Position numbers and translations under genes: made by a program | Origin: Nitrospirales bacterium | GTDB lineage: Bacteria > Nitrospirota > Nitrospiria > Nitrospirales > UBA8639 | Assembly (NCBI GenBank): GCA_021604005.1 | Contig: BQIV01000002.1 | Coordinates: forward strand, 124,001 to 188,000 | Direction: 5' to 3' | DNA: 64,000 nt | The notes under the pieces: generated by a model | The model's input: the letters and a program-made list of their open reading frames with translations, nothing else | Databases searched by the model: none | Told to the model about the DNA's origin: nothing | Shown: positions 1-64,000 of the stretch, piece after piece | How positions within the stretch are numbered: position 1 is the first letter of the stretch | Layout of the letters: each line of letters begins with the position of its first letter

Positions 1-141
1 CGCAGCCCGGAATATTCGATTTAATAAGTCGAGATCGGTCGGCCGTTGCTCTAACTCCAGAAGCCCTGTCTCCATTGTCTCAACGTGTTCAGCGGATTCC
101 TCGAAGAAGGATTCTTGAAAATGAGAAAGATCAACAGCCAT
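1..141 (-). CDS. cheA: Chemotaxis histidine kinase CheA, N-terminal part (cut by window edge)
   Basis: The first 47 codons run from an ATG at 141 off the left edge. The visible protein (MAVDLSHFQESFFEESAEHV, then ...LNRIFRAA) matches the start of a CheA histidine-phosphotransfer (Hpt) domain; the phospho-accepting His would be a few residues beyond the edge. CheA relays signals from MCP receptors to CheY at the inner face of the membrane. It follows cheY and an MCP in the same direction. The rest of the protein cannot be seen, so an unusual Hpt kinase is possible, but the context makes CheA the clear choice. Confidence 0.85.
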   Translation of the reverse strand, partial: MAVDLSHFQESFFEESAEHVETMETGLLELEQRPTDLDLLNRIFRAA

Positions 142-172
142 GCTCAACCTCTAGCCTAATTAGAGTAAACAG

Positions 173-232
173 TGAAATATATTCATTTTCGTAAAACGGA
201 AAACGTGAAACGTTAGACGAAACGGGATTCAA
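173..232. repeat. Heptanucleotide tract, left arm beside the S23-like pseudogene
   Basis: A purine-rich tract in which seven-base units such as CGTGAAA, CGTTAGA and CGAAACG follow one another. It lies just beyond the 3' end of the S23-like gene. The tract at 655-716 on the other side of that gene has the complementary pyrimidine-rich composition, so the two look like inverted arms. Confidence 0.6.
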
Positions 233-254
233 AAATTGTCAGTCAAGCAACGTT

Positions 255-620
255 CTAGCTCGACAAGCTCTTTTGCTTCCGAATCAACCCACTAATGAGT
301 TGATCAATTCGAGTCATTTTTTCATCTATGAGAACCCAATCTTGGCAATCGATACACTTCAATTGTTTCGCTAGTTCACATTGCGTATCTCATTTACTTA
401 ATGACCCTTTTGCTACGTATAGGTATTGGAGAAATTCTTTGCGGCTCCGTCGTGCAGCTCCTTCGGCGATGTTACTTGGAATACTGATCGCTGATCGACG
501 CATTTGCGCGGTGAGCACAAATGCTTCATCAGTTGGAAATACCTTCGTTTGCTGATATACGACTTCAGTCAATTCCATTGATAATTTCCATGCGTCAAGT
601 TGCTTATGTGGCTTATTCAT
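255..620 (-). pseudogene. Four-helix-bundle (S23/IVP-type) protein with in-frame TGA
   Basis: The first 76 residues (MNKPHKQLDAWKLSMELTEV..., SIPSNIAEGAARRS..., FLQYLYVAKGSLSK) are a classic S23-type four-helix-bundle protein, a family named after an ORF in 23S rRNA intervening sequences and widespread as scattered chromosomal genes. A TGA at 390-392 interrupts it. The same frame then continues with DTQCELAKQL and ends in DQLISGLIRKQKSLSS, the expected C-terminal helices, to a TAG at 255-257. The total of 121 positions equals the usual family length, so this is a point nonsense mutation and not a short gene. It sits inside a che operon between cheY and cheA and is flanked by inverted heptad tracts, which suggests an inserted cassette. 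The biochemical role of the family is not firmly known. Confidence 0.8.
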
Positions 621-654
621 TCCAAACTAGGGAAAAACTTCGCAATTGTACGCT

Positions 655-716
655 TTCTGTTTTTCCGTTCTCGTCTTCCGTTTCCCGTCTTCCGTTTCAC
701 GTTTTCCGTTTCACTC
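655..716. repeat. Heptanucleotide tract, right arm beside the S23-like pseudogene
   Basis: Consecutive degenerate seven-base units, for example TTCCGTT, TCCCGTC, TTCCGTT, TCACGTT. They are the reverse-complement type of the units at 173-232. The tract fills most of the gap between the S23-like start and the cheY stop. Confidence 0.65.
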
Positions 717-731
717 ATCAGGCTTTTTCGC

Positions 732-1103
732 TCACGCCGGCAACACCTTTCCGATTGTGGCAAGCATTTGGTCCGGGTTGAACGGCTTGACGATCCAGCC
801 TGTCGCCCCCGCACTTTGCCCTTCTTTCTTTTTGTCCGCCGCCGACTCGGTCGTCAACATCAACACCGGCGTAAACTTATGAGCCGCCATACCCCGGATC
901 GCTTTAATGAGGGATATGCCATCCATATTAGGCATGTTCAAATCCGTGATGACGAGATTAGGCTTGGCCCCACCGTTGAGTTTTTCCACAGCTTCCTGAC
1001 CATCCCCAGCCTCTACGACGTCAAACCCCGCTCCCTTCAACGTGAACGTCACCATTTGTCGCATCGAGACTGAATCGTCAACCACTAATACCGTCTTCCC
1101 CAT
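732..1103 (-). CDS. cheY: Chemotaxis response regulator CheY
   Basis: A single receiver domain of 123 residues. Visible landmarks are the acidic pair D9-D10, phospho-acceptor D54 in VITDLNMPNMDG, the switch Thr T84 and the conserved K106 in WIVKPF. CheA phosphorylates it, and CheY-P binds FliM (encoded at 17594-18577) to change flagellar rotation. I prefer the ATG at 1103, which is preceded by GAGGT at suitable spacing; an in-frame ATG two codons upstream overlaps that site. It sits between the MCP gene and the S23-like pseudogene that separates it from cheA. Confidence 0.92.
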   Translation of the reverse strand: MGKTVLVVDDSVSMRQMVTFTLKGAGFDVVEAGDGQEAVEKLNGGAKPNLVITDLNMPNMDGISLIKAIRGMAAHKFTPVLMLTTESAADKKKEGQSAGATGWIVKPFNPDQMLATIGKVLPA

Positions 1104-1217
1104 GGCCATACCTCGCTCCGGTTAGGTTCGGTGACAGTCGTTCTCTGCCCCGACGCTTCATATCTTGTTGTTGTTCAAAACTCACGTCTGTTTCAGACTT
1201 CCCTAATTCTTATACAA

Positions 1218-2360
1218 TTAAAATAAGATCACACTTTCTTCTTTGGTTTCAGTAGCCGTTCCCACCACCACCGCTTCTTGTCCTTCTTTCGCAGCCTTCA
1301 TCAACACACGCTCGGATTCCATGGTGTATACACTCTCTAATTCCTTGAGTTGATGAAAGACTTCTTCCGGAAACACCGCCGAATCATCGTGGGATTGAAA
1401 GTCACGTAATGGTCCGTAAATGAGTTCCAGCGGTTGATAGACATGCTCCAACTTTTGCCGCGTGATGTCTTGAAACTGCATGGACATCACAATTTGTGAA
1501 ATGTCGTTTCCCAGTTCTTTCGCACGATCGGTACTCTGCGTCATATTTTCTTTCAAGGCTTGATTTTTATTCACCATCACTTCCGTCATTTCCATCACAT
1601 GATGCTGAGCCGCCAGCGTGTCGGAAATGTCGAGAGATGCCAAGGATTGCAATTCGGTCATGGCCGACTCTGTCGTCTCCTTCACTTCCGTCGCCAATGT
1701 CCGAATTTGTTCAGCCGCTTGACCGGATCGATTGGCCAGTTTCGTGACTTCATCGGCCACAACGGCAAACCCCCGGCCATGCTCCCCTGCTCGAGCCGCT
1801 TCAATCGCAGCATTCAAGGCCAGGAGACGGGTTTGATCGGCAATAAACTCGACCTCTTCAACGACATTCGCAATACGTGATGTCGTCCCCACCGCCTTTT
1901 CCATCACCGACACCGTGCTCATCGTCACCTGTGAGGTTGACGTCACTTGCCCAACAAACATATCCATGGTCTGCCGGGTTTCATGTAAGATCGCCTCGAC
2001 CGATGTATCCTTCCCTGAGGAATCAATGGCTTCTCCAGCGAGAAGCAAGGCCTCGGCCTCCGATGCTTGCTCCTGTGCGCGGGTGGAAATGGTTTGAAAT
2101 CGCTGTATCAACCCGGATGCCGCCTCTTCGGTCTCTTGAATGACTGATTTCATTTGTCCGACAAACACGGGAAGCAACGGGGTAAGCGCTTGACCAAATG
2201 CCTGCCAATTTTTAGCCACCTTTCGTTGTGCTTCCAATTCGTCATGTGCAACCGATTCGTCACCAGAAGCACACGATTCAGACAGCGGCCGCCTGGCCAA
2301 ATATCCACCCACAACACCAACACAAAACGCCCCGATCACCCACCACCAGTCCACGTTCAT
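1218..2360 (-). CDS. Methyl-accepting chemotaxis protein without a periplasmic sensor domain
   Basis: 380 residues starting at an ATG with GGAGG six bases upstream. One hydrophobic segment at about residues 4-22 ([20 protein letters not shown]) is followed directly by a long helical cytoplasmic region. The signalling hairpin is clear near residues 170-210: [20 protein letters not shown], then [20 protein letters not shown]. It should form receptor arrays with CheA and CheW and pass signals to the cheA and cheY products next door. There is no second membrane segment and no ligand-binding domain, so it must sense cytoplasmic cues or another protein. The C-terminus shows no CheR-binding pentapeptide. 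Confidence 0.9.
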
Positions 2361-2470
2361 TGCCAACCTCCACGGGGAGAGGAATGTACGAAGATTCCAT
2401 TGTAGTGACTGACGTGATTGGCGCGCCTGTTCGTGTTCATCGATTCCCCCTCTTCAGATCTTTCAATGAC

Positions 2471-2755
2471 TTACTTGTCATGGATCGCGACTAACTGTTC
2501 ACACCCGACTCCGATAATTTTTTCACGTATTGCGGACGTCATCCCGGTAATGCGCACTGCGCCATACTGCGACGCGGCAATCAATAACTGTATTCCCGAG
2601 GAATCCACACGCTCCACGTCCGACACATCGAGTTCACAGGGACCGTCATGTTTGACTAGTGCCAGCAACCCTTCCCGAAACTCGGCGGCTTCAAAAATTG
2701 TGAGGTCTCCTTCCGGACGCAACACATGGACCCCGGTCTGTTCTTTCACATCCAT
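2471..2755 (-). CDS. STAS-domain anti-sigma-factor antagonist (SpoIIAA/HsbA-like)
   Basis: A 94-residue single STAS domain. The hallmark is ERVDSSGIQLLIAA at about residues 48-61; the second Ser (S53) matches the phosphorylated Ser of SpoIIAA. Such proteins switch between a kinase partner and a target according to Ser phosphorylation. The likely kinase (REC-HATPase, 5543-6475) and phosphatase (REC-PP2C, 6615-7841) are encoded just upstream in the same direction, so a partner-switching circuit is likely. The ATG at 2755 has a GGAG six to ten bases upstream and is preferred over the ATG four codons earlier. Confidence 0.85.
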   Translation of the reverse strand: MDVKEQTGVHVLRPEGDLTIFEAAEFREGLLALVKHDGPCELDVSDVERVDSSGIQLLIAASQYGAVRITGMTSAIREKIIGVGCEQLVAIHDK

Positions 2756-3007
2756 GACGTACTCCATTCCACGAATTGAGATTGCGTAGGAGACGATTGA
2801 GGCACGGGTGAGATCTTACGCACTACTGTTTGTCGCATCCAAAACCCCCGACTGCTGGCAACTTTCGTCTCGTAGCACCCGTAGACGACCATCCCATCCG
2901 GGTTGACTCTTTAGGAATTTTACACTGAACACCGACACCCGCTTAGGAGTGTTTTGCTTAATTCAATGAAGTTATCGGTCTTTACACTTGAGACTTAAGA
3001 AATTTAT

Positions 3008-5344
3008 TCATGAAATGTCCGATGTCGTGGAAGACGTATTTTCGGCAACATAGACATTCTCGACGATCGACGATTCTCCATGTTCGTTGTGCGGCAACAG
3101 ATTTGGATTCAGTGGAAGGGTAAAGTGGAACATCGCCCCATGGTCAGAGTGGTTTTCTGCCCAAATACTCCCTCCATGACCGTGAATAATCTCACGGCAA
3201 ATCGAGAGACCGAGTCCGGTCCCACCCGCGCCGGTTTGCGTCATACTGCTTTGCGCGAATTTTTCAAAAATTGTGGATAATTCATGTTCCGGAATTCCCG
3301 GACCGGCATCCCATATGGTGACCTTTACCCCCGGGACAGTGGAGAGATCGGACGTGCGGCGCCCTTGACGCACAGGCGTGGCCTGCCATGACACATGGAC
3401 GTGACTTCCATGAGGACTAAATTTCACCGCATTGGACACAAGATTCCATAAGACTTGTGTCATGCGATCAGCATCGGCCATCACGCATATGGACTCATGA
3501 GCTTCGGGAAGAACAAGCTGCATATCTTTCTCGTTTAGCAGGGGATCGATTTGGTTTTTCAAGGAAAGCAGTAACGCATGCATCTGACATGCTTGGAATG
3601 TGAATGGCATTTTCCCCGCCTCGAGCTTTGACAGATCCAATAAATCATTCACGAGCAATAAGAGACGGTTGCCACTTTCCTTAATCTGCCGTAAATATGA
3701 CTGAATTTTCTCCGGTGACGCTCGATCGAAGCGATCAATGCCCAATGACGCGAAACTCAGAATGGCATGCATGGGAGTCCGCAACTCATGTGACATATTG
3801 GCTAGAAACTGCGATTTGGCTGAATTGGCCTGTTCGGCAGCTTCTTTGGCCTGTTGCAGATCGGCGGTTCGATGTCGGACGACGTCTTCCACGTGAGAGA
3901 GTTGATGTCCGTGAACATAATTTTCCTGTGTTCGTTGGGTCATATCCATCATCACGATCAACACCTTGTCGGTGCGTCTCTCATCATGTTGATGACCTCT
4001 TGCTATCTGCTCCAATCGTGCGCTCCGTACTTCGAGCGGAAACTCCGATCCATCCTTACGACGTCCATACAATTCCGCGGGTGGCTCACACGATACAGAG
4101 GAAAGCCACTGTTCAAACGGCACATCCGAACAGAACGGGGTCATCTGACAGCGTTCCGCAAACAACGTGCGTATGGTGGTCCTGAGCAGCTCCTCCTGCG
4201 AATAGTGAAAGAGCTGTTCGACAGCCTGATTCATGCATACAACGCGCCCATCGCCAGTCAGCACCAGCATCGCGACGGGAGAGGCGTGAATAATGGCTCG
4301 TGATTCATCGGCCAATCGCTGTCCGAGCCTGCCGATTTCCCATTCTTGTTGATGGGCATGGTGAAACTGCCGGCGTCCCCAAATGACAAGACCTATGAGT
4401 GGAAGACAACAGGAGAGCCCTAACCACAAGAGTCTCTGCTGCACGGCTCTTGCCGAACCCACAACATCGTCAACACCTTGCCGTAAGGCAAGGGTCCATT
4501 TGAACTGCTGAAACTCGTCGAATCCTGTCAACTGCGTATACCCGGTCAAGACATCGGCCCGGCGGCGTTCATCTCGTTCAACAAGAAATCCGGAATGTCC
4601 TGTGTCGACACGACCAGCAAACGCATGGATTACCTGACGGTACGTAGGGACAATGCCGTTCACATGAGAGTCTCCTAACAGTAACCCGTCATGACGTACC
4701 AACTGCCATGCCGGTTTCGACGTTGACAATGTGTGTTGCCGTTGTAGAGATAACTGCCGATCGAATTCGGTCAGAAGATCGTTCAACGGTACGGAAACAA
4801 ACACGATCCGACGAGCACGTCCATCCTCAGCATGAGTCGCAAGGGGTGCACCGATCATGAGGGTTAATATGTTGGTTGACCATTTCTGATAATCAGCATC
4901 AACCATATGAATCGTGCCCTGTTGTCGAATAGCGGTCATGAGTGGATGGACACTGAGATCAATGCCGATGAATGACGGATTCGTGCTCGCAACGACTCGG
5001 CCGTCATGGTCTGTCACACCGAGTACGTCGTCGGCATGCCCATTCGCCTGCTGAATACGCTGTAACAACTTCGTAAGACGTGTGACATCTGGATCGTCAA
5101 GTGCCCGCATAGCGGCCCACACTCGTATGTCTCTATACCGTTCAACTACCCTTTGCTCAATATGGGTGCCCAATGCTGAAGCCGAAGAGACGAGGACGTG
5201 CCCTTCTTGTTCGATTCTATCGGCCACAATCAAATATCCAGCCGTCACGCAGACCACCCCAATCACGCAGATCAGCATGGTACTGCTCATGGTAAACCAT
5301 CGTATTGTGTGGAAAGGCGATACTGAACACTTCATACTAAGCAT
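3008..5344 (-). CDS. Membrane sensor histidine kinase (Cache-type sensor, PAS, HisKA, HATPase)
   Basis: 778 residues. One membrane helix near residues 20-42 and a second near 328-347 enclose a periplasmic region of about 285 residues that looks like a double-Cache sensor. A PAS domain follows (IIHASPVAMLVLTGDGRVVC), then a coiled linker, the HisKA box MSHELRTP near residue 520, and an HATPase with N-box NLVSNAVKFS, G1 DAGPGI and G2 GTGLGLSI. It should autophosphorylate on His and feed a receiver. The two nearest receivers are on the REC-HATPase and REC-PP2C proteins encoded directly upstream, so these are its likely targets (inference). The C-terminal 35 residues are Ser/Asn-rich and look unstructured. 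Confidence 0.85.
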   Translation of the reverse strand: MLSMKCSVSPFHTIRWFTMSSTMLICVIGVVCVTAGYLIVADRIEQEGHVLVSSASALGTHIEQRVVERYRDIRVWAAMRALDDPDVTRLTKLLQRIQQANGHADDVLGVTDHDGRVVASTNPSFIGIDLSVHPLMTAIRQQGTIHMVDADYQKWSTNILTLMIGAPLATHAEDGRARRIVFVSVPLNDLLTEFDRQLSLQRQHTLSTSKPAWQLVRHDGLLLGDSHVNGIVPTYRQVIHAFAGRVDTGHSGFLVERDERRRADVLTGYTQLTGFDEFQQFKWTLALRQGVDDVVGSARAVQQRLLWLGLSCCLPLIGLVIWGRRQFHHAHQQEWEIGRLGQRLADESRAIIHASPVAMLVLTGDGRVVCMNQAVEQLFHYSQEELLRTTIRTLFAERCQMTPFCSDVPFEQWLSSVSCEPPAELYGRRKDGSEFPLEVRSARLEQIARGHQHDERRTDKVLIVMMDMTQRTQENYVHGHQLSHVEDVVRHRTADLQQAKEAAEQANSAKSQFLANMSHELRTPMHAILSFASLGIDRFDRASPEKIQSYLRQIKESGNRLLLLVNDLLDLSKLEAGKMPFTFQACQMHALLLSLKNQIDPLLNEKDMQLVLPEAHESICVMADADRMTQVLWNLVSNAVKFSPHGSHVHVSWQATPVRQGRRTSDLSTVPGVKVTIWDAGPGIPEHELSTIFEKFAQSSMTQTGAGGTGLGLSICREIIHGHGGSIWAENHSDHGAMFHFTLPLNPNLLPHNEHGESSIVENVYVAENTSSTTSDIS

Positions 5345-5542
5345 GTCGGCTCACATGGCCGGGACCTGAGCAAGAGGACCTGTAAACGGAACCTCATGAG
5401 GCCTGCAGTCGCTCGGCAGCAGTCTTCTCTTGAAGAGCACGAATACCGGCCAGACAGCGTACGGAGATGTTGCATGCGGAGACAGGCAGATGGTTCTCGG
5501 ACACTGGAGATTCAGAAAAAGAGACGAGACAGACACCGAGGA

Positions 5543-6475
5543 TTACACTGAGGACGAACACCCGGGATTGTGAGCAGGGTGCACCGCACCGTTTGGCGTA
5601 TGAATGACGCAGAGCACTTCATTCCCTTTCCCGCGATAGTGGAGCTGATCAAAGCACAGCGCTTTGGCCATGGCAATACCGCGACCATGACTGGCTAACG
5701 CCAGATGCGGACTAAAGTGTTCATAGCGAGTCCAATCAAACCCTTCCCCTTGATCCGTAATCACCACTTGAATTTCTTCAGGCAATCGCCGAAATGTCAC
5801 TTCGACATACTTGTCCATATTTTCCGGCAAGGCAAGCCGGCGATGAATTTCCGACTCCCATTCCTCTGCATCCTGCAATTGCGTTTTTTCATCATAGGAG
5901 ATCCCCAAATTGCCATGCTCGATCGCATTCATGAGTAAATCATTCAAGCCCATGGCGATGCGCTCCGGGTCCGGACAGGCATTCGCCAACAGGACCGACA
6001 AGTTATGCACATCATGCAGAGTCCGTATACGAAACGTTCCATTTTGCATCGAGCGGACAGAACGGGATTGCCGAAGCAAATCATTCTGCACTTCACGCTG
6101 TTTCACGGCTTTTCGAATCGATGAGGCCACAATACCCAGCAACATCTCGCGATCAAACGGCTTCGTGAGATAATAGAACGCCCCGGCCTCTATCCCTTCT
6201 TGTATTTGAGAGACGGCACCTGCCGCCGTTTGCATAATGACAGGAATATCCCGTAACGCTTCATGCGCCATCATTCGTTTCAAGACCGTCAGTCCATCAA
6301 GTTTGGGCATCATGCGATCAAGAAGGACAGCATAAAATGAATCCCCTTCGGCTTCCAACAGAGACCAGGCTTCTTCGCCATCTCCAGCATCAACGAGTGC
6401 ATAGCCCTCGTCTTCTAAATATTCATGTAAAATTTGAAGATTGACGGAATCGTCATCTACGAGTAAAAGCCGCAT
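5543..6475 (-). CDS. Response regulator with RsbW-type HATPase (anti-sigma kinase) output
   Basis: 310 residues. The N-terminal receiver has VDDD at 6-9 and phospho-acceptor D53 in VLLDRMMPKLDG. The C-terminal part is a small GHKL ATPase of the SpoIIAB/RsbW type: N-box LNDLLMNAIEHGNL, then ITDQGEGFDW, then ASHGRGIAMAKAL. Such kinases phosphorylate STAS proteins on Ser. With the PP2C protein upstream and the STAS protein downstream it resembles a split form of Pseudomonas HsbR, where receiver, PP2C and kinase modules share one chain. The function is inferred from family and neighbours. Confidence 0.83.
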   Translation of the reverse strand: MRLLLVDDDSVNLQILHEYLEDEGYALVDAGDGEEAWSLLEAEGDSFYAVLLDRMMPKLDGLTVLKRMMAHEALRDIPVIMQTAAGAVSQIQEGIEAGAFYYLTKPFDREMLLGIVASSIRKAVKQREVQNDLLRQSRSVRSMQNGTFRIRTLHDVHNLSVLLANACPDPERIAMGLNDLLMNAIEHGNLGISYDEKTQLQDAEEWESEIHRRLALPENMDKYVEVTFRRLPEEIQVVITDQGEGFDWTRYEHFSPHLALASHGRGIAMAKALCFDQLHYRGKGNEVLCVIHTPNGAVHPAHNPGCSSSV

Positions 6476-6614
6476 AGGATACTATCCTGCTTCATGACAC
6501 ATATGAACGTGCCGGTACGTCGATCCATATGAAACATCGCTCATGTGTTTAGGTTTTCCGACCATGCTTGCCCATGAGGGCCTCCCAAATTCCTGTACGC
6601 TTGCACCATAGGTC

Positions 6615-7841
6615 TTAGGCAATGTCTATGGCCACCAATGCCACATCATCACTAAAGGTTTTCTGCTTCTGCCAGGCTTGACTTTGTTGAATCACCCAAT
6701 CAATGGCGCGTCCCATGGCTTTGCCATGCACCTCTCGGCACGCGGCTTCCAATCCACTCCGGTCCCATAATTTTTCATCAGGCGACATGACCTCATAAAT
6801 CCCGTCGCTAAACAAATAGAGCCGATCACCAGACGACAGGGTATACTCTTGACTCTGATACGTCTGCGTCAAGCCAAACCCGACCGGCCATGTTTTCGCC
6901 CCCAAGGTACCCGACACGTTCCCCTTTCGCGTCACAATGGCCCCTGGATGACCGGCTGATGCATACCGCAGCCGGAGCGTCGGTAAATGAAGACTCCCAA
7001 CCCAAATAGTGAAATACTCACCTTGCTCAGTCAGTGGATTTTCTTGATTGAGCCGTTCAACGATTTCGCCAGGGTCATAGGAAGGATGTTGCCGTGCTAT
7101 ATGTTCGTCACGAAACATGATCGCCAGTGACACCGCACGGAGAGCCGGGCCGATTCCATGACCCGACATATCCAGGATCATCAACCCAAGGTGTTCGTCA
7201 CCCCAAGGCGTCACTTGAAATAAATCTCCTCCCAAGCGCGAACACGGCAAATATTGCCACCCGACCTGGACGTTCGGGACGGGACTGCCACGTGCAGGTA
7301 AAAGCGAAACAACAAACTCTCCGGCGGATTGAAGTTCAGCATCCAACTCGGCTTGTTGTTGAGAAATGACCTGATGCGAATGTGCCAGATTTTTGATAAG
7401 TTGACAGGTTCGTAATCCAGCTTTGACCCGTGCATTCAACTCTTCCTCAGTTGCGGCTTTGGTCAAAAAATCATCGGCGCCACGAATGAGCCCTTCTGCA
7501 ATTTGCGCCGGCTGATCGAGAGCCGTCATTAAAATGATATAGATGGAATGCCATCGTTCATCGGACTTCACCGCCTCACATAACGCCGGACCATCCATCT
7601 CCGGCATCATCCAATCGGAGATGATTAAATCGATTGATTCCGTCTCTAAGATCTCTAATGCGTGACGCCCATTTTCTGCTTCAATGAGACGATAGCCGAG
7701 GCGTTCAAGCCGTCGTCGCGTGATCATTCTGACCACTTTCTCATCTTCGACAAGCAAAATCGTGTGAATCCGGTCTCCGTCTACGCTCGAAATGTCGGAA
7801 ACCCTCTGATTGATCATGCGTGAAGCATCTGACATAGACAT
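6615..7841 (-). CDS. Response regulator with PP2C (SpoIIE/RsbU-type) phosphatase output
   Basis: 408 residues from the ATG at 7841, which has GGAG upstream; the longer frame begins with TTG. The receiver has VEDE near residues 31-34 and D76 in IISDWMMPEMDG. After a coiled linker comes a PP2C/SpoIIE phosphatase with metal-binding motifs GGDLFQV, LMILDMSGHG, LFSDGIYE and the C-terminal FSDDVALVAIDIA. It probably dephosphorylates the STAS protein encoded at 2471-2755. It lies between fliA and the REC-HATPase gene, so the module may act on flagellar sigma control (inference). Confidence 0.87.
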   Translation of the reverse strand: MSMSDASRMINQRVSDISSVDGDRIHTILLVEDEKVVRMITRRRLERLGYRLIEAENGRHALEILETESIDLIISDWMMPEMDGPALCEAVKSDERWHSIYIILMTALDQPAQIAEGLIRGADDFLTKAATEEELNARVKAGLRTCQLIKNLAHSHQVISQQQAELDAELQSAGEFVVSLLPARGSPVPNVQVGWQYLPCSRLGGDLFQVTPWGDEHLGLMILDMSGHGIGPALRAVSLAIMFRDEHIARQHPSYDPGEIVERLNQENPLTEQGEYFTIWVGSLHLPTLRLRYASAGHPGAIVTRKGNVSGTLGAKTWPVGFGLTQTYQSQEYTLSSGDRLYLFSDGIYEVMSPDEKLWDRSGLEAACREVHGKAMGRAIDWVIQQSQAWQKQKTFSDDVALVAIDIA

Positions 7842-8048
7842 AGCGACCAATCTCCAATTCCTACTGGATCTCTTCGGTCGGTCACGACAAAAACTTCACG
7901 TGATCACATCCGTCTATGGATGACGCACACGAATGTTGCTGTTGCCTCAATCGGCAGAGGATACGCACGGTATCGAATACATTCGGACAAGAACAGACTG
8001 GGAAGCGCGAGGAAGGATATAAAGAATAATTAAGAACACCCTGTCTGG

Positions 8049-8828
8049 TTACCGTGACAAACGATTATGCAGATAGGCTTTCAGACGTATCATCGCTTGT
8101 GCATGGAGTTGACAAATTCGAGACTCGGTGACATTGAGCGTCACGCCAATTTCTTTCATGGTCAATTCCTCGAAATAATATAATGTCAACACCAAACGCT
8201 GTCGTTCAGGAAGCCGGTCAATCGCCTCTGCCAGCACTTTTCTCGTGTCTTCCGAAAGAAGCGACTCGAGCGGATTCGGGTGATCTCGGTCCGCTAAGGC
8301 ATCAAGAATTGGATGAGAGTCATCGTCATGGCTTCCCAAATCTTCCAAACTCAGTACGACAGCCCCCTTCGCTTGCAACAGCGTTTCATCCACTTCTTCG
8401 GCCTCAATTCCCAATTCACTCGCCAACTCAGCTTCCGTCGGTGGACGGCCTTTGCGTTTGGTATATTCATTCGCCGCCTGTTGAATTTTACCAATTCGCT
8501 CCCGCATCGACCGCGGCACCCAATCCATGGCACGAATTTCATCCAACATGGCTCCTCGTATACGAAACTCGGCATAGGTTCGAAATTTAATTTCACGAGA
8601 CGGATCGAATTTGGTGATCGCATCGAGAAGACCAACCGTACCCGCACTGATTAAATCCTCGACATTTAACCCGCTGGACACGCGGATGGCCAGGCGCAAC
8701 GCCATATATTTGATAACCGGGACAAAATCTTGGATAAGTTGTTCACGTTCATCCCCTTCCAAGATCATCTTGCTTGGAATCGCCTGTTTGGTGTTCACCG
8801 GCGTGTGTTCTACGATTGCTCGCTTCAT
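8049..8828 (-). CDS. fliA: Flagellar sigma factor FliA (sigma-28)
   Basis: 259 residues with sigma-70 region 2 (LNVEDLISAGTVGLLDAI, FRTYAEFRIRGAMLDEIRAM, then DWVPRSMR), region 3 (AANEYTKRKGRPPTEAELAS) and region 4 (LTLYYFEELTMKEIGVTLNV). The DWVPRS motif is typical of FliA. It directs late flagellar and chemotaxis transcription. Its ATG overlaps the flhG stop as ATGA, so the two are translationally coupled. No flgM (anti-sigma-28) gene is visible in this window. Confidence 0.95.
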   Translation of the reverse strand: MKRAIVEHTPVNTKQAIPSKMILEGDEREQLIQDFVPVIKYMALRLAIRVSSGLNVEDLISAGTVGLLDAITKFDPSREIKFRTYAEFRIRGAMLDEIRAMDWVPRSMRERIGKIQQAANEYTKRKGRPPTEAELASELGIEAEEVDETLLQAKGAVVLSLEDLGSHDDDSHPILDALADRDHPNPLESLLSEDTRKVLAEAIDRLPERQRLVLTLYYFEELTMKEIGVTLNVTESRICQLHAQAMIRLKAYLHNRLSR

Positions 8829-9766
8829 GCTGTTTTCCCCATTTCTTCATGTCGCGGACCAAACCCTGCGGCCCCAAACAATTGATATCCACCTCTCAGG
8901 GAATGGTCATGTTTCCATTGCCCCATCGCCGTTCCGACTCTGGTAAAAGCCCGACTTGCAGACGACCGTGGAAAGGCCGTCGACACTGGACGTTGTTGGG
9001 AGACCGCAAGAGGAATACAGTCATCAAATGGGATGTACCCGACATAATCCAACGTCACATTGAGGAACCGGTCTGTGACTAAACTCAACTTTCGAAACAC
9101 ATCTTTAGCTTCCATTGGTTTTCGCACCATATTCACAAGGAGCCGAAACCGTCGTTGCTGATAGCGAGTCGACAGCACTTTGATGAGCGCATAGGCATCA
9201 GTCAAGGAACTCGGCTCCGGAGTCACGACGACCAACGTGTCGTCAGCGATAACACTGAAATACAGGACATTGGCAGAAAGCCCTGCAGCACAATCTATCA
9301 TCAGGAGATCCGGAGGATGTTCCAGTTGCAGGAACCCCGACTGCAGAAGCAATTGTTGATCATATGTTAAATTCGATAATTCGTGTATACCTGACGCCGC
9401 AGGAAGAATGTGAATGCCTTCCGGCCCTTTTACGACAACCTCTCCTAAGGTCCGGTCACCAGACAGCACATCTTCGATTGTATGCGTCGGGGCCAATCCT
9501 AAGAGGATATCAACATTGCCTAAGGCCAAGTCGGCATCCAACACAAGCACATTCCGCTGTTGACGAGCACAGGCTACCGCAACATTGATCACCACATTCG
9601 TCTTGCCCACCCCGCCTTTCCCTGAACTCACCGCCACGACTTGGACTGGCCGATGTTGAGGACTCCCAGGGTGCAACACAGCTCGCAATCCGCTGGCTTG
9701 ATCCACAATTGGCGGCTGTCCATGTTTCACATGGGCATAGCTTGGATGAGAGGTCTGATCAATCAC
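8825..9766 (-). CDS. flhG: Flagellar number regulator FlhG (FleN/MinD-like ATPase)
   Basis: 313 residues of the ParA/MinD family. The deviant Walker A is VSSGKGGVGKTN (K50, K55); Walker A' DADLALGNVD and MIDCAAG follow. FlhG works with FlhF to set flagellar number and place. I chose the GTG at 9764-9766: it has GTAGGAG seven bases upstream and overlaps the flhF stop as GTGA. The 50-residue longer frame only repeats flhF sequence in another frame. The C-terminal region is longer and less conserved than in typical FlhG. Confidence 0.93.
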   Translation of the reverse strand: MIDQTSHPSYAHVKHGQPPIVDQASGLRAVLHPGSPQHRPVQVVAVSSGKGGVGKTNVVINVAVACARQQRNVLVLDADLALGNVDILLGLAPTHTIEDVLSGDRTLGEVVVKGPEGIHILPAASGIHELSNLTYDQQLLLQSGFLQLEHPPDLLMIDCAAGLSANVLYFSVIADDTLVVVTPEPSSLTDAYALIKVLSTRYQQRRFRLLVNMVRKPMEAKDVFRKLSLVTDRFLNVTLDYVGYIPFDDCIPLAVSQQRPVSTAFPRSSASRAFTRVGTAMGQWKHDHSLRGGYQLFGAAGFGPRHEEMGKTA

Positions 9767-11106
9767 GACGACACTCCTACTACTGCAGAATGTTCCGCAG
9801 GATGTTGTTGAGGGTACGCACTGACGAGATCCACAATACGCCGGTTGGTTGCAACCTCTAAATCCTCCGGCACGCGCTGTCCCATCGACATGTACGAAAG
9901 TGGTAACCCCGTACAATGCAACAGGTTATACAATGTGCCGAGATGCTCCACTTCGTCGAGTTTCGTAAACACGAGTTTGTGAATGGGAATCGTGCGATAT
10001 TGCTGGATCACATCATGTAAGACGGATTCAGTCGTCGGCGCAGCCAGGACTAAATGGGTGTCGATCTTCAGGTGTTGCTGCGCAATCGCTTTCAATTCTT
10101 CCTGCCCCGTCCGATCTCTTGGACTCCGGCCCGAGGTGTCAATCAAAATCAATTCGGCCTGCGGATGCCGGTTGATACACGCCGTCAGATCTCGCGGAGA
10201 CATGGCGACTTCCAACGGCAGCTTCAAAATCTTTGCGAATACCCGAAGTTGTTCAACCGCTGCGACGCGATACGTGTCGAGCGTAATGAGGACGGTATTG
10301 CGAGGCTGCTCCGCTTGCGTCGCCCAGCTTGCCAGTTTGGCAACGGTCGTGGTCTTTCCGACTCCCGTCGGCCCGACCAGCATCACGACTTGTTGAAGCC
10401 CTTTGGTGGGAGCCAGCGCCCCAGACACGGTAATGGATTGCTCCATGCGTTCCCGCAAGATTTCGCGTACGGCTTCACGATCATCAAGCCTTGATGTACC
10501 CAGCGTTTCTGCGACAGCCCGAAGTAACTCATGAGCCAAGGACGGTTGAATACCCTGCGCCACCAGGCCTTCATATTCTGAGGTTAGACCACCGGGCAAA
10601 GCATCGACCTGCTTTCGCATGCGATCACCCAACGCCTCCCCCACAATGATCCGAAGACCTTCAAGTTCTTGCTTCAAAGGCCTTACAACCGACTCGGGGT
10701 CTTCACGTTCCGCTCGCAACCGTTGCAACTCCTCCCGGACCGCCGTTAATTGTTCAGTAAACGGGTCTAATAATGTCGCCATCCGGAGTTGTTCTTCGAA
10801 GTGTGTTGGAGGCTTCGTTTGCTGCACCGGTTCGGGAGGCTGAGGAATTGCAGCAGGCCGGTCCGGCTCTTCCGTTTTTTCCGTCTGCCGAACTCGCGCA
10901 AGAATGTCTTCTCCAAGATTTCGCTGTTTTTTGGTCCGGTCAACCGCTGCGGTCACTTCAACCACGGGCTGACTCAACAATCCAAATAACCCTCCGCCTT
11001 TATGAATACGACGCGTTGAGACAATCACGGCATCCGGACCAAGCTCGGCTTTGACCGACTGCAATGCCCCTTGTAATGTCAATGCTTCAAACCGTTTCAG
11101 CTTCAT
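9763..11106 (-). CDS. flhF: Flagellar SRP-like GTPase FlhF
   Basis: 447 residues. The N-terminus MKLKRFEALTLQGALQSVKA is typical of FlhF, followed by a variable, Gln/Pro-rich linker and an SRP-type NG domain. G1 is GPTGVGKTTTVAKLA near residue 240; G3 is LILIDTSGRSPRD and G4 FTKLDE. FlhF recruits early flagellar parts to the pole. The start overlaps the end of flhA by 20 bases and its stop overlaps flhG, placing it in the flhBAFG-fliA unit. Confidence 0.94.
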   Translation of the reverse strand: MKLKRFEALTLQGALQSVKAELGPDAVIVSTRRIHKGGGLFGLLSQPVVEVTAAVDRTKKQRNLGEDILARVRQTEKTEEPDRPAAIPQPPEPVQQTKPPTHFEEQLRMATLLDPFTEQLTAVREELQRLRAEREDPESVVRPLKQELEGLRIIVGEALGDRMRKQVDALPGGLTSEYEGLVAQGIQPSLAHELLRAVAETLGTSRLDDREAVREILRERMEQSITVSGALAPTKGLQQVVMLVGPTGVGKTTTVAKLASWATQAEQPRNTVLITLDTYRVAAVEQLRVFAKILKLPLEVAMSPRDLTACINRHPQAELILIDTSGRSPRDRTGQEELKAIAQQHLKIDTHLVLAAPTTESVLHDVIQQYRTIPIHKLVFTKLDEVEHLGTLYNLLHCTGLPLSYMSMGQRVPEDLEVATNRRIVDLVSAYPQQHPAEHSAVVGVSS

Positions 11107-13195
11107 TCGGCAACCTCACGACTTCGATGGCTTGAATTTTGGCTTTCCCATCTATTTCATTCGGCGAAAGCACGGCTAACGTGTGCAAGCCTGGGGATAC
11201 CATTTTATACATGTAGCTCCGTATGGCCTGCGAACATAAGACGATGGGCTGATACCCTTGACTCACCGTTCGTTCAATCGCGCTCTTGATTGATTCGATC
11301 AACTGACTCATCAGTGAGGGCGACATGCCTGCCCCTCCCCCATGTCCCGGACTCACAGATTCCACGAGTCGGCGATCCAGTATGGGATCCAAACTAATGA
11401 CATGGACCATGCCCTCTGGCGAGATATATTGATTCGTAATCGTTCTAGATAAATTTTGCCGGGCATATTCTGTCAGTAGATCTGGATCTTTTGTCTGGGA
11501 GGCATAATCTGCCACCGATTCCAAAATCGTTCGTAAATCACGAATCGACACCCGTTCACGTAAGAGATTACGAAGTATTCGCACGACAACTCCTAATGAG
11601 ATTTGAGTCGGAATGAGGTCATCCACGACTTTCGGGTACACCTTGGCTAGATTATCCAGCAAGTTCTGGACCTCTTGACGTCCAAGGATTTCATGTCCGC
11701 TTGCACGAATAATTTCCGTTAAATGTGTCGCGATAACGGCGGCACCGTCGACTACGGTATAGCCATCCATCTGCGCGCGTTCTTTATCTTGCGGAGTTAT
11801 CCACAATGCCGGCAACCCAAAACAAGGGTCCTTTCCAGGTTTTCCCTCAAGGCCTTTTTTTGCAGACCCTGGGTTAATGGCCAGAAGATGACGAGGGAGG
11901 AGTTCGCCTTTCGCCACCTGAATGCCTTTCAACAACACACTGTATTCATGCGGTTGTAATTGAAGGTTGTCACGAATGTGTACCGATGGAACAACGAACC
12001 CCAAATCCTGTGCCGTTTGCCGGCGAATGGCCCGCACACGATCAAGCAGTTCACCACCTTGTGCCGTATCAACGAGCGAGACGAGGCCATACCCGACGTG
12101 GAGCTCTAATAAATCAGGAGGCGTGACAGTCTCAACAGACTCGGCTTCTGCGGCTGGCGGTTTTTTGGCATCGGCTGTCGGCACTTTTGGCGTTTCTTCG
12201 TCCGCAGTCTTTTTCTGCCACAGGACATAGGCAACTCCGCCGGCGAGTCCGCCTAATGACAAAAATGCAATGTGCGGAAGGCCGGGGATAATTCCGAGAA
12301 ACACAAAAATGCCGGAGACGACGGCAAGAAGATGGGGATTAAAGAGAATCTGATCGGTCAGGTCCCGTCCTAAACTCGTCTTCGTACTCACACGTGTAAT
12401 GATAATACCGGCCGCAGTCGACATAATGAGTGCCGGCACTTGAGCCACGACTGCATCACCAACTGTTAACAGGGTAAAGGTCTGGGCAGCTTGTACAATC
12501 GACATGCCATGCTCTAACACGCCAATGGCGAGCCCTCCCACAATATTGATGAAAATGATGAGCAGGGCTGCCACCGCATCGCCACGAACGAATTTACTCG
12601 AACCGTCCATGGATCCGTAAAAGTCGGCTTCTTGTGAGATGAGTTCCCGTCGCTTTCTGGCTTCGGTTTCATCGATAATTCCGGCGTTCAGATCGGCATC
12701 GATACTCATTTGCCGTCCAGGCATCGCATCCAACGTAAAGCGTGCGGCCACTTCGGCAATACGGCCGGCACCTTTAGTAATCACCACAAAATTGATAATC
12801 ACCAGAATGGAAAATACGACCAACCCGACCGCAAAGTTCCCACCGACCACAAAGTCCCCAAATGCGCGAATGACTTCCCCTGCCGCCGCCGTCCCTTCAT
12901 GACCATTCAAAAGAATCACACGAGTCGAAGCGATGTTGAGCGCTAAGCGAAATAAGGTTCCCAGAAGCAGCACGGCGGGGAATACCGAAAAATCGGCCGG
13001 CCGGCCGGCATGCATCGTCACCAAGAGCACTAAAATAGCCATGACGAGACTAAAGGAAAGGAGTAAATCAAGGAGAAGGGACGGAAGCGGCAACAGCATG
13101 ATGAGCAGAATGCCCACAACGCCAATGGGGAGTAACATATCCCCATAGTGCGAAGGCATGAGTTGCTCCTTCAAGCTTTTGCTATCAAATGCCAT
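11087..13195 (-). CDS. flhA: Flagellar export gate protein FlhA
   Basis: 702 residues, the usual length. The N-terminal half has about eight membrane helices and the conserved cytoplasmic loop near ARFTLDAMPGRQMSIDADLN and IDETEARKRR. The C-terminal half is the soluble FlhA domain that docks export substrates, with IRDNLQLQPHEYSVLLKG and PVVLCS-like IVLCSQAIR. AAGGA precedes the ATG. It forms the export gate with FlhB, FliP, FliQ and FliR, all encoded just upstream. Confidence 0.96.
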   Translation of the reverse strand: MAFDSKSLKEQLMPSHYGDMLLPIGVVGILLIMLLPLPSLLLDLLLSFSLVMAILVLLVTMHAGRPADFSVFPAVLLLGTLFRLALNIASTRVILLNGHEGTAAAGEVIRAFGDFVVGGNFAVGLVVFSILVIINFVVITKGAGRIAEVAARFTLDAMPGRQMSIDADLNAGIIDETEARKRRELISQEADFYGSMDGSSKFVRGDAVAALLIIFINIVGGLAIGVLEHGMSIVQAAQTFTLLTVGDAVVAQVPALIMSTAAGIIITRVSTKTSLGRDLTDQILFNPHLLAVVSGIFVFLGIIPGLPHIAFLSLGGLAGGVAYVLWQKKTADEETPKVPTADAKKPPAAEAESVETVTPPDLLELHVGYGLVSLVDTAQGGELLDRVRAIRRQTAQDLGFVVPSVHIRDNLQLQPHEYSVLLKGIQVAKGELLPRHLLAINPGSAKKGLEGKPGKDPCFGLPALWITPQDKERAQMDGYTVVDGAAVIATHLTEIIRASGHEILGRQEVQNLLDNLAKVYPKVVDDLIPTQISLGVVVRILRNLLRERVSIRDLRTILESVADYASQTKDPDLLTEYARQNLSRTITNQYISPEGMVHVISLDPILDRRLVESVSPGHGGGAGMSPSLMSQLIESIKSAIERTVSQGYQPIVLCSQAIRSYMYKMVSPGLHTLAVLSPNEIDGKAKIQAIEVVRLPNEAETV

Positions 13196-13233
13196 GGGCT
13201 TCCTTTATAGGGAAATTCAACGTGCACATGATA

Positions 13234-13330
13234 CAATGAAAAGTGAAGGCCCTTGACGAAATCACTCGTTTTCTTTGTATATATTCATCATGTTTCATTT
13301 TCACTTTGCATTTTGCACGATGCATTTTTT
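13234..13330. repeat. Heptanucleotide element between flhB and flhA
   Basis: A short arm with ATGAAAA GTGAAGG units, a core, then a pyrimidine arm with TTTCATT, TTCACTT, TGCATTT and TGCACGA. The right end touches the flhB stop codon. It has the same architecture as the other heptad elements in the window. Confidence 0.6.
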
Positions 13331-14408
13331 AACTCGCCTGTTCGTTCTCGTGCCGCAATCGATAGACGTAGGCCAAGACCTCCGCCGCGGCACGATACAG
13401 GTCGCCCGGAATCGTATCTCCCACTTTCACCATGCGATACAGACCACGAGCCAAACTGCGATTTTCAATGACTGGCACACCGGCATGACGTGCAATCTTT
13501 TTAATATTTTCCGCTAACACACCCGCCCCTTTCGCGACGACAGAGGGCGATTCCATAGTGTCTGCGTCGTACCGTAACGCGACGGCAATATGCGTGGGAT
13601 TGGTAATCACGACATCCGCTTGAGGAACCGCCTGCATCATTCGCTGTCGTGCACGTTCGCGTTGCAAGCTCATCCGTCGTGAACGAACTTGCGGATCTCC
13701 CTCAACATCTTTCGATTCATCCTTCGTCTCTTGCTTTGTCATTTTCAAATCTTCAGTCGTTTGCCAACGCTGATAGATAAAGTCGATAATCGCCAGCACC
13801 AACATCACCATCCCAACCCAGAAAATAATTTGAAGAGCGATATCCCATGTTGTGGTTAACGAATCGTTCAGACTTACGATTTGTAATTGCGTGAGGGCCT
13901 TCAGATTCGGACGCACGATGGCATAGACAATAAATGCAATCAGTCCCACCTTTAACAATGATTTCGTGAGTTCAACGACTCCGCGAAGCGACACGATTTT
14001 CTTGAATCCATTCACCGGGTTGAGCTTTGATATTTTGGGTTGTAAGGCACTCTCAACCCACAAGGGACCCGTCTGTATCAATAAAGCCAGAATTCCAAGG
14101 ACCGCAATAATCAAGGCAAACGGCAGGAGCGGAAAAAACACTTGCTCCACAATCATCTGTACGTAGATTCGAATCGATTCCGGCGTAATCTGATACGTCC
14201 CGATCATTTCAAACCACTGTTGACTGTTATGCTGGAGATGTCGCCAGGCTGTGGGTGCCCACAACGAAATCATTCCTGCCCCACCAAACAGCACTACAAT
14301 TGGCGCCAACTCTTTGGTCGTGGCTACTTGCCCTTTGCGACGCGCGTCCTCAAGACGCTTGCCACTGGGTTGTTCTGATTTTTCTTGCCCTTCTTTATTC
14401 TCAGCCAC
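13329..14408 (-). CDS. flhB: Flagellar export switch protein FlhB
   Basis: 359 residues. The start MAENKEGQEKSEQPSGKRLE leads into four membrane helices. The C-terminal cytoplasmic domain carries the autocleavage motif NPTH near residue 268 in DVVITNPTHIAVALRYD. FlhB cleavage switches export from rod/hook to filament substrates, guided by FliK (22107-23534). Its start overlaps the fliR stop by eight bases. Confidence 0.96.
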   Translation of the reverse strand: MAENKEGQEKSEQPSGKRLEDARRKGQVATTKELAPIVVLFGGAGMISLWAPTAWRHLQHNSQQWFEMIGTYQITPESIRIYVQMIVEQVFFPLLPFALIIAVLGILALLIQTGPLWVESALQPKISKLNPVNGFKKIVSLRGVVELTKSLLKVGLIAFIVYAIVRPNLKALTQLQIVSLNDSLTTTWDIALQIIFWVGMVMLVLAIIDFIYQRWQTTEDLKMTKQETKDESKDVEGDPQVRSRRMSLQRERARQRMMQAVPQADVVITNPTHIAVALRYDADTMESPSVVAKGAGVLAENIKKIARHAGVPVIENRSLARGLYRMVKVGDTIPGDLYRAAAEVLAYVYRLRHENEQAS

Positions 14409-15186
14409 GTCCCAGCTCCTTCAGAATATCCCACAGCACGGTTTCCATCCCGAGAATGGATTGTTGAAGAATTAACGCCATGAGTGGAAGCCCAAAGCCC
14501 AACACCAGAAGACCGACAGAAATCGTAATCGGAAAGCTTGTGATTAACACATTCATTTGAGGAACCAAGCGTCCCAAAATCCCTAACGTCAAATGAACCA
14601 AAAACGTGGCCGCGATCACGGGAAAGGCTAATTTCAAACCCGTCAACATCATGCCTTGTATCAGTTGAATCATGTCGACCATAAGCGGTGGCTGCACATG
14701 TGAACCAAATGGTGGAATGAGATTAAAACTACTGCCTAACGCCAACAGAATGAGGTGGTGACCATCGAGTTGAAAATACAATAGCGTGGCGAGCACCGTG
14801 AGGAGTTGCCCAAACACGGGAGTCTGAAGTTGTGTGGCTGGATCCACGGCTTGCGCGAACCCAAATCCCACCTGAAACCCCATCACTTGTCCAGCAAATT
14901 CAACCGAGGCCATGAGTAACCGCGTTGTTAACCCTAGGGTAAAGCCAACAAATATCTCGGCAGTTAACCCCATTAACAGCGTTAATGGCTCTAACCAATT
15001 CTGCTCAAAATGCACCTTCACAACGGGAGTCAATACAATGGCAATACCGGCAGCCATCGCAACTTTTATTCGAGTGGGAACATTTCGACCGCCTAGAAGC
15101 GGCAGCGCCGATAAAATGGCGGCCGTTCGAACAAGAACCACGATAAAACTCCATAGCTCTTGAACCGCAAATTCAATATCGAGCAT
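14401..15186 (-). CDS. fliR: Flagellar export gate protein FliR
   Basis: 261 residues, strongly hydrophobic, with about six membrane helices and the family pattern GGRNVPTRIKVAMAAGIAI near the N-terminus and MGFQVGFGFAQAVDP in the middle. It forms the core export pore with FliP and FliQ. flhB follows with overlap. A heptad element of about 240 bases separates it from fliQ upstream. Confidence 0.95.
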   Translation of the reverse strand: MLDIEFAVQELWSFIVVLVRTAAILSALPLLGGRNVPTRIKVAMAAGIAIVLTPVVKVHFEQNWLEPLTLLMGLTAEIFVGFTLGLTTRLLMASVEFAGQVMGFQVGFGFAQAVDPATQLQTPVFGQLLTVLATLLYFQLDGHHLILLALGSSFNLIPPFGSHVQPPLMVDMIQLIQGMMLTGLKLAFPVIAATFLVHLTLGILGRLVPQMNVLITSFPITISVGLLVLGFGLPLMALILQQSILGMETVLWDILKELGRG

Positions 15187-15202
15187 GACTGACTAAAGAG
15201 CC

Positions 15203-15441
15203 CGAAACGTGAAGTGTGAAACGTAAGGCGTGAAGAAAACTAAGAGACGAATAAATACATAGAGGACAACCTGTGAAGATTCCTATCTTATCAATCCTCA
15301 TCTTTTACCTTTGACGTTTCACATATCTCGTCTTCGTTTTCATGTTTTTTCATCTTTCGTTTTTCATCTCGTGTCTTAGACTCTATTCTTCACTCCCTGT
15401 ATGTACACCTCACGCCTATCTCTTCACGCTTCACACAGCTT
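15203..15441. repeat. Long heptanucleotide element between fliQ and fliR
   Basis: This fills the whole fliQ-fliR gap. The left part has CGTGAAG, TGTGAAA, CGTAAGG and CGTGAAG units; the right part has many TTTCAC, TCTCGTC and TCTTCAC units in the opposite sense. It is the longest heptad tract in the window and interrupts an otherwise tight export-gate operon. Confidence 0.6.
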
Positions 15442-15443
15442 TC

Positions 15444-15713
15444 CTACTGGGCAAACTCAGGAATTTGTGTCCATACCGACAGCATAAATCCCAGAATGGT
15501 TTGTAAAATCCACGGGAATCCTACTAACACGACAAGAAACACGGTGACAATTTTGGGGACGAAGGTTAGTGTTGCTTCATTGATTTGAGTCATCGCTTGA
15601 AATGCACTGACCATCAACCCAACCACAAGACTCAGCCCGAGCATAGGCCCGGCAACAAGAAGAATCGTTTGAATCGCAGATGTCCCAATGTCAAGTACTC
15701 GTTCTGGTGTCAT
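15444..15713 (-). CDS. fliQ: Flagellar export gate protein FliQ
   Basis: 89 residues with two membrane helices and the family N-terminus MTPERVLDIGTSAIQTILLV; LVVGLMVSAFQAMTQINE and TLTFVPKI are conserved blocks. The length is normal. It joins FliP and FliR in the export pore. Confidence 0.95.
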   Translation of the reverse strand: MTPERVLDIGTSAIQTILLVAGPMLGLSLVVGLMVSAFQAMTQINEATLTFVPKIVTVFLVVLVGFPWILQTILGFMLSVWTQIPEFAQ

Positions 15714-15814
15714 GACTCACACTCAATGAACAAGGCACAGTGGAAAAGGAAATTTGAGATAGACGCGTATTGACTAAGCTGTGCTGTCCTCATAATTGTC
15801 ATTCTGCACCGAGG

Positions 15815-16609
15815 TTACTGAAAACTCTTCATCAATGAACCCACAATGAGAAACCAGCCATCAGCTAACACAAACAAGACAAGCTTGAATGGTAATGAAA
15901 TCATGACCGGAGGTAACAGCATCATCCCCATCGACATCAGAATGCTGGCCACAATCATATCGATAACTAAAAACGGGACATAAATCAGAAATCCGATTTG
16001 AAAGGCTGTGCGCAACTCACTCGTCACAAACGCAGGAATCAGCACATGCAGGGGCACATCGTTCGGTCCATCAAGATCTTGAAGTTGAGCCATTTCTACA
16101 AATAACGTAAGATCTTTTTCCCGAACTTGCCGCATCATAAATTCTCGAATGGGTGTCAACGCGCGCTCCATGGCGACCTCTTCATCGACGTGTTGCTCGA
16201 TATACGGGTTAATCGCCTGAACACGAATTTCTTCCCATACCGGCATCATGATAAACATCGTCATAAACAAGGCCATGCCAATGACCACTTGATTCGGTGG
16301 CGCATGCATCGTGCCCATCGCTTGACGCAGCAACCCTAAGACGATGACGAGCCGGGTGAAAGAGGTCAACAGGGTCAAGAGCGCTGGAGCCAGGGAGAGC
16401 ACCGTGAGCAGAACGAGAATCTTAATCCCAATCGAATACGGCTCTGCACCGTCAGCTCCCGACAACTGAAAACTTAATAACGGATCTTGCTTCACCTGTG
16501 CATACGCCTGTGTCCCCATGAGCACGATTCCGAATACACAACTCCCTACAAGACCGCGTTGAGCCTTCAACATAGGAATGACGACTTGTTGGGTTGGAAC
16601 AATAGGCAT
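15815..16609 (-). CDS. fliP: Flagellar export gate protein FliP
   Basis: 264 residues. A cleavable signal peptide ends near AQA/TQAYAQ, followed by a short periplasmic piece and four membrane helices. Conserved blocks include LLTSFTRLVIVLGLLRQAMG and FVTSELRTAFQIGFLIYVPF, then MMLLPPVMISLPFKLVLFVL. FliP forms the central export pore. An in-frame ATG twelve codons in is an alternative start that would still keep the signal peptide. Confidence 0.95.
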   Translation of the reverse strand: MPIVPTQQVVIPMLKAQRGLVGSCVFGIVLMGTQAYAQVKQDPLLSFQLSGADGAEPYSIGIKILVLLTVLSLAPALLTLLTSFTRLVIVLGLLRQAMGTMHAPPNQVVIGMALFMTMFIMMPVWEEIRVQAINPYIEQHVDEEVAMERALTPIREFMMRQVREKDLTLFVEMAQLQDLDGPNDVPLHVLIPAFVTSELRTAFQIGFLIYVPFLVIDMIVASILMSMGMMLLPPVMISLPFKLVLFVLADGWFLIVGSLMKSFQ

Positions 16610-16647
16610 CGTGACACTCTAAGATATTTCAATAAACACGAGAATAA

Positions 16648-17037
16648 TTAGGTTGCTGATTTAGGATGTTCCTGTATGACCGATGCCACCTGGCTCGCAC
16701 GTTTCCACAAACTAAGGGGTGATAAGCCAAGTCGCACAACAGGATTGTCTGACGTCGTTCGAAGCTGTTCGATCTGCGCCTTATCAGTCACTCGTGTTAA
16801 TAACGTCAAATCACGAGTTGTAGCTCCAAGTACAAGAACTTCTCCTGCCACCTCAACCAACATGATCGTTTTTCCTTGCCCTAATCGAAGACCTCCCAGC
16901 ATTCGAAGCACGGATTTTCCTAGATGACCTGTGGTTTCGCCCATCACTCGTCGCAAGATATACATTCCACCAAGCAACAAGGTAATGACGACCGTAAGCG
17001 CTCCTGCCATTTTCAATGCTTGATCAGCTAAATCCAT
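16648..17037 (-). CDS. fliO: Flagellar assembly protein FliO
   Basis: 129 residues with one N-terminal membrane helix (ALTVVITLLLGGMYILRRVM) and a small cytoplasmic domain with LRLGQGKTIMLVEVAGEVLV, the FliO signature. FliO helps assemble the FliP ring. Its position between fliN and fliP is the usual one. Confidence 0.88.
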   Translation of the reverse strand: MDLADQALKMAGALTVVITLLLGGMYILRRVMGETTGHLGKSVLRMLGGLRLGQGKTIMLVEVAGEVLVLGATTRDLTLLTRVTDKAQIEQLRTTSDNPVVRLGLSPLSLWKRASQVASVIQEHPKSAT

Positions 17038-17044
17038 CTTTTGA

Positions 17045-17086
17045 CTCGTTGTTCGTCGCTCGTTACTCGTTGTTTGTTGCTCGTTG
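17045..17086. repeat. Regular heptanucleotide repeat between fliN and fliO
   Basis: Six consecutive seven-base units can be read without slippage: CTCGTTG, TTCGTCG, CTCGTTA, CTCGTTG, TTTGTTG, CTCGTTG. It is the clearest proof of a seven-base period in these tracts. It begins eight bases upstream of the fliO start codon. Confidence 0.8.
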
Positions 17087-17113
17087 CTTCCTTCACGGTG
17101 TACGACTCTCGCT

Positions 17114-17533
17114 TCACGAGAGGTTATTCACACGTTCAGTTTGACTCACCACATCAGTCAACCGAATACCAAACTTCTCATTCACCATCACCACTTCACC
17201 TCGAGCCACAAGTTTTTCATTGACCAAGACTTCCAAGGGCTCACCCGCTAACTTATCAAGCTCAACGACCGAACCCGGCCCCAATTGCAGGAGTTCCTTG
17301 ATAAGCATTTTGGCACTTCCCAGTTGTGCCGAGATGACTAATGGAATATCCAGTATTCGATCGAGGCTTGTATCCACCTGTTCATCCGCTTCAGGTGCAG
17401 ACAGCACAGCAGTAGTCGAGGGAGCAGGAGGTGGCACCGATACGTTCGCTGCTTCTGCTTCCGCCATGGCTTTGGCCATTTCTGCTTCAGCATCCATTTC
17501 AGGGTCGAATGACTCTTCGTTCTCTTCACTCAT
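17114..17533 (-). CDS. fliN: Flagellar switch protein FliN
   Basis: 139 residues from an ATG preceded by AAGGA at nine bases; the sixteen extra codons upstream lack support. The N-terminal 60 residues are acidic and Ala/Pro-rich (EMDAEAEMAKAMAEAEAANV). The C-terminal SpoA domain has LDRILDIPLVISAQLGSAKM, LQLGPGSVVELDKLAGEPLE and GEVVMVNEKFGIRLTDV. FliN builds the C-ring with FliM and FliG and helps bind the FliH-FliI export ATPase. Confidence 0.95.
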   Translation of the reverse strand: MSEENEESFDPEMDAEAEMAKAMAEAEAANVSVPPPAPSTTAVLSAPEADEQVDTSLDRILDIPLVISAQLGSAKMLIKELLQLGPGSVVELDKLAGEPLEVLVNEKLVARGEVVMVNEKFGIRLTDVVSQTERVNNLS

Positions 17534-17593
17534 ATGCAGGATTCCTTTTTTTATGACATGTGACCGGACAGGACAGAACACACCATGTCACCG

Positions 17594-18577
17594 TTACTCT
17601 TTCGGCATAATCATTGACTGAATCTGAAACGATTGAGAAGCTTTGGTGACACCGGGAAACCCTTGGAATTTAGGAACACCCTCAATCGTTCCAACCAGTG
17701 GTTCATCTGTAGGTTGCTCTAGCACAATGACGTCTCCTGCAGAAAAGTTCATCAAATCTTCAACCGATATTCGTGTCGAACCTAAATGCACCGACATGGT
17801 GACCGACGTTTCTCGAATACGTTCGGAAAATCGGTTTACCCACCCTTGATCGACTTCATAAAAATCACTCTGAAAGCTCACTTGCAGACGTTCACGAAGC
17901 GGCTCAAGCATGGCGTAGGGAATGCAGAGATGGAGATCGCCAACGGCATCACCTAACTCGATTCCAATCGTAATCACAATCACGATGTCGGATGGGAGAA
18001 CGATTGAGGCTAATTGCGGGTTCATTTCCGATCGAACGGCTTTAATGGACACCTTGTGCACCGGCTCCCAGGCCTTTTCCAGATTGGCGAGCCCCATCAA
18101 CATCACTTTTCGCATAATGCGCTGCTCAATCAATGTGAAATCCTGGCCTTCCGGTTTCACATGGGTCTGACCCGCTCCACCAAAAAAATGATCCACAAGT
18201 AAATACACTGTCGCCGCATCGGTGGCCGCCATGGCATAGCCTCGCAACGGTTCCATTGAAACCACTTGGAGATAGGCAGGAACAGGTAACCGGCGGGTGA
18301 ACTCACTGAACTTCAACACGGATTGATTGGTGACCGTCACTTCAATCGTTTTCCTGAGCACTTCTCCGAGCGAGAGTCGAAAGAGACGAGAAAACTGTTG
18401 GTGAATCACATCAAGCGTGGGCATTCGCCCGCGTACAATCCACTCTTGATTCCCGAGATCATAGGGAACGGGACCTTGCTGTGGTTCCTCGGGTTCAGGA
18501 AGCGCTTCTTCGACCTCTCCGCCGGTGACACCTCGAAGAAGGGCATCGACTTCATCTTGAGATAAAATATTTTCCAT
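17594..18577 (-). CDS. fliM: Flagellar switch protein FliM
   Basis: 327 residues. The N-terminal CheY-P docking motif LSQDEVDALLRG lies at residues 5-16. A CheC-like middle domain and a C-terminal SpoA domain (LGSTRISVEDLMNFSAGDVI) follow. This keeps all parts needed to receive CheY-P from the cheY product at the far end of the same gene block. Start and length are standard. Confidence 0.96.
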   Translation of the reverse strand: MENILSQDEVDALLRGVTGGEVEEALPEPEEPQQGPVPYDLGNQEWIVRGRMPTLDVIHQQFSRLFRLSLGEVLRKTIEVTVTNQSVLKFSEFTRRLPVPAYLQVVSMEPLRGYAMAATDAATVYLLVDHFFGGAGQTHVKPEGQDFTLIEQRIMRKVMLMGLANLEKAWEPVHKVSIKAVRSEMNPQLASIVLPSDIVIVITIGIELGDAVGDLHLCIPYAMLEPLRERLQVSFQSDFYEVDQGWVNRFSERIRETSVTMSVHLGSTRISVEDLMNFSAGDVIVLEQPTDEPLVGTIEGVPKFQGFPGVTKASQSFQIQSMIMPKE

Positions 18578-18586
18578 ATGTTTTTA

Positions 18587-18659
18587 CGTGAAACGAAAGA
18601 CGGTAGACGTGAGATGAATTCCTTGTTCGTTTTCCCTTTCCCGTTTTCCGTCTAACGAG
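18587..18659. repeat. Compact palindromic heptanucleotide element between fliL and fliM
   Basis: The cleanest two-arm copy. The left arm reads CGTGAAA, CGAAAGA, CGGTAGA, CGTGAGA; the core contains GATGAATTCCTT; the right arm reads GTTTTCC, CTTTCCC, GTTTTCC, GTCTAAC, which is the reverse-complement type. The arms pair at about five of seven bases per heptad. Confidence 0.75.
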
Positions 18660-18661
18660 AT

Positions 18662-19162
18662 TTATTGAATAACAAAATCAGTAAAAAACACCTTTGAAAC
18701 TTTCCCCTTATGCATCACCCCGTTCGCACGTGAAAGGATTTCATCGCGCACACGACGTTTTCCATTGGTGGTGCGTAATAAATGAGATTCTTTGCTGGAC
18801 AGCAACACTAATAAAGCATCACGAATCGCCGGCACTTTGGCAGGGTAATCGGTCTGTTCTTCGGGTCGGTCTAATTCCAGTTTGATAGATATTTTCAAAT
18901 ATCGTAATTCGTCCCTATCTGCCAAATTCAAGACAAACGGCTCAAGCTCAACAATAGGACCAGGTTCTTCCATGTGTTCGGCACCCGACTCTTTTTCATG
19001 CGTCTTGTCCGTTGCATGCGCCTCTTCTTCACCGGAACCCAACATAAACCAGGCGGCACCACCTCCGGCTCCCAATACGGCTACGGCAAGAATAATGAGA
19101 ATCAATAGTTTTTTACTTGATCCTCCACCCCCCGACTCTTCAGCTTTTGCATCCTCGGCCAT
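18662..19162 (-). CDS. fliL: Flagellar basal-body-associated protein FliL
   Basis: 166 residues: a short Gly/Ser-rich cytoplasmic start, one membrane helix near 18-40 (KLLILIILAVAVLGAGGGAA), an acidic linker and the periplasmic FliL domain (VELEPFVLNLADRDELRYLK). The C-terminus KVFFTDFVIQ is typical. FliL surrounds the stator and supports motor torque. It is the first gene of the fliL-to-fliA unit, and a sigma-54 site lies about 60 bases upstream. Confidence 0.93.
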   Translation of the reverse strand: MAEDAKAEESGGGGSSKKLLILIILAVAVLGAGGGAAWFMLGSGEEEAHATDKTHEKESGAEHMEEPGPIVELEPFVLNLADRDELRYLKISIKLELDRPEEQTDYPAKVPAIRDALLVLLSSKESHLLRTTNGKRRVRDEILSRANGVMHKGKVSKVFFTDFVIQ

Positions 19163-19221
19163 GACGACCCCTCACTCACAGATGACTATTTACAATATGA
19201 CTTTTCCATTCCCTAAGGTCA

Positions 19222-19236
19222 GCAACGTTCATGCCA
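19222..19236 (-). promoter_or_regulatory. Sigma-54 (-24/-12) promoter upstream of fliL
   Basis: On the minus strand the sequence is TGGCATGAACGTTGC. It fits the sigma-54 consensus TGGCAC-N5-TTGC with one mismatch and keeps the invariant GG and GC. The spacing to the fliL start is about 60 bases. The site upstream of flgB has the same TGGCAT-N5-TTGC form. Two NtrC-type activators are encoded at 31861-38185. Confidence 0.75.
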
Positions 19237-19529
19237 AGCATCATTCAAAAGTCAGACACCATTCCAAGGTGCGTGATTTCTAGTAAACATAAAGAAAACC
19301 CTATATTTTTCAACGGAAAACTGGAAACAAACCTCATTTCTCATTCGTTCTATTCATCAAACATGTATTTAGGACGACCCGCTCCTAAAAGCTGACTCAC
19401 TAGCAAATCTGTCAATTTCAACCGCAACCCGACGCAACCTCTGACACTTGGCCACCTGTAACTCCAACTGCAAAAGCTGTAAAACCTCGACTCAGATAGC
19501 CCGACAGTTACTCAAAGACACGGAACTAT

Positions 19530-19840
19530 CGTGGCCAAGCACACCTGTAATCAAAACACCACCTGGCATATGACTCCAGCATATGTTGCACTTCAAGAGC
19601 CCACAGTCATCCAACAATCGTGTTCAAGCACACCTGTAATAAAAATCACAACAGGACTATGATTCCAATATAGGCTGTTCTTCATAAGCGCAACAGCACA
19701 CAACAACCGTGTTCACTTGAACACCTGTAAACAAAATATCACCTGGCATGTGACTCCAGCGTAATCTGCCCTTCAGGAGCCCAGAGTCATTCAGTGACCG
19801 TGTTCAAGCACTCCATTTACCAAAACCCCAGAATTATGAG
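19530..19840. repeat. Tandem repeat of 89-91-bp units upstream of fliL
   Basis: Units begin at 19530, 19619, 19708 and 19799 (the last partial), giving periods of 89, 89 and 91. Each starts near CGTGTTCAAGCACACCTGTA and contains ATGTGACTCCAGC-like and CAGAGTCAT-like blocks. Units 1 and 3 are the most alike. No reading frame is shared, so the array is non-coding. It lies 300-600 bases upstream of the fliL sigma-54 site in the 820-base gap between flgE and fliL; the rest of that gap shows nothing I recognise. Confidence 0.8.
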
Positions 19841-19982
19841 ACCGAACAAGGAAGGAAAAAGATTTCAGAAGAAAATAAGGCAGGAGCAAATGGCACAATC
19901 ACAATTGGTCAACGACAAACAGTAAGACGCCAGAAGAAAATACGTTGTTTCCCCTGACGTCTCACTTCTGACCCACCACTAA

Positions 19983-21317
19983 TTACCGCGACAAATTCAC
20001 AAGTTCACCAAGCAGCGTATCCGTAGTCGTAATAATTCGGGCATTGGCTTGAAACCCTCGTTGCATCGTGATCATGTTCACTAATTCATCTCCAAGATCG
20101 ACATTCGAAGCCTCGAGGGTATTGGCAAAGATTTTCCCAAACCCACCGGTACTTGGGGCGCCATTGAGTGGGCCACCTGAATCCGCACTTTGAATAAACA
20201 GATTCCGTCCAATCGGTTGTAACCCTTCCGCATTGCTGAATCGAGTCAGCAAGACTTGCCCAATATTTCTTGTCGTCCCGTTGGAAAACCGGCCCAAGAG
20301 AATCCCATCTTCTCCAATGGATGTGCCCGCCAGTGTTCCATTCGCAAATCCATTTTGGGATTGCGTGAGAATCACTGACCCACCCCCTTGCTGGAGCATT
20401 CCATCCGACCCTGCGCCGCCATCGGTGGTGACACTCGTCCCAAAATTAAATGCCAAGTTCGCCGCAAGAATATCCGCTGCACCATTGGTAAATGTTAGAC
20501 CTGTCGGAGTGCCGGAATTATAATAGGTGACCGCACCTTCGGTGTCTAATAAACCACCGTTGGTAAAACCCAAGGTTCCTGTTGCAATCAGGTCGCTATT
20601 ACCATCTGCAGATGTTGAGGCAGGAACCACCGTAAACTCCGAAGCATTTCCTACAATATTATATTGCCAATTATTGTTCGTGGTTTTATTAAAATACATC
20701 GTCACACCGTGACCAAAACCAAGGGAATCGAATAATTCAAAACCGGTACTGAATGCCGAGGAATTTATTGGATCATCGATATCGAATGCTGAGATCGCAG
20801 CGCCAGCACTCAAATTACCCGACATATCGACGGTTGACGTGACCGTGCCGACTTGTTGCGTTGTGGTTAAAACCAAGTCTCCAATCGATCCCGTAATCAC
20901 ACCATTGGCATCGACTTGATAGCCTTGCAGTTTCAGACCTGCCGGACTTGTGATATTGCCGAGGGTATCCGTACCAAATTGACCGGCTCGCGTATAAAAG
21001 CTATCGCCATTGGAATCCACCACTTGAAAAAATCCATCACCATCAATCGCAAGATCTAAGGCATTGGAGGTGGTTTGGAGTGAGCCCTGGCTAAAACTTG
21101 GATCGATGCCTAACACGCGAACACCTCGTCCTTCGACTAATGAATTAGTCGTCCCGCCTCCTCCGAGCGAGGCGCCAAAAAGATCGCCAAAGGTCACCGA
21201 TCGTGTCTTATATCCCGTCGTTTGCGCATTCGCAATATTGTTACCAATTTCACTGAGGGCTCGACTCGTTGCATTTATTCCGCTTGTAGCTGTAAAAAAG
21301 GCTGAAGTAATTCCCAT
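19983..21317 (-). CDS. flgE: Flagellar hook protein FlgE
   Basis: 444 residues starting at MGITSAFFTATSGINATSRA, with GAAGGAG nine bases upstream; the eight-codon longer frame is not needed. The N-terminal rod/hook motif ALSEIGNNIANAQTTGYKTR and the C-terminal ASNVDLGDELVNMITMQRGF are those of FlgE, and ALDLAIDGDGFFQVVDSNGD is the flgE/flgG core block. The middle part is Gly/Asn/Thr-rich, as in exposed hook domains. It lies directly downstream of flgD, its capping protein. Confidence 0.94.
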   Translation of the reverse strand: MGITSAFFTATSGINATSRALSEIGNNIANAQTTGYKTRSVTFGDLFGASLGGGGTTNSLVEGRGVRVLGIDPSFSQGSLQTTSNALDLAIDGDGFFQVVDSNGDSFYTRAGQFGTDTLGNITSPAGLKLQGYQVDANGVITGSIGDLVLTTTQQVGTVTSTVDMSGNLSAGAAISAFDIDDPINSSAFSTGFELFDSLGFGHGVTMYFNKTTNNNWQYNIVGNASEFTVVPASTSADGNSDLIATGTLGFTNGGLLDTEGAVTYYNSGTPTGLTFTNGAADILAANLAFNFGTSVTTDGGAGSDGMLQQGGGSVILTQSQNGFANGTLAGTSIGEDGILLGRFSNGTTRNIGQVLLTRFSNAEGLQPIGRNLFIQSADSGGPLNGAPSTGGFGKIFANTLEASNVDLGDELVNMITMQRGFQANARIITTTDTLLGELVNLSR

Positions 21318-21369
21318 GTGCGTGTACTCCTTCTCCGGCAATAATACCGTTACATGTCATAAACCATGA

Positions 21370-22044
21370 TTACTGAGTTTGAACAGATAAAATGTCATCG
21401 GATAACAACGTTTTCCCACTCGCCAACGTAATAAGAGGCTCCTCTTCGCCAATCATCACACTTTTGACGATATCACGCATGAACGTCGTCGCCAGCACTT
21501 CCTTGCCATCGTGATTCATGGCTTTAGGAAGAAAACTATACGTTCCGGCGTCGACGCGATCCCCATTGTGATCTTCTCCATCCCAGACTATTTGATGCGC
21601 TCCGGCCTCTTGCGAACCAAGGTTCGTGAGTCGTCGAATCACCGTGCCATGTTCATTGAGCACATCGATTTCCACTGTTTTGGCATTTTCCTCTAACACA
21701 TACGACATCGTTGCATCGCCGGTGTCCTGCAATGAGAGAATATTGCCCTGCGCACTAATTTCTCTCCCAATCAGATTAACTAACTCCATGTTGGACTGCC
21801 GGGAACTTTGTCCGATCAGACTTTCCAAATTTTCATTAATATTGGTGGTTTGCTCTAGTGACGTAAACTGCGCCAGTTGCGCAATAAAATCTTCATTTTC
21901 GACAGGATTTGTCGGGTCCTGACTTTCTAATTGTGACACTAATAAACGGAGGAAGACATCACGCCCCAGTTCCTGAACATTCTCAGCCGTAATCGCATTC
22001 ACCGGCCGATTCTGGGATTCTACAGTAGGTGTGATGGCATCCAT
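21370..22044 (-). CDS. flgD: Flagellar hook cap protein FlgD
   Basis: 224 residues. The N-terminal block FLRLLVSQLESQDPTNPVEN and DFIAQLAQFTSLEQ is diagnostic of FlgD; the later part has the FlgD Ig-like and Tudor-like folds (WDGEDHNGDRVDAGTYSF). FlgD caps the growing hook and allows FlgE to polymerise. GAAGGAG precedes the ATG. Confidence 0.95.
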   Translation of the reverse strand: MDAITPTVESQNRPVNAITAENVQELGRDVFLRLLVSQLESQDPTNPVENEDFIAQLAQFTSLEQTTNINENLESLIGQSSRQSNMELVNLIGREISAQGNILSLQDTGDATMSYVLEENAKTVEIDVLNEHGTVIRRLTNLGSQEAGAHQIVWDGEDHNGDRVDAGTYSFLPKAMNHDGKEVLATTFMRDIVKSVMIGEEEPLITLASGKTLLSDDILSVQTQ

Positions 22045-22106
22045 GTTTGCTGTCTCCTTCTATCAACAAGTGATATCGTAGTACGTCGATTCGCGAACTT
22101 CTCTAT

Positions 22107-23534
22107 TTACGCAACCAAATGCCAGCCTCGGTCCTGTTGTATCGTGGTTCGAACATGTTCCAATCCATGCGAATGTGCCACGTCTCCTCCTGATTCACTG
22201 AATCGTCCTGTATGCCCATGATTGCCAGAACTCTCATTCCCAAACTGTTCATGGAAATGTGGGGTCTCTTCATGCACATCGAACTCTTCTAACTCCATGT
22301 CGGCTTGTCCGAGCTGCCCCTCTAATTGCTGAACGTTCTGCGAAGCCAAGGCTCGCAACACCGGGTTATCAAGAAGGACACCGGCATATACCTGACGCTG
22401 CTGCACACCGACATCTACCTGCATGCGGGCGGCTTCGGACAATTGCACATCGATTTGCAATCGATGTGGTACCGGCGTATTGAGCAACTGAAGGCGTTCA
22501 TCGAAACTTCCACCTTTAACAATCAGCTGTCCCTGACTCGTTATGACAGGAGAGCCGGAAGACGAATCGAAATTGTGTCCGTGACCAGTTCCTGCGTGAT
22601 GGCCAAAGGGAAGACCATGCCCTCCCTGTCCAGAACCACTTTCAGCTCCCAGCGATATGTAAAATGGCTCGAGAGTTTTTCCCTCTCCCTGGACACGAGA
22701 AAGTCCTTGCGTCAGGTCATCACGAGAAGCCTGCAGCACCGTTCCGCCTATCGGATTTTCCACAATCGTGTGCGAATACGTCCCACTTCCTTCACCCCCG
22801 ACTGCAAGACGTTGCGTAATGGCGCCAGCGTCAAGAGATGGCGATATCGCTGGTACAGAGGGTGGCAAGAGTCGTGGCTCATGCGTGCCTTGAGAGGTCT
22901 CCCGGACAAGCGGCGCCACCAGTCCATCACTTGCAATGACTGGTTGAGGAACAACTCCAGTTCGCACACTTGAACGAGTCGCAATGTGTGCCGGGAATGG
23001 GGAATCCTGATGTGGCGTGGCAATTTCACGAATGACTTCACTTTGTGCAGGATCAATACTGGTACCTGCAGGTGTCCCGGCATGATTCAATCTATGGAGA
23101 AGCGCTCGAACTTGCCGTATGAAGGCATGACCTCCATCCTGATTCGCCACTGTGCCGGAAGGAGTCTTGAGTGCATTCACGGCATTCAAGATATGTTGAG
23201 TCGCCTCGCCGTTCGATACGGGTGTCGAAGCCAATTGCAGTGAAACTGTTCCCTGCTGTTCAACCAGGATCAATCCTTGAGCGGCAAGTTCATCAAGAAT
23301 TTCCTGGTCAGTCAGTATGGTTTCAGGAAGGATGGCCTGGTCCTCCAAGGAAAGAAATGCTGTCGAAGCTTCGTCCTGCAGTGCAGGCTGAAGGCCGCCT
23401 AACACATCCAAAAATGTTACCGGCTCACCACCGTGCTCAGACGAGTCATAGCGTAACCCTGTTGCCCCCGCTCCGGCATGTCCCGACACAAGATTTGGGG
23501 AACTGGTAAAGATGGGAAGAAAGGGACTAGTCAT
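22107..23534 (-). CDS. fliK: Flagellar hook-length control protein FliK
   Basis: 475 residues. The N-terminal and middle regions are low-complexity, rich in Gly, His, Ser and Gln, as expected for the molecular ruler. The C-terminal part has the FliK switch domain: RLQIDVQLSEAARMQVDV, VYAGVLLDNPVLRALASQNV and LEGQLGQADMELEEFDV. The last 60 residues are His-rich. FliK measures hook length and triggers FlhB switching. Its position between a motE-like gene and flgD is usual. Confidence 0.85.
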   Translation of the reverse strand: MTSPFLPIFTSSPNLVSGHAGAGATGLRYDSSEHGGEPVTFLDVLGGLQPALQDEASTAFLSLEDQAILPETILTDQEILDELAAQGLILVEQQGTVSLQLASTPVSNGEATQHILNAVNALKTPSGTVANQDGGHAFIRQVRALLHRLNHAGTPAGTSIDPAQSEVIREIATPHQDSPFPAHIATRSSVRTGVVPQPVIASDGLVAPLVRETSQGTHEPRLLPPSVPAISPSLDAGAITQRLAVGGEGSGTYSHTIVENPIGGTVLQASRDDLTQGLSRVQGEGKTLEPFYISLGAESGSGQGGHGLPFGHHAGTGHGHNFDSSSGSPVITSQGQLIVKGGSFDERLQLLNTPVPHRLQIDVQLSEAARMQVDVGVQQRQVYAGVLLDNPVLRALASQNVQQLEGQLGQADMELEEFDVHEETPHFHEQFGNESSGNHGHTGRFSESGGDVAHSHGLEHVRTTIQQDRGWHLVA

Positions 23535-23570
23535 CGTATGTCTCTACCTCTTATCTGCACACACTCCCGT

Positions 23571-24182
23571 TTACTTTTTTGTCGATCGCTGAAAGTTTCG
23601 CAATCCGTGTGACAGCGCAGCCGCCTTTTCCGGGGTGACTCCCGCCAACACCACCGCAGCTTTTTTACTCTTGATTCCTGACAGAATTTCTAAGGCTAAT
23701 CGTTCATCCATTTTTTCTATCCTGAGTGCCGCCTCTTCTGGATCCATGGCCCCATACACTTTCACTAAATGCTCCAGGGAAGGATCGTCCTTGGGTTGTT
23801 CCTGTTTTTTTCCATTAAGTGCTGCGGCCTGGTTTTGTAACCGTTCGGCTTCTTTTGCCTGACGCTCAGCTAGTGCTTCAACGTCACGTTGCAGGCCTTC
23901 TATTCGTGCTTCTTTTTGCTGCAAACGCTGTTCCCGCTCTTCTAGATCCTTCAAACGTCGTTGCAATTGCTGAACAAGCGAGGCTTCTTCGCTGATCTCT
24001 TCACTCGACTCTATACTCTCAACACTTTGACTTTCTTTAATTATTTCCTCAGACACCTGATGTTCCTCACCCACCGAATAGGAGACTGAAACGACCGCAG
24101 TTCCTCCAAGAACGATCAAGACCATCCACCAGGGAAGAATCCCGAAACACGGCAATATTTTTCTACCAGGCGAATTTTGCAT
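23571..24182 (-). CDS. MotE-like flagellar coiled-coil membrane protein
   Basis: 203 residues from an ATG preceded by GGAG. One membrane helix lies near 14-36 (WWMVLIVLGGTAVVSVSYSV), then a long coiled coil (about 65-125, rich in Glu, Gln, Arg) and a C-terminal domain like MgtE_N: YGAMDPEEAALRIEKMDERL, then LEILSGIKSKKAAVVLAGVT. This architecture and the site between fliJ and fliK match the MotE family, described as a chaperone for the stator protein MotC in some alphaproteobacteria; the role here is inferred. Its start codon, ribosome-binding site and first codons are copied in the 90-bp tandem repeats just upstream. Confidence 0.65.
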   Translation of the reverse strand: MQNSPGRKILPCFGILPWWMVLIVLGGTAVVSVSYSVGEEHQVSEEIIKESQSVESIESSEEISEEASLVQQLQRRLKDLEEREQRLQQKEARIEGLQRDVEALAERQAKEAERLQNQAAALNGKKQEQPKDDPSLEHLVKVYGAMDPEEAALRIEKMDERLALEILSGIKSKKAAVVLAGVTPEKAAALSHGLRNFQRSTKK

Positions 24183-24460
24183 AGTTGTTACTCCTGCTAC
24201 TGCCCTCACACCCAAGGCCCAACATCAACAGGTAGCACCCCGTGCCTGCTGGTGCCTAGGCGAATTTTGCATAGTCGACTCTCCTACCACTTGCCTTACA
24301 TCTAAAGTCCAATGTCATCAGGTAACTCCCTGTGCCCGCTGGAGCCTGGGCGAATTTTGCATAGTCGTTACTCCTGCTAGCTACCCCACACCCAAGGTCC
24401 AACATCAACAGGTAGCACCCTGTGCCCGCCGGAGCCTGGGCGAATTTTGCATAGTCGATA
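24171..24460. repeat. 90-bp tandem repeats copying the motE-like translation start
   Basis: CGAATTTTGCATAG recurs at 24171, 24261, 24351 and 24441, an exact 90-base period: three full units and a partial fourth. In gene orientation each unit carries an AGGAG-like site (weaker in the outermost copy), an ATG and codons for MQNSP. The copy nearest the gene is the real start; the others open short ORFs of about 14-15 codons, such as MQNSPRLQRAQGVT then TGA. In another frame the units encode a repeated DYAKFAQAPAGTG, which I regard as accidental. Confidence 0.9.
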
Positions 24461-24468
24461 TTCCTACG

Positions 24469-25033
24469 ATAGTTTTTTAACTTTTCATTAAGACGTATAG
24501 CCGTGCCATGCCCTTCCGTCTGTACGAAGTGTGTCCGCACGCTGTGTGAGTGGGGGTCATTCGGCTGGAAGCTATGTGGTTCCACGATAGTCTTTGGGGA
24601 TACGATTGCGTCAGAGGACATGGTGCTCGAGCCCACTGCTCACTTCACCGTTCATTGCCTATGTTCTTTGTCGTCTCAGTGTTGACTCCCTGCCGGGGTT
24701 CGTCCCGGCGGCCAAGTATGTTGCTGAGCGCGTCCCAAAGGGCGCACCCATTGTTGTGAAGGCAAAAGGACCTAAAACCATTGACGCCCAGGCCAGGTTC
24801 ATCGGATGAGCTGAACCCCGGTTGGTGGGGCGGGCTAACTCGCTGCGCTCAAACAAGCCCGTCCAGCATGAGAGGCGTTCACTCAACGGACTCTAGCGAA
24901 ACCTCATCCTTACTCACGGTATGCACATGCCCGGTCGAACGCAAGAACACACATCAACCGTATGAAAGAGTCGTGGCACGGCTAGAGCCTGCAAGCGTCA
25001 GAGCATAGGTACTAAGAAAAGTTAAAAAACTAT
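24469..25033. mobile_element. 565-bp segment with perfect 17-bp terminal inverted repeats
   Basis: ATAGTTTTTTAACTTTT at 24469-24485 is the exact reverse complement of AAAAGTTAAAAAACTAT at 25017-25033. The 530 bases between them have no convincing gene; short frames there look accidental. An internal hairpin GCCGGGG-TTCG-TCCCGGC lies near 24691-24712. The size, the ends and an AT at both borders fit a non-autonomous (MITE-like) insertion between fliJ and the motE-like gene. No transposase is present, so the type is inferred. Confidence 0.6.
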
Positions 25034-25058
25034 ATTTGCCGTCATAGGTGTACGTTTC

Positions 25059-25502
25059 TTATGTAAACCCATCACGGGCAATCGTTACATGCTTGTGAGC
25101 GGTCGCTTCTTCCATCATGGCTTGTTCTTGTTTCGCAAGTTTTTTCATGTAGGCGGCTTCTTTTTTCTCAATGACAATTTCAACCACTCGCCTGGCATGA
25201 TGAGCCGCCTGCAAACGTTTTTTAAGACCAAGGAGTTTTTTGTCGATCTCATATATCTTCATCGCCTGCATTTCTAACAGCCCTCCGGTTTCATCTAACC
25301 AACAATAACGCTGCTCGGCAAATATCGTATCGACTCCGGATTGAAGGCTCCGATCTAAGGATACCGCTAAACGATCGATCTCATCCCTCAGGTGCTGGGT
25401 TTTTGCTATGTGTTGAGATTTTTCGAGTTCCGCAAACATCACTTCCTCTCGAATCACATCTTCAACTTGCTTTCGATATCGCAGAAGCGTCGTCCAATTC
25501 AT
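25059..25502 (-). CDS. fliJ: Flagellar export protein FliJ
   Basis: 147 residues, almost entirely charged helix and coiled coil (RYRKQVEDVIREEVMFAELE, then LKKRLQAAHHARRVVEIVIE), as expected for the FliJ stalk of the export ATPase. Its ATG overlaps the fliI stop as ATGA. FliJ family sequences are weakly conserved, so the call rests on structure and position. Confidence 0.85.
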   Translation of the reverse strand: MNWTTLLRYRKQVEDVIREEVMFAELEKSQHIAKTQHLRDEIDRLAVSLDRSLQSGVDTIFAEQRYCWLDETGGLLEMQAMKIYEIDKKLLGLKKRLQAAHHARRVVEIVIEKKEAAYMKKLAKQEQAMMEEATAHKHVTIARDGFT

Positions 25503-26851
25503 GCTTGCCCTTTCCCACTCGCCTGTGATGAAGAGACGTGCTGAGCCTGTTCCAATAACTCATATAATGCGTGAACGCTGTCTTCGAGACGTAGTGGCGT
25601 CTCTCGGTGTTGTGTTAAAAATCGACGGATCGCATCACGCATCGTAATGGCCACATCCAATTTGACATTACTCCCAGGTTGATAGGCCCCTAGATTGATC
25701 AACTCTTCGGAATTCTGATACACCGACATGATTTCAAGAAATGATCGAGCCGCATTGAGATGCTCAGAAGGCACAACATCCGACATGACCCGGCTAATAC
25801 TGCCTAAGACATCAATCGCCGGAAAGTGCCCTTGAGTCGCCAAGTTTCGAGACAAGATAATATGTCCATCCAAAATCGCACGAACCGCATCGGCAATGGG
25901 GTCCGAGAGGTCATCGCCATCCACAAGCACAGTATAGAGACCAGTAATCGACCCACCTCGAGCCGGACCGACACGCTCTAAGACTTTAGGCAACAGATTA
26001 AAAACTGATGGAGGATAGCCTTTGGCCGTTGGCGGCTCCCCGACTGCGAGTCCAATTTCTCGCTGCGCATGGGCTAATCGTGTCACCGAATCCATCATAA
26101 GGAGGACATGCTTACCCTGATCACGAAAATATTCTGCAATAGCCGTTGCCAGGAGTGCACCACGAAGGCGAACCAACGGTGATTGATCAGACGTGGCCGC
26201 AATTACCACTGAACGCTGCAACCCTTCAGGCCCAAGTTCGCGTTCTATAAACTCTTTGACTTCTCGTCCACGCTCGCCAATGAGTGCAATCACATTCACA
26301 TCCGCTGACGCATGACGGCTGATCATGCCGAGCAACACACTTTTCCCGACTCCACTTCCGGCAAATATGCCCAGCTTCTGGCCAATACCACACGTCAGCA
26401 AGGCATTCACCGATCGAAGGCCAAGATCCATCGGTTGTGCAATTCGGTCCCGCTCAAACGGTGTAGGAATCTTTCCGCTGAGCGGATACGCTTCAGTGAA
26501 TGGAATTGGTCCCCGCCCATCGATGACTCGCCCCAATCCATCTAAGACACGGCCCAAAGTTCGCGGACCAACTCGCACATGCGACGGTTGCGATACATAG
26601 AGAATACGGTCGCCCGCACGGATGCCTTGCATGTCTCCATACGGCATCAACATCACACGATCCTGCCGAAACCCGACAACTTCCCCTTCCGTCACGATCT
26701 CTCCTGACTCGTTCAGTATGTGACAGCTTTGTCCAACAGTCACTGGTGGACCAGTCCCTTCCACTGTCAGCCCGACAGCGTTTACGACTCGACCAAAGAC
26801 CATGATGGAATCAGTTTCGTTCAGACGTGGAAGAAGGCTGGCCAGGTTCAT
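25499..26851 (-). CDS. fliI: Flagellar export ATPase FliI
   Basis: 450 residues from the ATG at 26851, preceded by AAGGTGAG; a longer frame adds 21 doubtful residues. Walker A is GIFAGSGVGKSVLLGM; Walker B is HVLLMMDSVTRLA; ALIGERGREVKEFIERELGP and YPPSVFNLLPKVLERVG are FliI/F1-beta blocks. It energises export with FliH and FliJ. The start overlaps fliH by 41 bases. Confidence 0.96.
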   Translation of the reverse strand: MNLASLLPRLNETDSIMVFGRVVNAVGLTVEGTGPPVTVGQSCHILNESGEIVTEGEVVGFRQDRVMLMPYGDMQGIRAGDRILYVSQPSHVRVGPRTLGRVLDGLGRVIDGRGPIPFTEAYPLSGKIPTPFERDRIAQPMDLGLRSVNALLTCGIGQKLGIFAGSGVGKSVLLGMISRHASADVNVIALIGERGREVKEFIERELGPEGLQRSVVIAATSDQSPLVRLRGALLATAIAEYFRDQGKHVLLMMDSVTRLAHAQREIGLAVGEPPTAKGYPPSVFNLLPKVLERVGPARGGSITGLYTVLVDGDDLSDPIADAVRAILDGHIILSRNLATQGHFPAIDVLGSISRVMSDVVPSEHLNAARSFLEIMSVYQNSEELINLGAYQPGSNVKLDVAITMRDAIRRFLTQHRETPLRLEDSVHALYELLEQAQHVSSSQASGKGQA

Positions 26852-27524
26852 CGGACTCACCTTGTGGCTGTAACGCGTCACCAATAATTTTGAGTTGTGA
26901 TTCGATACCAGCATCTATAGACAGGCCTTCTGTTTCCAAGAGACACCCTCCCATCTCTACGGCTGGATCACCTTCAATGCGTATAGGAGGACGAGTTCCG
27001 TCAAGCGTCTTCAACTGACCTTGCAGGGCATGCAGCGTATCGACGTCGTCAGGATGTACACGCAGACATACTCCACTTGAGGTGGAAAGATTCTTGAAGA
27101 TATGCGTAACTTGATCAACGACGACCTCTTTATGCATCGACACATCACGATGAATGACTTTTTTCGCGATCGCCAAGGCTAAATCCACGACATCCGATTC
27201 GACCTGCTGGAACAGATGGTTTCTCGCATCGGCTATTTGTCCAACCAGCGTCAGCGCTCGTCGCGTTTCTTGTTCGACTTCCTGCTGACAATGCCGTTTT
27301 CCTTCTTCAATGCCAGCGACTCGACCTGCGGCAAACGCCTGCTCTTGGAGGCCGGAGCAGTCATGCGGCAAGTCATGGTCGTCGACATGTTCTTCTTCCG
27401 CAGTCACACGCTGATGCTGATCCATGCCTCTCACCAACATTGGAATGAGTTCGGCCATCTCAAACGCATGAACGGCGAGCCGTTGATTGTCCTGTTTGAT
27501 CACCTTAGACCATTTGCTCTTCAC
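26811..27524 (-). CDS. fliH: Flagellar export ATPase regulator FliH
   Basis: 237 residues. A GTG at 27524 with GGAGG five bases upstream is the best start; the longer frame starts with TTG inside fliG. The central coiled coil includes AFAAGRVAGIEEGKRHCQQE, and the C-terminal domain VDLALAIAKKVIHRDVSMHK resembles the V-ATPase E subunit, as in FliH. It binds FliI and docks it to FliN. Confidence 0.88.
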   Translation of the reverse strand: MKSKWSKVIKQDNQRLAVHAFEMAELIPMLVRGMDQHQRVTAEEEHVDDHDLPHDCSGLQEQAFAAGRVAGIEEGKRHCQQEVEQETRRALTLVGQIADARNHLFQQVESDVVDLALAIAKKVIHRDVSMHKEVVVDQVTHIFKNLSTSSGVCLRVHPDDVDTLHALQGQLKTLDGTRPPIRIEGDPAVEMGGCLLETEGLSIDAGIESQLKIIGDALQPQGESDEPGQPSSTSERN

Positions 27525-28500
27525 CCTTACCTCCAAGCACCACTCGACCTTCAGCCGCCATTTTCTGCACGATTTTTAAGATATTCTGCTGCGCTGATTC
27601 TACATCGCTTAATTTCACCGGCCCTCGGCTGTCCATATCTTCCTTCAGGGACTCGGCAGCCCGGCTCGACATGTTCTTGAAGAATTTTTCTTTGAGTCCC
27701 TCATCGACAGCTTTTAATGCAAGGATCAACTCCTCTTTACTGACATCGCGCAAGACTTCCTGCATACCACGATCATCCACATCTTCCAGATCTTCAAACA
27801 CAAACATTTTCGATCGAATCTCTTCGGCAATTTCTGCATTCTTCTCTTCGAGCGCCGCCATGATTTCACCTTCGACATTACGTTTCACGCTATTGAGAAT
27901 TTCAGCAACCAATCCGGTTCCACCAACGGCCACCGCATTTTTCGACGCTCCGGTACGCAGTTCGTCCTGAAGTACGCCATTTAACTCGTCTAGCATGTTC
28001 GGAGAAACTTCTTCCGTCGTCGCCATACGATACACAATGGCGTCTCGCTTGTGACTCGGCAACAACGCTAACACCTGACCGGACTGATCCGATTCAAGAT
28101 TCGAAAGAATGAGCGCACCCGTTTGCGGATGTTCATAGGTCAACATATTGGCAATCGAGGCGGAATCCATGGACTTTAATGTTTCAAACCCAGCATTTTC
28201 CGAGGTATTCAATGAACTCAGGATTCGACGGGCTTTATCTTTCCCTAGGGCAGAATTCAAAATTTTCGACAGATACGTTTTGCCTTCAACAGAGAGTCCG
28301 GAAGCCCCTGCCTGTTGCACAAATTCTCGCAAGACCGTACGGTGTTCGTCTTGTCCCACATTCACCATCCCGCCTAAGTAGGCACCGATCGCACGGATAT
28401 CTTTTTGATCCAGCACTTTTAAGACTTCCACCGCGGCATTCTCTCCAATGGCCAGGAGCAGAATCGCCGCCTTTTCATAGCCGGATAATTCGAGTGCCAT
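27505..28500 (-). CDS. fliG: Flagellar rotor/switch protein FliG
   Basis: 331 residues, standard length. The N-terminal FliF-binding domain (YEKAAILLLAIGENAAVEVL), middle domain with EHPQTGALILSNLESDQSG and C-terminal torque domain (IRSKMFVFEDLEDVDDRGMQ) are all present. The charged helix VSKEELILALKAVDEGLKEK contacts the stator. It starts one base after the fliF stop. Confidence 0.96.
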   Translation of the reverse strand: MALELSGYEKAAILLLAIGENAAVEVLKVLDQKDIRAIGAYLGGMVNVGQDEHRTVLREFVQQAGASGLSVEGKTYLSKILNSALGKDKARRILSSLNTSENAGFETLKSMDSASIANMLTYEHPQTGALILSNLESDQSGQVLALLPSHKRDAIVYRMATTEEVSPNMLDELNGVLQDELRTGASKNAVAVGGTGLVAEILNSVKRNVEGEIMAALEEKNAEIAEEIRSKMFVFEDLEDVDDRGMQEVLRDVSKEELILALKAVDEGLKEKFFKNMSSRAAESLKEDMDSRGPVKLSDVESAQQNILKIVQKMAAEGRVVLGGKGEEQMV

Positions 28501-28501
28501 C

Positions 28502-30124
28502 TCAGGCTTTCTCCGCCTTTTCTTCCTGCTCGCTCTTTATCCATGTACGAATCACATGGGCTGCCGTTGTCGGATTATCCGACGCTAACTTAATCGCATG
28601 CTCTTCCGGTGTTTCGGTGATCTCGGCTTCATATTCGGCTACGGTGACAGGCAATCCGTCCTGTGGTACCGGAACCGGTTCAGAGGGAGGCGTAATCAAG
28701 CTTGTCACCATTGGACGGACCACGAGCAACAACACGAGCAAGCCAAGCACAAGGAAGACCGCTGGTTTGATCAACCCACCCCAGGTCGACAGGAATGAGT
28801 GCACCATGCCCGCAATATGTTCATCACCTTCTGTCAACGGTGCTGTCTCAAACGGCGTGTTCACGACTTCGATCTCATCGCCACGTGCCTCTGAGAATCC
28901 CACGGCTTTTTTCACAATATCCACGAGCTTGCTCATTTCCTCTTCGGATCGTGGAACATACGTCATGTCGGTTCCGGCGGCATCCGTTTCCGCTCCTTCA
29001 GCAGGCACGTATGTTCCATCAACCAACACCGCAACCGACAAACGTTCGATCGAACCAGTCGGTTCCACAATTTTGCTGACTTTTCGATTCATTTCATAAT
29101 TGAGAATCTCATTTTTGCGTTTGGCTTCTTTCGGCCGTCCACTCCCCACATCCACCGGTCCATCATTGGGCACATTACTTCTCACACCAGGAACTCCGGA
29201 CGGACCAGCATCTTCTATGACTTTTTCTTGGCTGCGATTTTCACTGCGAACGACTTGGCTTTCGGGATCATAGGTTTCTTCAGTCACCTCGACGTGACGG
29301 AAATCTAACGTCGTTGAGACACGAACCACGGATTTATTCCGGCCTAAGACCTTATCCAACATCGTCTGCACCCGCTGTTCAAGGTCGTGTTCGACCGTTC
29401 GCTGCATGTCGACTTGCGAGGACGTCAATTGTGCACCCTTCTGTCCCGTCGTCTTACTTAATACTTGCCCATGACTATCGACGACCGTCACATCCGTCGG
29501 CTTCAGCCCTTCGACGCTACTCGACACTAAATGTGTGACACCCTGCACTTGCCCTTGCGTCAGTGACGCCCCTCGCCGTAATGTTAAGACCACTGCGGCT
29601 TGCGCCGGCTGCTTATCGGATGTGAATAACCGCCGTTCCGGGATCACTAAATGGACCCGCGTCCGCTCCACCTCGCGTATTTGCGATATTGTTCTGGCTA
29701 ATTCGCCTTGCAATGCCCGACGGTAATTCATTTTTTGCACAAATTGCGTGACACCGAGTCCCACACGATCAAAAATTTCAAACCCCACGCCTCCCGCTTC
29801 CGGCAATCCATCCGAAGCCATTTGTAGGCGCAACTCATGCACCTGCGTACTCGGTACGGTAATGGTGTCACCGCTTTCCGAGACGTGATACGGGATTTTT
29901 TGACTATCCAGTTTCGCCGCGATCGCCTGCACATCTTCTCGCTCTAAGTCAGCAAATAACACACCCATGTCCGGCTCTTTCCCCATTAACGCCAAGACAG
30001 GAATGACGGCAATGCCTAGGGCCAATACCACCACCAGCCCGACACGCTGAGGCATCGTCAATGCCTGAAAGTTGTGTAGGATCGTTTCAGGAAGGGTCTT
30101 GGGTCGTTGAGTATCTTCAGCCAT
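28502..30124 (-). CDS. fliF: Flagellar MS-ring protein FliF
   Basis: 540 residues. Membrane helices lie near residues 27-47 (VGLVVVLALGIAVIPVLALM) and 445-468 (PAVFLVLGLLVLLLVVRPMV). The periplasmic ring-building motifs are intact, including QIREVERTRVHLVIPERRLF and QPAQAAVVLTLRRGASLTQG. The C-terminal tail WIKSEQEEKAEKA binds FliG. A heptad element separates it from fliE. Confidence 0.96.
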   Translation of the reverse strand: MAEDTQRPKTLPETILHNFQALTMPQRVGLVVVLALGIAVIPVLALMGKEPDMGVLFADLEREDVQAIAAKLDSQKIPYHVSESGDTITVPSTQVHELRLQMASDGLPEAGGVGFEIFDRVGLGVTQFVQKMNYRRALQGELARTISQIREVERTRVHLVIPERRLFTSDKQPAQAAVVLTLRRGASLTQGQVQGVTHLVSSSVEGLKPTDVTVVDSHGQVLSKTTGQKGAQLTSSQVDMQRTVEHDLEQRVQTMLDKVLGRNKSVVRVSTTLDFRHVEVTEETYDPESQVVRSENRSQEKVIEDAGPSGVPGVRSNVPNDGPVDVGSGRPKEAKRKNEILNYEMNRKVSKIVEPTGSIERLSVAVLVDGTYVPAEGAETDAAGTDMTYVPRSEEEMSKLVDIVKKAVGFSEARGDEIEVVNTPFETAPLTEGDEHIAGMVHSFLSTWGGLIKPAVFLVLGLLVLLLVVRPMVTSLITPPSEPVPVPQDGLPVTVAEYEAEITETPEEHAIKLASDNPTTAAHVIRTWIKSEQEEKAEKA

Positions 30125-30131
30125 AAATACG

Positions 30132-30250
30132 ATACGTTAAAAGTAAAAAATGAAAAGTAAAAAATTAGAAATCACGATCGATCTCCTTTTGATCGTATTT
30201 CTTACTTTGCATTGTGTAATTTACATTTTTCACTTTTTATTCATTACCGT
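30132..30250. repeat. Palindromic heptanucleotide element between fliE and fliF
   Basis: Left units GTTAAAA, GTAAAAA, ATGAAAA, GTAAAAA; core TCACGATCGATCTCCTT; right units TTCTTAC, TTTGCAT, TGTGTAA, TTTACAT, TTTTCAC. The core resembles that of the element at 31061-31159 (TCACGATAGATTTCCTT). The A/T-rich unit variant differs from the CGTGAAA-type variant, but the period and layout are the same. Confidence 0.7.
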
Positions 30251-30259
30251 TCACAACCC

Positions 30260-30565
30260 TCAGATCTGCATGCGGAGCACTTCTTGATAGGCTTCCAGTA
30301 ATTTATTTCGCATGCTCATCATGAGTCGAAACGACAATCCGGCTTTTTCTCCCGCAATAATCGCTTCATGAATCGAGACATCTTCTCCTCTGGCGACGGC
30401 ATCTTCCAATCGACCGGACTCATGTTGCAGGTGATTCACCGCATCCACCGCATTTTTGAGTAGCTCGCCGAAACTTGTGCCATTCGCCTGCGTCGGTCCT
30501 CGAAGCGCATCTTTCGCAAGAGATTCAAGAACCGGATCGAACCCGCGAATCGAAAAATCTTCCAT
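30260..30565 (-). CDS. fliE: Flagellar hook-basal body protein FliE
   Basis: 101 residues. SFGELLKNAVDAVNHLQHES and VSIHEAIIAGEKAGLSFRLM followed by MSMRNKLLEAYQEVLRMQI are characteristic of FliE, which joins the MS ring to the rod. Normal length; follows flgC closely. Confidence 0.95.
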   Translation of the reverse strand: MEDFSIRGFDPVLESLAKDALRGPTQANGTSFGELLKNAVDAVNHLQHESGRLEDAVARGEDVSIHEAIIAGEKAGLSFRLMMSMRNKLLEAYQEVLRMQI

Positions 30566-30592
30566 TAGACTACCCTTCCATACACAGACCCA

Positions 30593-31036
30593 TTATCGTC
30601 CCATTTCTAAGGCGCGCATGGTCATGGATTTTCCAGTTTCCAGTACAGCCAAATTCGCTTCGTACGCCCGGGATGCCGACAACATATTGGTCATTTCTTC
30701 AATGACGTTCACGTTCGGTAACTCAAGATAGCCCTTACTATCCGCATCGGGATGTTGAGGGTCATAGACTTTCCGAAATGGACGTTCATCAAACACGACC
30801 TTTTCAATATGCACACCATTGGGTTCCGCGGAACGACCGAAGGCCTGAGCAAATACCGACATAAATGGGGACGAGGGGGATTCAGTCCGAAATATCACAT
30901 CTCTTCTCACATAGGGACCACCGTTCGGCGATCGCGTCGATTCGGCATTCGCAAGATTGCCTGCGATAATATTCAGGCGTTGCCGCTGAGAATTCAGGGC
31001 CGACCCGACGACATTAAACAAACGATCGATATTCAT
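30593..31036 (-). CDS. flgC: Flagellar proximal rod protein FlgC
   Basis: 147 residues. The rod-family start FNVVGSALNSQRQRLNIIAG and NLANAESTRSPNGGPYVRRD, and the C-terminal YLELPNVNVIEEMTNMLSAS and RAYEANLAVLETGKSM, are typical of FlgC. It is separated from flgB by a heptad element. Confidence 0.95.
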   Translation of the reverse strand: MNIDRLFNVVGSALNSQRQRLNIIAGNLANAESTRSPNGGPYVRRDVIFRTESPSSPFMSVFAQAFGRSAEPNGVHIEKVVFDERPFRKVYDPQHPDADSKGYLELPNVNVIEEMTNMLSASRAYEANLAVLETGKSMTMRALEMGR

Positions 31037-31060
31037 GAAACACCTCTTTTTAATCGTTGA

Positions 31061-31159
31061 GCGAAAAGTGAACCGTTAGAAGCAAAACGGATAACGGGAA
31101 AGTCACGATAGATTTCCTTCTTTCTCACGTCTCACGTTTTCCCTCTCACGCCTGACAGT
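31061..31159. repeat. Palindromic heptanucleotide element between flgC and flgB
   Basis: Left units GCGAAAA, GTGAACC, GTTAGAA, GCAAAAC; core TCACGATAGATTTCCTT; right units CTCACGT, CTCACGT, TTTCCCT, CTCACGC. Its end lies one base from the flgB stop codon. Confidence 0.75.
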
Positions 31160-31160
31160 T

Positions 31161-31574
31161 TTATCCACTTCGTCCTTCTCCAATCGCCGCACGCCACCCA
31201 TCAAACCGCCCTTTTAAAAATTGACTCACCGCCATATACATCATGGTATTCTCTGCCATCTGCGTCATTTCTTCTTCTAAATTCACCGTATTACCGTCCA
31301 ACCCCCCGCCACCATTCACCACATTCACATGGTGAAACACCTCGGTGCCAGGAGTCACAATGGAAAGATGATGGGGATGAGTCCGGCGTGTATCTAAGAG
31401 GGGTTCTCCCCGTTGCAGCGCCGATAAGGTTTCCTGAAACGGGAGAATGCGGTTTTTATACCCCGGCGTTTCTTCATTGGCTAGATTAGATGCAATCGTT
31501 TCGTGTATGGCACTCCGAACATTGAGTGCCCGTTCATACAGTACGGATCCACTATCCCAAATAGAACTCACCAT
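31161..31574 (-). CDS. flgB: Flagellar proximal rod protein FlgB
   Basis: 137 residues. ERALNVRSAIHETIASNLAN and EETPGYKNRILPFQETLSAL plus the C-terminal NLEEEMTQMAENTMMYMAVS are FlgB signatures. It is the first gene of the flgB-to-flgE unit and has a sigma-54 site about 75 bases upstream. GAGGAACC precedes the ATG. Confidence 0.94.
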   Translation of the reverse strand: MVSSIWDSGSVLYERALNVRSAIHETIASNLANEETPGYKNRILPFQETLSALQRGEPLLDTRRTHPHHLSIVTPGTEVFHHVNVVNGGGGLDGNTVNLEEEMTQMAENTMMYMAVSQFLKGRFDGWRAAIGEGRSG

Positions 31575-31648
31575 GGTTCCTCCTTACACAGACGGACCGA
31601 ACACATCGTCCACCGGGTTCTGTCGTCACACGAACCACTGGTCTATCA

Positions 31649-31663
31649 GCAACCCTGATGCCA
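31649..31663 (-). promoter_or_regulatory. Sigma-54 (-24/-12) promoter upstream of flgB
   Basis: Minus-strand TGGCATCAGGGTTGC: one mismatch from TGGCAC-N5-TTGC, with the GG and GC elements at correct spacing. It lies between the FlrC-like regulator and flgB and would start transcription near 31637. The 286-base gap around it holds no gene. The fliL site shows the same TGGCAT variant. Confidence 0.78.
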
Positions 31664-31860
31664 AATGACCATTCGTGTCACGGTCGTCACAGAATGCCAC
31701 TATTCACACATGACGATGCTCAAGGCCCTTCGTTGTGCTCAACATAGGACCACAAGAAGAGACACAAAAGAAAAATCATCGTGGTCTTTTTTTCCTAGAC
31801 GGAAGTATTTGCCGACCCTGTGACAGCATGTAGACACGCCACCCCTCTGTGGAGCCTGCG

Positions 31861-33243
31861 CTATGCGTCACGGTGTTCTCCCCCTTGCAGGTGCCGGTAC
31901 TCTCGCAACTTATTCCGCAACGTACGAATGCTGATTCCCAAGGTACGCGCCGCATGCGTGCGATTACCTCCATGCTGATCCAACACACGAAAAATGAGAT
32001 CCCGTTCCATCTCCCAAATCGATCCTGTTGGTTGCACAGACGGAGTCGGAACATTCAATGTCGGCTCTTCGCATGTGACATGCTCCATCCGTAAGGGTCC
32101 GGAACCTGACAGCAAGACGGCCCGTTCGATCACATTTTCAAGTTCACGAACATTGCCACGCCAACGACGGGTCTTCAGATAGCTCATCGCTTCTTCGGTA
32201 ATTCCGGCACTCGGCCGGCCATTACGCTGACAGGATTGTTGAGCGAAATGTTCAACCAATACGTCGATATCTTCCGGACGCTCACGCAGGGACGGGATCG
32301 TCACCGGCATGACGCTTAGACGATAATAGACATCCTCTCGAAATCGTCCAGCCTGTACTTCTTGCAGTAAATTTCGGTTTGTCGTGGCAATCACGCGAAC
32401 ATCAACGGAAATAGGGTTGCGTGACCCCAGCCGATCGACTTCACGCTCTTGCAGCACGCGTAATAACTTCGCTTGAAGTCCTAAGGTCATTTCACCGATT
32501 TCATCCAATAACAACGTGCCTTGGTGTGCAAGCTCAAACTTTCCGCATCGACGAGCCAGGGCTCCCGTAAACGCACCTTTTTCATATCCAAATAACTCAC
32601 TTTCCAAGAGGCCTTCCGGAAGTGCCGCACAATTGACTGCCACAAAAGGTTGATTAGCTCTCGGACTATTTCGATGAACATAGCGGGCCAAGACTTCTTT
32701 CCCGGTTCCACTTTCCCCTTGGATCAGTATCGTGGCCTGACTCGCCGCTACCGTCTCCAATGTTTGTAATGTCTGAAGCACACGGTCATTGCGTGTGAGA
32801 AATCCCACGGATGCCGCATCGTGATGCTTTATGACCGTATTGCCTGGTGTTGCATCTTGTTCATCGCCTTTTATCTTAGACACCACCTCTTCCAATTTTT
32901 CAGCACGAAAGGGTTTTTGCAAAAATTCCGTCGCACCGAGTTTCAGTGCTTCCACAGCCGTTTCGACCGAACCGAAAGCCGACATCATCACCACCGGCAC
33001 TTGATTCCCGGACATCCGAATATCACGTAACAGTTCAATACCGCTTTTTCCGGGGAGATTCACGTCAGCCAGGATTAAGCTCGCGCCATTACGTTGAAGC
33101 CATTCCAGGCCTTCCCGACTATCATTCACCACCGACACCGCATAACCATGCCCACCAAGCGTTTGCGATAACGCCGCTTGTAAATGCACATCGTCTTCCA
33201 CCACTAAAATGGGTTGTTTGTCATACCAGTCCGCTTGAGTCAT
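31861..33243 (-). CDS. Sigma-54-dependent response regulator, FlrC/FleR-like
   Basis: 460 residues: receiver (VVEDDVHLQAALSQTLGGHG, phospho-acceptor in ILADVNLPGKSG), AAA+ domain with Walker A GESGTGKEV and the sigma-54 loop GAFTGA, and a Fis-type HTH near the C-terminus (NRTHAARTLGISIRTLRNKL). Its start overlaps the stop of the kinase gene upstream as ATGA. It lies just upstream of the flgB sigma-54 site, so it is the likely activator of the basal-body genes. The exact orthology to FlrC, FleR or FlgR is not settled from sequence alone. Confidence 0.88.
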   Translation of the reverse strand: MTQADWYDKQPILVVEDDVHLQAALSQTLGGHGYAVSVVNDSREGLEWLQRNGASLILADVNLPGKSGIELLRDIRMSGNQVPVVMMSAFGSVETAVEALKLGATEFLQKPFRAEKLEEVVSKIKGDEQDATPGNTVIKHHDAASVGFLTRNDRVLQTLQTLETVAASQATILIQGESGTGKEVLARYVHRNSPRANQPFVAVNCAALPEGLLESELFGYEKGAFTGALARRCGKFELAHQGTLLLDEIGEMTLGLQAKLLRVLQEREVDRLGSRNPISVDVRVIATTNRNLLQEVQAGRFREDVYYRLSVMPVTIPSLRERPEDIDVLVEHFAQQSCQRNGRPSAGITEEAMSYLKTRRWRGNVRELENVIERAVLLSGSGPLRMEHVTCEEPTLNVPTPSVQPTGSIWEMERDLIFRVLDQHGGNRTHAARTLGISIRTLRNKLREYRHLQGGEHRDA

Positions 33244-34409
33244 GCAGATCTCCTCTGTTGTGGAAAGCGTAAAGACACGGTCGTCCCCTGCTCCTCCCGG
33301 CTTCGGACATCAATCGTGCCATGATGCGCATCCATCACATCTTTTACAATAGATAGACCAAGTCCTGTTCCATAGGTTTCCTTTGAATAAAACGGTTGAA
33401 ACACATGAGAGAGCGTTTCAGCGCTCATGCCACAGCCATGGTCACGCACAGAGAGGATTACCTCATCGCCTCCCTCGTATGTGCCATCGGGTGTCGGTGG
33501 CCGCATGACTCGCCGGCAATCGACTTCAATACTCCCTCCCTGCAGCGATGCGGATATCGCATTGCGTAAAATATTGAGACATGCTCGCTGAACAAGGACG
33601 CTATCACCGTCAATGAACGTCGCTTCCGAGGCGACAGTCCGCTGTATGGTTACCCCACGTTCTTTCAACGGCTTGGCGAGAAGTCGTTCAACTTGGTCAA
33701 GAAGCACATGAAGGTCTATCCTCCCAATCTTGGCCTCATGAGTTGTTGCCGAAGACAACACACTACTCACAAACTGTTCAAGTGTCTGTATAGCTTGAAC
33801 CAGATGACGGCCCACTCGTTGATGTTCAACATCATTGCATACACGCCGTTCAACCAATGAGGCAAACAACTCAATACTCGTCAATGAGTTTCGTAGATCA
33901 TGGGACACTTTCGCCACATGCTCTCCCATCATGCTCATCCGTTCGCTTCTGGACTTCTGATCGTGAGATGACGTTCCGTGTTCTTCTCGAATAAATCGTA
34001 CGATCAAGCACGGCACCGTTCCCGGTTCTCCAAGTACTTCCTCGGAACAGTACAAGAGACGTCCATGATGGGTGACATGCGTACAGGGAACCGCTGGCCA
34101 CCCTAATCGCCGCCAACCCTCATCAAACGATTGCCCCACGACCATATGCGTTTCAAGATCAGGGATATCTTTGGCCACACGATTCACCTGTTGAATCACT
34201 CGATCATGATTCATGAGTATGGCGGCTATTGGGAGATACTCGAAAAACTTCTGCATCTGTTCACGAAGACTCTGCGTTTCGGCCAACTTGTTTTTCAGCC
34301 CAATGGATACGGCTTGTAATTCAAGATCGAGGTGTTGAACCCGATCAAGCACACTCTGGTGAGCCTCCTCGAAATATCCTTGTATCGTAGTGGCTAACGA
34401 ATGATTCAT
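33240..34409 (-). CDS. Cytoplasmic sensor histidine kinase, FlrB/FleS-like
   Basis: 389 residues from the ATG at 34409; a GTG three codons upstream is an alternative. There is no membrane helix. A coiled N-terminus leads to a PAS-like domain (EYLPIAAILMNHDRVIQQVN), the H-box VSHDLRNSLTSIELFASL and an HATPase with N-box LNILRNAISASL, G1 VRDHGCGM and G2 GTGLGLSIV. It pairs with the regulator downstream (overlapping genes). Flagellar kinases of this type sense export-apparatus assembly; that is an inference here. Confidence 0.87.
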   Translation of the reverse strand: MNHSLATTIQGYFEEAHQSVLDRVQHLDLELQAVSIGLKNKLAETQSLREQMQKFFEYLPIAAILMNHDRVIQQVNRVAKDIPDLETHMVVGQSFDEGWRRLGWPAVPCTHVTHHGRLLYCSEEVLGEPGTVPCLIVRFIREEHGTSSHDQKSRSERMSMMGEHVAKVSHDLRNSLTSIELFASLVERRVCNDVEHQRVGRHLVQAIQTLEQFVSSVLSSATTHEAKIGRIDLHVLLDQVERLLAKPLKERGVTIQRTVASEATFIDGDSVLVQRACLNILRNAISASLQGGSIEVDCRRVMRPPTPDGTYEGGDEVILSVRDHGCGMSAETLSHVFQPFYSKETYGTGLGLSIVKDVMDAHHGTIDVRSREEQGTTVSLRFPQQRRSA

Positions 34410-34423
34410 GGCTCCCACTTCAC

Positions 34424-36469
34424 TTACGAGAGATTATCTGGACGATGATATTCATCAAGCACGGCAATCGCTGCGGCTCGAATGGTGGTTTCTAACGCTT
34501 TCAGATCTTGACCGGGCTTCAAAAAGCGATCCAAGAGTGTCTTGGCTGCATCCCGTTTTCCCGTTTCCTGAAAACATAAAGCCAATCGGAACTGTGCCCA
34601 GGCTTTGGCTTCAACCACGGTCTCAGAGTCAGCAATGCCTTGATAGAGGATTTGAGCCTCTGGATACCGTTTCCGCTCATACAACAGATCCGCGAAAGAT
34701 ATGCGCGTACCAATCGATGCCGACTCATGATCGATCAAATAGCGATAGTCTTGAATCGCTGAATCATATTGCTGTAAGGCCGCATACGCGCGAGCCCGTT
34801 GAGTTCGCGCAATCGTTCGCTTTTGTTCATCCGTGCTCTGTTCAATCACGTGACTGAATTGTGTAACGGCATGTTGAAAATCTTGTGCATCCACGTCCAA
34901 CCGTCCGAGCATGAGCCAAATATCATCGCGCAATGGGCCTTTGGGATAAGCCTGTGTGTACCGCTTCGCAATTTGGCGAATCTGTTCAGCCTCACCCGAC
35001 TCCCGAGCAACCGCAACGAGCCTCGAAAAAACCTGCTTTCTGAGCTTGTTGTCCGGCTTGAGTGCTAACATTTTGTCGTACCACGTTATCGCCTCTCGTG
35101 AGAGACCAATCTGACGGTAGGCCTCCGCCAACATCTGCATCCATTCCAAGTTTTCCGGTAGTGCACGGACGAGCATCTGTTCCCGTTCATAATATTGAAT
35201 CAGCTCGATCCATTGCCCCGCTTGAAAGTAGGCATGAAAGACTTGCGACACCGTGTCGTGGACAATCTCTCGGGCTTTCGTTTTCCAAGGCTCCGTCTGC
35301 CCCACAAGCAGTAACTGCGTAAACGCCGCCAGCGCTCCAGCCTCATCGCCAATTTTTTGGTACCCGTTTGCCAGCCAGAATTGTGCTTCATCCGCTACGT
35401 CACCCTCGGGCGCTTGAGCTAACACTCGAGAGGATTCGACGACGCCATCCCACGATACCGACACATAGATCTCAAGCGCATTTAAGCGGTCATATAAGGC
35501 TTTCCACGATTCTTGAGAATGTTCTGTCCTTAAGTACGTAAATGCCCATCGCGTCAAGGCGGCCTGGCCTCGGCGGCCTGGTTCGCGCTGCGGAAAACGA
35601 AGCGAGGCTTCTTGAAAAAACCACAGCGCCGCCATGTCGTGATCGTGTCCCAGCAAATACTGGCCAATCTCCAGTAACGCCTTGCCAGCTTCGATGCTTT
35701 CTGGGTGAAGATTATACGTCGTCAGATACCAGTGAATAGCCTGTCCTGGGTCCCCGCGTTGCGTCATACTTAATCCATACTGATAGGAGGACGCCGCCGA
35801 GGCGCGAATGAGTTCAGGCTTTTCCACATCGACCACCTGATACCAATAGTACGCTTGATCCCAGGCGTTCGAGGAGGCCGTGGCATCGGCTAATCCCAGC
35901 GCGCCTTCAAGGTGATAGCGGCTCCACTGTGGGTTTTGAAGCAATCGACGAAATGTGAGCGAGGCTTCAAGGTATTGCTCTTTTTCCAAAAAGTGTCGTC
36001 CAGCATTCACTACCACGCCTCCGGCCAATGGATGTTCCCCGTACGTACTCAAAAATTCTTCGAAGACGCCATTGGATTCAACAGCCCAGCCCATCTGCTC
36101 AAACAGTTCCCCCACACGGCACAATGCCCATGGTGCATAGGGACTCTTGGGATGTTCTTTCCGTTGTGCAAATAAACGTTCGATCATGTTCAAGACTTTG
36201 GCATCGGGAGCATCGTCCGGATTGGGCAAGGAGGCGACGGCAAAGTGCGCACCTTCTGCTAATACTCCCTCCGGCTGTTCCTCGAGAAAATCTAGAAAAT
36301 ACTTTCTTGCCGCAATCTGCTCTCCTTGATCCATGAATGCTTGGGCTTTCCGAAATAGTTCTGGTTCGACAATTTCAGTAGGATAATGCCATTCGAACTC
36401 CGAACATGGTGAGGCATAACTCAAGACAGGCACCATAAGAAGACCTAGAACAAGAAAGATCCAATGCAC
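34424..36469 (-). CDS. Exported TPR-repeat protein in the flagellar regulatory cluster
   Basis: 681 residues from a GTG at 36469 with AAGGA eight bases upstream; an ATG at 36544 would add 25 residues without a ribosome-binding site. The start forms a hydrophobic leader (HWIFLVLGLLMVPVLSYA) with a likely cleavage after SYA. The rest is helical and TPR-like, with many repeats of about 34-36 residues, for example YQKIGDEAGALAAFTQLLLV and AYRQIGLSREAITWYDKMLA. It is probably periplasmic or lipoprotein-like. It sits between two sigma-54 regulator genes in the same direction. I do not recognise a specific family. Confidence 0.75.
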   Translation of the reverse strand: MHWIFLVLGLLMVPVLSYASPCSEFEWHYPTEIVEPELFRKAQAFMDQGEQIAARKYFLDFLEEQPEGVLAEGAHFAVASLPNPDDAPDAKVLNMIERLFAQRKEHPKSPYAPWALCRVGELFEQMGWAVESNGVFEEFLSTYGEHPLAGGVVVNAGRHFLEKEQYLEASLTFRRLLQNPQWSRYHLEGALGLADATASSNAWDQAYYWYQVVDVEKPELIRASAASSYQYGLSMTQRGDPGQAIHWYLTTYNLHPESIEAGKALLEIGQYLLGHDHDMAALWFFQEASLRFPQREPGRRGQAALTRWAFTYLRTEHSQESWKALYDRLNALEIYVSVSWDGVVESSRVLAQAPEGDVADEAQFWLANGYQKIGDEAGALAAFTQLLLVGQTEPWKTKAREIVHDTVSQVFHAYFQAGQWIELIQYYEREQMLVRALPENLEWMQMLAEAYRQIGLSREAITWYDKMLALKPDNKLRKQVFSRLVAVARESGEAEQIRQIAKRYTQAYPKGPLRDDIWLMLGRLDVDAQDFQHAVTQFSHVIEQSTDEQKRTIARTQRARAYAALQQYDSAIQDYRYLIDHESASIGTRISFADLLYERKRYPEAQILYQGIADSETVVEAKAWAQFRLALCFQETGKRDAAKTLLDRFLKPGQDLKALETTIRAAAIAVLDEYHRPDNLS

Positions 36470-36721
36470 AAACAATATCCTTGATAATTCTTCAGTAGGA
36501 AGGTGAATAGCAAAAACTAGACCGAGAGTGTTTTGAAAGAACATACTTGCACAGGCAAGCGGGCAACATGTTGGAATTATTCACGAATACAGGAAGGGGG
36601 ACACGAGGAACGACAATGGTATTTCCGTCAATTGCTTGACGGTACGGTCAAAAACATCGTCTTTCAGGGTGGAATACGAATGAACGAAGAACAGCGAGGG
36701 GGCAGAGCAAAACCGCGAAGA

Positions 36722-38185
36722 TTAGAAAGACGTCACAGGGTCCGTGTCTCGGCCGGTTCGATTGGCGACAACCTCTGCCAATGACTTCTTTTTAAGTTTT
36801 TCAATAAGAGTCGTACGATTGATGTGAAGCAGTTGAGCCGCCTTACTTTTCACCCAATTTGTTCGTTCAAGGGCCTCAAGAATTAACCGATTTTCGAATT
36901 CTTCCACGGTTGACGAAAGATTGATGCCTCCAACTGGAATCGCTGCCGAGACATTGGCCGCCGGAACGGCGTGAGGGGAGCGAATTTTTTCAGGCAGATC
37001 GGTTAACTCAATTTGACCATCTCGTTTGAGGATGGCCATCCGTTCAATAATATTTCCCAGCTCTCGAACGTTTCCAGGCCATTGGTAGTTGCACAACAAC
37101 GTCATCGCCTCTGGGGAAATTCCTGTTAATTTTGATGACCGTCGTTCATTAAAAAGATTCATAAAATGTTCAATCAACAAAGGAATATCTTCCGAACGGT
37201 GTCGCAACGGCGGAACCACGATGGGAACGACATTCAAGCGATAGTAGAGATCCTCACGAAATTGTTTGTTGGCCACCAATTCCTCTAAATCCTGATTGGT
37301 CGCTGCAATCACCCTCGCATCGGCGTTGTAGGTGCGTGTTCCGCCCACGCGCTCAAATGTTTTCTCTTGCAGTACACGGAGTAATTTGACTTGTAACGGA
37401 GGACTGAGATCGCCGATTTCATCAAGAAATATCGTTCCACCCGCCGCCAACTCAAATCGTCCTACACGCGTGGCGACCGCCCCGGTAAACGCACCTTTTT
37501 CATGGCCAAACAACTCACTTTCGAGTAAGGCTTCCGGAATTGCACCGCAATTCACTGGGATCAGACACCCCTTGCGGCGATTGCTATGAAAGTGGGTCGT
37601 TTGCGCAATCAACTCCTTCCCGGTTCCGCTTTCTCCTAAAATGAGGACCGTACTATCCGTATCTGCCACACATTCAATGAGCCGGAAGACTTCCTTCATC
37701 ACCTCGCTTGAACTAATGAGCTTGCCCAACCCAAACTGCCCTTTGACTGTCCGGCGTAACTCCACATTTTCATTCCGTAACGACTGAACGCGTAATGCAC
37801 TTTCGATTGTGGCACTGAGCACTTCAACGGAAAACGGTTTCTGCAAGAAGTCAAAGGCTCCAGCTTTGATCGCTTTCACCGCCATCTCCACAGATCCAAA
37901 TCCCGTCATGACAATCGTCACCGGTGGCGACGGCAAATCGGCCAGCTGTTCAACCAGTTCAATCCCATTGATGCCAGGGACCATGACATCCGTTAATAGA
38001 ATATCAAATGGCGATTGTTGCAACAGAGAAAAGGCTTCGGTTCCCGACTCGGCTTCGACAACCTGATGGCCTTCGTCTTGGAGTTGCGCGCTGAGAGCTT
38101 CCCGCACATCTTTTTCATCTTCAACGAGTAAAACCTGTGCATGCGAAAGACTTTGCGTGGACGTATGTGCGTCAGAAGAGCCCAT
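36722..38185 (-). CDS. Sigma-54-dependent response regulator (NtrC family)
   Basis: 487 residues from the ATG at 38185 (AGGAGG four bases upstream). It has a full receiver (LLVEDEKDVREALSAQLQDE, acceptor in ILLTDVMVPGINGIEL), AAA+ domain with GESGTGKEL and GAFTGA, and Fis-type HTH (NWVKSKAAQLLHINRTTLIE). With the first regulator and kinase it may form the top of the flagellar cascade, as FleQ/FlrA does, but the intact receiver argues against direct FleQ orthology. It is separated by 250 bases from the TPR gene. Confidence 0.87.
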   Translation of the reverse strand: MGSSDAHTSTQSLSHAQVLLVEDEKDVREALSAQLQDEGHQVVEAESGTEAFSLLQQSPFDILLTDVMVPGINGIELVEQLADLPSPPVTIVMTGFGSVEMAVKAIKAGAFDFLQKPFSVEVLSATIESALRVQSLRNENVELRRTVKGQFGLGKLISSSEVMKEVFRLIECVADTDSTVLILGESGTGKELIAQTTHFHSNRRKGCLIPVNCGAIPEALLESELFGHEKGAFTGAVATRVGRFELAAGGTIFLDEIGDLSPPLQVKLLRVLQEKTFERVGGTRTYNADARVIAATNQDLEELVANKQFREDLYYRLNVVPIVVPPLRHRSEDIPLLIEHFMNLFNERRSSKLTGISPEAMTLLCNYQWPGNVRELGNIIERMAILKRDGQIELTDLPEKIRSPHAVPAANVSAAIPVGGINLSSTVEEFENRLILEALERTNWVKSKAAQLLHINRTTLIEKLKKKSLAEVVANRTGRDTDPVTSF

Positions 38186-38521
38186 AAACCCTCCTATTTT
38201 CAATTCTGTTCACAGAAAAACTCGAAATACGTAAACAAAACAACAGGAATTGGCTGATAGCTAACATTATTTGTGCAACAAAGGTCAAGTCAACGGGCAG
38301 ATATACCAGATGTTTCCCGATATGCGAAGCCTCGGATCACGTGACTCCATTTCTTGAAAATAGGAGATATCACAAAGACATACATTCTCCAAATACTGGA
38401 GTTTTTTGTTGTATAGAGTCTTTCGACCCCTCAAGAAGTCGGGACAACCGACCGAAAGGTATTGAGAGACATCAGGGAAAACCCTAAAACGTGCTTCATT
38501 TTTGCTTACTCGAAGGAGAGT
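38186..38521. other. Intergenic region between divergent genes
   Basis: 336 bases between the NtrC-type gene (leftward) and the small rightward ORF. It must hold both promoters, but I see no convincing -35/-10 or -24/-12 site and no repeat. Confidence 0.5.
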
Positions 38522-38737
38522 ATGGTGCCCGAGAAAACCTCAATGCCGATTTTCATATTGTTCGATACGAAAACCGGCTATCTCTACGGACATCTTTTCG
38601 CCACAGGTCCTGAAGACCCCTTTCTGCATGAAGTCGTGGAATGGTGGGGGGCCCATTGCTCAATGAGTCCTATTGGCGTCGACTATCCAGGCTTAACCCA
38701 AACCAGTCTCACCACCAATATGCTCTCTTCCAACTAA
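38522..38737 (+). CDS. Small protein of unknown function (71 aa)
   Basis: ATG with a strong AAGGAG three to eight bases upstream. The protein (MVPEKTSMPIFILFDTKTGY, then LYGHLFATGPEDPFLHEVVE) has a compact, ordered look with a WWGAHCSM motif and no membrane segment. It is the only rightward gene between 1 and 47249. I do not recognise it. The strong ribosome-binding site is the main reason to accept it. Confidence 0.5.
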   Translation: MVPEKTSMPIFILFDTKTGYLYGHLFATGPEDPFLHEVVEWWGAHCSMSPIGVDYPGLTQTSLTTNMLSSN

Positions 38738-38747
38738 ACGCCGAAAA

Positions 38748-38848
38748 CAATTCACATTGCACAATGTAACGTGTAAAGTGCCGGATTAATAAAAAGCTTG
38801 ACCTTTTCGTTAATTTTGCATTTTAAATTTTTCACTTTGCATTTTTGG
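38748..38848. repeat. Heptanucleotide element, A/T-rich variant
   Basis: Starts with CATTGCACAATGTAACGTG and ends with AATTTTGCATTTTAAATTT and TTCACTTTGCATTTTT. The two halves are opposite in sense around a core near AAAAAGCTTGACC. It lies between the small ORF and the secreted-protein gene. Confidence 0.6.
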
Positions 38849-38857
38849 CCGTTCTCG

Positions 38858-39523
38858 TCACTCCCGAAGTTCCGTCCACATGGCAAGGCCAGACCTGAAG
38901 AGTAATTGCCTATCAGGGAAGCGTAGAATGACAATATTATCGTTGCCCTGACTTGAGACCATCTCTTGTGAGATTGGAAGATCTTTCGAGAAAAACCCAC
39001 CGGTAAATGCAGAAAACCCCAAGACTTGATTGGCGGTAATCAGCACGGCGACGTGATCTTTCACGATCACATGACGAAGCGCTTCTCGCGGACGCAACTC
39101 CTGCACCTTCCACCGGCCGACTTCCCCTTGAAAACCATACACACGTCGTTCCCCCACGACCAGAATCAACCGTGGAGTCACATAGGCTTCCAGTACTTGC
39201 TCAGACACGTCTAATTTCTGCGTGCTCCAACGCTGCAAGGCGCCGGAATAGCCGAGTAAGCGCAACGATGTCTGAACGTAACCCGTAACCCCTTTTGCTT
39301 GAAGTTTCTCAATGTCTTCCCCTGCAGCCAAAGGAATTCGGGCGATGCCTTCCCCACGATGAATGCCTAAGACCCGCCCTTTGCTTACTGTCACGTCCAC
39401 TTGATCCGTGAGACGCTCTTGTGCCCACACATCGGCACTCGGGAACGCCAAGGCACAACCCAATGAGAGAACCGCCCCTCGAACTAGGTGTGTATGCATT
39501 GTGTCTCGTATATTATTTTTCAT
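38858..39523 (-). CDS. Secreted protein of unknown function
   Basis: 221 residues with a signal peptide (HLVRGAVLSLGCALAFPSAD, cleavage after VWA). The mature part is beta-rich with alternating charged and hydrophobic residues (LILVVGERRVYGFQGEVGRW, then HVIVKDHVAVLITANQVLGF), which suggests a beta-propeller-like or sandwich fold. It follows lptD by 24 bases in the same direction, so an envelope role is possible. I do not recognise the family. Confidence 0.7.
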   Translation of the reverse strand: MKNNIRDTMHTHLVRGAVLSLGCALAFPSADVWAQERLTDQVDVTVSKGRVLGIHRGEGIARIPLAAGEDIEKLQAKGVTGYVQTSLRLLGYSGALQRWSTQKLDVSEQVLEAYVTPRLILVVGERRVYGFQGEVGRWKVQELRPREALRHVIVKDHVAVLITANQVLGFSAFTGGFFSKDLPISQEMVSSQGNDNIVILRFPDRQLLFRSGLAMWTELRE

Positions 39524-39547
39524 CGTCGCAATACATGTGAAAGTAGG

Positions 39548-41818
39548 TTACAGAGAAGAAGACCATGGCACTCCCTTATCGTCACCAATAAACAATGGTC
39601 CCAAAATTGTGGACATTAATTCCTGGCCAATTCCTGCTCCACTCCATAGCCCGGTCAGACTAAAGACGAAATTGAACTGTGTGCGGTCCGGAAATTCAAT
39701 ATAATACAAGCCGAAAGAAAAGCAACGGCATGGATTCTGGTAAAGCCCGACAATATCCAACTCGGAATTCTCATTGCGTCGAACATCGCGAAACACCCTT
39801 GCTCCCACGGACAACCCGAGGGGAAGCCGAACGGCACCACCGGCCGTCAAAAAGAAAATTTCCTCTTGAGGAGCCAACACCTCGTTAAACGAAATGGAAT
39901 TCCAAATATCGCCCCGTCGCACTCGCGCGCCAGATCGGGTATAGCGTTGGCCAACTTCAGCATACCACGTTTGATGAGCTTGCAAACGAAAATCCGTATT
40001 CCACTGACTGAACTGTTCACGGTTCGGGTCATAAAATGCATCGATCGACATCCGAAAATCAGAAAATAGCGAAGAAAAACTAATTGGCCTATTGAATGTT
40101 GCCCGCCCCCAAATATCGGAAAACAACTCAGCTTCTCCCGGTGGATCTCCCACGTGATAACTTTGTGCCACAAGCAAATCAAGCCATGGACCAGATCCAC
40201 CAGTCATACTCTGTTCGCTTAATCGCGTATTCAACGAATAGGTGAGCAAACTCTTTTTGATGAGATCATCCGTGGCATCAATCAGCACCAGCTCTGATTG
40301 ATCAGTTGGGGGAACAAACTCGTAGATGACCCGCGGTTCGATGGAATGACGAAGTCGTGTCTGCTCATCAATCTTGAAGCGTCTGGCCAAGTAAGTATAG
40401 GCCTCCAACGACGCCCAATATGTCTCACGACTTTTCACTTTATTCGAGTTCAGGCCACGAGTATACGCCACTTCTCGAAGTTTGACTTGCGGCTTGAAGC
40501 CCAACACGTTTCCAAGATGGAGCCCATTGAGTGCGACTCCCGGTAACAGATCCATACGACTGACTTGAAACCCTTGTTCTCTGAAAAAATGAACAAATGT
40601 CGATGTCATACCCACCGAAAGCGGACTCTCAAATACAGGATAATCAGGCAGAATATATCCCACCTCAGGAATTCGTTGAAAAGTAGACTTTCCTCCAGCT
40701 TCCAACGGCTGAAGATATTGTCCCAGGAGATACAGGCTCCCATGATCCAATCGTTGATTAATATTCAGAAGTGATTCTTGACTTGGCAAGGCTCGAAGAG
40801 TTCCTGAACTACTCAAATCCTGTAAAAACGAACGGTCCGTTGAATAATTAACCAGCAATTTCACAGACAGATCAGTATTCACTTCCTGAATATGTATACC
40901 GTTGATATCCGCACGGCCACGACTCTGTTCCGTATCATACAACGTACTCACCAACCAGCTTCCCTGAGACCGTCGATCAAGGATGTAGCGATATTCAAAG
41001 TCGCTACCGCCACCTCGCTTGCTGAGAATGAGCGGAGACACCGTTAAGTCCTGGCTGGGATTAATCGCCCAGAAAAAGCTCTGGCGATAGCTAAATCCAA
41101 ACACATTGTCGACCCCAACCGACGGAATTAATAAACCGGTCTTGCGATTGCTGCCTAACGGATAACGAAAGGTTGGAAGAGGAATGATCGGCACATCATT
41201 GATGTTGAACCACACGCCGTCTCCATACAAACTATCATCCCAATCGAAGTCCATATCCCGAAACGTAAAACGCCATGCTGGAATTTCCCCGTCCTTGGCA
41301 TCACAGTTGGTAAACGAACCGTCTTGCGCGCGATAATGTGTTTCGGAAAACCGACGAAGACGCTGCCCGGTAATAAACGAGTTCTTTTCCCGCATATACA
41401 CATCCCCGTCGGTAATAACTCCAGCCTCGGTATTGAGATTCAAGTCTAATTGTTCAGACCACACATCCGTATTCCGGTCTCGAAGATACACATGTCCTTT
41501 GGCGAATAAATCCCCAGAAAGCTTATGGAGTGTAACATGATCCGCCGTCAGGCGAATGGGCCCTTGAATAACAACGACCGACCCTTCAGCAACATACACC
41601 TCCGTCGTTTGATCATAATCGAGCGTATCAGCCGTAAGCTCAACCGGGGAAGAAGAAGAGGATGAAGATGATGATGAGGTGGATGCCTCCGGATACGCGT
41701 TGTCCAAGGACGTCTCTTGCGCTTGGACTTGCACAGACAAAACAAGACACGCCAACACCGTCATCCAGAAACAACACATCCGAAAAAATTGCAAGCTCAC
41801 ACTCACAGAACAACTCAT
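39548..41818 (-). CDS. lptD: LPS-assembly outer-membrane protein LptD
   Basis: 756 residues. The ATG at 41818 overlaps the folC stop as ATGA and opens a signal peptide (MTVLACLVLSVQVQA). A Ser-rich run (about ten Ser) follows, then the N-terminal beta-jellyroll (VELTADTLDYDQTTEVYVAE, LTADHVTLHKLSGDLFAKGH) and a long beta-barrel with LLIPSVGVDNVFGFSYRQSF. The size and domains are those of LptD, which inserts LPS into the outer leaflet with LptE. Conserved paired cysteines are not obvious: only a few Cys are visible. Confidence 0.9.
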   Translation of the reverse strand: MSCSVSVSLQFFRMCCFWMTVLACLVLSVQVQAQETSLDNAYPEASTSSSSSSSSSSPVELTADTLDYDQTTEVYVAEGSVVVIQGPIRLTADHVTLHKLSGDLFAKGHVYLRDRNTDVWSEQLDLNLNTEAGVITDGDVYMREKNSFITGQRLRRFSETHYRAQDGSFTNCDAKDGEIPAWRFTFRDMDFDWDDSLYGDGVWFNINDVPIIPLPTFRYPLGSNRKTGLLIPSVGVDNVFGFSYRQSFFWAINPSQDLTVSPLILSKRGGGSDFEYRYILDRRSQGSWLVSTLYDTEQSRGRADINGIHIQEVNTDLSVKLLVNYSTDRSFLQDLSSSGTLRALPSQESLLNINQRLDHGSLYLLGQYLQPLEAGGKSTFQRIPEVGYILPDYPVFESPLSVGMTSTFVHFFREQGFQVSRMDLLPGVALNGLHLGNVLGFKPQVKLREVAYTRGLNSNKVKSRETYWASLEAYTYLARRFKIDEQTRLRHSIEPRVIYEFVPPTDQSELVLIDATDDLIKKSLLTYSLNTRLSEQSMTGGSGPWLDLLVAQSYHVGDPPGEAELFSDIWGRATFNRPISFSSLFSDFRMSIDAFYDPNREQFSQWNTDFRLQAHQTWYAEVGQRYTRSGARVRRGDIWNSISFNEVLAPQEEIFFLTAGGAVRLPLGLSVGARVFRDVRRNENSELDIVGLYQNPCRCFSFGLYYIEFPDRTQFNFVFSLTGLWSGAGIGQELMSTILGPLFIGDDKGVPWSSSL

Positions 41819-43098
41819 GACAATGAAGACAGCTGACCAACCTGCATAAGATGCCGTACCTCGCCAGCCAGGAACAATGAACCGGTCACGCATATCACAT
41901 CAGAAGGCCGAGCTAACTGTTTAGCAAACGCCAAGGCCTTCGCCAACTGCGGAACTTCATACAGCGAACAAGACCCTTCCGGGACATGGGACTTCAACTC
42001 ACTGACCGTTGCCGTCCGTGGCATAGAGACTTCAGTTAAAATCAAGTGAGTGACCAACGGACACAGCACGCGAAGAAAACTGACATGATCTTTATCCTGC
42101 ATCATGGCCAGCACAACGATAAGCTGTGCATCCTCCAGTTGAAGTAAAGGCGTCAATGTGTCAACCAACACGGTGCCTGCGGCAGGGTTATGAGCGCCAT
42201 CCACAATCACGAGCGGATGCTCTTCCAGTACGTCCACCCTTCCAGGCCATACGACGGTGGACAGTGCCGATCGAATTGTTGCCTCCTGAAGAGGCATTGC
42301 CTTCAATTCGACGCAATCGAGGAGCGCCAACGCACAACCGGCATTGTACATTTGATGATGTCCGGCAAGAGAACAGGCAAGATGCGCATAGCGGGCGTTC
42401 ATTCCCTCAAAACGAAATTGCTCAGCGGTCTCAGGTACGACACGATAGTCCACTCCCAATCTATAACAGGGAGCATGACGAGAATCCGCTACGTCTCGAA
42501 TCACGGTTTCGGCTTCCACAGGCATCTTACCGAAAACGACCGGAATGTTGGCTTGAATAATTCCTGCCTTTTCAAAGGCAATATCAGAAAGTGACGTACC
42601 AAGATAGCGTTCGTGATCGTAGGCAATAGATGTAATGACGACACCGAGCGAGGAGAGAACATTTGTCGCATCAAACCGCCCGCCCATGCCCACTTCGATA
42701 ACCGCAATATCAACCGATTCATCAGCAAAATACTGAAAGGCCATGGCCGTCGTAAATTCAAAAAACGTGAGTGAGGCGGGAATTGTGGCTTGAAACTGTT
42801 GCGTGAGTTCGACCACCCGCTGTTCCGAGATCAATCGTTGATTAATTTGTATCCGTTCTCGAAAATCAACAAGGTGGGGGGAGGTATAGAGTCCGACCCG
42901 GTACCCTGCAGACTGGAGAATGTTTGCCAATATCGCCGCAGTCGAACCTTTCCCATTCGTTCCACCGACATGCAGAGTCTTGTAGCGATGCTGAGGATTG
43001 CCGAGCGTGTGTAACGCGGAATGGATCGATTCTAGCCCGAGCTTCATTCCATGGCGATGCAAACGATACAGAAATTCCGTCGTATCCTTATAGGCCAT
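41815..43098 (-). CDS. folC: Folylpolyglutamate/dihydrofolate synthase FolC
   Basis: 427 residues of the Mur ligase superfamily. The P-loop VGGTNGKGSTAAILANIL, the block GLYTSPHLVDFRERIQIN and VIEVGMGGRFDATNVL are diagnostic of FolC; LVIVDGAHNPAAGTVL is the second-domain signature. It adds glutamate to folates. accD-folC order is common in many bacteria, and lptD follows with a four-base overlap. Confidence 0.95.
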   Translation of the reverse strand: MAYKDTTEFLYRLHRHGMKLGLESIHSALHTLGNPQHRYKTLHVGGTNGKGSTAAILANILQSAGYRVGLYTSPHLVDFRERIQINQRLISEQRVVELTQQFQATIPASLTFFEFTTAMAFQYFADESVDIAVIEVGMGGRFDATNVLSSLGVVITSIAYDHERYLGTSLSDIAFEKAGIIQANIPVVFGKMPVEAETVIRDVADSRHAPCYRLGVDYRVVPETAEQFRFEGMNARYAHLACSLAGHHQMYNAGCALALLDCVELKAMPLQEATIRSALSTVVWPGRVDVLEEHPLVIVDGAHNPAAGTVLVDTLTPLLQLEDAQLIVVLAMMQDKDHVSFLRVLCPLVTHLILTEVSMPRTATVSELKSHVPEGSCSLYEVPQLAKALAFAKQLARPSDVICVTGSLFLAGEVRHLMQVGQLSSLS

Positions 43099-43218
43099 CA
43101 CATGTCACAGGGGCACAATGGCCACAAGCACAACGGAGGAATTGGAGTGAATACTCTTGAATGACACATCCATAGGAACTGATGGGGAATCACAATAAGC
43201 GTGAGGAGATGTTGTTTC

Positions 43219-44058
43219 TTACGCCATCACGTGCTGTAATAATGTATGCATTTCCGTCTTGAGATTTTTTCGAGTCACAATCCGATCAATCATCCCATGG
43301 TCAAGGAGAAATTCTGCACGTTGAAACCCTTCCGGCAACTTTTGTTTAATCGTTTGCTCTATGACACGAGGTCCGGCAAATCCAATCAACGCCTTCGGTT
43401 CGGCTAAAATAATATCCCCTAACATGGCCACACTTGCCGTCACGCCGCCAAATGTCGGATCGGTTAACAGCACAAAAAACGGAAGACCCGCTTCATGGAA
43501 TCGAGCAAGGGCCGAAGCCGTTTTGGCCATCTGCATTAACGACAGCGCGCCTTCCTGCATACGAGCCCCCCCGGATGTCGTGATCAACAGAAACGGCATT
43601 CGCGCCTCTAACGAACGATCGATCGCACGACAGATTTTTTCACCGACGACCGACCCCATGCTGCCCCCCATAAACCGGAAATCAAAAATCCCTACACCAA
43701 GGGCACGCGCTTCAATGGTACAGCGCCCCACCACAATGGCTTCTTTTTTGCCGGTTTTTTGTTGCGCGGTATAGAGTCGATCCGAATACGATACCGTATC
43801 GACAAACGAAAGGGGATCCTCGGGAACTAATTCCACATCCCACTCTTCAAAAGATCCGTGATCGACCAGAAGCTCAATACGTTCTTCCACCGATAGCGGA
43901 AAATGATAGTCACATTTCGGACAGACTTTCAGATTTCGTTCAACTTCTTTCGCATAAATAATAGCTCGACACAGATTGCACTTTAACCACATTCCCTCTA
44001 TCGCTTTTGAAGACCTCTCTTGTTCTTCTGTCGATTTTTGGCGTTTAAACCATCCCAT
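43219..44058 (-). CDS. accD: Acetyl-CoA carboxylase carboxyltransferase subunit beta
   Basis: 279 residues. An N-terminal four-Cys zinc ribbon (WLKCNLCRAIIYAK and LKVCPKCDYHFPLS) precedes the crotonase-type carboxyltransferase core with MPFLLITTSGGARMQEGALS and GFAGPRVIEQTIKQKLPEGF. It makes malonyl-CoA with AccA for fatty-acid synthesis. AAGGAG precedes the ATG. It probably heads the accD-folC-lptD operon. Confidence 0.96.
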   Translation of the reverse strand: MGWFKRQKSTEEQERSSKAIEGMWLKCNLCRAIIYAKEVERNLKVCPKCDYHFPLSVEERIELLVDHGSFEEWDVELVPEDPLSFVDTVSYSDRLYTAQQKTGKKEAIVVGRCTIEARALGVGIFDFRFMGGSMGSVVGEKICRAIDRSLEARMPFLLITTSGGARMQEGALSLMQMAKTASALARFHEAGLPFFVLLTDPTFGGVTASVAMLGDIILAEPKALIGFAGPRVIEQTIKQKLPEGFQRAEFLLDHGMIDRIVTRKNLKTEMHTLLQHVMA

Positions 44059-44578
44059 GACAACTCCTTCTCACACAAGACTCAACGAGTAGAATGGCCT
44101 GATAATTTCGGAAATATAGCGAATCCAAATAAATTCCAATCAGGAGAATACCACGAACTCCACGCGGTACCATGTTTCAATGAGCGGAAGTTATTTGAAA
44201 CGGCTATATCCGATATCTATACATGACGCGCAGCCCTCTCTGCGGAGCATGCGACCGGCAGTCATACAGCAACCACACTCTTGACCTATTGGGAACTTAC
44301 ACAACAGTCTGCACCTTATCATAGGACCAATGTCCCAGCAAGAAAGATATCTCAACCTGAGTATAAGAAACAGACAATTTGTGTGCTGAGAAATACATGT
44401 GATAAAGAGAACAATCTGTCATCAGCATTCATGAGTCCTAACGATCATCGTTCACGTATTTATAAGACCAAGAGAAAAAAAAGACAGAGCAGTTTCTCCA
44501 CATACATCTGAAGAAGACGTTGGATGAATCAGAAAGGAAGATGTCTACGGAGAGAAGGGACTAGAGAATGGGTTGCTC
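44059..44578. other. 520-base intergenic region upstream of accD
   Basis: It holds the promoter region of accD (leftward) and the downstream region of moaA. A possible TTGGAA ... TATATT pair near 44110-44140 has a short spacer and is not convincing. No repeat, RNA gene or credible ORF was seen; the open frame at 44281-44511 lacks a ribosome-binding site and family features. Confidence 0.5.
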
Positions 44579-45637
44579 TCACCCACCACGTGCATGCATT
44601 TCCAAATGCGGGTCTTGTCGAAGACGTTCGATCTCGACAAATCGTCCTCGAGTATCGACGCGTTCCAGCTCTTTGCGCTCTTCCGCACCACGATTGGTTC
44701 GGGCATTCCATGTTGAAACCAGCAACGCGCGTAATTCGTCTACCGTTGCACCGTCCCGTAGCGGTTGCCGCAGGTCGATACCTGTCTTGGCATACAAACA
44801 CAGATACCAGAGACCATCGGCAGTAAGACGGCTACGATCACAGGTAGAGCAAAATGGGAGTGTCGTGGAAGCGATAATGCCAAACGTCGTGCCGTCGAGC
44901 AGCCGGAACCTCTTAGCCGGAGCCCAGGAATCTTCAATGATTGGCTCAATGAGCCCGTAATGACGACTGAGAGTCTGTAAAATTTCCGCGCAGGAAAACA
45001 CCTTATCGACTGACCAATCGGTTGCGCCACCGACATCCATATATTCAATGAATCGCACTTCCCCACCGACCGTTTTCCCGAATTCAATCAGATCGATCAA
45101 TTCGTCGTCATTGATCCCTTTCATCGCCACCGTATCAAGTTTTAAATCGTGAAACCCAATGGCGTTCACGATGTCGATACCCTCAAGGACCTGCACAAAC
45201 GTGTTGCGCTTCGTCAGCGCTTTAAACCGGTCGGCTCGTAATGTATCAAGACTCACGGTGACTCGATGGAGCCCGGCATCATACAGAGATTGAGCTTGCT
45301 CTTTGAGAAGAATGCCATTTGTGGTGAGCGCAATGTCCTTGATCTTAGAATTCTCGCGAAGCAAGGCAATCAGGGACGGGAGATCTTTCCGCAATAACGG
45401 TTCCCCCCCCGTGATACGCACTTTGTCAACACCTACAGTCGTGAAGACATTCGTCAGACGAACAATTTCTTCAAATGTCAGCAACGTTTCACGAGGCAGC
45501 CAGACATATTCTTCTTCCGGCATGCAATACTGACAACGAAGATTACAGCGATCCGTAACGGAAACACGCAATGCCCGCAGCGGTCGCCCCATCGTATCAA
45601 CAACTGTCGGCACCGATTCTTTCACTTCCGTCTTCAT
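44579..45637 (-). CDS. moaA: GTP 3',8-cyclase MoaA (molybdopterin synthesis)
   Basis: 352 residues of the radical SAM family. The first cluster motif is SVTDRCNLRCQYCMPEE (CxxxCxxC); the second is FCSTCDRSRLTADGLWYLCL. TGGEPLLRKDLPSL is the SAM-binding GGE region. It converts GTP to the first molybdopterin intermediate. The usual C-terminal Gly-Gly activation tail is present in form: the protein ends HLEMHARGG. The first eight or so codons run into a heptad-like sequence, so the start (ATG 45637) is less sure. Confidence 0.95.
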   Translation of the reverse strand: MKTEVKESVPTVVDTMGRPLRALRVSVTDRCNLRCQYCMPEEEYVWLPRETLLTFEEIVRLTNVFTTVGVDKVRITGGEPLLRKDLPSLIALLRENSKIKDIALTTNGILLKEQAQSLYDAGLHRVTVSLDTLRADRFKALTKRNTFVQVLEGIDIVNAIGFHDLKLDTVAMKGINDDELIDLIEFGKTVGGEVRFIEYMDVGGATDWSVDKVFSCAEILQTLSRHYGLIEPIIEDSWAPAKRFRLLDGTTFGIIASTTLPFCSTCDRSRLTADGLWYLCLYAKTGIDLRQPLRDGATVDELRALLVSTWNARTNRGAEERKELERVDTRGRFVEIERLRQDPHLEMHARGG

Positions 45638-45644
45638 CTTCAAT

Positions 45645-45711
45645 ATCTTTTCACTTCTTAACTTTTCACGCTTCACTTCTCACGTCTAACGTTTCACCTT
45701 TCACGTTCTGT
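45645..45711. repeat. One-armed heptanucleotide tract between moaA and moaE
   Basis: A run of ACTTTTC, ACGCTTC, ACTTCTC, ACGTCTA, ACGTTTC, ACCTTTC, ACGTTCT, all seven bases long with AC at the start. The opposite arm is not evident. It fills the whole gap up to the moaE stop. Confidence 0.78.
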
Positions 45712-46155
45712 TCAGGGATGCTCTTCCACCCACACGTCGCCTTCCGGCGTCTCTTCCAATTTCCAAATGGGGGTAATTTTTTTCAATTCGTCGATACACC
45801 ATTCGCATGCCCTAAACGCATCGGCACGGTGCTCGGCTCCGACCACAATCAACACGACATTCTCACCAATCTCAATGGCTCCGTACCGATGCAACACCAA
45901 GACTTCTATAACATCAAAGTCCTGTAAGGCACGTTCACGAATTTCGCGTAGTTTTTTTTGAGCCATCCCTTCGTAATGTTCAAACGTGAGCAACCGCACG
46001 TCACGTCCTTTAGAGCGATCTCGCACGGTGCCCAGAAACGTCGCAATGCCACCAATGCGAGTCGAACGCGCGCGTACCCGATTGATTTCTTCATCAACCG
46101 AAAAATCTTCAGCCTGCACTCGAACCAGCATGGTCTCTTCTATTTCAACAGCCAT
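45712..46155 (-). CDS. moaE: Molybdopterin synthase catalytic subunit MoaE
   Basis: 147 residues from the ATG at 46155 with GGAGG about ten bases upstream. GGIATFLGTVRDRSKGRDVR, LTFEHYEGMAQKKLREIRER and VLHRYGAIEIGENVVLIVVG are MoaE blocks, including catalytic-region residues. It uses the MoaD thiocarboxylate to make molybdopterin. The genes run moaC-moaD-moaE-moaA in this order. Confidence 0.95.
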   Translation of the reverse strand: MAVEIEETMLVRVQAEDFSVDEEINRVRARSTRIGGIATFLGTVRDRSKGRDVRLLTFEHYEGMAQKKLREIRERALQDFDVIEVLVLHRYGAIEIGENVVLIVVGAEHRADAFRACEWCIDELKKITPIWKLEETPEGDVWVEEHP

Positions 46156-46175
46156 CGTGAAAATCCCTCCAGAGG

Positions 46176-46280
46176 GCAATGAAAGATTTACATTGCAAAG
46201 TACAAAATGCGAGAGTTGCTTTGTAGAATTATTGCTCTATCTTGACACTTTTGCATTTTTCATTTTGCCTTTTGAATTCG
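46176..46280. repeat. Heptanucleotide element running into the moaD 3' end
   Basis: Left side has CAATGAAAGATTTACATTGC and GTACAAAATGC; right side has CTTTTGCATTTTTCATTTTG. The arms are opposite in sense, as in the element at 38748-38848. The right arm encodes most of the 17-residue tail that follows the Gly-Gly of MoaD. Confidence 0.65.
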
Positions 46281-46539
46281 CTTCTAAGGAGCCGCCAGCA
46301 AATGGAGGCAAGAGCGCCACTTCATCAGCCGTAGAAATTACCGTATCGGGGTGAGAGATTTCTTGATTCACCGATATCAGAACTTTTTTCTTGAGTACCA
46401 ACTCCCCAATCTCTGGATACTGCGCTCGCAAAACCTCAACAAGGTCTTCAACTTTCTGGCCGTCGACAAATTCAAGCGACAACTCTTTCTGTTGCTGCGC
46501 TAAGGTTTTGACCATCCCGAATAATTTAATGGAAAGCAT
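46237..46539 (-). CDS. moaD: Molybdopterin synthase sulfur carrier MoaD, with an abnormal C-terminal tail
   Basis: 100 residues with a ubiquitin-like fold (MLSIKLFGMVKTLAQQQKEL ... VALLPPFAGG). In known MoaD the chain ends exactly at Gly-Gly so that the terminal Gly can be adenylated and thiocarboxylated. Here GG is at 46291-46296 and is followed by 17 more codons (SLEANSKGKMKNAKVSR) before TAG at 46237. The tail is encoded by a heptad element that seems to have removed the original stop. MoaD must therefore be trimmed, replaced by another copy, or be inactive. An upstream TTG start is possible. Confidence 0.9.
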   Translation of the reverse strand: MLSIKLFGMVKTLAQQQKELSLEFVDGQKVEDLVEVLRAQYPEIGELVLKKKVLISVNQEISHPDTVISTADEVALLPPFAGGSLEANSKGKMKNAKVSR

Positions 46540-46566
46540 ATAATTTTCACACAACCCTTCGTCTCA

Positions 46567-47064
46567 CTACGTACGAGACCGTGTATACGTCCCGGATTTC
46601 CCACCCGATTTTGAAAGCAGGCAGATCTCGCCAAAACTCATTCCCTTATCAATAGCTTTACACATATCATAGATCGTCAACGCAGCGACAGACACCGCCG
46701 TCATGGCTTCCATTTCCACGCCAGTTCCGCCAGTCGTTTTAACCGTCGCAAAAATTGTAATCGAACAGCGCCCACCCACATCAGACTGAGGCTCTTCCTT
46801 AAAGTCGATATCCACATTCGTGAGCAATAACGGATGACACATGGGAATTACATCCGGCGTTCGCTTCGCAGCCATTACTCCAGCCACTTGCGCGACAGCC
46901 AACACATCACCCTTGGCAATCTGCCCTTCTTGAATTTTCTTCAGCGTTTCCGGCAAGACAAACACTTTCCCTTGAGCCGTGGCAATACGTTCCGTCAACG
47001 CCTTTTGCGTTACGTCAACCATCCGCGCTCGCCCCGCCTCATTAAAGTGCGTCAACTCAGCCAT
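46567..47064 (-). CDS. moaC: Cyclic pyranopterin monophosphate synthase MoaC
   Basis: 165 residues. [20 protein letters not shown] and [20 protein letters not shown] and [20 protein letters not shown] are MoaC signatures and the length is typical. It acts after MoaA. It opens the moaC-moaD-moaE-moaA group. Confidence 0.96.
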
Positions 47065-47249
47065 GACCTACACTCCTACAGATTCCAGAAAGCCCCATGC
47101 CTCAGACCCACCAAGGCCTTAACATTATAGAAGTGCCCTAAAAACATCGTCAAGCAATCGCCCACGCGACACTGGCTTGACAGTCTCCCCCGTTCCACGT
47201 AGATTCAGGAATCCGCGGATTGCTAGACAGAACCACCGCTCTACTATTC

Positions 47250-47600
47250 ATGGCACTTGACCTTCCCACAGACCTTTCCCTCAAAGGGAAAAAACTCGGC
47301 ATCCTACTCTCGACACCGCCCGAAAACGCCAACGCCCACACCGTGACTCGCCTGAGCGAAGAAGCCCTCGCAGCCGGCGTAGATGTGTATCTCTATTTAA
47401 TCGATGAAGGCGTTAAAAACCTCACCAACGCTCCCCTCGTCAAACTCGCTTCTTCTGGAGCCAAGTTCTTCGTATGCGCCTACGGGTGCCAACAACATAA
47501 AGTCTCCACCGAAGGCTACCCCAAAGAAGTGACGTTCTGCGGACTCGTCGTCCTCTCAAATATCATCACTGGCTGTGACCGGTTTCTGGCATTTAATTAA
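47250..47600 (+). CDS. DsrE-family sulfur-relay-like protein
   Basis: 116 residues. KLGILLSTPPENANAHTVTR and VDVYLYLIDEGVKNL and KFFVCAYGCQQHKVSTEGYP have the DsrE/DsrF fold pattern with a Cys in the likely active position. DsrE-type proteins shuttle sulfur in redox and tRNA thiolation pathways; the actual role is not clear. It has no visible ribosome-binding site and points away from moaC, 185 bases off. The TTG ten codons earlier is less likely. Confidence 0.75.
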   Translation: MALDLPTDLSLKGKKLGILLSTPPENANAHTVTRLSEEALAAGVDVYLYLIDEGVKNLTNAPLVKLASSGAKFFVCAYGCQQHKVSTEGYPKEVTFCGLVVLSNIITGCDRFLAFN

Positions 47601-47843
47601 CTGTATTCCCCCGGCATTCCTCACTTCCTTTCCAACGGACACACTCCAATTATCGATCACTCGATTTTTCCGAGAAATTGGGTAGGCTTGGCTAAGAGAT
47701 TGCCTCTGCGAATGATCAATAGAGAATTTTCGTTCGATTTGCGGGCGGTGATGCGTCTAATGTCGAGTTACTCGCTTATCACTGAATTCGAGGTGTACAA
47801 GGCAACTATGCAGCATGTTGCGCCAAATTCTCAAGGAACTCCT

Positions 47844-47868
47844 AAAAACCTGGTTCCTTGAACCGGGG
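47844..47868 (-). terminator. Probable intrinsic terminator for leftward transcription
   Basis: On the minus strand CCCGGTTC-AAG-GAACCAGG forms an eight-pair stem with one mismatch, followed by TTTTT. It would stop transcription coming leftward from the ACT-domain gene. The rest of 47601-47953 shows no gene that I can support. Confidence 0.5.
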
Positions 47869-47953
47869 GCTTATTAACTATACATTCGTTAAGGGTTGGA
47901 TTAGTATGAGGGTACAAGGCCTGATCAGATCCGAGGTAGAAAAGGAACCGAGC

Positions 47954-48160
47954 ATGTCTGAAATTATATTTGTAGTGGAAGAAGCGCCCGAAGGGAGCTA
48001 TACCGCCAAGGCTTTATGAGAATCGATTTTCACGGAAGCTGATAGTTTTGCAGAACTCCACGACAAAGTCCGTGACGCTGTTAAGAGTCATTTCGAAGAG
48101 AATAACGTTCCTAAACTAATAAGACTTCACCACGTCAAAGAAGAAGTCATTGCGGTATGA
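47954..48160 (+). pseudogene. HicB-like antitoxin, broken by a TGA
   Basis: The frame reads MSEIIFVVEEAPEGSYTAKA-L, TGA at 48017-48019, then ESIFTEADSFAELHDKVRDA and VKSHFEENNVPKLIRLHHVK to EEVIAV. This is a complete HicB-type partner protein in which the expected Gly codon GGA after AKAL has become TGA. Apart from that the frame is intact over 68 positions. It overlaps the HicA remnant as ATGA. I saw no mobile element nearby; simple decay is the likely cause. Confidence 0.8.
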
Positions 48161-48314
48161 GGTTGCCACGTAATCTTTCCAGTTCTGACCTAATACAAAG
48201 CCTCGAAAACCTAGGATATCGAAGCACTCGACAGACAGGTAGTCACATCCGGTTAACCACCAGCCAACAATGAGCCGTGAAGCACTCGCCCAAAAACTTT
48301 TTGAAAACAAGTGA
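48157..48314 (+). pseudogene. HicA-like toxin remnant with internal deletion
   Basis: The N-terminal MRLPRNLSSSDLIQSLENLG, then YRSTRQTGSHIRLTT, is the HicA fold with its catalytic-type His in GSHIRL. The frame then stops at 48271-48273. In a frame one base over, MSREALAQKLFENK is the normal HicA C-terminus. About 30 residues between the two parts are missing, so a deletion plus frameshift has destroyed the toxin. Confidence 0.8.
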
Positions 48315-48371
48315 TCAACCGGCGTATTCCAAAGAAGACAGGATGATAAGATTATGTTGAAAGGGAGTAGT

Positions 48372-48899
48372 CTACGGGCCTATTTTCAAGATAATGTCGA
48401 TCATGATGTCGTCAGCAAGCTTGTGAAGCGCCAATCGAATGTGCTCAAAACTGGTTTGTGCAGGAGGGACGAGCTCAGCCTTGGCCCGAAAAATCCGTTC
48501 TCCTGACATGGGGGCACTCTCGATCACCGTTCGAAGGTCTTGCACGCTAACCCCAAGGACCGCCAGTTTACTCGAAATCTCTCGCACGATCCCTGGATGA
48601 TCTTGTCCAACCAGTTCCAAATGTAAGATATTGCGGTGGTCGACCTCCACCAGCTTCCAGTCGCTGTCCACAACACTCACGGTAAGACCTCGGTCGGCAA
48701 GCGTAGGCAGTGCGGAAATGAACTTCTCTGCCTGATTCTCAGGAAGGTGAATCTGAACGACCCCCGCGAAATGTCCCGCCAGGCGCGCCATACGGCTTTC
48801 GTCCCAGTTTCCCTCATGGTTGGAGATGAAATCCGCCAGCGCCTCGACCAATCCAGGCCGATCTTTACCGATGACCGTTAACACCAGTGCACGTGCCAT
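48372..48899 (-). CDS. ACT-domain protein, GcvR-like regulator
   Basis: 175 residues with two ACT domains: ALVLTVIGKDRPGLVEALAD at the N-terminus and ILHLELVGQDHPGIVREISS in the middle. The layout matches the GcvR (glycine cleavage repressor) family, whose members bind small ligands or other regulators. There is no DNA-binding domain. No gcv gene is visible nearby, so the target is unknown. Confidence 0.8.
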   Translation of the reverse strand: MARALVLTVIGKDRPGLVEALADFISNHEGNWDESRMARLAGHFAGVVQIHLPENQAEKFISALPTLADRGLTVSVVDSDWKLVEVDHRNILHLELVGQDHPGIVREISSKLAVLGVSVQDLRTVIESAPMSGERIFRAKAELVPPAQTSFEHIRLALHKLADDIMIDIILKIGP

Positions 48900-49276
48900 T
48901 GTTCTACCTGTTCGGAAAATGCCTATTCTCGTTCAAGAAGGAATTGGAGAAAGGAGTTTACACATTACAGGACAGAAGATACAATCTGCCAATTCTGATT
49001 CTCAATAGTTGAAATAATGAACGAACAATACATCAGTCCACTTTTTGTGTGGGTGCATGTTGGGCTGCGAGCGTACTATGAAACGTCCAAAAACGACCCC
49101 GTCGCCAGGCGCTAATCCCCTATAGGAAAGCAAAAGGCTCCTGCCAACTTATTTTTCTCCAAGCACAGTGCCAGTGCAAACCCCGAGTATACGCCGGCTT
49201 GAAACCCGCAAGTCGACGATCGATGGTTGTAACAGCGCATAAAATTCATAAAACTAGACTTGACCCCTTTTTCTTT
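48900..49276. other. 377-base region without a gene
   Basis: It must contain the ACT-gene promoter. Next to the truncated toxin, minus-strand GGGGTCAAGTCTAGTTTTAT looks like dispersed repeat sequence, but no second copy is in the window. No ORF or RNA gene was recognised. Confidence 0.45.
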
Positions 49277-49474
49277 TTAAGGAAATTGATGGACGAGATA
49301 TCGGCGAAAGGGTCCTTTCAAGATACGCCAGAGCATAGGATGCCGACGAATCTGATCCAAGGCCGTTTCTACAGCATCAAGGAACTCTTGCCCAAGTCCA
49401 TCCCGACACTCCTCATAGAACAGCGCAGCCTGTCGCATTTCTGCTTTGGCTGCCGGATCAAGAATGAGTCTCAA
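49277..49474 (-). pseudogene. ParE/RelE-type toxin, C-terminally truncated
   Basis: 65 residues: MRLILDPAAKAEMRQAALFY, EECRDGLGQEFLDAVETALD and QIRRHPMLWRILKGPFRRYL, then VHQFP and a stop. Full ParE-type toxins continue for about 30 residues with the last beta strands (usually beginning YG-I-Y). The chain ends just where these should start, followed by A-rich, unrelated sequence. Its start overlaps the antitoxin stop as ATGA. Probably inactive. Confidence 0.7.
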
Positions 49475-49704
49475 CGACGAAGTTCCTTGCGAATATCAGC
49501 AACTGCCCTGCTTGCGGAAAACGCCTTAGTCTTCTTTCTTTTCAAGGCAGAAAAACGCCGCTCGGCTTCCGCCACCCAAGCTTCATCCACTGCCGTTAAT
49601 GACTCATCCTCCATTTGGGCCAATAGCCGCTCAGCAAGCCGTTCACGTTCTACGGCGGGAAGTTTCCGAGCCTGCTTTTCTATGGCTAACGCATGTAGAG
49701 TCAT
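49471..49704 (-). CDS. Addiction-module antitoxin (TIGR02574-type)
   Basis: 77 residues: ALAIEKQARKLPAVERERLA, ERLLAQMEDESLTAVDEAWV, AEAERRFSALKRKKTKAFSA. The pattern of a short helical protein ending in a basic tail, encoded directly before a ParE-like toxin, fits the putative addiction-module component family. GGAAGGAG precedes the ATG. Its toxin partner appears truncated. Confidence 0.8.
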   Translation of the reverse strand: MTLHALAIEKQARKLPAVERERLAERLLAQMEDESLTAVDEAWVAEAERRFSALKRKKTKAFSASRAVADIRKELRR

Positions 49705-50288
49705 TTCAGTGACTCCTTCCTGTTCTGGGGTACGTTAATCAACTGTTGGTTTATAGAGGAAGGATAATGGCTTCAAACGGATGAAACAAGGACCCAGGCT
49801 GCTCTCATCGTGACTAAAAATCGGAGAGCAACGTATGTGTGTAGGAGCAAGCGCATTGGATTTACTGGGACAAGCCGAAAACACTTTCGCCACATTTCTA
49901 AATTTTGCTCCACTTTTCAAGCGTTGTTTCTAATCGTCCACGAACCAATTACACATAACCTTGAGCAAGTTCCAGCAGGCACGATCAACTACTGAGATAG
50001 CCAACGCCAGTGAACGTAAACGGGTCGTCGAATGCCTGACGAACCCACATGTAAGGCCAGAACACGGTCCGGGGCTGCCTCTTTTGAATATAATGGTTTG
50101 CCTTTGTCGTGGAATGAGAAATTCATCATGAACATGCGTATACCTCGCAGAGATTTCTCGAACCTGTTCCAATTCATCAATTCCTTACAAATCGATCCCT
50201 GTACTTTTTTCGAGGGGTTGGATACAGTGCCTTCAAGCAATGTGACAACGCACTCGACACAACTTCCTGTAGAGGAAGGCTGTTCTTC
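49705..50288. other. 584-base region between divergent genes
   Basis: It holds the promoters of the antitoxin gene (leftward) and the WYL gene (rightward). No clear consensus promoter was found. Several open frames exist on both strands but none has family features or a ribosome-binding site. GAGGAAGG lies nine bases before the WYL start. Confidence 0.45.
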
Positions 50289-51299
50289 ATGCCGCGTAAC
50301 GACCAATTAATTCGACAATGGCATATTCTCCGCGAGCTAGAGCATTCCCGAGGGAAAACGCTGCAAGCCTTAGCCAAGGCCCTCCCCCGAGATTACCAAA
50401 AGCATGAACGAACATTGCGACGCGACCTGGCTGCCTTGGAAGATGCGGGGTTTCCACTCATCACGGAAAAAGTCCAAGGACAGGTTCGTTGGCGGTTCAT
50501 CGACGGGTATCGTACGCAGTTACAACGAAACTTTTCTCCGAGTGAACTCATGGCGCTTCGCTTGACTCGACATTTGCTCGCGCCACTCGATGGGACAAAA
50601 ATCCAGACTTCCCTCGAATCCGCCCTGGCGAAGGCCGAAGCCGGCATAACGGGACTTGATGACCACACGCCACATGAATTAGGCCATGTCTTTGCATTCA
50701 GCCTCGGCTCCTACAAATCCTATCGAGACCACAAAGGCACGATCGACATCTTATCGCAAGCCACCAGCACGTTCCATACGGTTCAAATGCGCTACTTTTC
50801 CGCATCGCAAAACAAAATAACGCGCCGGGAAGTCGATCCCTATCGCCTCTGGTATACCAACGGCGCCCTCTATCTCATCGCCCATTGTCATATCCGCAAG
50901 GATGTGCGCATGTTTGCCGTCGAACGCATTAAATCCGTCACCCCAACATCCAATCCTTTTCAAATGCCCCTCGGCTTCGATATCGACGACTATGTCAAAG
51001 ACGCCATTGGCGTCATGCGGGGAAAACCCATCGACGTCGAACTCCGGTTTAATGAATCCACCGCAGCCTGGGTCAAAGATCGAGTGTGGCACTCGACACA
51101 ATCATTGAACCAATTAAAAAACGGCGAACTCAAGATGACGCTCACCGTGGCGGAAAATCGCGAACTCGTAGGCTGGATCCTAAGCTTCGGCAGCGGGGTC
51201 ATTGTCAGCAAACCGGATTCTCTCAAACGCCTTGTTCATCAAGAAGTCATGGCCATGGCCAAGCAACTTGAAACAGGTTTCAAGTCATATGCCGGTTAG
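50289..51299 (+). CDS. WYL-domain transcriptional regulator
   Basis: 336 residues. An N-terminal DeoR-like winged HTH (WHILRELEHSRGKTLQALAK, RTLRRDLAALEDAGFPLITE) is followed by a WYL domain (REVDPYRLWYTNGALYLIAH, VRMFAVERIKSVTPTSNPFQ) and a WCX-type C-terminal part. WYL proteins often control CRISPR-Cas and other defence genes by binding nucleotide-like ligands. It lies 1.2 kb upstream of cas3 in the same direction, with vapBC (opposite strand) in between. Its stop overlaps the vapC stop by three to four bases. Confidence 0.9.
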   Translation: MPRNDQLIRQWHILRELEHSRGKTLQALAKALPRDYQKHERTLRRDLAALEDAGFPLITEKVQGQVRWRFIDGYRTQLQRNFSPSELMALRLTRHLLAPLDGTKIQTSLESALAKAEAGITGLDDHTPHELGHVFAFSLGSYKSYRDHKGTIDILSQATSTFHTVQMRYFSASQNKITRREVDPYRLWYTNGALYLIAHCHIRKDVRMFAVERIKSVTPTSNPFQMPLGFDIDDYVKDAIGVMRGKPIDVELRFNESTAAWVKDRVWHSTQSLNQLKNGELKMTLTVAENRELVGWILSFGSGVIVSKPDSLKRLVHQEVMAMAKQLETGFKSYAG

Positions 51300-51709
51300 G
51301 CTGTAGGTGGCGTATACAAGGATAGTCCCGGGATCTGACGAAAATCATGATCGAGACTGTAGACCGAGCAGGAATGCTGGAGAGCCAAAGCGGCAATCAA
51401 AAGGTCTGGAAAGCCCAGGGTCTTTCCCTTTTGACGTACGAATGAAGAAAGGTCTCCGGCGGAAAGCCAGGTTTGAAACGTCATCTCCAAATAGGGAAGA
51501 GCCGAAAAGAGCTCATGGAGGACTTCGCGTTCTGTTTTCGAGCGAACGCCTTGCAATAATTCAGTCAGCACGATACCAACAAGCACCACATCATCACGGT
51601 CGAGGAGATCGTCCAATGCCTGTTTCTCAATCGATGCTGGACGATTGAAAAAGGAGATCCAAATCGAGGTGTCAACGACGACCCTGCCAGAGCCGCTGGT
51701 GAAGCCCAC
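51296..51709 (-). CDS. vapC: VapC-type PIN-domain ribonuclease toxin
   Basis: 137 residues with all PIN acidic positions: VVVDTSIWISFFNRP (first Asp), VGIVLTELLQGVR (Glu), LGFPDLLIAALAL (Asp) and VYSLDHDFRQIPGL (Asp). It cleaves RNA unless bound by VapB. It overlaps the vapB end by 38 bases, so the pair is intact. It appears to be the only complete toxin-antitoxin pair in the window. Confidence 0.9.
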   Translation of the reverse strand: MGFTSGSGRVVVDTSIWISFFNRPASIEKQALDDLLDRDDVVLVGIVLTELLQGVRSKTEREVLHELFSALPYLEMTFQTWLSAGDLSSFVRQKGKTLGFPDLLIAALALQHSCSVYSLDHDFRQIPGLSLYTPPTA

Positions 51710-51911
51710 GGCGTCTCCCTTCCGCTTGCCGTTGAGCCTTCGGCACTGCCTTGACCGTCAGTTTTCCGCTCAACGCCTTCAGCTTTTCAATCTTTTTCTT
51801 TCGAATCAACTCCGCCATGGCCTGGTGGATCGCATCGGTCTTGGTCTTCGCATTCGTCACTTTAAGCAATTCCGCCACCAGATCATCATCCAAAATCAAG
51901 GTCGTCCTCAT
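51672..51911 (-). CDS. vapB: VapB-type antitoxin
   Basis: 79 residues from the ATG at 51911 with GGGAGG six bases upstream. MRTTLILDDDLVAELLKVTN and AKTKTDAIHQAMAELIRKKK form the ribbon-helix-helix DNA-binding part; the basic C-terminal tail wraps VapC. The longer frame upstream crosses the promoter and is not real. Confidence 0.88.
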   Translation of the reverse strand: MRTTLILDDDLVAELLKVTNAKTKTDAIHQAMAELIRKKKIEKLKALSGKLTVKAVPKAQRQAEGRRRGLHQRLWQGRR

Positions 51912-51935
51912 GGATACCTCCCAGAATATGCATTC

Positions 51936-51964
51936 ATTATATGTATATATAATACATACGTCAA
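51936..51964 (-). promoter_or_regulatory. vapBC promoter with palindromic operator
   Basis: On the minus strand TTGACG (51964-51959) and TATAAT (51941-51936) are separated by exactly 17 bases. The spacer holds the near-perfect palindrome TGTATTATATATACA (51956-51942), a likely site for VapB or VapBC autorepression. The distance to the vapB start codon is 25 bases. Confidence 0.8.
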
Positions 51965-52475
51965 ATACGCGCGCGACAAGACGACAGAGAAACTCTGCCT
52001 GTGACTTGAACGTCACGCTGACATATCGTTCCTTCACAGACTACCAAGCACCACGCATCAATGCTCCATCAATGCCATAAACCTATGCGTTATGAAACTG
52101 ATCGCTGCCAACCATACCACATCTCCACGCAACCCAAATGAATAAAAAAACCATCAACCAAGGGCACTGAAACCATCTCGTCGAAATAAAAATTTTTCGT
52201 TTACTCCAAAAACTCATGAAGCTTTTCGTTGACCCGCCGACATACATGGAGGCACCTCCACACATCTCGTTCACACTATGTGCACCACCAAGGGAGGCCG
52301 CATGTGACCTAGGATGTCAGCACGGTTCGAAGAACAGTTCCCAAGCCGTTCAGCGAACGCATTGAAATAACAACAGGAATCGCTACCATAAGAAATATTT
52401 GAAAATTTGACCTGAGTTGTCTAAAGACTGAAATACGCTATTCATAAATATTTGACACTGTTGGTTCCTCCAAAC
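51965..52475. other. Region upstream of cas3
   Basis: About 510 bases. Apart from a GGAGG-CA-CCTCC near-palindrome near 52249-52260 and a TTGACC near 52407, I see no clear promoter, leader or ORF. The cas operon promoter must lie here. Confidence 0.4.
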
Positions 52476-55037
52476 ATGATTCATTTTTGGGCAAAGACAA
52501 CTTCAGAAAACAAACCGGGAATTTCTGTCTACGATCACATGATTAATGTCGGCTGCGTTGCACGCTGTATTATTGAAAGATTGCCAGCAATTCCTGAACG
52601 GTTTCACTTACACTCATTAACAATCGCTGCTCTCGTTGCACTCCATGATCTTGGGAAAATATCTCCAGGCTTTCAACGTAAATGTGATGCCTGGCTTGAA
52701 GAAAACGAGCTATCTAAAATAGCTCGAGATGGGTGTTGGGATACGGCAATGGAATCTGATCACGGCAAAGTGTCTCATGCTTCAGTTCAGGCTTTTCTTG
52801 TAGAAGTAGGATTTGATCGGACTGCTGCCAAGTTTGCTGCAACAGTCCTTGGAGCCCATCATGGGCGACTGAATCGACCTAATGATCGTGGATATTGTCC
52901 ACCAGGTCTCATATCTGACTCGAAAAGCCAAATTGATTGGGAAGCTGAACGTAGGATTCACGCCCAAAAAATATGGGACTACTTTAAGGTGAATGATACG
53001 ACGATTGAACTCAACGATTCGTCACCTTCCCTTTGGTGGCTTGCAGGACTTACAAGCGTTGCTGACTGGATTGGTTCCGATGAGCGATTCTTTTCTCCCG
53101 AGGTCAAAACAGAGGCTGTAGATACACCGAGCGTTGCACAAAATGCACTCGAATCAATTGGCATTCGGAAAACAGAATTCATCCCTAACCTTTCATTTCA
53201 CGAATTATTCCACGATGCTGAAAAACCTGAGAAATGTTGGGTGCCTAATGAAATGCAGGAAAAAACACTCACCATCGTGAATGCCCCAGGAGTGTATGTT
53301 ATCGAAGCGCCTATGGGTATAGGCAAAACTGAAGCTGCACTATGGGCAGCATACCAGATACTTGTCTCTAAAAAGGCAACTGGGATCTATTTTGCACTTC
53401 CCACACAAGCAACAAGTAATCGGATGCATATACGTATGAATGAATTTATTCGTCGTATCTCCACGACTCCCAATACAAGTCGCCTCATTCATGGTAATTC
53501 CTGGCTCATGGATCAAATAAGTGAGTTATCGCCGGTTGCAACGAGCGATGATTCTGCAAGTGATGATGCACGAACTGGACGGGACTGGTTCGCTTCGACA
53601 AAACGGGCACTTATTGCTTCTTTTGGGGTCGGTACCATTGATCAGGCCTTGCTCGGAATTGTCGCGGCTAAACATTTTTTTGTTCGGCATTTTGCGCTTG
53701 CTGGAAAGGTCGTGATTCTGGATGAAATACATTCTTATGATGTTTACACGGGAACCCTAATTGACAAGCTAATTGCCACGCTCGAAGCACTTGGCTGCAC
53801 AGTCCTTATTCTATCTGCCACACTCACAGGAAAACGACGAGGAAAGATAATTTCTTGCGTGGAAGATACCAAAGAAGAGGCTTTACTTCCCTATCCACTC
53901 ATTATTGGTCGTAAGGGAAATTGTACACTTAACCCAGTAGCAGTTACACCTCCTGAATCACGAACCGTCGAAGTCGGCTTCATTTCCTATGAAAATGCAA
54001 TTGATGAGGCGATCATGGCGGCTAAGAAAGGGGGCACCGTACTTTGGATATGCAACACTGTTAATGAGGCGCAGAAGCAATATCGGCAGTTCAAGAAAGT
54101 CACTCACGAAGATTCCCCACTTGGTCTTTTACATTCACGGTTTCCTTTTTGGCGACGTGAAAAAATTGAAGAGGAATGGATGGAAAGATTCGGTAAAAGT
54201 GGAACGACAAGATGTGGGGCAATTTTGGTTTCCACCCAAATCGTTGAACAGAGCGTTGACCTTGACGCCGATCTCATGATTACTGAACTAGCTCCGACCG
54301 ACATGCTACTGCAACGTATGGGGCGCTTATACCGACACGAACGAACACTACGCCCACTTGGTTCACCTAAGTTCTGCATTTTAGCGGAAGAAAAGAGCCT
54401 TGAAGATTTTAAAAACTTATCCCCCAAGGCGATTCTGGATGCCCTGGGAAGTAAGGCCAGAGTTTACGCACCATTTGTTTTATTGCGTTCCCTAGAAGTA
54501 TGGAAAGGAATTCAAGAAGAGATAACACTACCCACGCAGATAAGAGAATTGATGGAATCGACCTACAGGACTCGGGAACGAGAACCGGATTCATGGGAAA
54601 AACTTTTCGAGCAATGGTTCGGAACGGAATCTGCACGGAAAATGGAAGCTTCTCGAAATTGCAATATATGGCAAGTCGCGCTTGACGATGAAGAGGGAGT
54701 TCAAACTCGACTCAACGACTTACCCACCATCCCTTTAGTACTTTGTCTGTCATTAAATGATCAAGAGGCAATTTTTATCGATGAATCAAAAGGAACTCTC
54801 GGAAGCGATCAGTATAGGCTTCACACCAAACAGGCGATTCACAAAAATTTAATCAATGTGCCAGAATATTGTTTTGATGAGCTACAATTGCATTCTGGAA
54901 TTAGAGACTATCTTTTTGGAAAACAGAGTGTAGGAATCGTGACTGAGAGTGGGACAGTTGAGGTAACTGGCTTAAAGAACGGAACTCAGCTTTTTTACTC
55001 TGATGAGCTGGGACTTGTTATTGAACAATCCGCGTGA
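52476..55037 (+). CDS. cas3: CRISPR-associated helicase/nuclease Cas3 (type I-E)
   Basis: 853 residues. HD nuclease domain with H21 and ALHDLGK (H57-D58); Walker A APMGIGKTEAALW near residue 283; DEIHSYD (DEAH-like) near 415; SAT motif LILSATLTGKRRG near 445; motifs V/VI in STQIVEQSVDLDADLMITEL and MLLQRMGRLYRHER. Recruited by Cascade, it unwinds and degrades target DNA. I used the ATG at 52476; a TTG eight codons upstream is open. There is no clear ribosome-binding site for either. It is followed by cas8e after ten bases. Confidence 0.95.
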   Translation: MIHFWAKTTSENKPGISVYDHMINVGCVARCIIERLPAIPERFHLHSLTIAALVALHDLGKISPGFQRKCDAWLEENELSKIARDGCWDTAMESDHGKVSHASVQAFLVEVGFDRTAAKFAATVLGAHHGRLNRPNDRGYCPPGLISDSKSQIDWEAERRIHAQKIWDYFKVNDTTIELNDSSPSLWWLAGLTSVADWIGSDERFFSPEVKTEAVDTPSVAQNALESIGIRKTEFIPNLSFHELFHDAEKPEKCWVPNEMQEKTLTIVNAPGVYVIEAPMGIGKTEAALWAAYQILVSKKATGIYFALPTQATSNRMHIRMNEFIRRISTTPNTSRLIHGNSWLMDQISELSPVATSDDSASDDARTGRDWFASTKRALIASFGVGTIDQALLGIVAAKHFFVRHFALAGKVVILDEIHSYDVYTGTLIDKLIATLEALGCTVLILSATLTGKRRGKIISCVEDTKEEALLPYPLIIGRKGNCTLNPVAVTPPESRTVEVGFISYENAIDEAIMAAKKGGTVLWICNTVNEAQKQYRQFKKVTHEDSPLGLLHSRFPFWRREKIEEEWMERFGKSGTTRCGAILVSTQIVEQSVDLDADLMITELAPTDMLLQRMGRLYRHERTLRPLGSPKFCILAEEKSLEDFKNLSPKAILDALGSKARVYAPFVLLRSLEVWKGIQEEITLPTQIRELMESTYRTREREPDSWEKLFEQWFGTESARKMEASRNCNIWQVALDDEEGVQTRLNDLPTIPLVLCLSLNDQEAIFIDESKGTLGSDQYRLHTKQAIHKNLINVPEYCFDELQLHSGIRDYLFGKQSVGIVTESGTVEVTGLKNGTQLFYSDELGLVIEQSA

Positions 55038-55047
55038 GGGAGAAGAC

Positions 55048-56721
55048 ATGAATGTCGCCTTTGACCCATGGATACCGGTCGTTAACACCTCAGGTAAACG
55101 TGAACTGACAAGCCTGTGTACAGTACTTACCGAAGGTAACAGATTCGCCGACTTGGCGGTGCGGCCGCATGAGCGAGTCTCCCTGATGCGGCTCTTTCTG
55201 TGTATTGCTCATACCGCGCTTAATGGTCCAAAGGATTATAAGGAGTGGCTTGAAGTGCCGAATCGGATACCTGAAGAGGGACAAAAGTATTTAAAAACCT
55301 GGAAAGATTCCTTCGAGTTGTATCATAAGGAAAAGCCTTGGTTACAAGTAGCAGAATTAAAAGAGGTGACCCAGGAAAAGAAAGATAAGGAAGAGAAGAA
55401 GCCTAGAAAAAAGAAAGAAAATGGCACTAGGAAAACCTCACCTGTAGCTCTGTTAGATTTTGAACTGGCAACGGGAAATAATTCAACGCTTTACGATCAT
55501 GACGGGCAAAAAATTTTTCGAGACATTGCTCCCGAACGTGTTGCGTTGAATTTGTTGACATTCCAGAATTTCTCGCCAGGCGGCGGCTCTCCTGTCGCAC
55601 AGTGGAAATCCAAGAAAACCTTACAAGTCGGGAACCCTGATGCCCCATGCCTGTCTCAATCCATGGCACATTGTTTGTTTCGTGGAAGATCATTGGCCGA
55701 AACACTGCACTTGAATTTACCAACATTCGACACAATCAGAATGATATACAAAAGTTTTTCTTCCGACAAAAAGGGTGATAACAGTTGTTCGGAGGGTTCC
55801 CTGGGGAAACCAGTCTGGGAGTTTTTCCCGGAATCGCCGGAAATGGAATCAGGGATCGATAACGCCACAAAAACGTACATTGGACGCCTAGTACCAGTAT
55901 CTCGCTGGATTCGTCTGATTCATAGTTCGGACCAGATGTATTGTTGCAATGGATTCAAATATGACACATACAAGGATGGATTTCCCGCCGAACCAACGGC
56001 TGCGGTTCGGTCGGTAATACAAAAAGATAAAAAAGGTGGAGAAACTAAAGAGCGGCAAGTCGTAAAGGCAGACCCGACAAAAGCATTATGGCGAGAATTA
56101 TCCGCATTACTTATAAAACGAGCAGCAAATGGGCTTGGGGGACCACTTGCCATGGATAATGCTCCTCAGGATGCGACGTTTGATTGCCATGTGTGCGCCA
56201 TGATTCGCGACCAGGCTTCTATGGACATTGCCATAGAATCTGTCTTCCATATTACGCCAGCATTTCAACTCAATTTATCAATCTACCAGACTGAGGTTGA
56301 AAAAGCAGAGGAATATTCACGAAAACTTCGTTGGGCAGTGGAAGACTATCGACTGACATTGGATGCCGACTGGAAATCTCGAGTCGAAAAAAGAACGGAA
56401 GCCAAAGGTCGACCTGCATTAAAAAATAGGTTAGCACAAACAGCATTGTTATCATATTGGACCACAGTCGAAAAACAAGTTCCACTCCTCATGACTCACA
56501 TTGATGCCGTGGGTACCGAGGGGGCTATCTCTACCCGCGAGGCATGGCGAAAGATGCTTTTTTCAGCAGCATGTGACGCATACAAAGTAGCGTGTGGGCA
56601 AGAAACACCGAGGCAAATGCGAGCTTTTGCGAAAGGGAGGCAGAAGCTAATGACAAAGAAAAGTAACCCTGAATCGGATTCGCTAGGAATCATGGAGGTA
56701 AATGATGAGTTGGCTTCTTGA
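55048..56721 (+). CDS. cas8e: Cascade large subunit Cas8e (Cse1/CasA)
   Basis: 557 residues from an ATG with GAGGGAGA upstream. The start MNVAFDPWIPVV and the block NLLTFQNFSPGGGSPVAQWK are typical of Cse1, which recognises the PAM and recruits Cas3. A strongly Lys/Glu-rich stretch lies at about residues 105-130 (KEVTQEKKDKEEKKPRKKKE), probably a surface loop. The 3' end overlaps cse2 by 20 bases. Confidence 0.92.
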   Translation: MNVAFDPWIPVVNTSGKRELTSLCTVLTEGNRFADLAVRPHERVSLMRLFLCIAHTALNGPKDYKEWLEVPNRIPEEGQKYLKTWKDSFELYHKEKPWLQVAELKEVTQEKKDKEEKKPRKKKENGTRKTSPVALLDFELATGNNSTLYDHDGQKIFRDIAPERVALNLLTFQNFSPGGGSPVAQWKSKKTLQVGNPDAPCLSQSMAHCLFRGRSLAETLHLNLPTFDTIRMIYKSFSSDKKGDNSCSEGSLGKPVWEFFPESPEMESGIDNATKTYIGRLVPVSRWIRLIHSSDQMYCCNGFKYDTYKDGFPAEPTAAVRSVIQKDKKGGETKERQVVKADPTKALWRELSALLIKRAANGLGGPLAMDNAPQDATFDCHVCAMIRDQASMDIAIESVFHITPAFQLNLSIYQTEVEKAEEYSRKLRWAVEDYRLTLDADWKSRVEKRTEAKGRPALKNRLAQTALLSYWTTVEKQVPLLMTHIDAVGTEGAISTREAWRKMLFSAACDAYKVACGQETPRQMRAFAKGRQKLMTKKSNPESDSLGIMEVNDELAS

Positions 56722-57196
56722 GCGTCTGCAAAAATACAAAGATGATCGGGGGATGATGGCAAATCTCCGTTGCGTACTTGTGGACAATAAAAAACATCGT
56801 GCTTGGCCCACGTTAAATCGCCTGGGAGTAAAAATTGACGATGAAACATTGGCTTATGTTGCCGGCCTTTTTGCCACGCATCCAGTGGAATCTTCTGGCG
56901 GTAATTTCGGAGATACCTGCAAGCGCATTGAGAAAAAGCGTGGAGACAAACGCACGGATGATAACAAGCTAACTCCAACCGAACGGCGCTTTCAGCATTT
57001 ACTTACGGCTGAAAAGGGAAGTGAATTGTATGCCCGCATTCTCCGAATGGTTCTCATGGCAAAATCACAGGGTGTTCCTGTCAACTATTCCCAACTGGTG
57101 ACGGATCTCAGATTCTGGAGTGACCGCACGAAAACGCAATGGGCAACAGCTTTCTGGGCGCAAGGCGCCACTCCGTTCTCCGAGGAGGACTTATGA
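56702..57196 (+). CDS. cse2: Cascade small subunit Cse2 (CasB/Cas11e)
   Basis: 164 residues. DNKKHRAWPTLNRLGVKIDD and LAYVAGLFATHPVESSGGNF are Cse2 features, and RRFQHLLTAEKGSELYARIL RMVL follows (here in two parts). GGAGGTAA precedes two in-frame ATGs; I used the first. It sits in the Cascade belly as a dimer. Its stop overlaps cas6e as ATGA. Confidence 0.9.
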   Translation: MMSWLLERLQKYKDDRGMMANLRCVLVDNKKHRAWPTLNRLGVKIDDETLAYVAGLFATHPVESSGGNFGDTCKRIEKKRGDKRTDDNKLTPTERRFQHLLTAEKGSELYARILRMVLMAKSQGVPVNYSQLVTDLRFWSDRTKTQWATAFWAQGATPFSEEDL

Positions 57197-57900
57197 GTTG
57201 GCTTGCCCGTTTAGAGGTTGATGCGGAATCTATTCACACTGAAGGTATTTCCAACGATATCTATGCTTGGCATAAGAGACTATGGGAATGTTACCCGGAT
57301 ATGCCTGATGCCAAACGAGATTTTCTCACTCGAATTGACCACCTTGAGGGGACGTACCGACTCTGGGTACTAGCCCAGAGAAAGCCAGTTTGCCCTCCTT
57401 GGTGTCCCCCTGCTGGTTTTGCTCTTAACGAGATTGCACCATCCTTCCTCACACACAGATACTATGCCTTTGACCTGCGGGCTAATCCCGTGAAGACACT
57501 TGCGCGACATGGACCAAACGGTGAGACATTGTTTAAACCCAATGGCAAACGAAAGGACGGGAAACGGGTGCCATTGGTAAACCAGGAAGAACTACGCGCA
57601 TGGCTTATACGTAAAGGTTTAGTGAGATGTCGAGATCCACAAACAGGCATAGACGTTCCGGGGGGATTTAGATTTCCTCCAAACAAACCTTTGGAAATCA
57701 GGCCGATGGTAGAGAACCATTTCCATAAAAAAGATAAAAAGACAGGTAAAGATCATACCGCTTACCATGGGGGTGTCCAGTTTCGTGGCACTTTAGAAGT
57801 GACGGATCAAGAGAGATTTATTGAAACGTATCAAGCTGGCATCGGCAGCGCCAAGGGTTTCGGCTTCGGCCTTTTCCTGCTCGCGCCACTCAAACTATAA
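57193..57900 (+). CDS. cas6e: crRNA-processing endonuclease Cas6e (Cse3/CasE)
   Basis: 235 residues from the ATG at 57193. AWHKRLWECYPDMPDAKRDF aligns with the catalytic region of E. coli Cas6e; H27 is the likely catalytic His. FDLRANPVKTLARHG, KRVPLVNQEELRAWLIRKGL and the Gly-rich loop GIGSAKGFGFGLFLLAPLKL are conserved. It cuts the pre-crRNA at the repeat hairpin. It lies before cas7e, whereas in E. coli cas6e follows cas5. Confidence 0.93.
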   Translation: MSWLARLEVDAESIHTEGISNDIYAWHKRLWECYPDMPDAKRDFLTRIDHLEGTYRLWVLAQRKPVCPPWCPPAGFALNEIAPSFLTHRYYAFDLRANPVKTLARHGPNGETLFKPNGKRKDGKRVPLVNQEELRAWLIRKGLVRCRDPQTGIDVPGGFRFPPNKPLEIRPMVENHFHKKDKKTGKDHTAYHGGVQFRGTLEVTDQERFIETYQAGIGSAKGFGFGLFLLAPLKL

Positions 57901-57927
57901 TTGCCCGAACTTAAAAGGACACGAATT

Positions 57928-59166
57928 ATGAAACACTTAGAATTGCACATCATTCAATCTGTTCCTGTTGCCTGTCTCAATCGTGATGACCTCAATTCTC
58001 CAAAGACAGCCGTCTTTGGCGGCGTTCAGCGGGCACGTGTATCAAGCCAATCGTGGAAACGGGCAATTCGCGAGTTGGCAGAAGAAGAGTTCGACCATTT
58101 GGGACAGTTTAAAGGTAAACGAAGTCGTCTTTTCGTGGAGAAAATCTCATTGGAATTGACCAAACTTGGTGAAACTGAAGAGAGCGCAAAGGCTCTGTCT
58201 CTCTGTGCAGGACACTATCTCGCAAAGTTAGACCCTAAGCATGAAGGGAAAGTAAAAACTTTAGTATTTCTTTCACCGCTAGAATACGAACTAATAGCAA
58301 AAATCCTGAACGCTCTTGAGGATGCTGAAAAACAGAAGTTAATTGATGCAATCGAAAAAGTTGATAAAGCGAAGCTGGCAAATGAAGAAGATGCAGAGAG
58401 TGATGTCGGTGAGGGAGAGGCTGACGGAGAGGAAGTCCTTAAAAAGCCTAAAGGAGAGAAGAAGCTCACTGCCAAGAAATTCACTCAACTTGTAACCAAA
58501 ATCATTAAATCACCATTAGAAAAAGCCTTGAAAGAGAAAAACGAAAAAATGGAAAAGCTCCCAAAAGATGCTGCCGATATTGCACTTTTTGGCCGAATGG
58601 TTGCCAATGATCCTTCGCTGACGGTCGAAGCCGCCTCGATGTTTTCACATTCCCTTTCCGTTCATAAGGTAGACAATGAAATCGATTTTTTCTCTGCAGT
58701 AGATGAATGGCAGCCACGAGAAGAGGCAGGTGCGGGCATGACTGGCACACTGGAATTCAACTCCGCAACCTATTACCGCTTTGCCGCCCTCAATATTGAC
58801 ATGCTGGCTGATGCGGAACACCTTGCCAGCATGAGCGGGGAAGAACGGCAGAGCGTGGTTCGCACATTCGTGGAATCAACGATTAAGGCTATACCAGGTG
58901 CCCGAAAGAACACCATGAATGGAAATACACTCCCAGATTATGTGCTTGGAATCGTAAGGGAAAAGGGGCATCCAGTTCAGCTCATCAACGCTTTTGAAAA
59001 GCCTGTTCGTTCATCACAAGGATATTCCGCTAAATCAGTTGAATTGCTTAAATCAGAATATGAGAAACTTGCCGGCACATGGGGCATTGAGGCCGCCTTA
59101 AGATTGGAGATTCCTGATGTCAGCATGAAAACATTTTTAGACGGAGTGGTGAAACATGTCATGTAA
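57928..59166 (+). CDS. cas7e: Cascade backbone subunit Cas7e (Cse4/CasC), with charged insert
   Basis: 412 residues from the ATG at 57928 (AAGGA upstream). The N-terminal ACLNRDDLNSPKTAVFGGVQ and RARVSSQSWKRAIREL and the middle HSLSVHKVDNEIDFFSAVDE identify Cas7e. E. coli CasC is 363 residues. Most of the extra length is a charged segment at about 140-212 (NEEDAESDVGEGEADGEEVL, then Lys-rich) in the region before the DIALFGRM motif. Six copies coat the crRNA. It overlaps cas5e by 11 bases. Confidence 0.94.
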   Translation: MKHLELHIIQSVPVACLNRDDLNSPKTAVFGGVQRARVSSQSWKRAIRELAEEEFDHLGQFKGKRSRLFVEKISLELTKLGETEESAKALSLCAGHYLAKLDPKHEGKVKTLVFLSPLEYELIAKILNALEDAEKQKLIDAIEKVDKAKLANEEDAESDVGEGEADGEEVLKKPKGEKKLTAKKFTQLVTKIIKSPLEKALKEKNEKMEKLPKDAADIALFGRMVANDPSLTVEAASMFSHSLSVHKVDNEIDFFSAVDEWQPREEAGAGMTGTLEFNSATYYRFAALNIDMLADAEHLASMSGEERQSVVRTFVESTIKAIPGARKNTMNGNTLPDYVLGIVREKGHPVQLINAFEKPVRSSQGYSAKSVELLKSEYEKLAGTWGIEAALRLEIPDVSMKTFLDGVVKHVM

Positions 59167-59839
59167 AAATGCTTATCTCGCCCTTCGCCTACAAGGGCCC
59201 CTTCAATCCTGGGGATTCGATAGCCAGTACAATCGCCGCAATACAGGTTTATTCCCCACCAAGAGTGCCATCGCTGGTATGTGCTGTGCTGCACTCGGAT
59301 TCCCGCGTGGAGGCGAAAGAGAGGAAACTTTTCTCGCGTCTTTCGGTACTGTACGGATGATGGCCATTGCCATCCCCCGGCCTGGAGTAAAAACCCCTTT
59401 ACCAGTAAGGCGATTGCAGGACTACCACACCGTTCAGAACACGCGACGGGCTAAAGGCACGATTAACAGTGATTGTGTCTTGACTCGACGGCAGTATCTG
59501 ATGGATGCAGCTTTTGGTGTGGTCCTTGAAGGAAATTCTAAATTTCTCGTTGAGATTGCTAATGCGTTAGCTAATCCCAAATGGGGCATCTGGCTTGGGC
59601 GAAAATCCTGTGTCCCTTCAGTACCCGTTGTTGCTGGAGTAGCGGAAGATCGCGGTGAGGCACTTAAGCTCCTCATTGGAAGCAAAAACCTTGAATCCTT
59701 CACTAGACAAGTAGAGGTAGCAGACTTTGCCGATGGTCAAGATTCTATATCTGATGCGCCTATTTCCTTTGCAATAGAAAGACGGCTGCATTGCACTCCA
59801 AGAAGAGTGCGAACTCTACAAGGAGTAGAGCGACTTTGA
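59156..59839 (+). CDS. cas5e: Cascade subunit Cas5e (CasD)
   Basis: 227 residues. LALRLQGPLQSWGFDSQYNR, RNTGLFPTKSAIAGMCCAAL and RLQDYHTVQNTRRAKGTINS are Cas5e signatures. It caps the 5' handle of the crRNA. A 69-base gap separates it from cas1, the largest in the operon. Confidence 0.93.
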   Translation: MSCKNAYLALRLQGPLQSWGFDSQYNRRNTGLFPTKSAIAGMCCAALGFPRGGEREETFLASFGTVRMMAIAIPRPGVKTPLPVRRLQDYHTVQNTRRAKGTINSDCVLTRRQYLMDAAFGVVLEGNSKFLVEIANALANPKWGIWLGRKSCVPSVPVVAGVAEDRGEALKLLIGSKNLESFTRQVEVADFADGQDSISDAPISFAIERRLHCTPRRVRTLQGVERL

Positions 59840-59908
59840 AAATTGTCTGTTCCAACCACTTTCAATTTTATTGTTGGCCCGTCGAAGGCAATCTAATGGA
59901 GCATGTGA

Positions 59909-61121
<1,213 letters not shown>

Positions 61122-61178
61122 CCATATGAACCAGCCTAAAAAGTTGGTAGAATCACAGAATCAAAAATTATCTTTATA

Positions 61179-61191
61179 AATCAATAGGTTG
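61179..61191 (+). promoter_or_regulatory. Consensus IHF site in the CRISPR leader
   Basis: AATCAATAGGTTG is a perfect match to the IHF consensus WATCAANNNNTTR. It ends eight bases before the first repeat. In E. coli type I-E an IHF site at a similar place bends the leader so that Cas1-Cas2 integrates at the first repeat. The whole leader (61122-61199) is only 78 bases and AT-rich. Confidence 0.7.
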
Positions 61192-61199
61192 CGGGAAGT

Positions 61200-64000
61200 G
61201 TGTTCCCCACATGCGTGGGGATGAACCGTCGGAGCGGTTGAAGTCATGCCGCGAAAAATCGTGTTCCCCACATGCGTGGGGATGAACCGAGATTGTTCGA
61301 AGGGATTTGAAATTCCCACACGTGTTCCCCACATGCGTGGGGATGAACCGCTGTAATGTTATGGATAACATCTAAGGCTGTAGTGTTCCCCACATGCGTG
61401 GGGATGAACCGGTTACTGCATAGGGGTGGTGTCCTTCATCGAACGTGTTCCCCACATGCGTGGGGATGAACCGGCTCATACTCAAAAGCCACACCCTTCT
61501 TGATAGTGTTCCCCACATGCGTGGGGATGAACCGATTATTTCTAGGTGTTAGTATGTGTATAGAGAGTGTTCCCCACATGCGTGGGGATGAACCGAAGAA
61601 ACGGGCTAATATTGTAGAGGTAGAACAGTGTTCCCCACATGCGTGGGGATGAACCGACTAGAGGTGTCGTGTCAATACCAAACTGGTTCGTGTGTTCCCC
61701 ACATGCGTGGGGATGAACCGCTTCATGGCGTAGTGCTGAGACTCATCAAATCGTGTTCCCCACATGCGTGGGGATGAACCGAATTCGGTGTATTTCCGTG
61801 AACTCGCATTCGGGTGTTCCCCACATGCGTGGGGATGAACCGTCAGGCGCGTTCATGATTCGGCTCCTCCTATCGTGTTCCCCACATGCGTGGGGATGAA
61901 CCGGATATCGAGAAATCCCCATTGCCCAATCACTAGTGTTCCCCACATGCGTGGGGATGAACCGCTTTTTGAGGCAACTCCGATAATGTTCGACCAGTGT
62001 TCCCCAAATGCGTGGGGATGAACCGCTCAATAATCATGGCTAATTGAAACGTACCGCGTGTTCCCCACATGCGTGGGGATGAACCGGCGCTTAACCATCA
62101 TAATGTTATTCAGATACTGTGTTCCCCACATGCGTGGGGATGAACCGGAATTCTTGCGAGGCTTTTGCTTCATGAGACAGTGTTCCCCACATGCGTGGGG
62201 ATGAACCGTTTACCGATACCACTGGTCACCCCTTTGAAGAGTGTTCCCCACATGCGTGGGGATGAACCGTTTATTTACTTGTAACTGTGCCTTCTGTTCA
62301 TGTGTTCCCCACATGCGTGGGGATGAACCGTTCCTAATGTCTATAGAACTGGGGGTTGTCGAGTGTTCCCCACATGCGTGGGGATGAACCGTCTTTGTTA
62401 GACAATGCACCACTACCTGCACTGTGTTCCCCACATGCGTGGGGATGAACCGACTATAGTGGTAGTGTCTACACCAAACTGGTTGTGTTCCCCACATGCG
62501 TGGGGATGAACCGCTATTCAAAACGTTTCCTGGTGGATTTTTGCGGTGTTCCCCACATGCGTGGGGATGAACCGCTTCCTAGAAATGAAAAAAAAATTCA
62601 ACTAGCGTGTTCCCCACATGCGTGGGGATGAACCGGTGAAGATTCATCATGGCTGGTGATTGATATCGTGTTCCCCACATGCGTGGGGATGAACCGTGGC
62701 CGAGGAGCAGTTTGGCGAATGGTTTGAGGTGTTCCCCACATGCGTGGGGATGAACCGGCGAACTAACCCGTAGCAATCGCACCCCAACCGTGTTCCCCAC
62801 ATGCGTGGGGATGAACCGCATCATATGACCGAACTCTTCGAATCTGCACAGTGTTCCCCACATGCGTGGGGATGAACCGTTCTTCGTCCTTCTTAAATGG
62901 GGCATAGGGATGTGTTCCCCACATGCGTGGGGATGAACCGCAGACCAGCGAATGCGCCTTGATCGGTCATAGGTGTTCCCCACATGCGTGGGGATGAACC
63001 GAGGCGGCGATCAATAATATTACGGCACGACTCGTGTTCCCCACATGCGTGGGGATGAACCGAAAACTATCATGTTTGGCGGCGGGAATGGACCGTGTTC
63101 CCCACATGCGTGGGGATGAACCGCTAGTGCCATGGTTGTTAATTCACCGGCGTAAGTGTTCCCCACATGCGTGGGGATGAACCCCTATTCTTGCTAGCAA
63201 CATCTTTAGCTGAGACGTGTTCCCCACATGCGTGGGGATGAACCGTCATGTTGCCTGGACGGAAGATGGTGTAAATTTGTGTTCCCCACATGCGTGGGGA
63301 TGAACCGCAAACGAAAGGACTGGACGCGAACGTTTCGCAGTGTTCCCCACATGCGTGGGGATGAACCGGTGATTGAGGCGAAAGAGCAGCGGTTGGAGAG
63401 GTGTTCCCCACATGCGTGGGGATGAACCGCCAGAGAGGCACTTCATGAGACCTGCATTGGGGTGTTCCCCACATGCGTGGGGATGAACCGGTTTTTGTAG
63501 TTGGGGAGAGTGTGGAGTGTCCGTGTTCCCCACATGCGTGGGGATGAACCGTCTGCCTTCAGATCGATGACCCCATTTCCGACGTGTTCCCCACATGCGT
63601 GGGGATGAACCAAGTTTACACTGCTAGACCCAACCAGCATCCCCGTGTTCCCCACATGCGTGGGGATGAACCGACTGGTTTCAAGCGCCCTCGTCTTGTC
63701 AGGCTGTGTTCCCCACATGCGTGGGGATGAACCGGGCGTGCTTGTACAGCCACACCGTGTCATGTGGTGTTCCCCACATGCGTGGGGATGAACCGAATTT
63801 ACATCTTCTACTGTTGCCTCGTATTGCGTGTTCCCCACATGCGTGGGGATGAACCGCAAGTAAAAGTTGTGATGCCGCGCCACACGATGTGTTCCCCACA
63901 TGCGTGGGGATGAACCGGGTTACCCGTGTTGTCTGCCTTCCCATACAGCGTGTTCCCCACATGCGTGGGGATGAACCGCATAGACTTGCTCTTGTGTCAG
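61200..64000 (+). CRISPR. Type I-E CRISPR array, at least 46 repeats, runs off the window
   Basis: The 29-base repeat starts GTGTTCCCCACATGCG and ends GGGGATGAACCG, with an imperfect inverted repeat CCCCACATGCGTGGGG, close to the E. coli I-E repeat. Forty-six repeats start every 61 bases from 61200 to 63950; 45 full spacers are visible plus the first 22 bases of another. Most spacers are 32 bases; those after repeats 4 and 34 are 33, and the one after repeat 8 is 35. Three repeats vary: number 14 (ACATG to AAATG), 33 (last base C) and 40 (last base A). Later variants fit a leader at the left end. Open frames here (GSSPRMWGT / [10 protein letters not shown]) are only translated repeats. Confidence 0.99.

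What the first reader, a model, noticed from the sequence alone, without database searches (positions are those of the whole stretch)
24469..25033. 565-bp MITE-like segment with perfect 17-bp inverted ends
Exact inverted repeats bound a gene-free segment that separates fliJ from the motE-like gene in an otherwise compact operon. The left end abuts the partial fourth copy of the 90-bp repeat, so the element may have truncated that array.
Basis: partly seen in the sequence, partly recalled or inferred. Interest (0 to 1): 0.5.

Follow-up and report, generated by a model that had tools for sequence, protein, structure and literature searches.

The report
Mobile element carrying a conserved fold
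A 565-base piece of mobile DNA that cannot move by itself has landed inside a flagellar gene cluster; its middle is a folded sequence found across a family of Nitrospira-like bacteria, where in a related genus it sits between reshuffled blocks of toxin-antitoxin and defence genes.

Summary
In detail: 18-nt perfect inverted ends bound a segment without recognised genes between fliJ and the motE-like gene. It is a MITE. The genome has about 65 relatives. The base outside the inverted end is T at 80 of 81 ends, so it targets TA; the one exception is this copy's left end. The fliJ-motE junction lacks it in four of four congeners, and taking it out restores a conserved leader with array homology on both sides, so it did not truncate the 90-bp array. 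No transposase with these ends was found.

In two single-contig genomes of a sister genus it forms arrays: 59 of 65 neighbours under 2 kb share orientation, with toxin-antitoxin genes between modules and defence genes in the centres. Segments between modules are reordered. Integron integrase and attC consensus were tested and not met. I favour a recombination joint of unknown mechanism, carried on a MITE in the window's genus.

The parts
24469..25033 (+). MITE copy, 565 bp (orientation as used in all calls)
   Evidence: 18-nt perfect TIRs; family in own genome
24469..24486 (+). left terminal inverted repeat
   Evidence: 25 exact matches listed genome-wide, this element's two ends included
25016..25033 (-). 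right terminal inverted repeat
24468..24468 (.). outer left flank base G, the only one of 81 TIR ends that is not T (decayed side of the TA target)
25034..25034 (.). outer right flank base A (T on the other strand), intact side of the TA target
24690..24903 (+). match of the family-wide structured module (model R1 positions 1-192), 91.5 bits against up to 199.3 for other own copies; this copy has two variant segments
   Evidence: C2:148690-148903
24761..24892 (+). best conserved stretch of the element (element positions 293-424)
   Evidence: 54 near-complete rows aligned from the own genome and two congeners (one copy is in twice)
24717..24760 (+). element positions 249-292; in many copies replaced by the other arm of the second hairpin
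24893..24986 (+). element positions 425-518, missing in the shorter copies
25059..25502 (-). fliJ, upstream neighbour in the operon
24169..24467 (-). 90-bp tandem array of the motE initiation region; the element sits upstream of its first SD/ATG

Best explanation
A non-autonomous, TA-targeting MITE of one Nitrospirales genus, inserted between the end of fliJ and the first initiation region of the motE leader array. It was probably moved in trans by a transposase that recognises its TATAG-type ends (inferred; transposase not seen). Its cargo is not random: the centre is a ~190-nt module whose fold (five helices) is held by compensatory changes (shown). In a sister genus the same module, mostly without recognisable inverted ends, stands at the joints of reordered gene segments rich in toxin-antitoxin genes, in arrays that are largely of one orientation per arm (shown in two genomes). 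I think most likely that the module is a recombination joint, used by an unknown enzyme or by ordinary homologous exchange between direct copies (inferred), and that the window's genus carries it on a MITE. At this locus the element most likely acts only as a 565-nt spacer read through in the operon (inferred).
For: MITE: 69 model matches, 150 of 750 candidates scored; four are second pieces of one copy; T at 80 of 81 ends; 62 of 66 held model matches of the own genome have at least one TIR; two of four congeners have the family by this query: 18 and 9 pieces; empty site. Fold: (45 pairs; 90.2% of cells paired against 84.3% shuffled and 30-49% slid by 1-3 columns; 24 pairs with double changes against 14.3 shuffled, 0 of 500). 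Family-wide: 38 of 48 genomes of the family match by DNA; 13 of 295 genomes drawn from the phylum match, 12 of them in this family. Arrays. Toxin-antitoxin and defence genes. Reordering: (8 of the 9 gaps with a change of order hold a module; of all 22 gaps scored as broken 19 do, against 4 of 10 kept; Fisher p=0.013).
Against: No transposase with these ends. This copy's left flank is not T. Array segments include ordinary genes (M1 peptidase, SecB, peroxidase, Omp85), so they are not pure cassettes. Small clusters are sometimes mixed in orientation, and neighbours 2-5 kb apart agree less often (11 of 15, 8 of 11). The scoring of broken gaps counts length differences, which modules themselves can cause. 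No gene-orientation rule relative to the module. No recombinase among the 30 array genes I gave to Pfam; many array genes were not scanned. Copies differ by roughly 10-25%, which does not suit RecA exchange well.
Confidence: 0.72

Rival explanations
1. An ordinary MITE whose folded centre matters only at the RNA level, as proposed for Correia/NEMIS elements: read through in mRNAs, it is processed or stabilises transcripts; the arrays of the sister genus are insertion hot spots.
For: Strand asymmetry of imperfect pairs: A-C pairs (G-U on the reverse strand) 117 against 52 G-U in 47 sequences, 240 against 136 in 134; the reverse strand folds more stably in 96 of 134. In the own genome 13 of 19 copies between co-directional genes read the reverse strand with the genes, as here (crude ORF calls, counted by eye; on recount, not significant). 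Correia/NEMIS RNA has been proposed to be cut by RNase III.
Against: No such bias in the larger set: 19 of 49; mostly null. Hot-spot insertion does not predict largely one orientation per arm or segments moved between arrays. The asymmetry leans on a few columns and on related sequences.
Confidence: 0.28
2. Degenerate integron: the module is an attC site and the arrays are clusters of attC sites without integrase (CALIN).
For: Same-orientation arrays, toxin-antitoxin content, reordered segments. Two other genomes of the family have integron integrases above the curated cut-off (G008, G010).
Against: RYYYAAC and GTTRRRY near opposite ends in 0 of 262 module sequences (shuffled mean 0.42). No integrase above cut-off in G018, G020 or the own genome. 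G010's integrase contigs C39, C78 and C99 carry none of the eight module matches scored for it. Genes have no fixed orientation.
Confidence: 0.04
3. The arrays arose by tandem duplication and deletion between direct copies, with no dedicated recombination; uniform orientation is a by-product.
For: Close same-orientation pairs under 600 bp (13 of 14 and 8 of 9) look like tandem duplication; ordinary genes are included.
Against: A DUF2283 segment and a Phd/ParE segment lie in different arrays, about 200 kb apart, in the two genomes, which local duplication does not give.
Confidence: 0.3
4. A fixed regulatory segment of the flagellar operon, not mobile.
For: Position inside a compact operon.
Against: Absent from the junction in four of four congeners; dozens of copies elsewhere.
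Confidence: 0.01

Closest known systems
RUP, Correia (NEMIS) and ERIC type bacterial MITEs
   Same: Short non-coding elements with inverted ends, target duplications and TA at the termini, transcripts predicted to fold (passages of PMC2229807)
   Different: Those are given as about 100-200 bp; this family is 321-817 bp between paired ends, and its multi-helix centre is conserved in other genera mostly without these ends
Sedentary chromosomal integrons and CALIN
   Same: Arrays of structured repeats largely in one orientation, toxin-antitoxin genes, reordered segments
   Different: No integrase above cut-off in the genomes with arrays, no attC consensus, genes without fixed orientation, arms of opposite orientation around defence genes. 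IntegronFinder 2.0 reports 2 CALIN in the phylum, both in Ca. N. inopinata (passages of PMC9024848)
Caulobacter CIR repeats
   Same: Dispersed repeat with an RNA structure conserved between species, mobility unproven (passage of PMC2229807)
   Different: The passage describes two arms with a methyltransferase motif; sequences were not compared here

Membership tests
MITE | terminal inverted repeats shared by many copies | tested here: met
MITE | short target duplication | tested here: met
   T outside 80 of 81 ends; this copy has one decayed side; a single-TA empty site was not seen for other copies
MITE | no transposase inside | tested here: met
   no Pfam match in four of the six ORFs of 50 aa or more; two not scanned
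MITE | insertion shown by an empty site in relatives | tested here: met
   (this site only)
MITE | autonomous partner with the same ends | tested here: inconclusive
   2 DDE_3 and 16 DDE_Tnp_1 matches in five genomes of the genus; no TIR within 3 mismatches in their loci, a lone 4-mismatch hit in three. Other transposase families not searched; assembly breaks at copies
IS630/Tc1-mariner derived element | TA target | tested here: met
IS630/Tc1-mariner derived element | ends match an IS630-type element | tested here: inconclusive
   only a short DDE_3 fragment in the own genome and one match in G004, without such ends within 3 mismatches
Integron | integron integrase in the genomes with the arrays | tested here: not met
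   TIGR02249 below cut-off in G018, G020 and G000
Integron | attC consensus at the ends of the repeat | tested here: not met
   0 of 262 module sequences; the consensus is recalled, not from a call
Integron | segments between repeats are reordered | tested here: met
   (two genomes)
Known Rfam RNA | match above a family's cut-off | tested here: not met
   none at gathering score in 23500-26000; in 20 sister-genus loci one match at E=0.26, 26.6 bits against a cut-off of 45

The most novel reading that the evidence does not exclude
The family has its own cassette system: a ~190-nt folded module acts as the recombination site for an undescribed exchange, without integron integrase, of toxin-antitoxin and defence genes; in the window's genus a TA-targeting MITE has picked the site up and scattered it, so each copy, including the one in the flagellar operon, may be a landing site.
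Probability: 0.22. Interest if true: 0.88.

Novelty: new variant of a known kind. Interest (0 to 1): 0.6.

Why it matters
If the module is a recombination joint, a nitrite-oxidiser lineage has an integron-like way of reordering toxin-antitoxin and defence genes that searches for integrons and for known RNAs would miss. The work gives a covariance model and two single-contig genomes on which to test it. At the least it is a MITE family whose centre is under selection for its fold, which is unusual for an element thought to need only its ends.

Tried and rejected
Looked for a transposase with the same ends: DDE_3 and DDE_Tnp_1 in the five genomes of the genus, 18 matches, none with a TIR within 3 mismatches, three with a lone 4-mismatch hit. 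Looked for inverted ends around modules of other genera: no general signal (212 modules, mean score 17.7 against 17.0 permuted; 4 score 30 or more against about 1 expected, among them one with the window-type ends). A TATAGTCATTCC-type end occurs in a minority (8 of 251 left flanks at 18 of 22 positions or more against 0 reversed; the right-flank control of that script was faulty and is not used). Looked for gene-orientation rules: none that holds across sets; in the named MAG loci the gene 3' of the module is in sense in 28 of 82 at 300 bp, p 0.005 uncorrected, not seen in the two array sets. My notebook says 13 of 17; on recount it is 13 of 19, and I lowered the RNA-level rival from 0.30 to 0.28 for that. 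Plasmid collection: only a 39-nt hairpin match in three Acinetobacter records, taken as unrelated. Intrinsic terminator or promoter pattern inside the element: none (the five terminator-like matches of that region lie outside it). Integron reading: rejected. Literature: eight searches, of which the listings shown are partial, gave no paper describing such a repeat in Nitrospirota; only open-licence PMC is held. I saw passages of PMC2229807, PMC8649781 and PMC9024848, the rest as listings.

Full report
Observation. The segment 24469-25033 has perfect 18-nt inverted ends, no Pfam match in the four of six ORFs tested, no Rfam match at gathering score, and lies between fliJ and the motE-like gene, both on the minus strand. 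Either strand folds somewhat better than shuffles (z -2.75 and -2.90).

It is a MITE. The own genome (4.7 Mb, 92 contigs) has 58 BLAST pieces (40 of 100 candidates scored), 95 TIR-like 18-mers against 15 for the control, and 69 matches to the covariance model of its core, four of them second pieces of one copy (150 of 750 candidates scored). Paired ends lie 321 to 817 bp apart; two 102-bp pairs in that listing, with 3-4 mismatches per end and no BLAST match to the element, were left out. The base just outside the end is T at 80 of 81 ends (up to 2 mismatches to either of two TIR variants): insertion at TA. The single exception is the left end of the window copy. Of 66 held model matches of the own genome, 24 have both TIRs, 38 one (often cut by a contig end) and 4 none; 3 were not held. 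Many contigs of the assembly end inside copies.

Empty site. A search of 40 relatives found fliJ in 15. In the four congeners, read in full, there is no element between fliJ and motE; no TIR within 4 mismatches occurs in any of the 14 relatives' fliJ loci. Two of the four congeners carry the family elsewhere (18 and 9 pieces), two do not by that query; G004 gives one weak DNA match and three weak model matches by other queries. With exactly the 565 bp taken out, one TA-like dinucleotide remains (TC on the operon strand) and the own leader reads GGCAA, three bases, GTAGGA, with ATG 23 nt from GGCAA, as in another own unit; three congeners have 21-22 nt, G001 lacks GGCAA. The array runs on both sides of the insertion and was not truncated. 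Three of the four congeners repeat the motE start region without any MITE there.

The centre is conserved far beyond the element. A query of core plus 3' end matched 38 of 48 genomes of the same family; in the rows listed, matches outside the genus cover only about its first 100-127 nt. In the sister genus the unit shared by the fetched copies is about 200 nt. An alignment of 47 copies, 13 from the window's genus and 34 from the sister genus, supports five helices: 45 pairs, 90.2% of cells paired (84.3% shuffled, at most 48.6% slid), 24 pairs with double changes (14.3 shuffled), covariation score 0.200 (0.105 shuffled, at most 0.085 slid). One measure, further pair types, is not above shuffles (49 against 46.3; 68 of 500 reach it). 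The structure was derived from these sequences, which flatters the slid comparison. The model finds 13 of 295 genomes drawn from the phylum (stricter filters, 8 candidates scored per genome): 12 in this family, one weak elsewhere. Of 96 stretches with an exact 26-nt core pattern in the species collection (scan stopped at its limit) 80 were listed; 79 titles name Nitrospirota-type organisms, one a marine MAG.

Arrays in a sister genus. In the single-contig genomes G018 and G020 the model finds 101 and 75 matches, of which 81 and 64 were listed and used. Fifty and 41 neighbour pairs lie within 5 kb, against means of 7.1 and 4.2 for uniform placement. Under 2 kb, neighbours share orientation in 30 of 35 (G018) and 29 of 30 (G020); at 2-5 kb in 11 of 15 and 8 of 11; beyond that there is no preference. 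The largest clusters read 8 minus then 7 plus, and 9 minus then 10 plus; some small clusters are mixed. Between modules I chose 20 genes for Pfam: 13 are toxin-antitoxin type (ParE twice, one just below its cut-off; Phd/YefM; HigB and an HTH partner; VapB; HicB; HepT twice; a nucleotidyltransferase; DUF5615; addiction-module antitoxin twice), one DUF2283, three other, three without a family. The choice was mine, not random. A less selected test: 5 of 11 ParE matches of the two genomes (one of the five below cut-off, one with a stop inside) lie inside clusters that cover about 2.3% of them (spans summed by hand; binomial p 2.6e-6). The centres between arms hold type I restriction, Dsr1, PtuA and SIR2-like genes. 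Ordinary genes occur too: M1 peptidase, SecB, peroxidase, Omp85.

Reordering. With modules masked, 42 rows of homology of 200 bp or more join the two genomes' arrays, all same-strand (some rows repeat a block because fetched loci overlap, and collinear blocks contribute to this). Of 32 gaps between successive blocks I scored 22 as broken; 19 of these and 4 of the 10 kept gaps hold a module (Fisher p 0.013). That scoring also counts length differences, which modules can cause by themselves; of the 9 gaps with a real change of order or array, 8 hold a module. A DUF2283 segment and a Phd/ParE segment lie in different arrays about 200 kb apart.

What it is not. Integron features fail: no integrase above cut-off in G018, G020 or the own genome, no attC consensus in 262 module sequences. 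Inverted ends are not general around array modules, though a TATAGT-type end occurs in a minority. Whether array modules descend from MITEs or the MITE took up the module cannot be told here.

Judgement. The window feature is a MITE (very likely). Its folded centre is under selection (shown by pairing). That the centre is a recombination joint is the reading I favour, on two genomes only; the mechanism is unknown.

Noticed in passing
window 24169-24467 and L108-L111: The motE initiation region (SD plus ATGCAAAATTCGCC) is tandemly repeated in four of five genomes of the genus, with different unit lengths (90 nt here, about 96 nt in G001), and single in G004; here the units are short ORFs ahead of motE.
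   Followed up: partly
G000, contig ends: Many contigs of the own assembly end inside copies of this element, so copy number is a lower bound and an autonomous partner could be hidden.
   Followed up: no
L313 (G010) and L314 (G008): Integron integrases above the curated cut-off in two of 48 genomes of the family.
   Followed up: no
L297 1733-10616, L303 1081-14022, L305 7435-17951: Defence genes (type I restriction, Dsr1 in two overlapping ORFs, PtuA, SIR2-like) lie between module arms of opposite orientation.
   Followed up: partly
L295 1501-1539: A 39-nt match to the module's second hairpin stands between a magnesium transporter gene and a MerR gene in an Acinetobacter record.
   Followed up: no

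Follow-up and report, generated by a model that had tools for sequence, protein, structure and literature searches.

Short residues behind the Gly-Gly end of a sulfur carrier are known from HcyS of Wolinella and QbsE of Pseudomonas. These carriers bear one or two residues past Gly-Gly, removed by a JAMM peptidase (HcyS/HcyD and QbsE/QbsD systems), and serve methionine or siderophore synthesis. Fused MoaD-MoaE proteins and cleavage by JAMM are likewise already known. MoaX, a Mycobacterium tuberculosis protein in which MoaD and MoaE are fused, is cleaved between Gly82 and Ser83 and requires this cleavage for activity (Narrandes et al. 2015, PMC4326299). In Deinococcus radiodurans the JAMM peptidase DR0402 cleaves the MoaD-MoaE protein DR2607, and the mutant accumulates cPMP (Yang et al. 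2018, as cited in PMC8832034). Fusions of ThiS with ThiG and of MoaD with MoaE were noted by Iyer, Burroughs and Aravind 2006, who proposed that JAB peptidases could free the carrier; they found operons for MoCo or thiamine to be without JAB genes, and their paper is not known to describe short caps or linker repeats (PMC1779556). MoaD-MoaE fusions are present in 775 of 33,957 bacterial genomes (PMC11237513).

The window, the whole stretch of 64,000 nucleotides that was analysed, carries moaC (46567..47064; Pfam MoaC 4e-56), moaD (46237..46539), moaE, the large subunit of molybdopterin synthase (45712..46155; Pfam MoaE 5e-37, GGAGGG upstream of the ATG), and moaA (44579..45676; Radical_SAM and Mob_synth_C, start codon uncertain). 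The four genes stand together as an operon, all on the minus strand. The gene moaD encodes the small subunit of molybdopterin synthase, 100 amino acids with its tail, and extends from the ATG at 46539 to the stop TAG at 46239-46237. The sequence-only reading had placed it at 46176-46539; the gene lies inside that span, which also takes in part of the non-coding spacer. The protein scores 56.3 bits against Pfam ThiS (4.8e-15; cut-off 22.5 bits), in keeping with a beta-grasp ThiS/MoaD domain. The NCBIfam equivalog TIGR01682 is still its top match (2e-12) at 47.7 bits, below the cut-off of 66.15, and by this score MoaD is a divergent member of the family. In an AlphaFold2 model the core, which is that of an ordinary ThiS/MoaD protein, has pLDDT >90 over most of its length. 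Values of dN/dS against three relatives are 0.070-0.076, rough because dS is near saturation, and point to strong purifying selection.

As in MoaX, an internal Gly-Gly is followed by Ser. The fused layout of MoaX is also that of most Nitrospirales; at this locus, however, moaD and moaE are separate genes, not one chain as in MoaX and DR2607, and MoaD keeps only a short, partly repeat-encoded tail. The translation reads ...LLPPFAGG and continues with SLEANSKGKMKNAKVSR (46240..46290, minus strand), 17 residues, before the TAG. This confirms that the Gly-Gly is covered by a tail and is not C-terminal. The codons of Gly82-Gly83 are at 46291..46296 on the minus strand; the pair is invariant in 152 loci of the order Nitrospirales. 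Ser at position +1 is a small residue, as in molybdopterin (MPT) synthases that depend on cleavage. The tail is predicted to be disordered (residues 82-96 with pLDDT <50 in the AlphaFold2 model). A stop read-through error or an assembly artefact was ruled out, capped Gly-Gly ends having been found independently in genus mates.

The moaD-moaE junction (46156..46290, minus strand) measures 135 nt. In the two closest relatives, whose MoaD proteins are 86% and 82% identical, it spans 36-37 nt. The excess of 98-99 nt implies inserted material. Two arms of a heptad repeat, each of 31 nt, form an imperfect inverted repeat with 71% complementarity. The first (46247..46277, minus strand) is translated within the tail and has 71% identity at lag 7; the second, inverted arm (46186..46216, minus strand) is untranslated and pairs imperfectly with the first. 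The stop codon TAG (46237..46239, minus strand) lies between them. Though real, the repeat is modest: across the 64 kb window, nine clusters reach the lag-7 score of the moaD arm. Other heptad-period stretches of the window are at 188-223, 672-711, 13287-13318, 17046-17090, 18619-18653, 30132-30174, 38813-38845 and 45661-45709, the last between moaE and moaA. Parts of the element have 18 weak matches elsewhere in the genome (E 0.01-0.9), several with the same two-armed hairpin layout. These matches suggest a loose dispersed family, in which some of the weakest may be chance. Folding of the junction RNA is no better than that of shuffled sequences (z +1.5), and an RNA structure acting as regulatory element was ruled out on this ground.

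Encoding of the tail by the heptad element, as first proposed, holds for only about 10 of the 17 residues; the arm contributes neither the initial SLEA nor the final two residues. In the closest relatives moaD stops just past Gly-Gly and Ser, or Ser-Glu (TCC TAG and TCC GAG TAG). The window's gene continues past Gly-Gly with TCC TTA GAA GCG, where TCC precedes TTAGAAGCG, and the repeat follows. The old stop may have been lost either by a one-base change or by the insertion itself. The proposal that the repeat took the place of the stop codon is supported as far as an involvement of the repeat goes. The heptad element lengthened a MoaD cap that was already present.

Covered Gly-Gly ends are the rule in related genomes. 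The MoaD proteins of four genus mates end GGS, GGSE, GGA and GGS, and none of the 43 loci examined in the family stops at Gly-Gly. Among 152 non-redundant loci of the order, a single open frame covers both MoaD and MoaE in 78; the other 74 are split, and only two of these stop at a bare Gly-Gly. These two loci are near-identical sisters nested among fusions, with GG-TAG-AT-ATG in place of a GG-xxx-xxx-ATG linker. A search of named genomes gave residues past Gly-Gly in 80/80 loci (Nitrospira moscoviensis fused, Ca. N. defluvii split with SEGC); the 80 loci partly overlap the other genomes surveyed, and duplicates are removed from the count of 152. The comparison with close relatives suggested in the sequence-only reading thus found residues past Gly-Gly in all of them, but as short caps without the heptad repeat. 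Given these caps and the fused state of most of the order, a covered end peculiar to this gene or caused by the repeat is not supported. A contig titled uncultured Nitrosospira (CAADGJ010000078.1) bears a Nitrospira-type moaD-moaE and is probably a mislabelled Nitrospira bin.

Twenty-eight fused linkers contain no Met ahead of MoaE, so the fused chain is the simplest product. Ser or Ala occupies position +1 after Gly-Gly in 119 of 150 loci (entropy 1.95 bits), and later positions vary freely (3.2-3.7 bits). The modelled MoaD-MoaE fusion of N. moscoviensis is likewise weakest in the surroundings of Gly-Gly, with residues 80-87 below 50. On a MoaD+MoaE tree, of modest support owing to a short alignment, the fused and split states need 15 changes against about 58 with shuffled labels; the parsimony root is fused, and the state of the order's ancestor is ambiguous. 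Single substitutions are enough to switch between the states, as in a pair reading AATCGTTAG (split) and AACCGTGAG (fused). Outside the order, some class-level families have bare Gly-Gly and others are fused. A presumed precursor MoaD, either fused to MoaE or split and briefly capped, is the rule in Nitrospirales. The predominance of such forms in the order, and the repeated uptake of repeats by the linker behind Gly-Gly, are new as far as seen; no paper on Nitrospira MoaD ends was found in a search of largely open-access literature.

A different element occupies the same site in other members of the order. Many split junctions of family f3 contain a dispersed palindrome, AGGATG..TGAA ... CATCCT. 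Its opening bases encode the tails SEGC, SDGC, SAGC, ASAGC and APAGC, or the element is read through for 55 residues. In Nitrospira it is about 100-175 bp long (AGGATGyTGAA...TTGAnCATCCT) and was several times, in several lineages, inserted directly behind the Gly-Gly codons of moaD (L149, L265 and other f3 junctions). Its copies number at least tens per genome, among 40 candidates scored in each. No copy was found in the window's genome, and on this ground the heptad repeat and the palindrome were ruled out as one element. Presence of the palindrome on the tree needs 11 changes, gains and losses together, of which 7 are forced by well-supported branches. Two unrelated repeat families thus occupy the same site, and the linker behind Gly-Gly of split, capped MoaD tolerates repeats.

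A covered Gly-Gly in a constrained moaD implies that the tail is removed. It is probable that MoaD is a functional protein made as a precursor and cut after Gly-Gly, most likely by the single JAMM peptidase of the genome, and that the repeat entered a disposable linker. The peptidase would cut between Gly83 and Ser84 and so leave a free Gly-Gly end that can be adenylated and thiocarboxylated. The linker would be free to lose or gain stop codons and to accept repeats, because everything past Gly-Gly is either discarded or only joins MoaE. In this species the dispersed heptad inverted repeat would have entered the junction, the old stop past GGS would have been lost, and the moaD frame would have come to terminate within the heptad element. 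Both the cleavage of MoaD and JAMM as its agent are inferred here. Among the three proposals first made for the tail (trimming by a protease, service by another MoaD copy, or impaired molybdopterin synthesis), trimming is the best of the three.

The expected JAMM-type protease gene is present: a single one scores above cut-off in the genome, at C8:87665-88114, outside the window. The HxH, S and D catalytic residues are in place, as in cleavage-dependent MPT synthase systems, and the motif HSHx7SxxD is intact in 31/31 sequences examined. JAMM was found in 26/26 genomes of the order with <=10 contigs and in 150 of 161 with completeness >=90%; the 11 draft genomes in which it was not found are all fragmented (>=60 contigs). 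This distribution is consistent with cleavage by JAMM, and is not proof of it. JAMM was also found in 352 of 378 genomes of the phylum, including those where MoaD ends at bare Gly-Gly; being near universal there, its presence does not discriminate, and a comparison between JAMM and cap state across the phylum was set aside as uninformative. A single-contig genome with capped MoaD and without JAMM (G019) was rejected as counter-example, being 78% complete with runs of N in the JAMM neighbourhood. In Deinococcus a Prok-JAB/JAMM peptidase likewise frees the Gly-Gly end of MoaD, as cited in PMC8832034; in the window the presumed substrate is a capped MoaD and not a fusion, and the Nitrospirales JAMM is the presumed peptidase.

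A less probable course, though one with some weight, is that a different peptidase, or general trimming by carboxypeptidases, removes the tail and that JAMM acts only on the cysteine/methionine carrier of its own operon. The JAMM gene is not part of the moa operon, and HcyS may be all that it serves. The cluster in which it lies has no moa genes and runs thiS-like, cysteine synthase, ThiF-like, threonine-synthase-like, HcyS-like, NIL-like, ThiF-like, JAMM, some names being assigned from sequence reading. This operon is similar to HcyS/HcyD, and its HcyS-like protein has exactly one residue past Gly-Gly in 16/16 loci; the MoaD tail is longer than those of HcyS and QbsE, and highly variable. For the MoaX cut in Mycobacterium, PMC4326299 names no protease. 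However, it is a JAMM that performs the MoaD-MoaE cut in Deinococcus, as cited in PMC8832034, and a fused MoaD-MoaE without a start codon in the linker requires an endopeptidase, not a carboxypeptidase.

Supply of molybdopterin synthase by a different MoaD-like protein with a free Gly-Gly is very improbable. Seven genes of the ThiS family score above cut-off in the genome, and one weaker relative (C35:21087-21269, 14 bits, under the family cut-off) has a bare AGG end. But this small protein is distant from MoaD and encoded beside a BNR/sialidase-like gene; the remaining carriers are of thiamine, HcyS-like, CysM-linked and TtuB-like types, nearly all also with residues past Gly-Gly; and only the window's MoaD sits in a moa operon and is under purifying selection. 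No second true MoaD with bare Gly-Gly was found in the genome. Damage of moaD by the repeat, with an inactive tailed protein and Moco synthesis impaired or absent, would agree with the essential free C-terminal glycine of well-studied MoaD (reviewed in PMC4326299), but is hardly credible against a dN/dS of about 0.07, intact moaA, moaC and moaE, two formate-dehydrogenase-like Moco-dependent oxidoreductases encoded in the same genome, and a capped Gly-Gly in every genus relative. Nitrite oxidoreductase, the molybdoenzyme named in the sequence-only reading, gave no match at 1e-5, which in a 92-contig assembly does not prove absence.

Tails are not confined to MoaD. ThiS of this genome (contig C3, 67048-67308) has 21 residues past GGG, overlapping the thiG start in another frame. 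In the family, ThiS has residues past GGG in 27/30 cases, and the tails of relatives are 0-24 residues long. Two TtuB-like proteins end GGSERRP and GGSERTS. The tails on ThiS and TtuB-like proteins suggest a common maturation. Extended further, and put forward only tentatively, one JAMM might be the obligatory maturase of all Nitrospirales sulfur carriers (MoaD, ThiS, HcyS-like and TtuB-like), each synthesised as a capped or fused precursor; the stretch past Gly-Gly would thereby be freed from selection, so that repeats landed there time and again and it became a hot spot for genes to fuse and split. If JAMM removes the tail, all Moco of nitrite-oxidising and comammox Nitrospira would depend on one peptidase. 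The case also illustrates how, by freeing a protein end, a protease can relax the selection that keeps stop codons in place; gene fusion, splitting and repeat uptake then become harmless. Annotators should not take a MoaD for broken because residues follow its Gly-Gly.

Further repeats and a gene remnant were recorded in the window. Tandem arrays with a unit of about 89-90 bp lie at 19536-19811 and 24168-24465, each holding about 3 copies. A HicB/HicA-like toxin-antitoxin remnant is at 47954-48289; an in-frame TGA breaks the HicB-like frame, and the next small frame is short. CRISPR arrays at 61692-63978 have the 29-nt repeat GTGTTCCCCACATGCGTGGGGATGAACCG with a period of 61 bp, a type I-E-like repeat.
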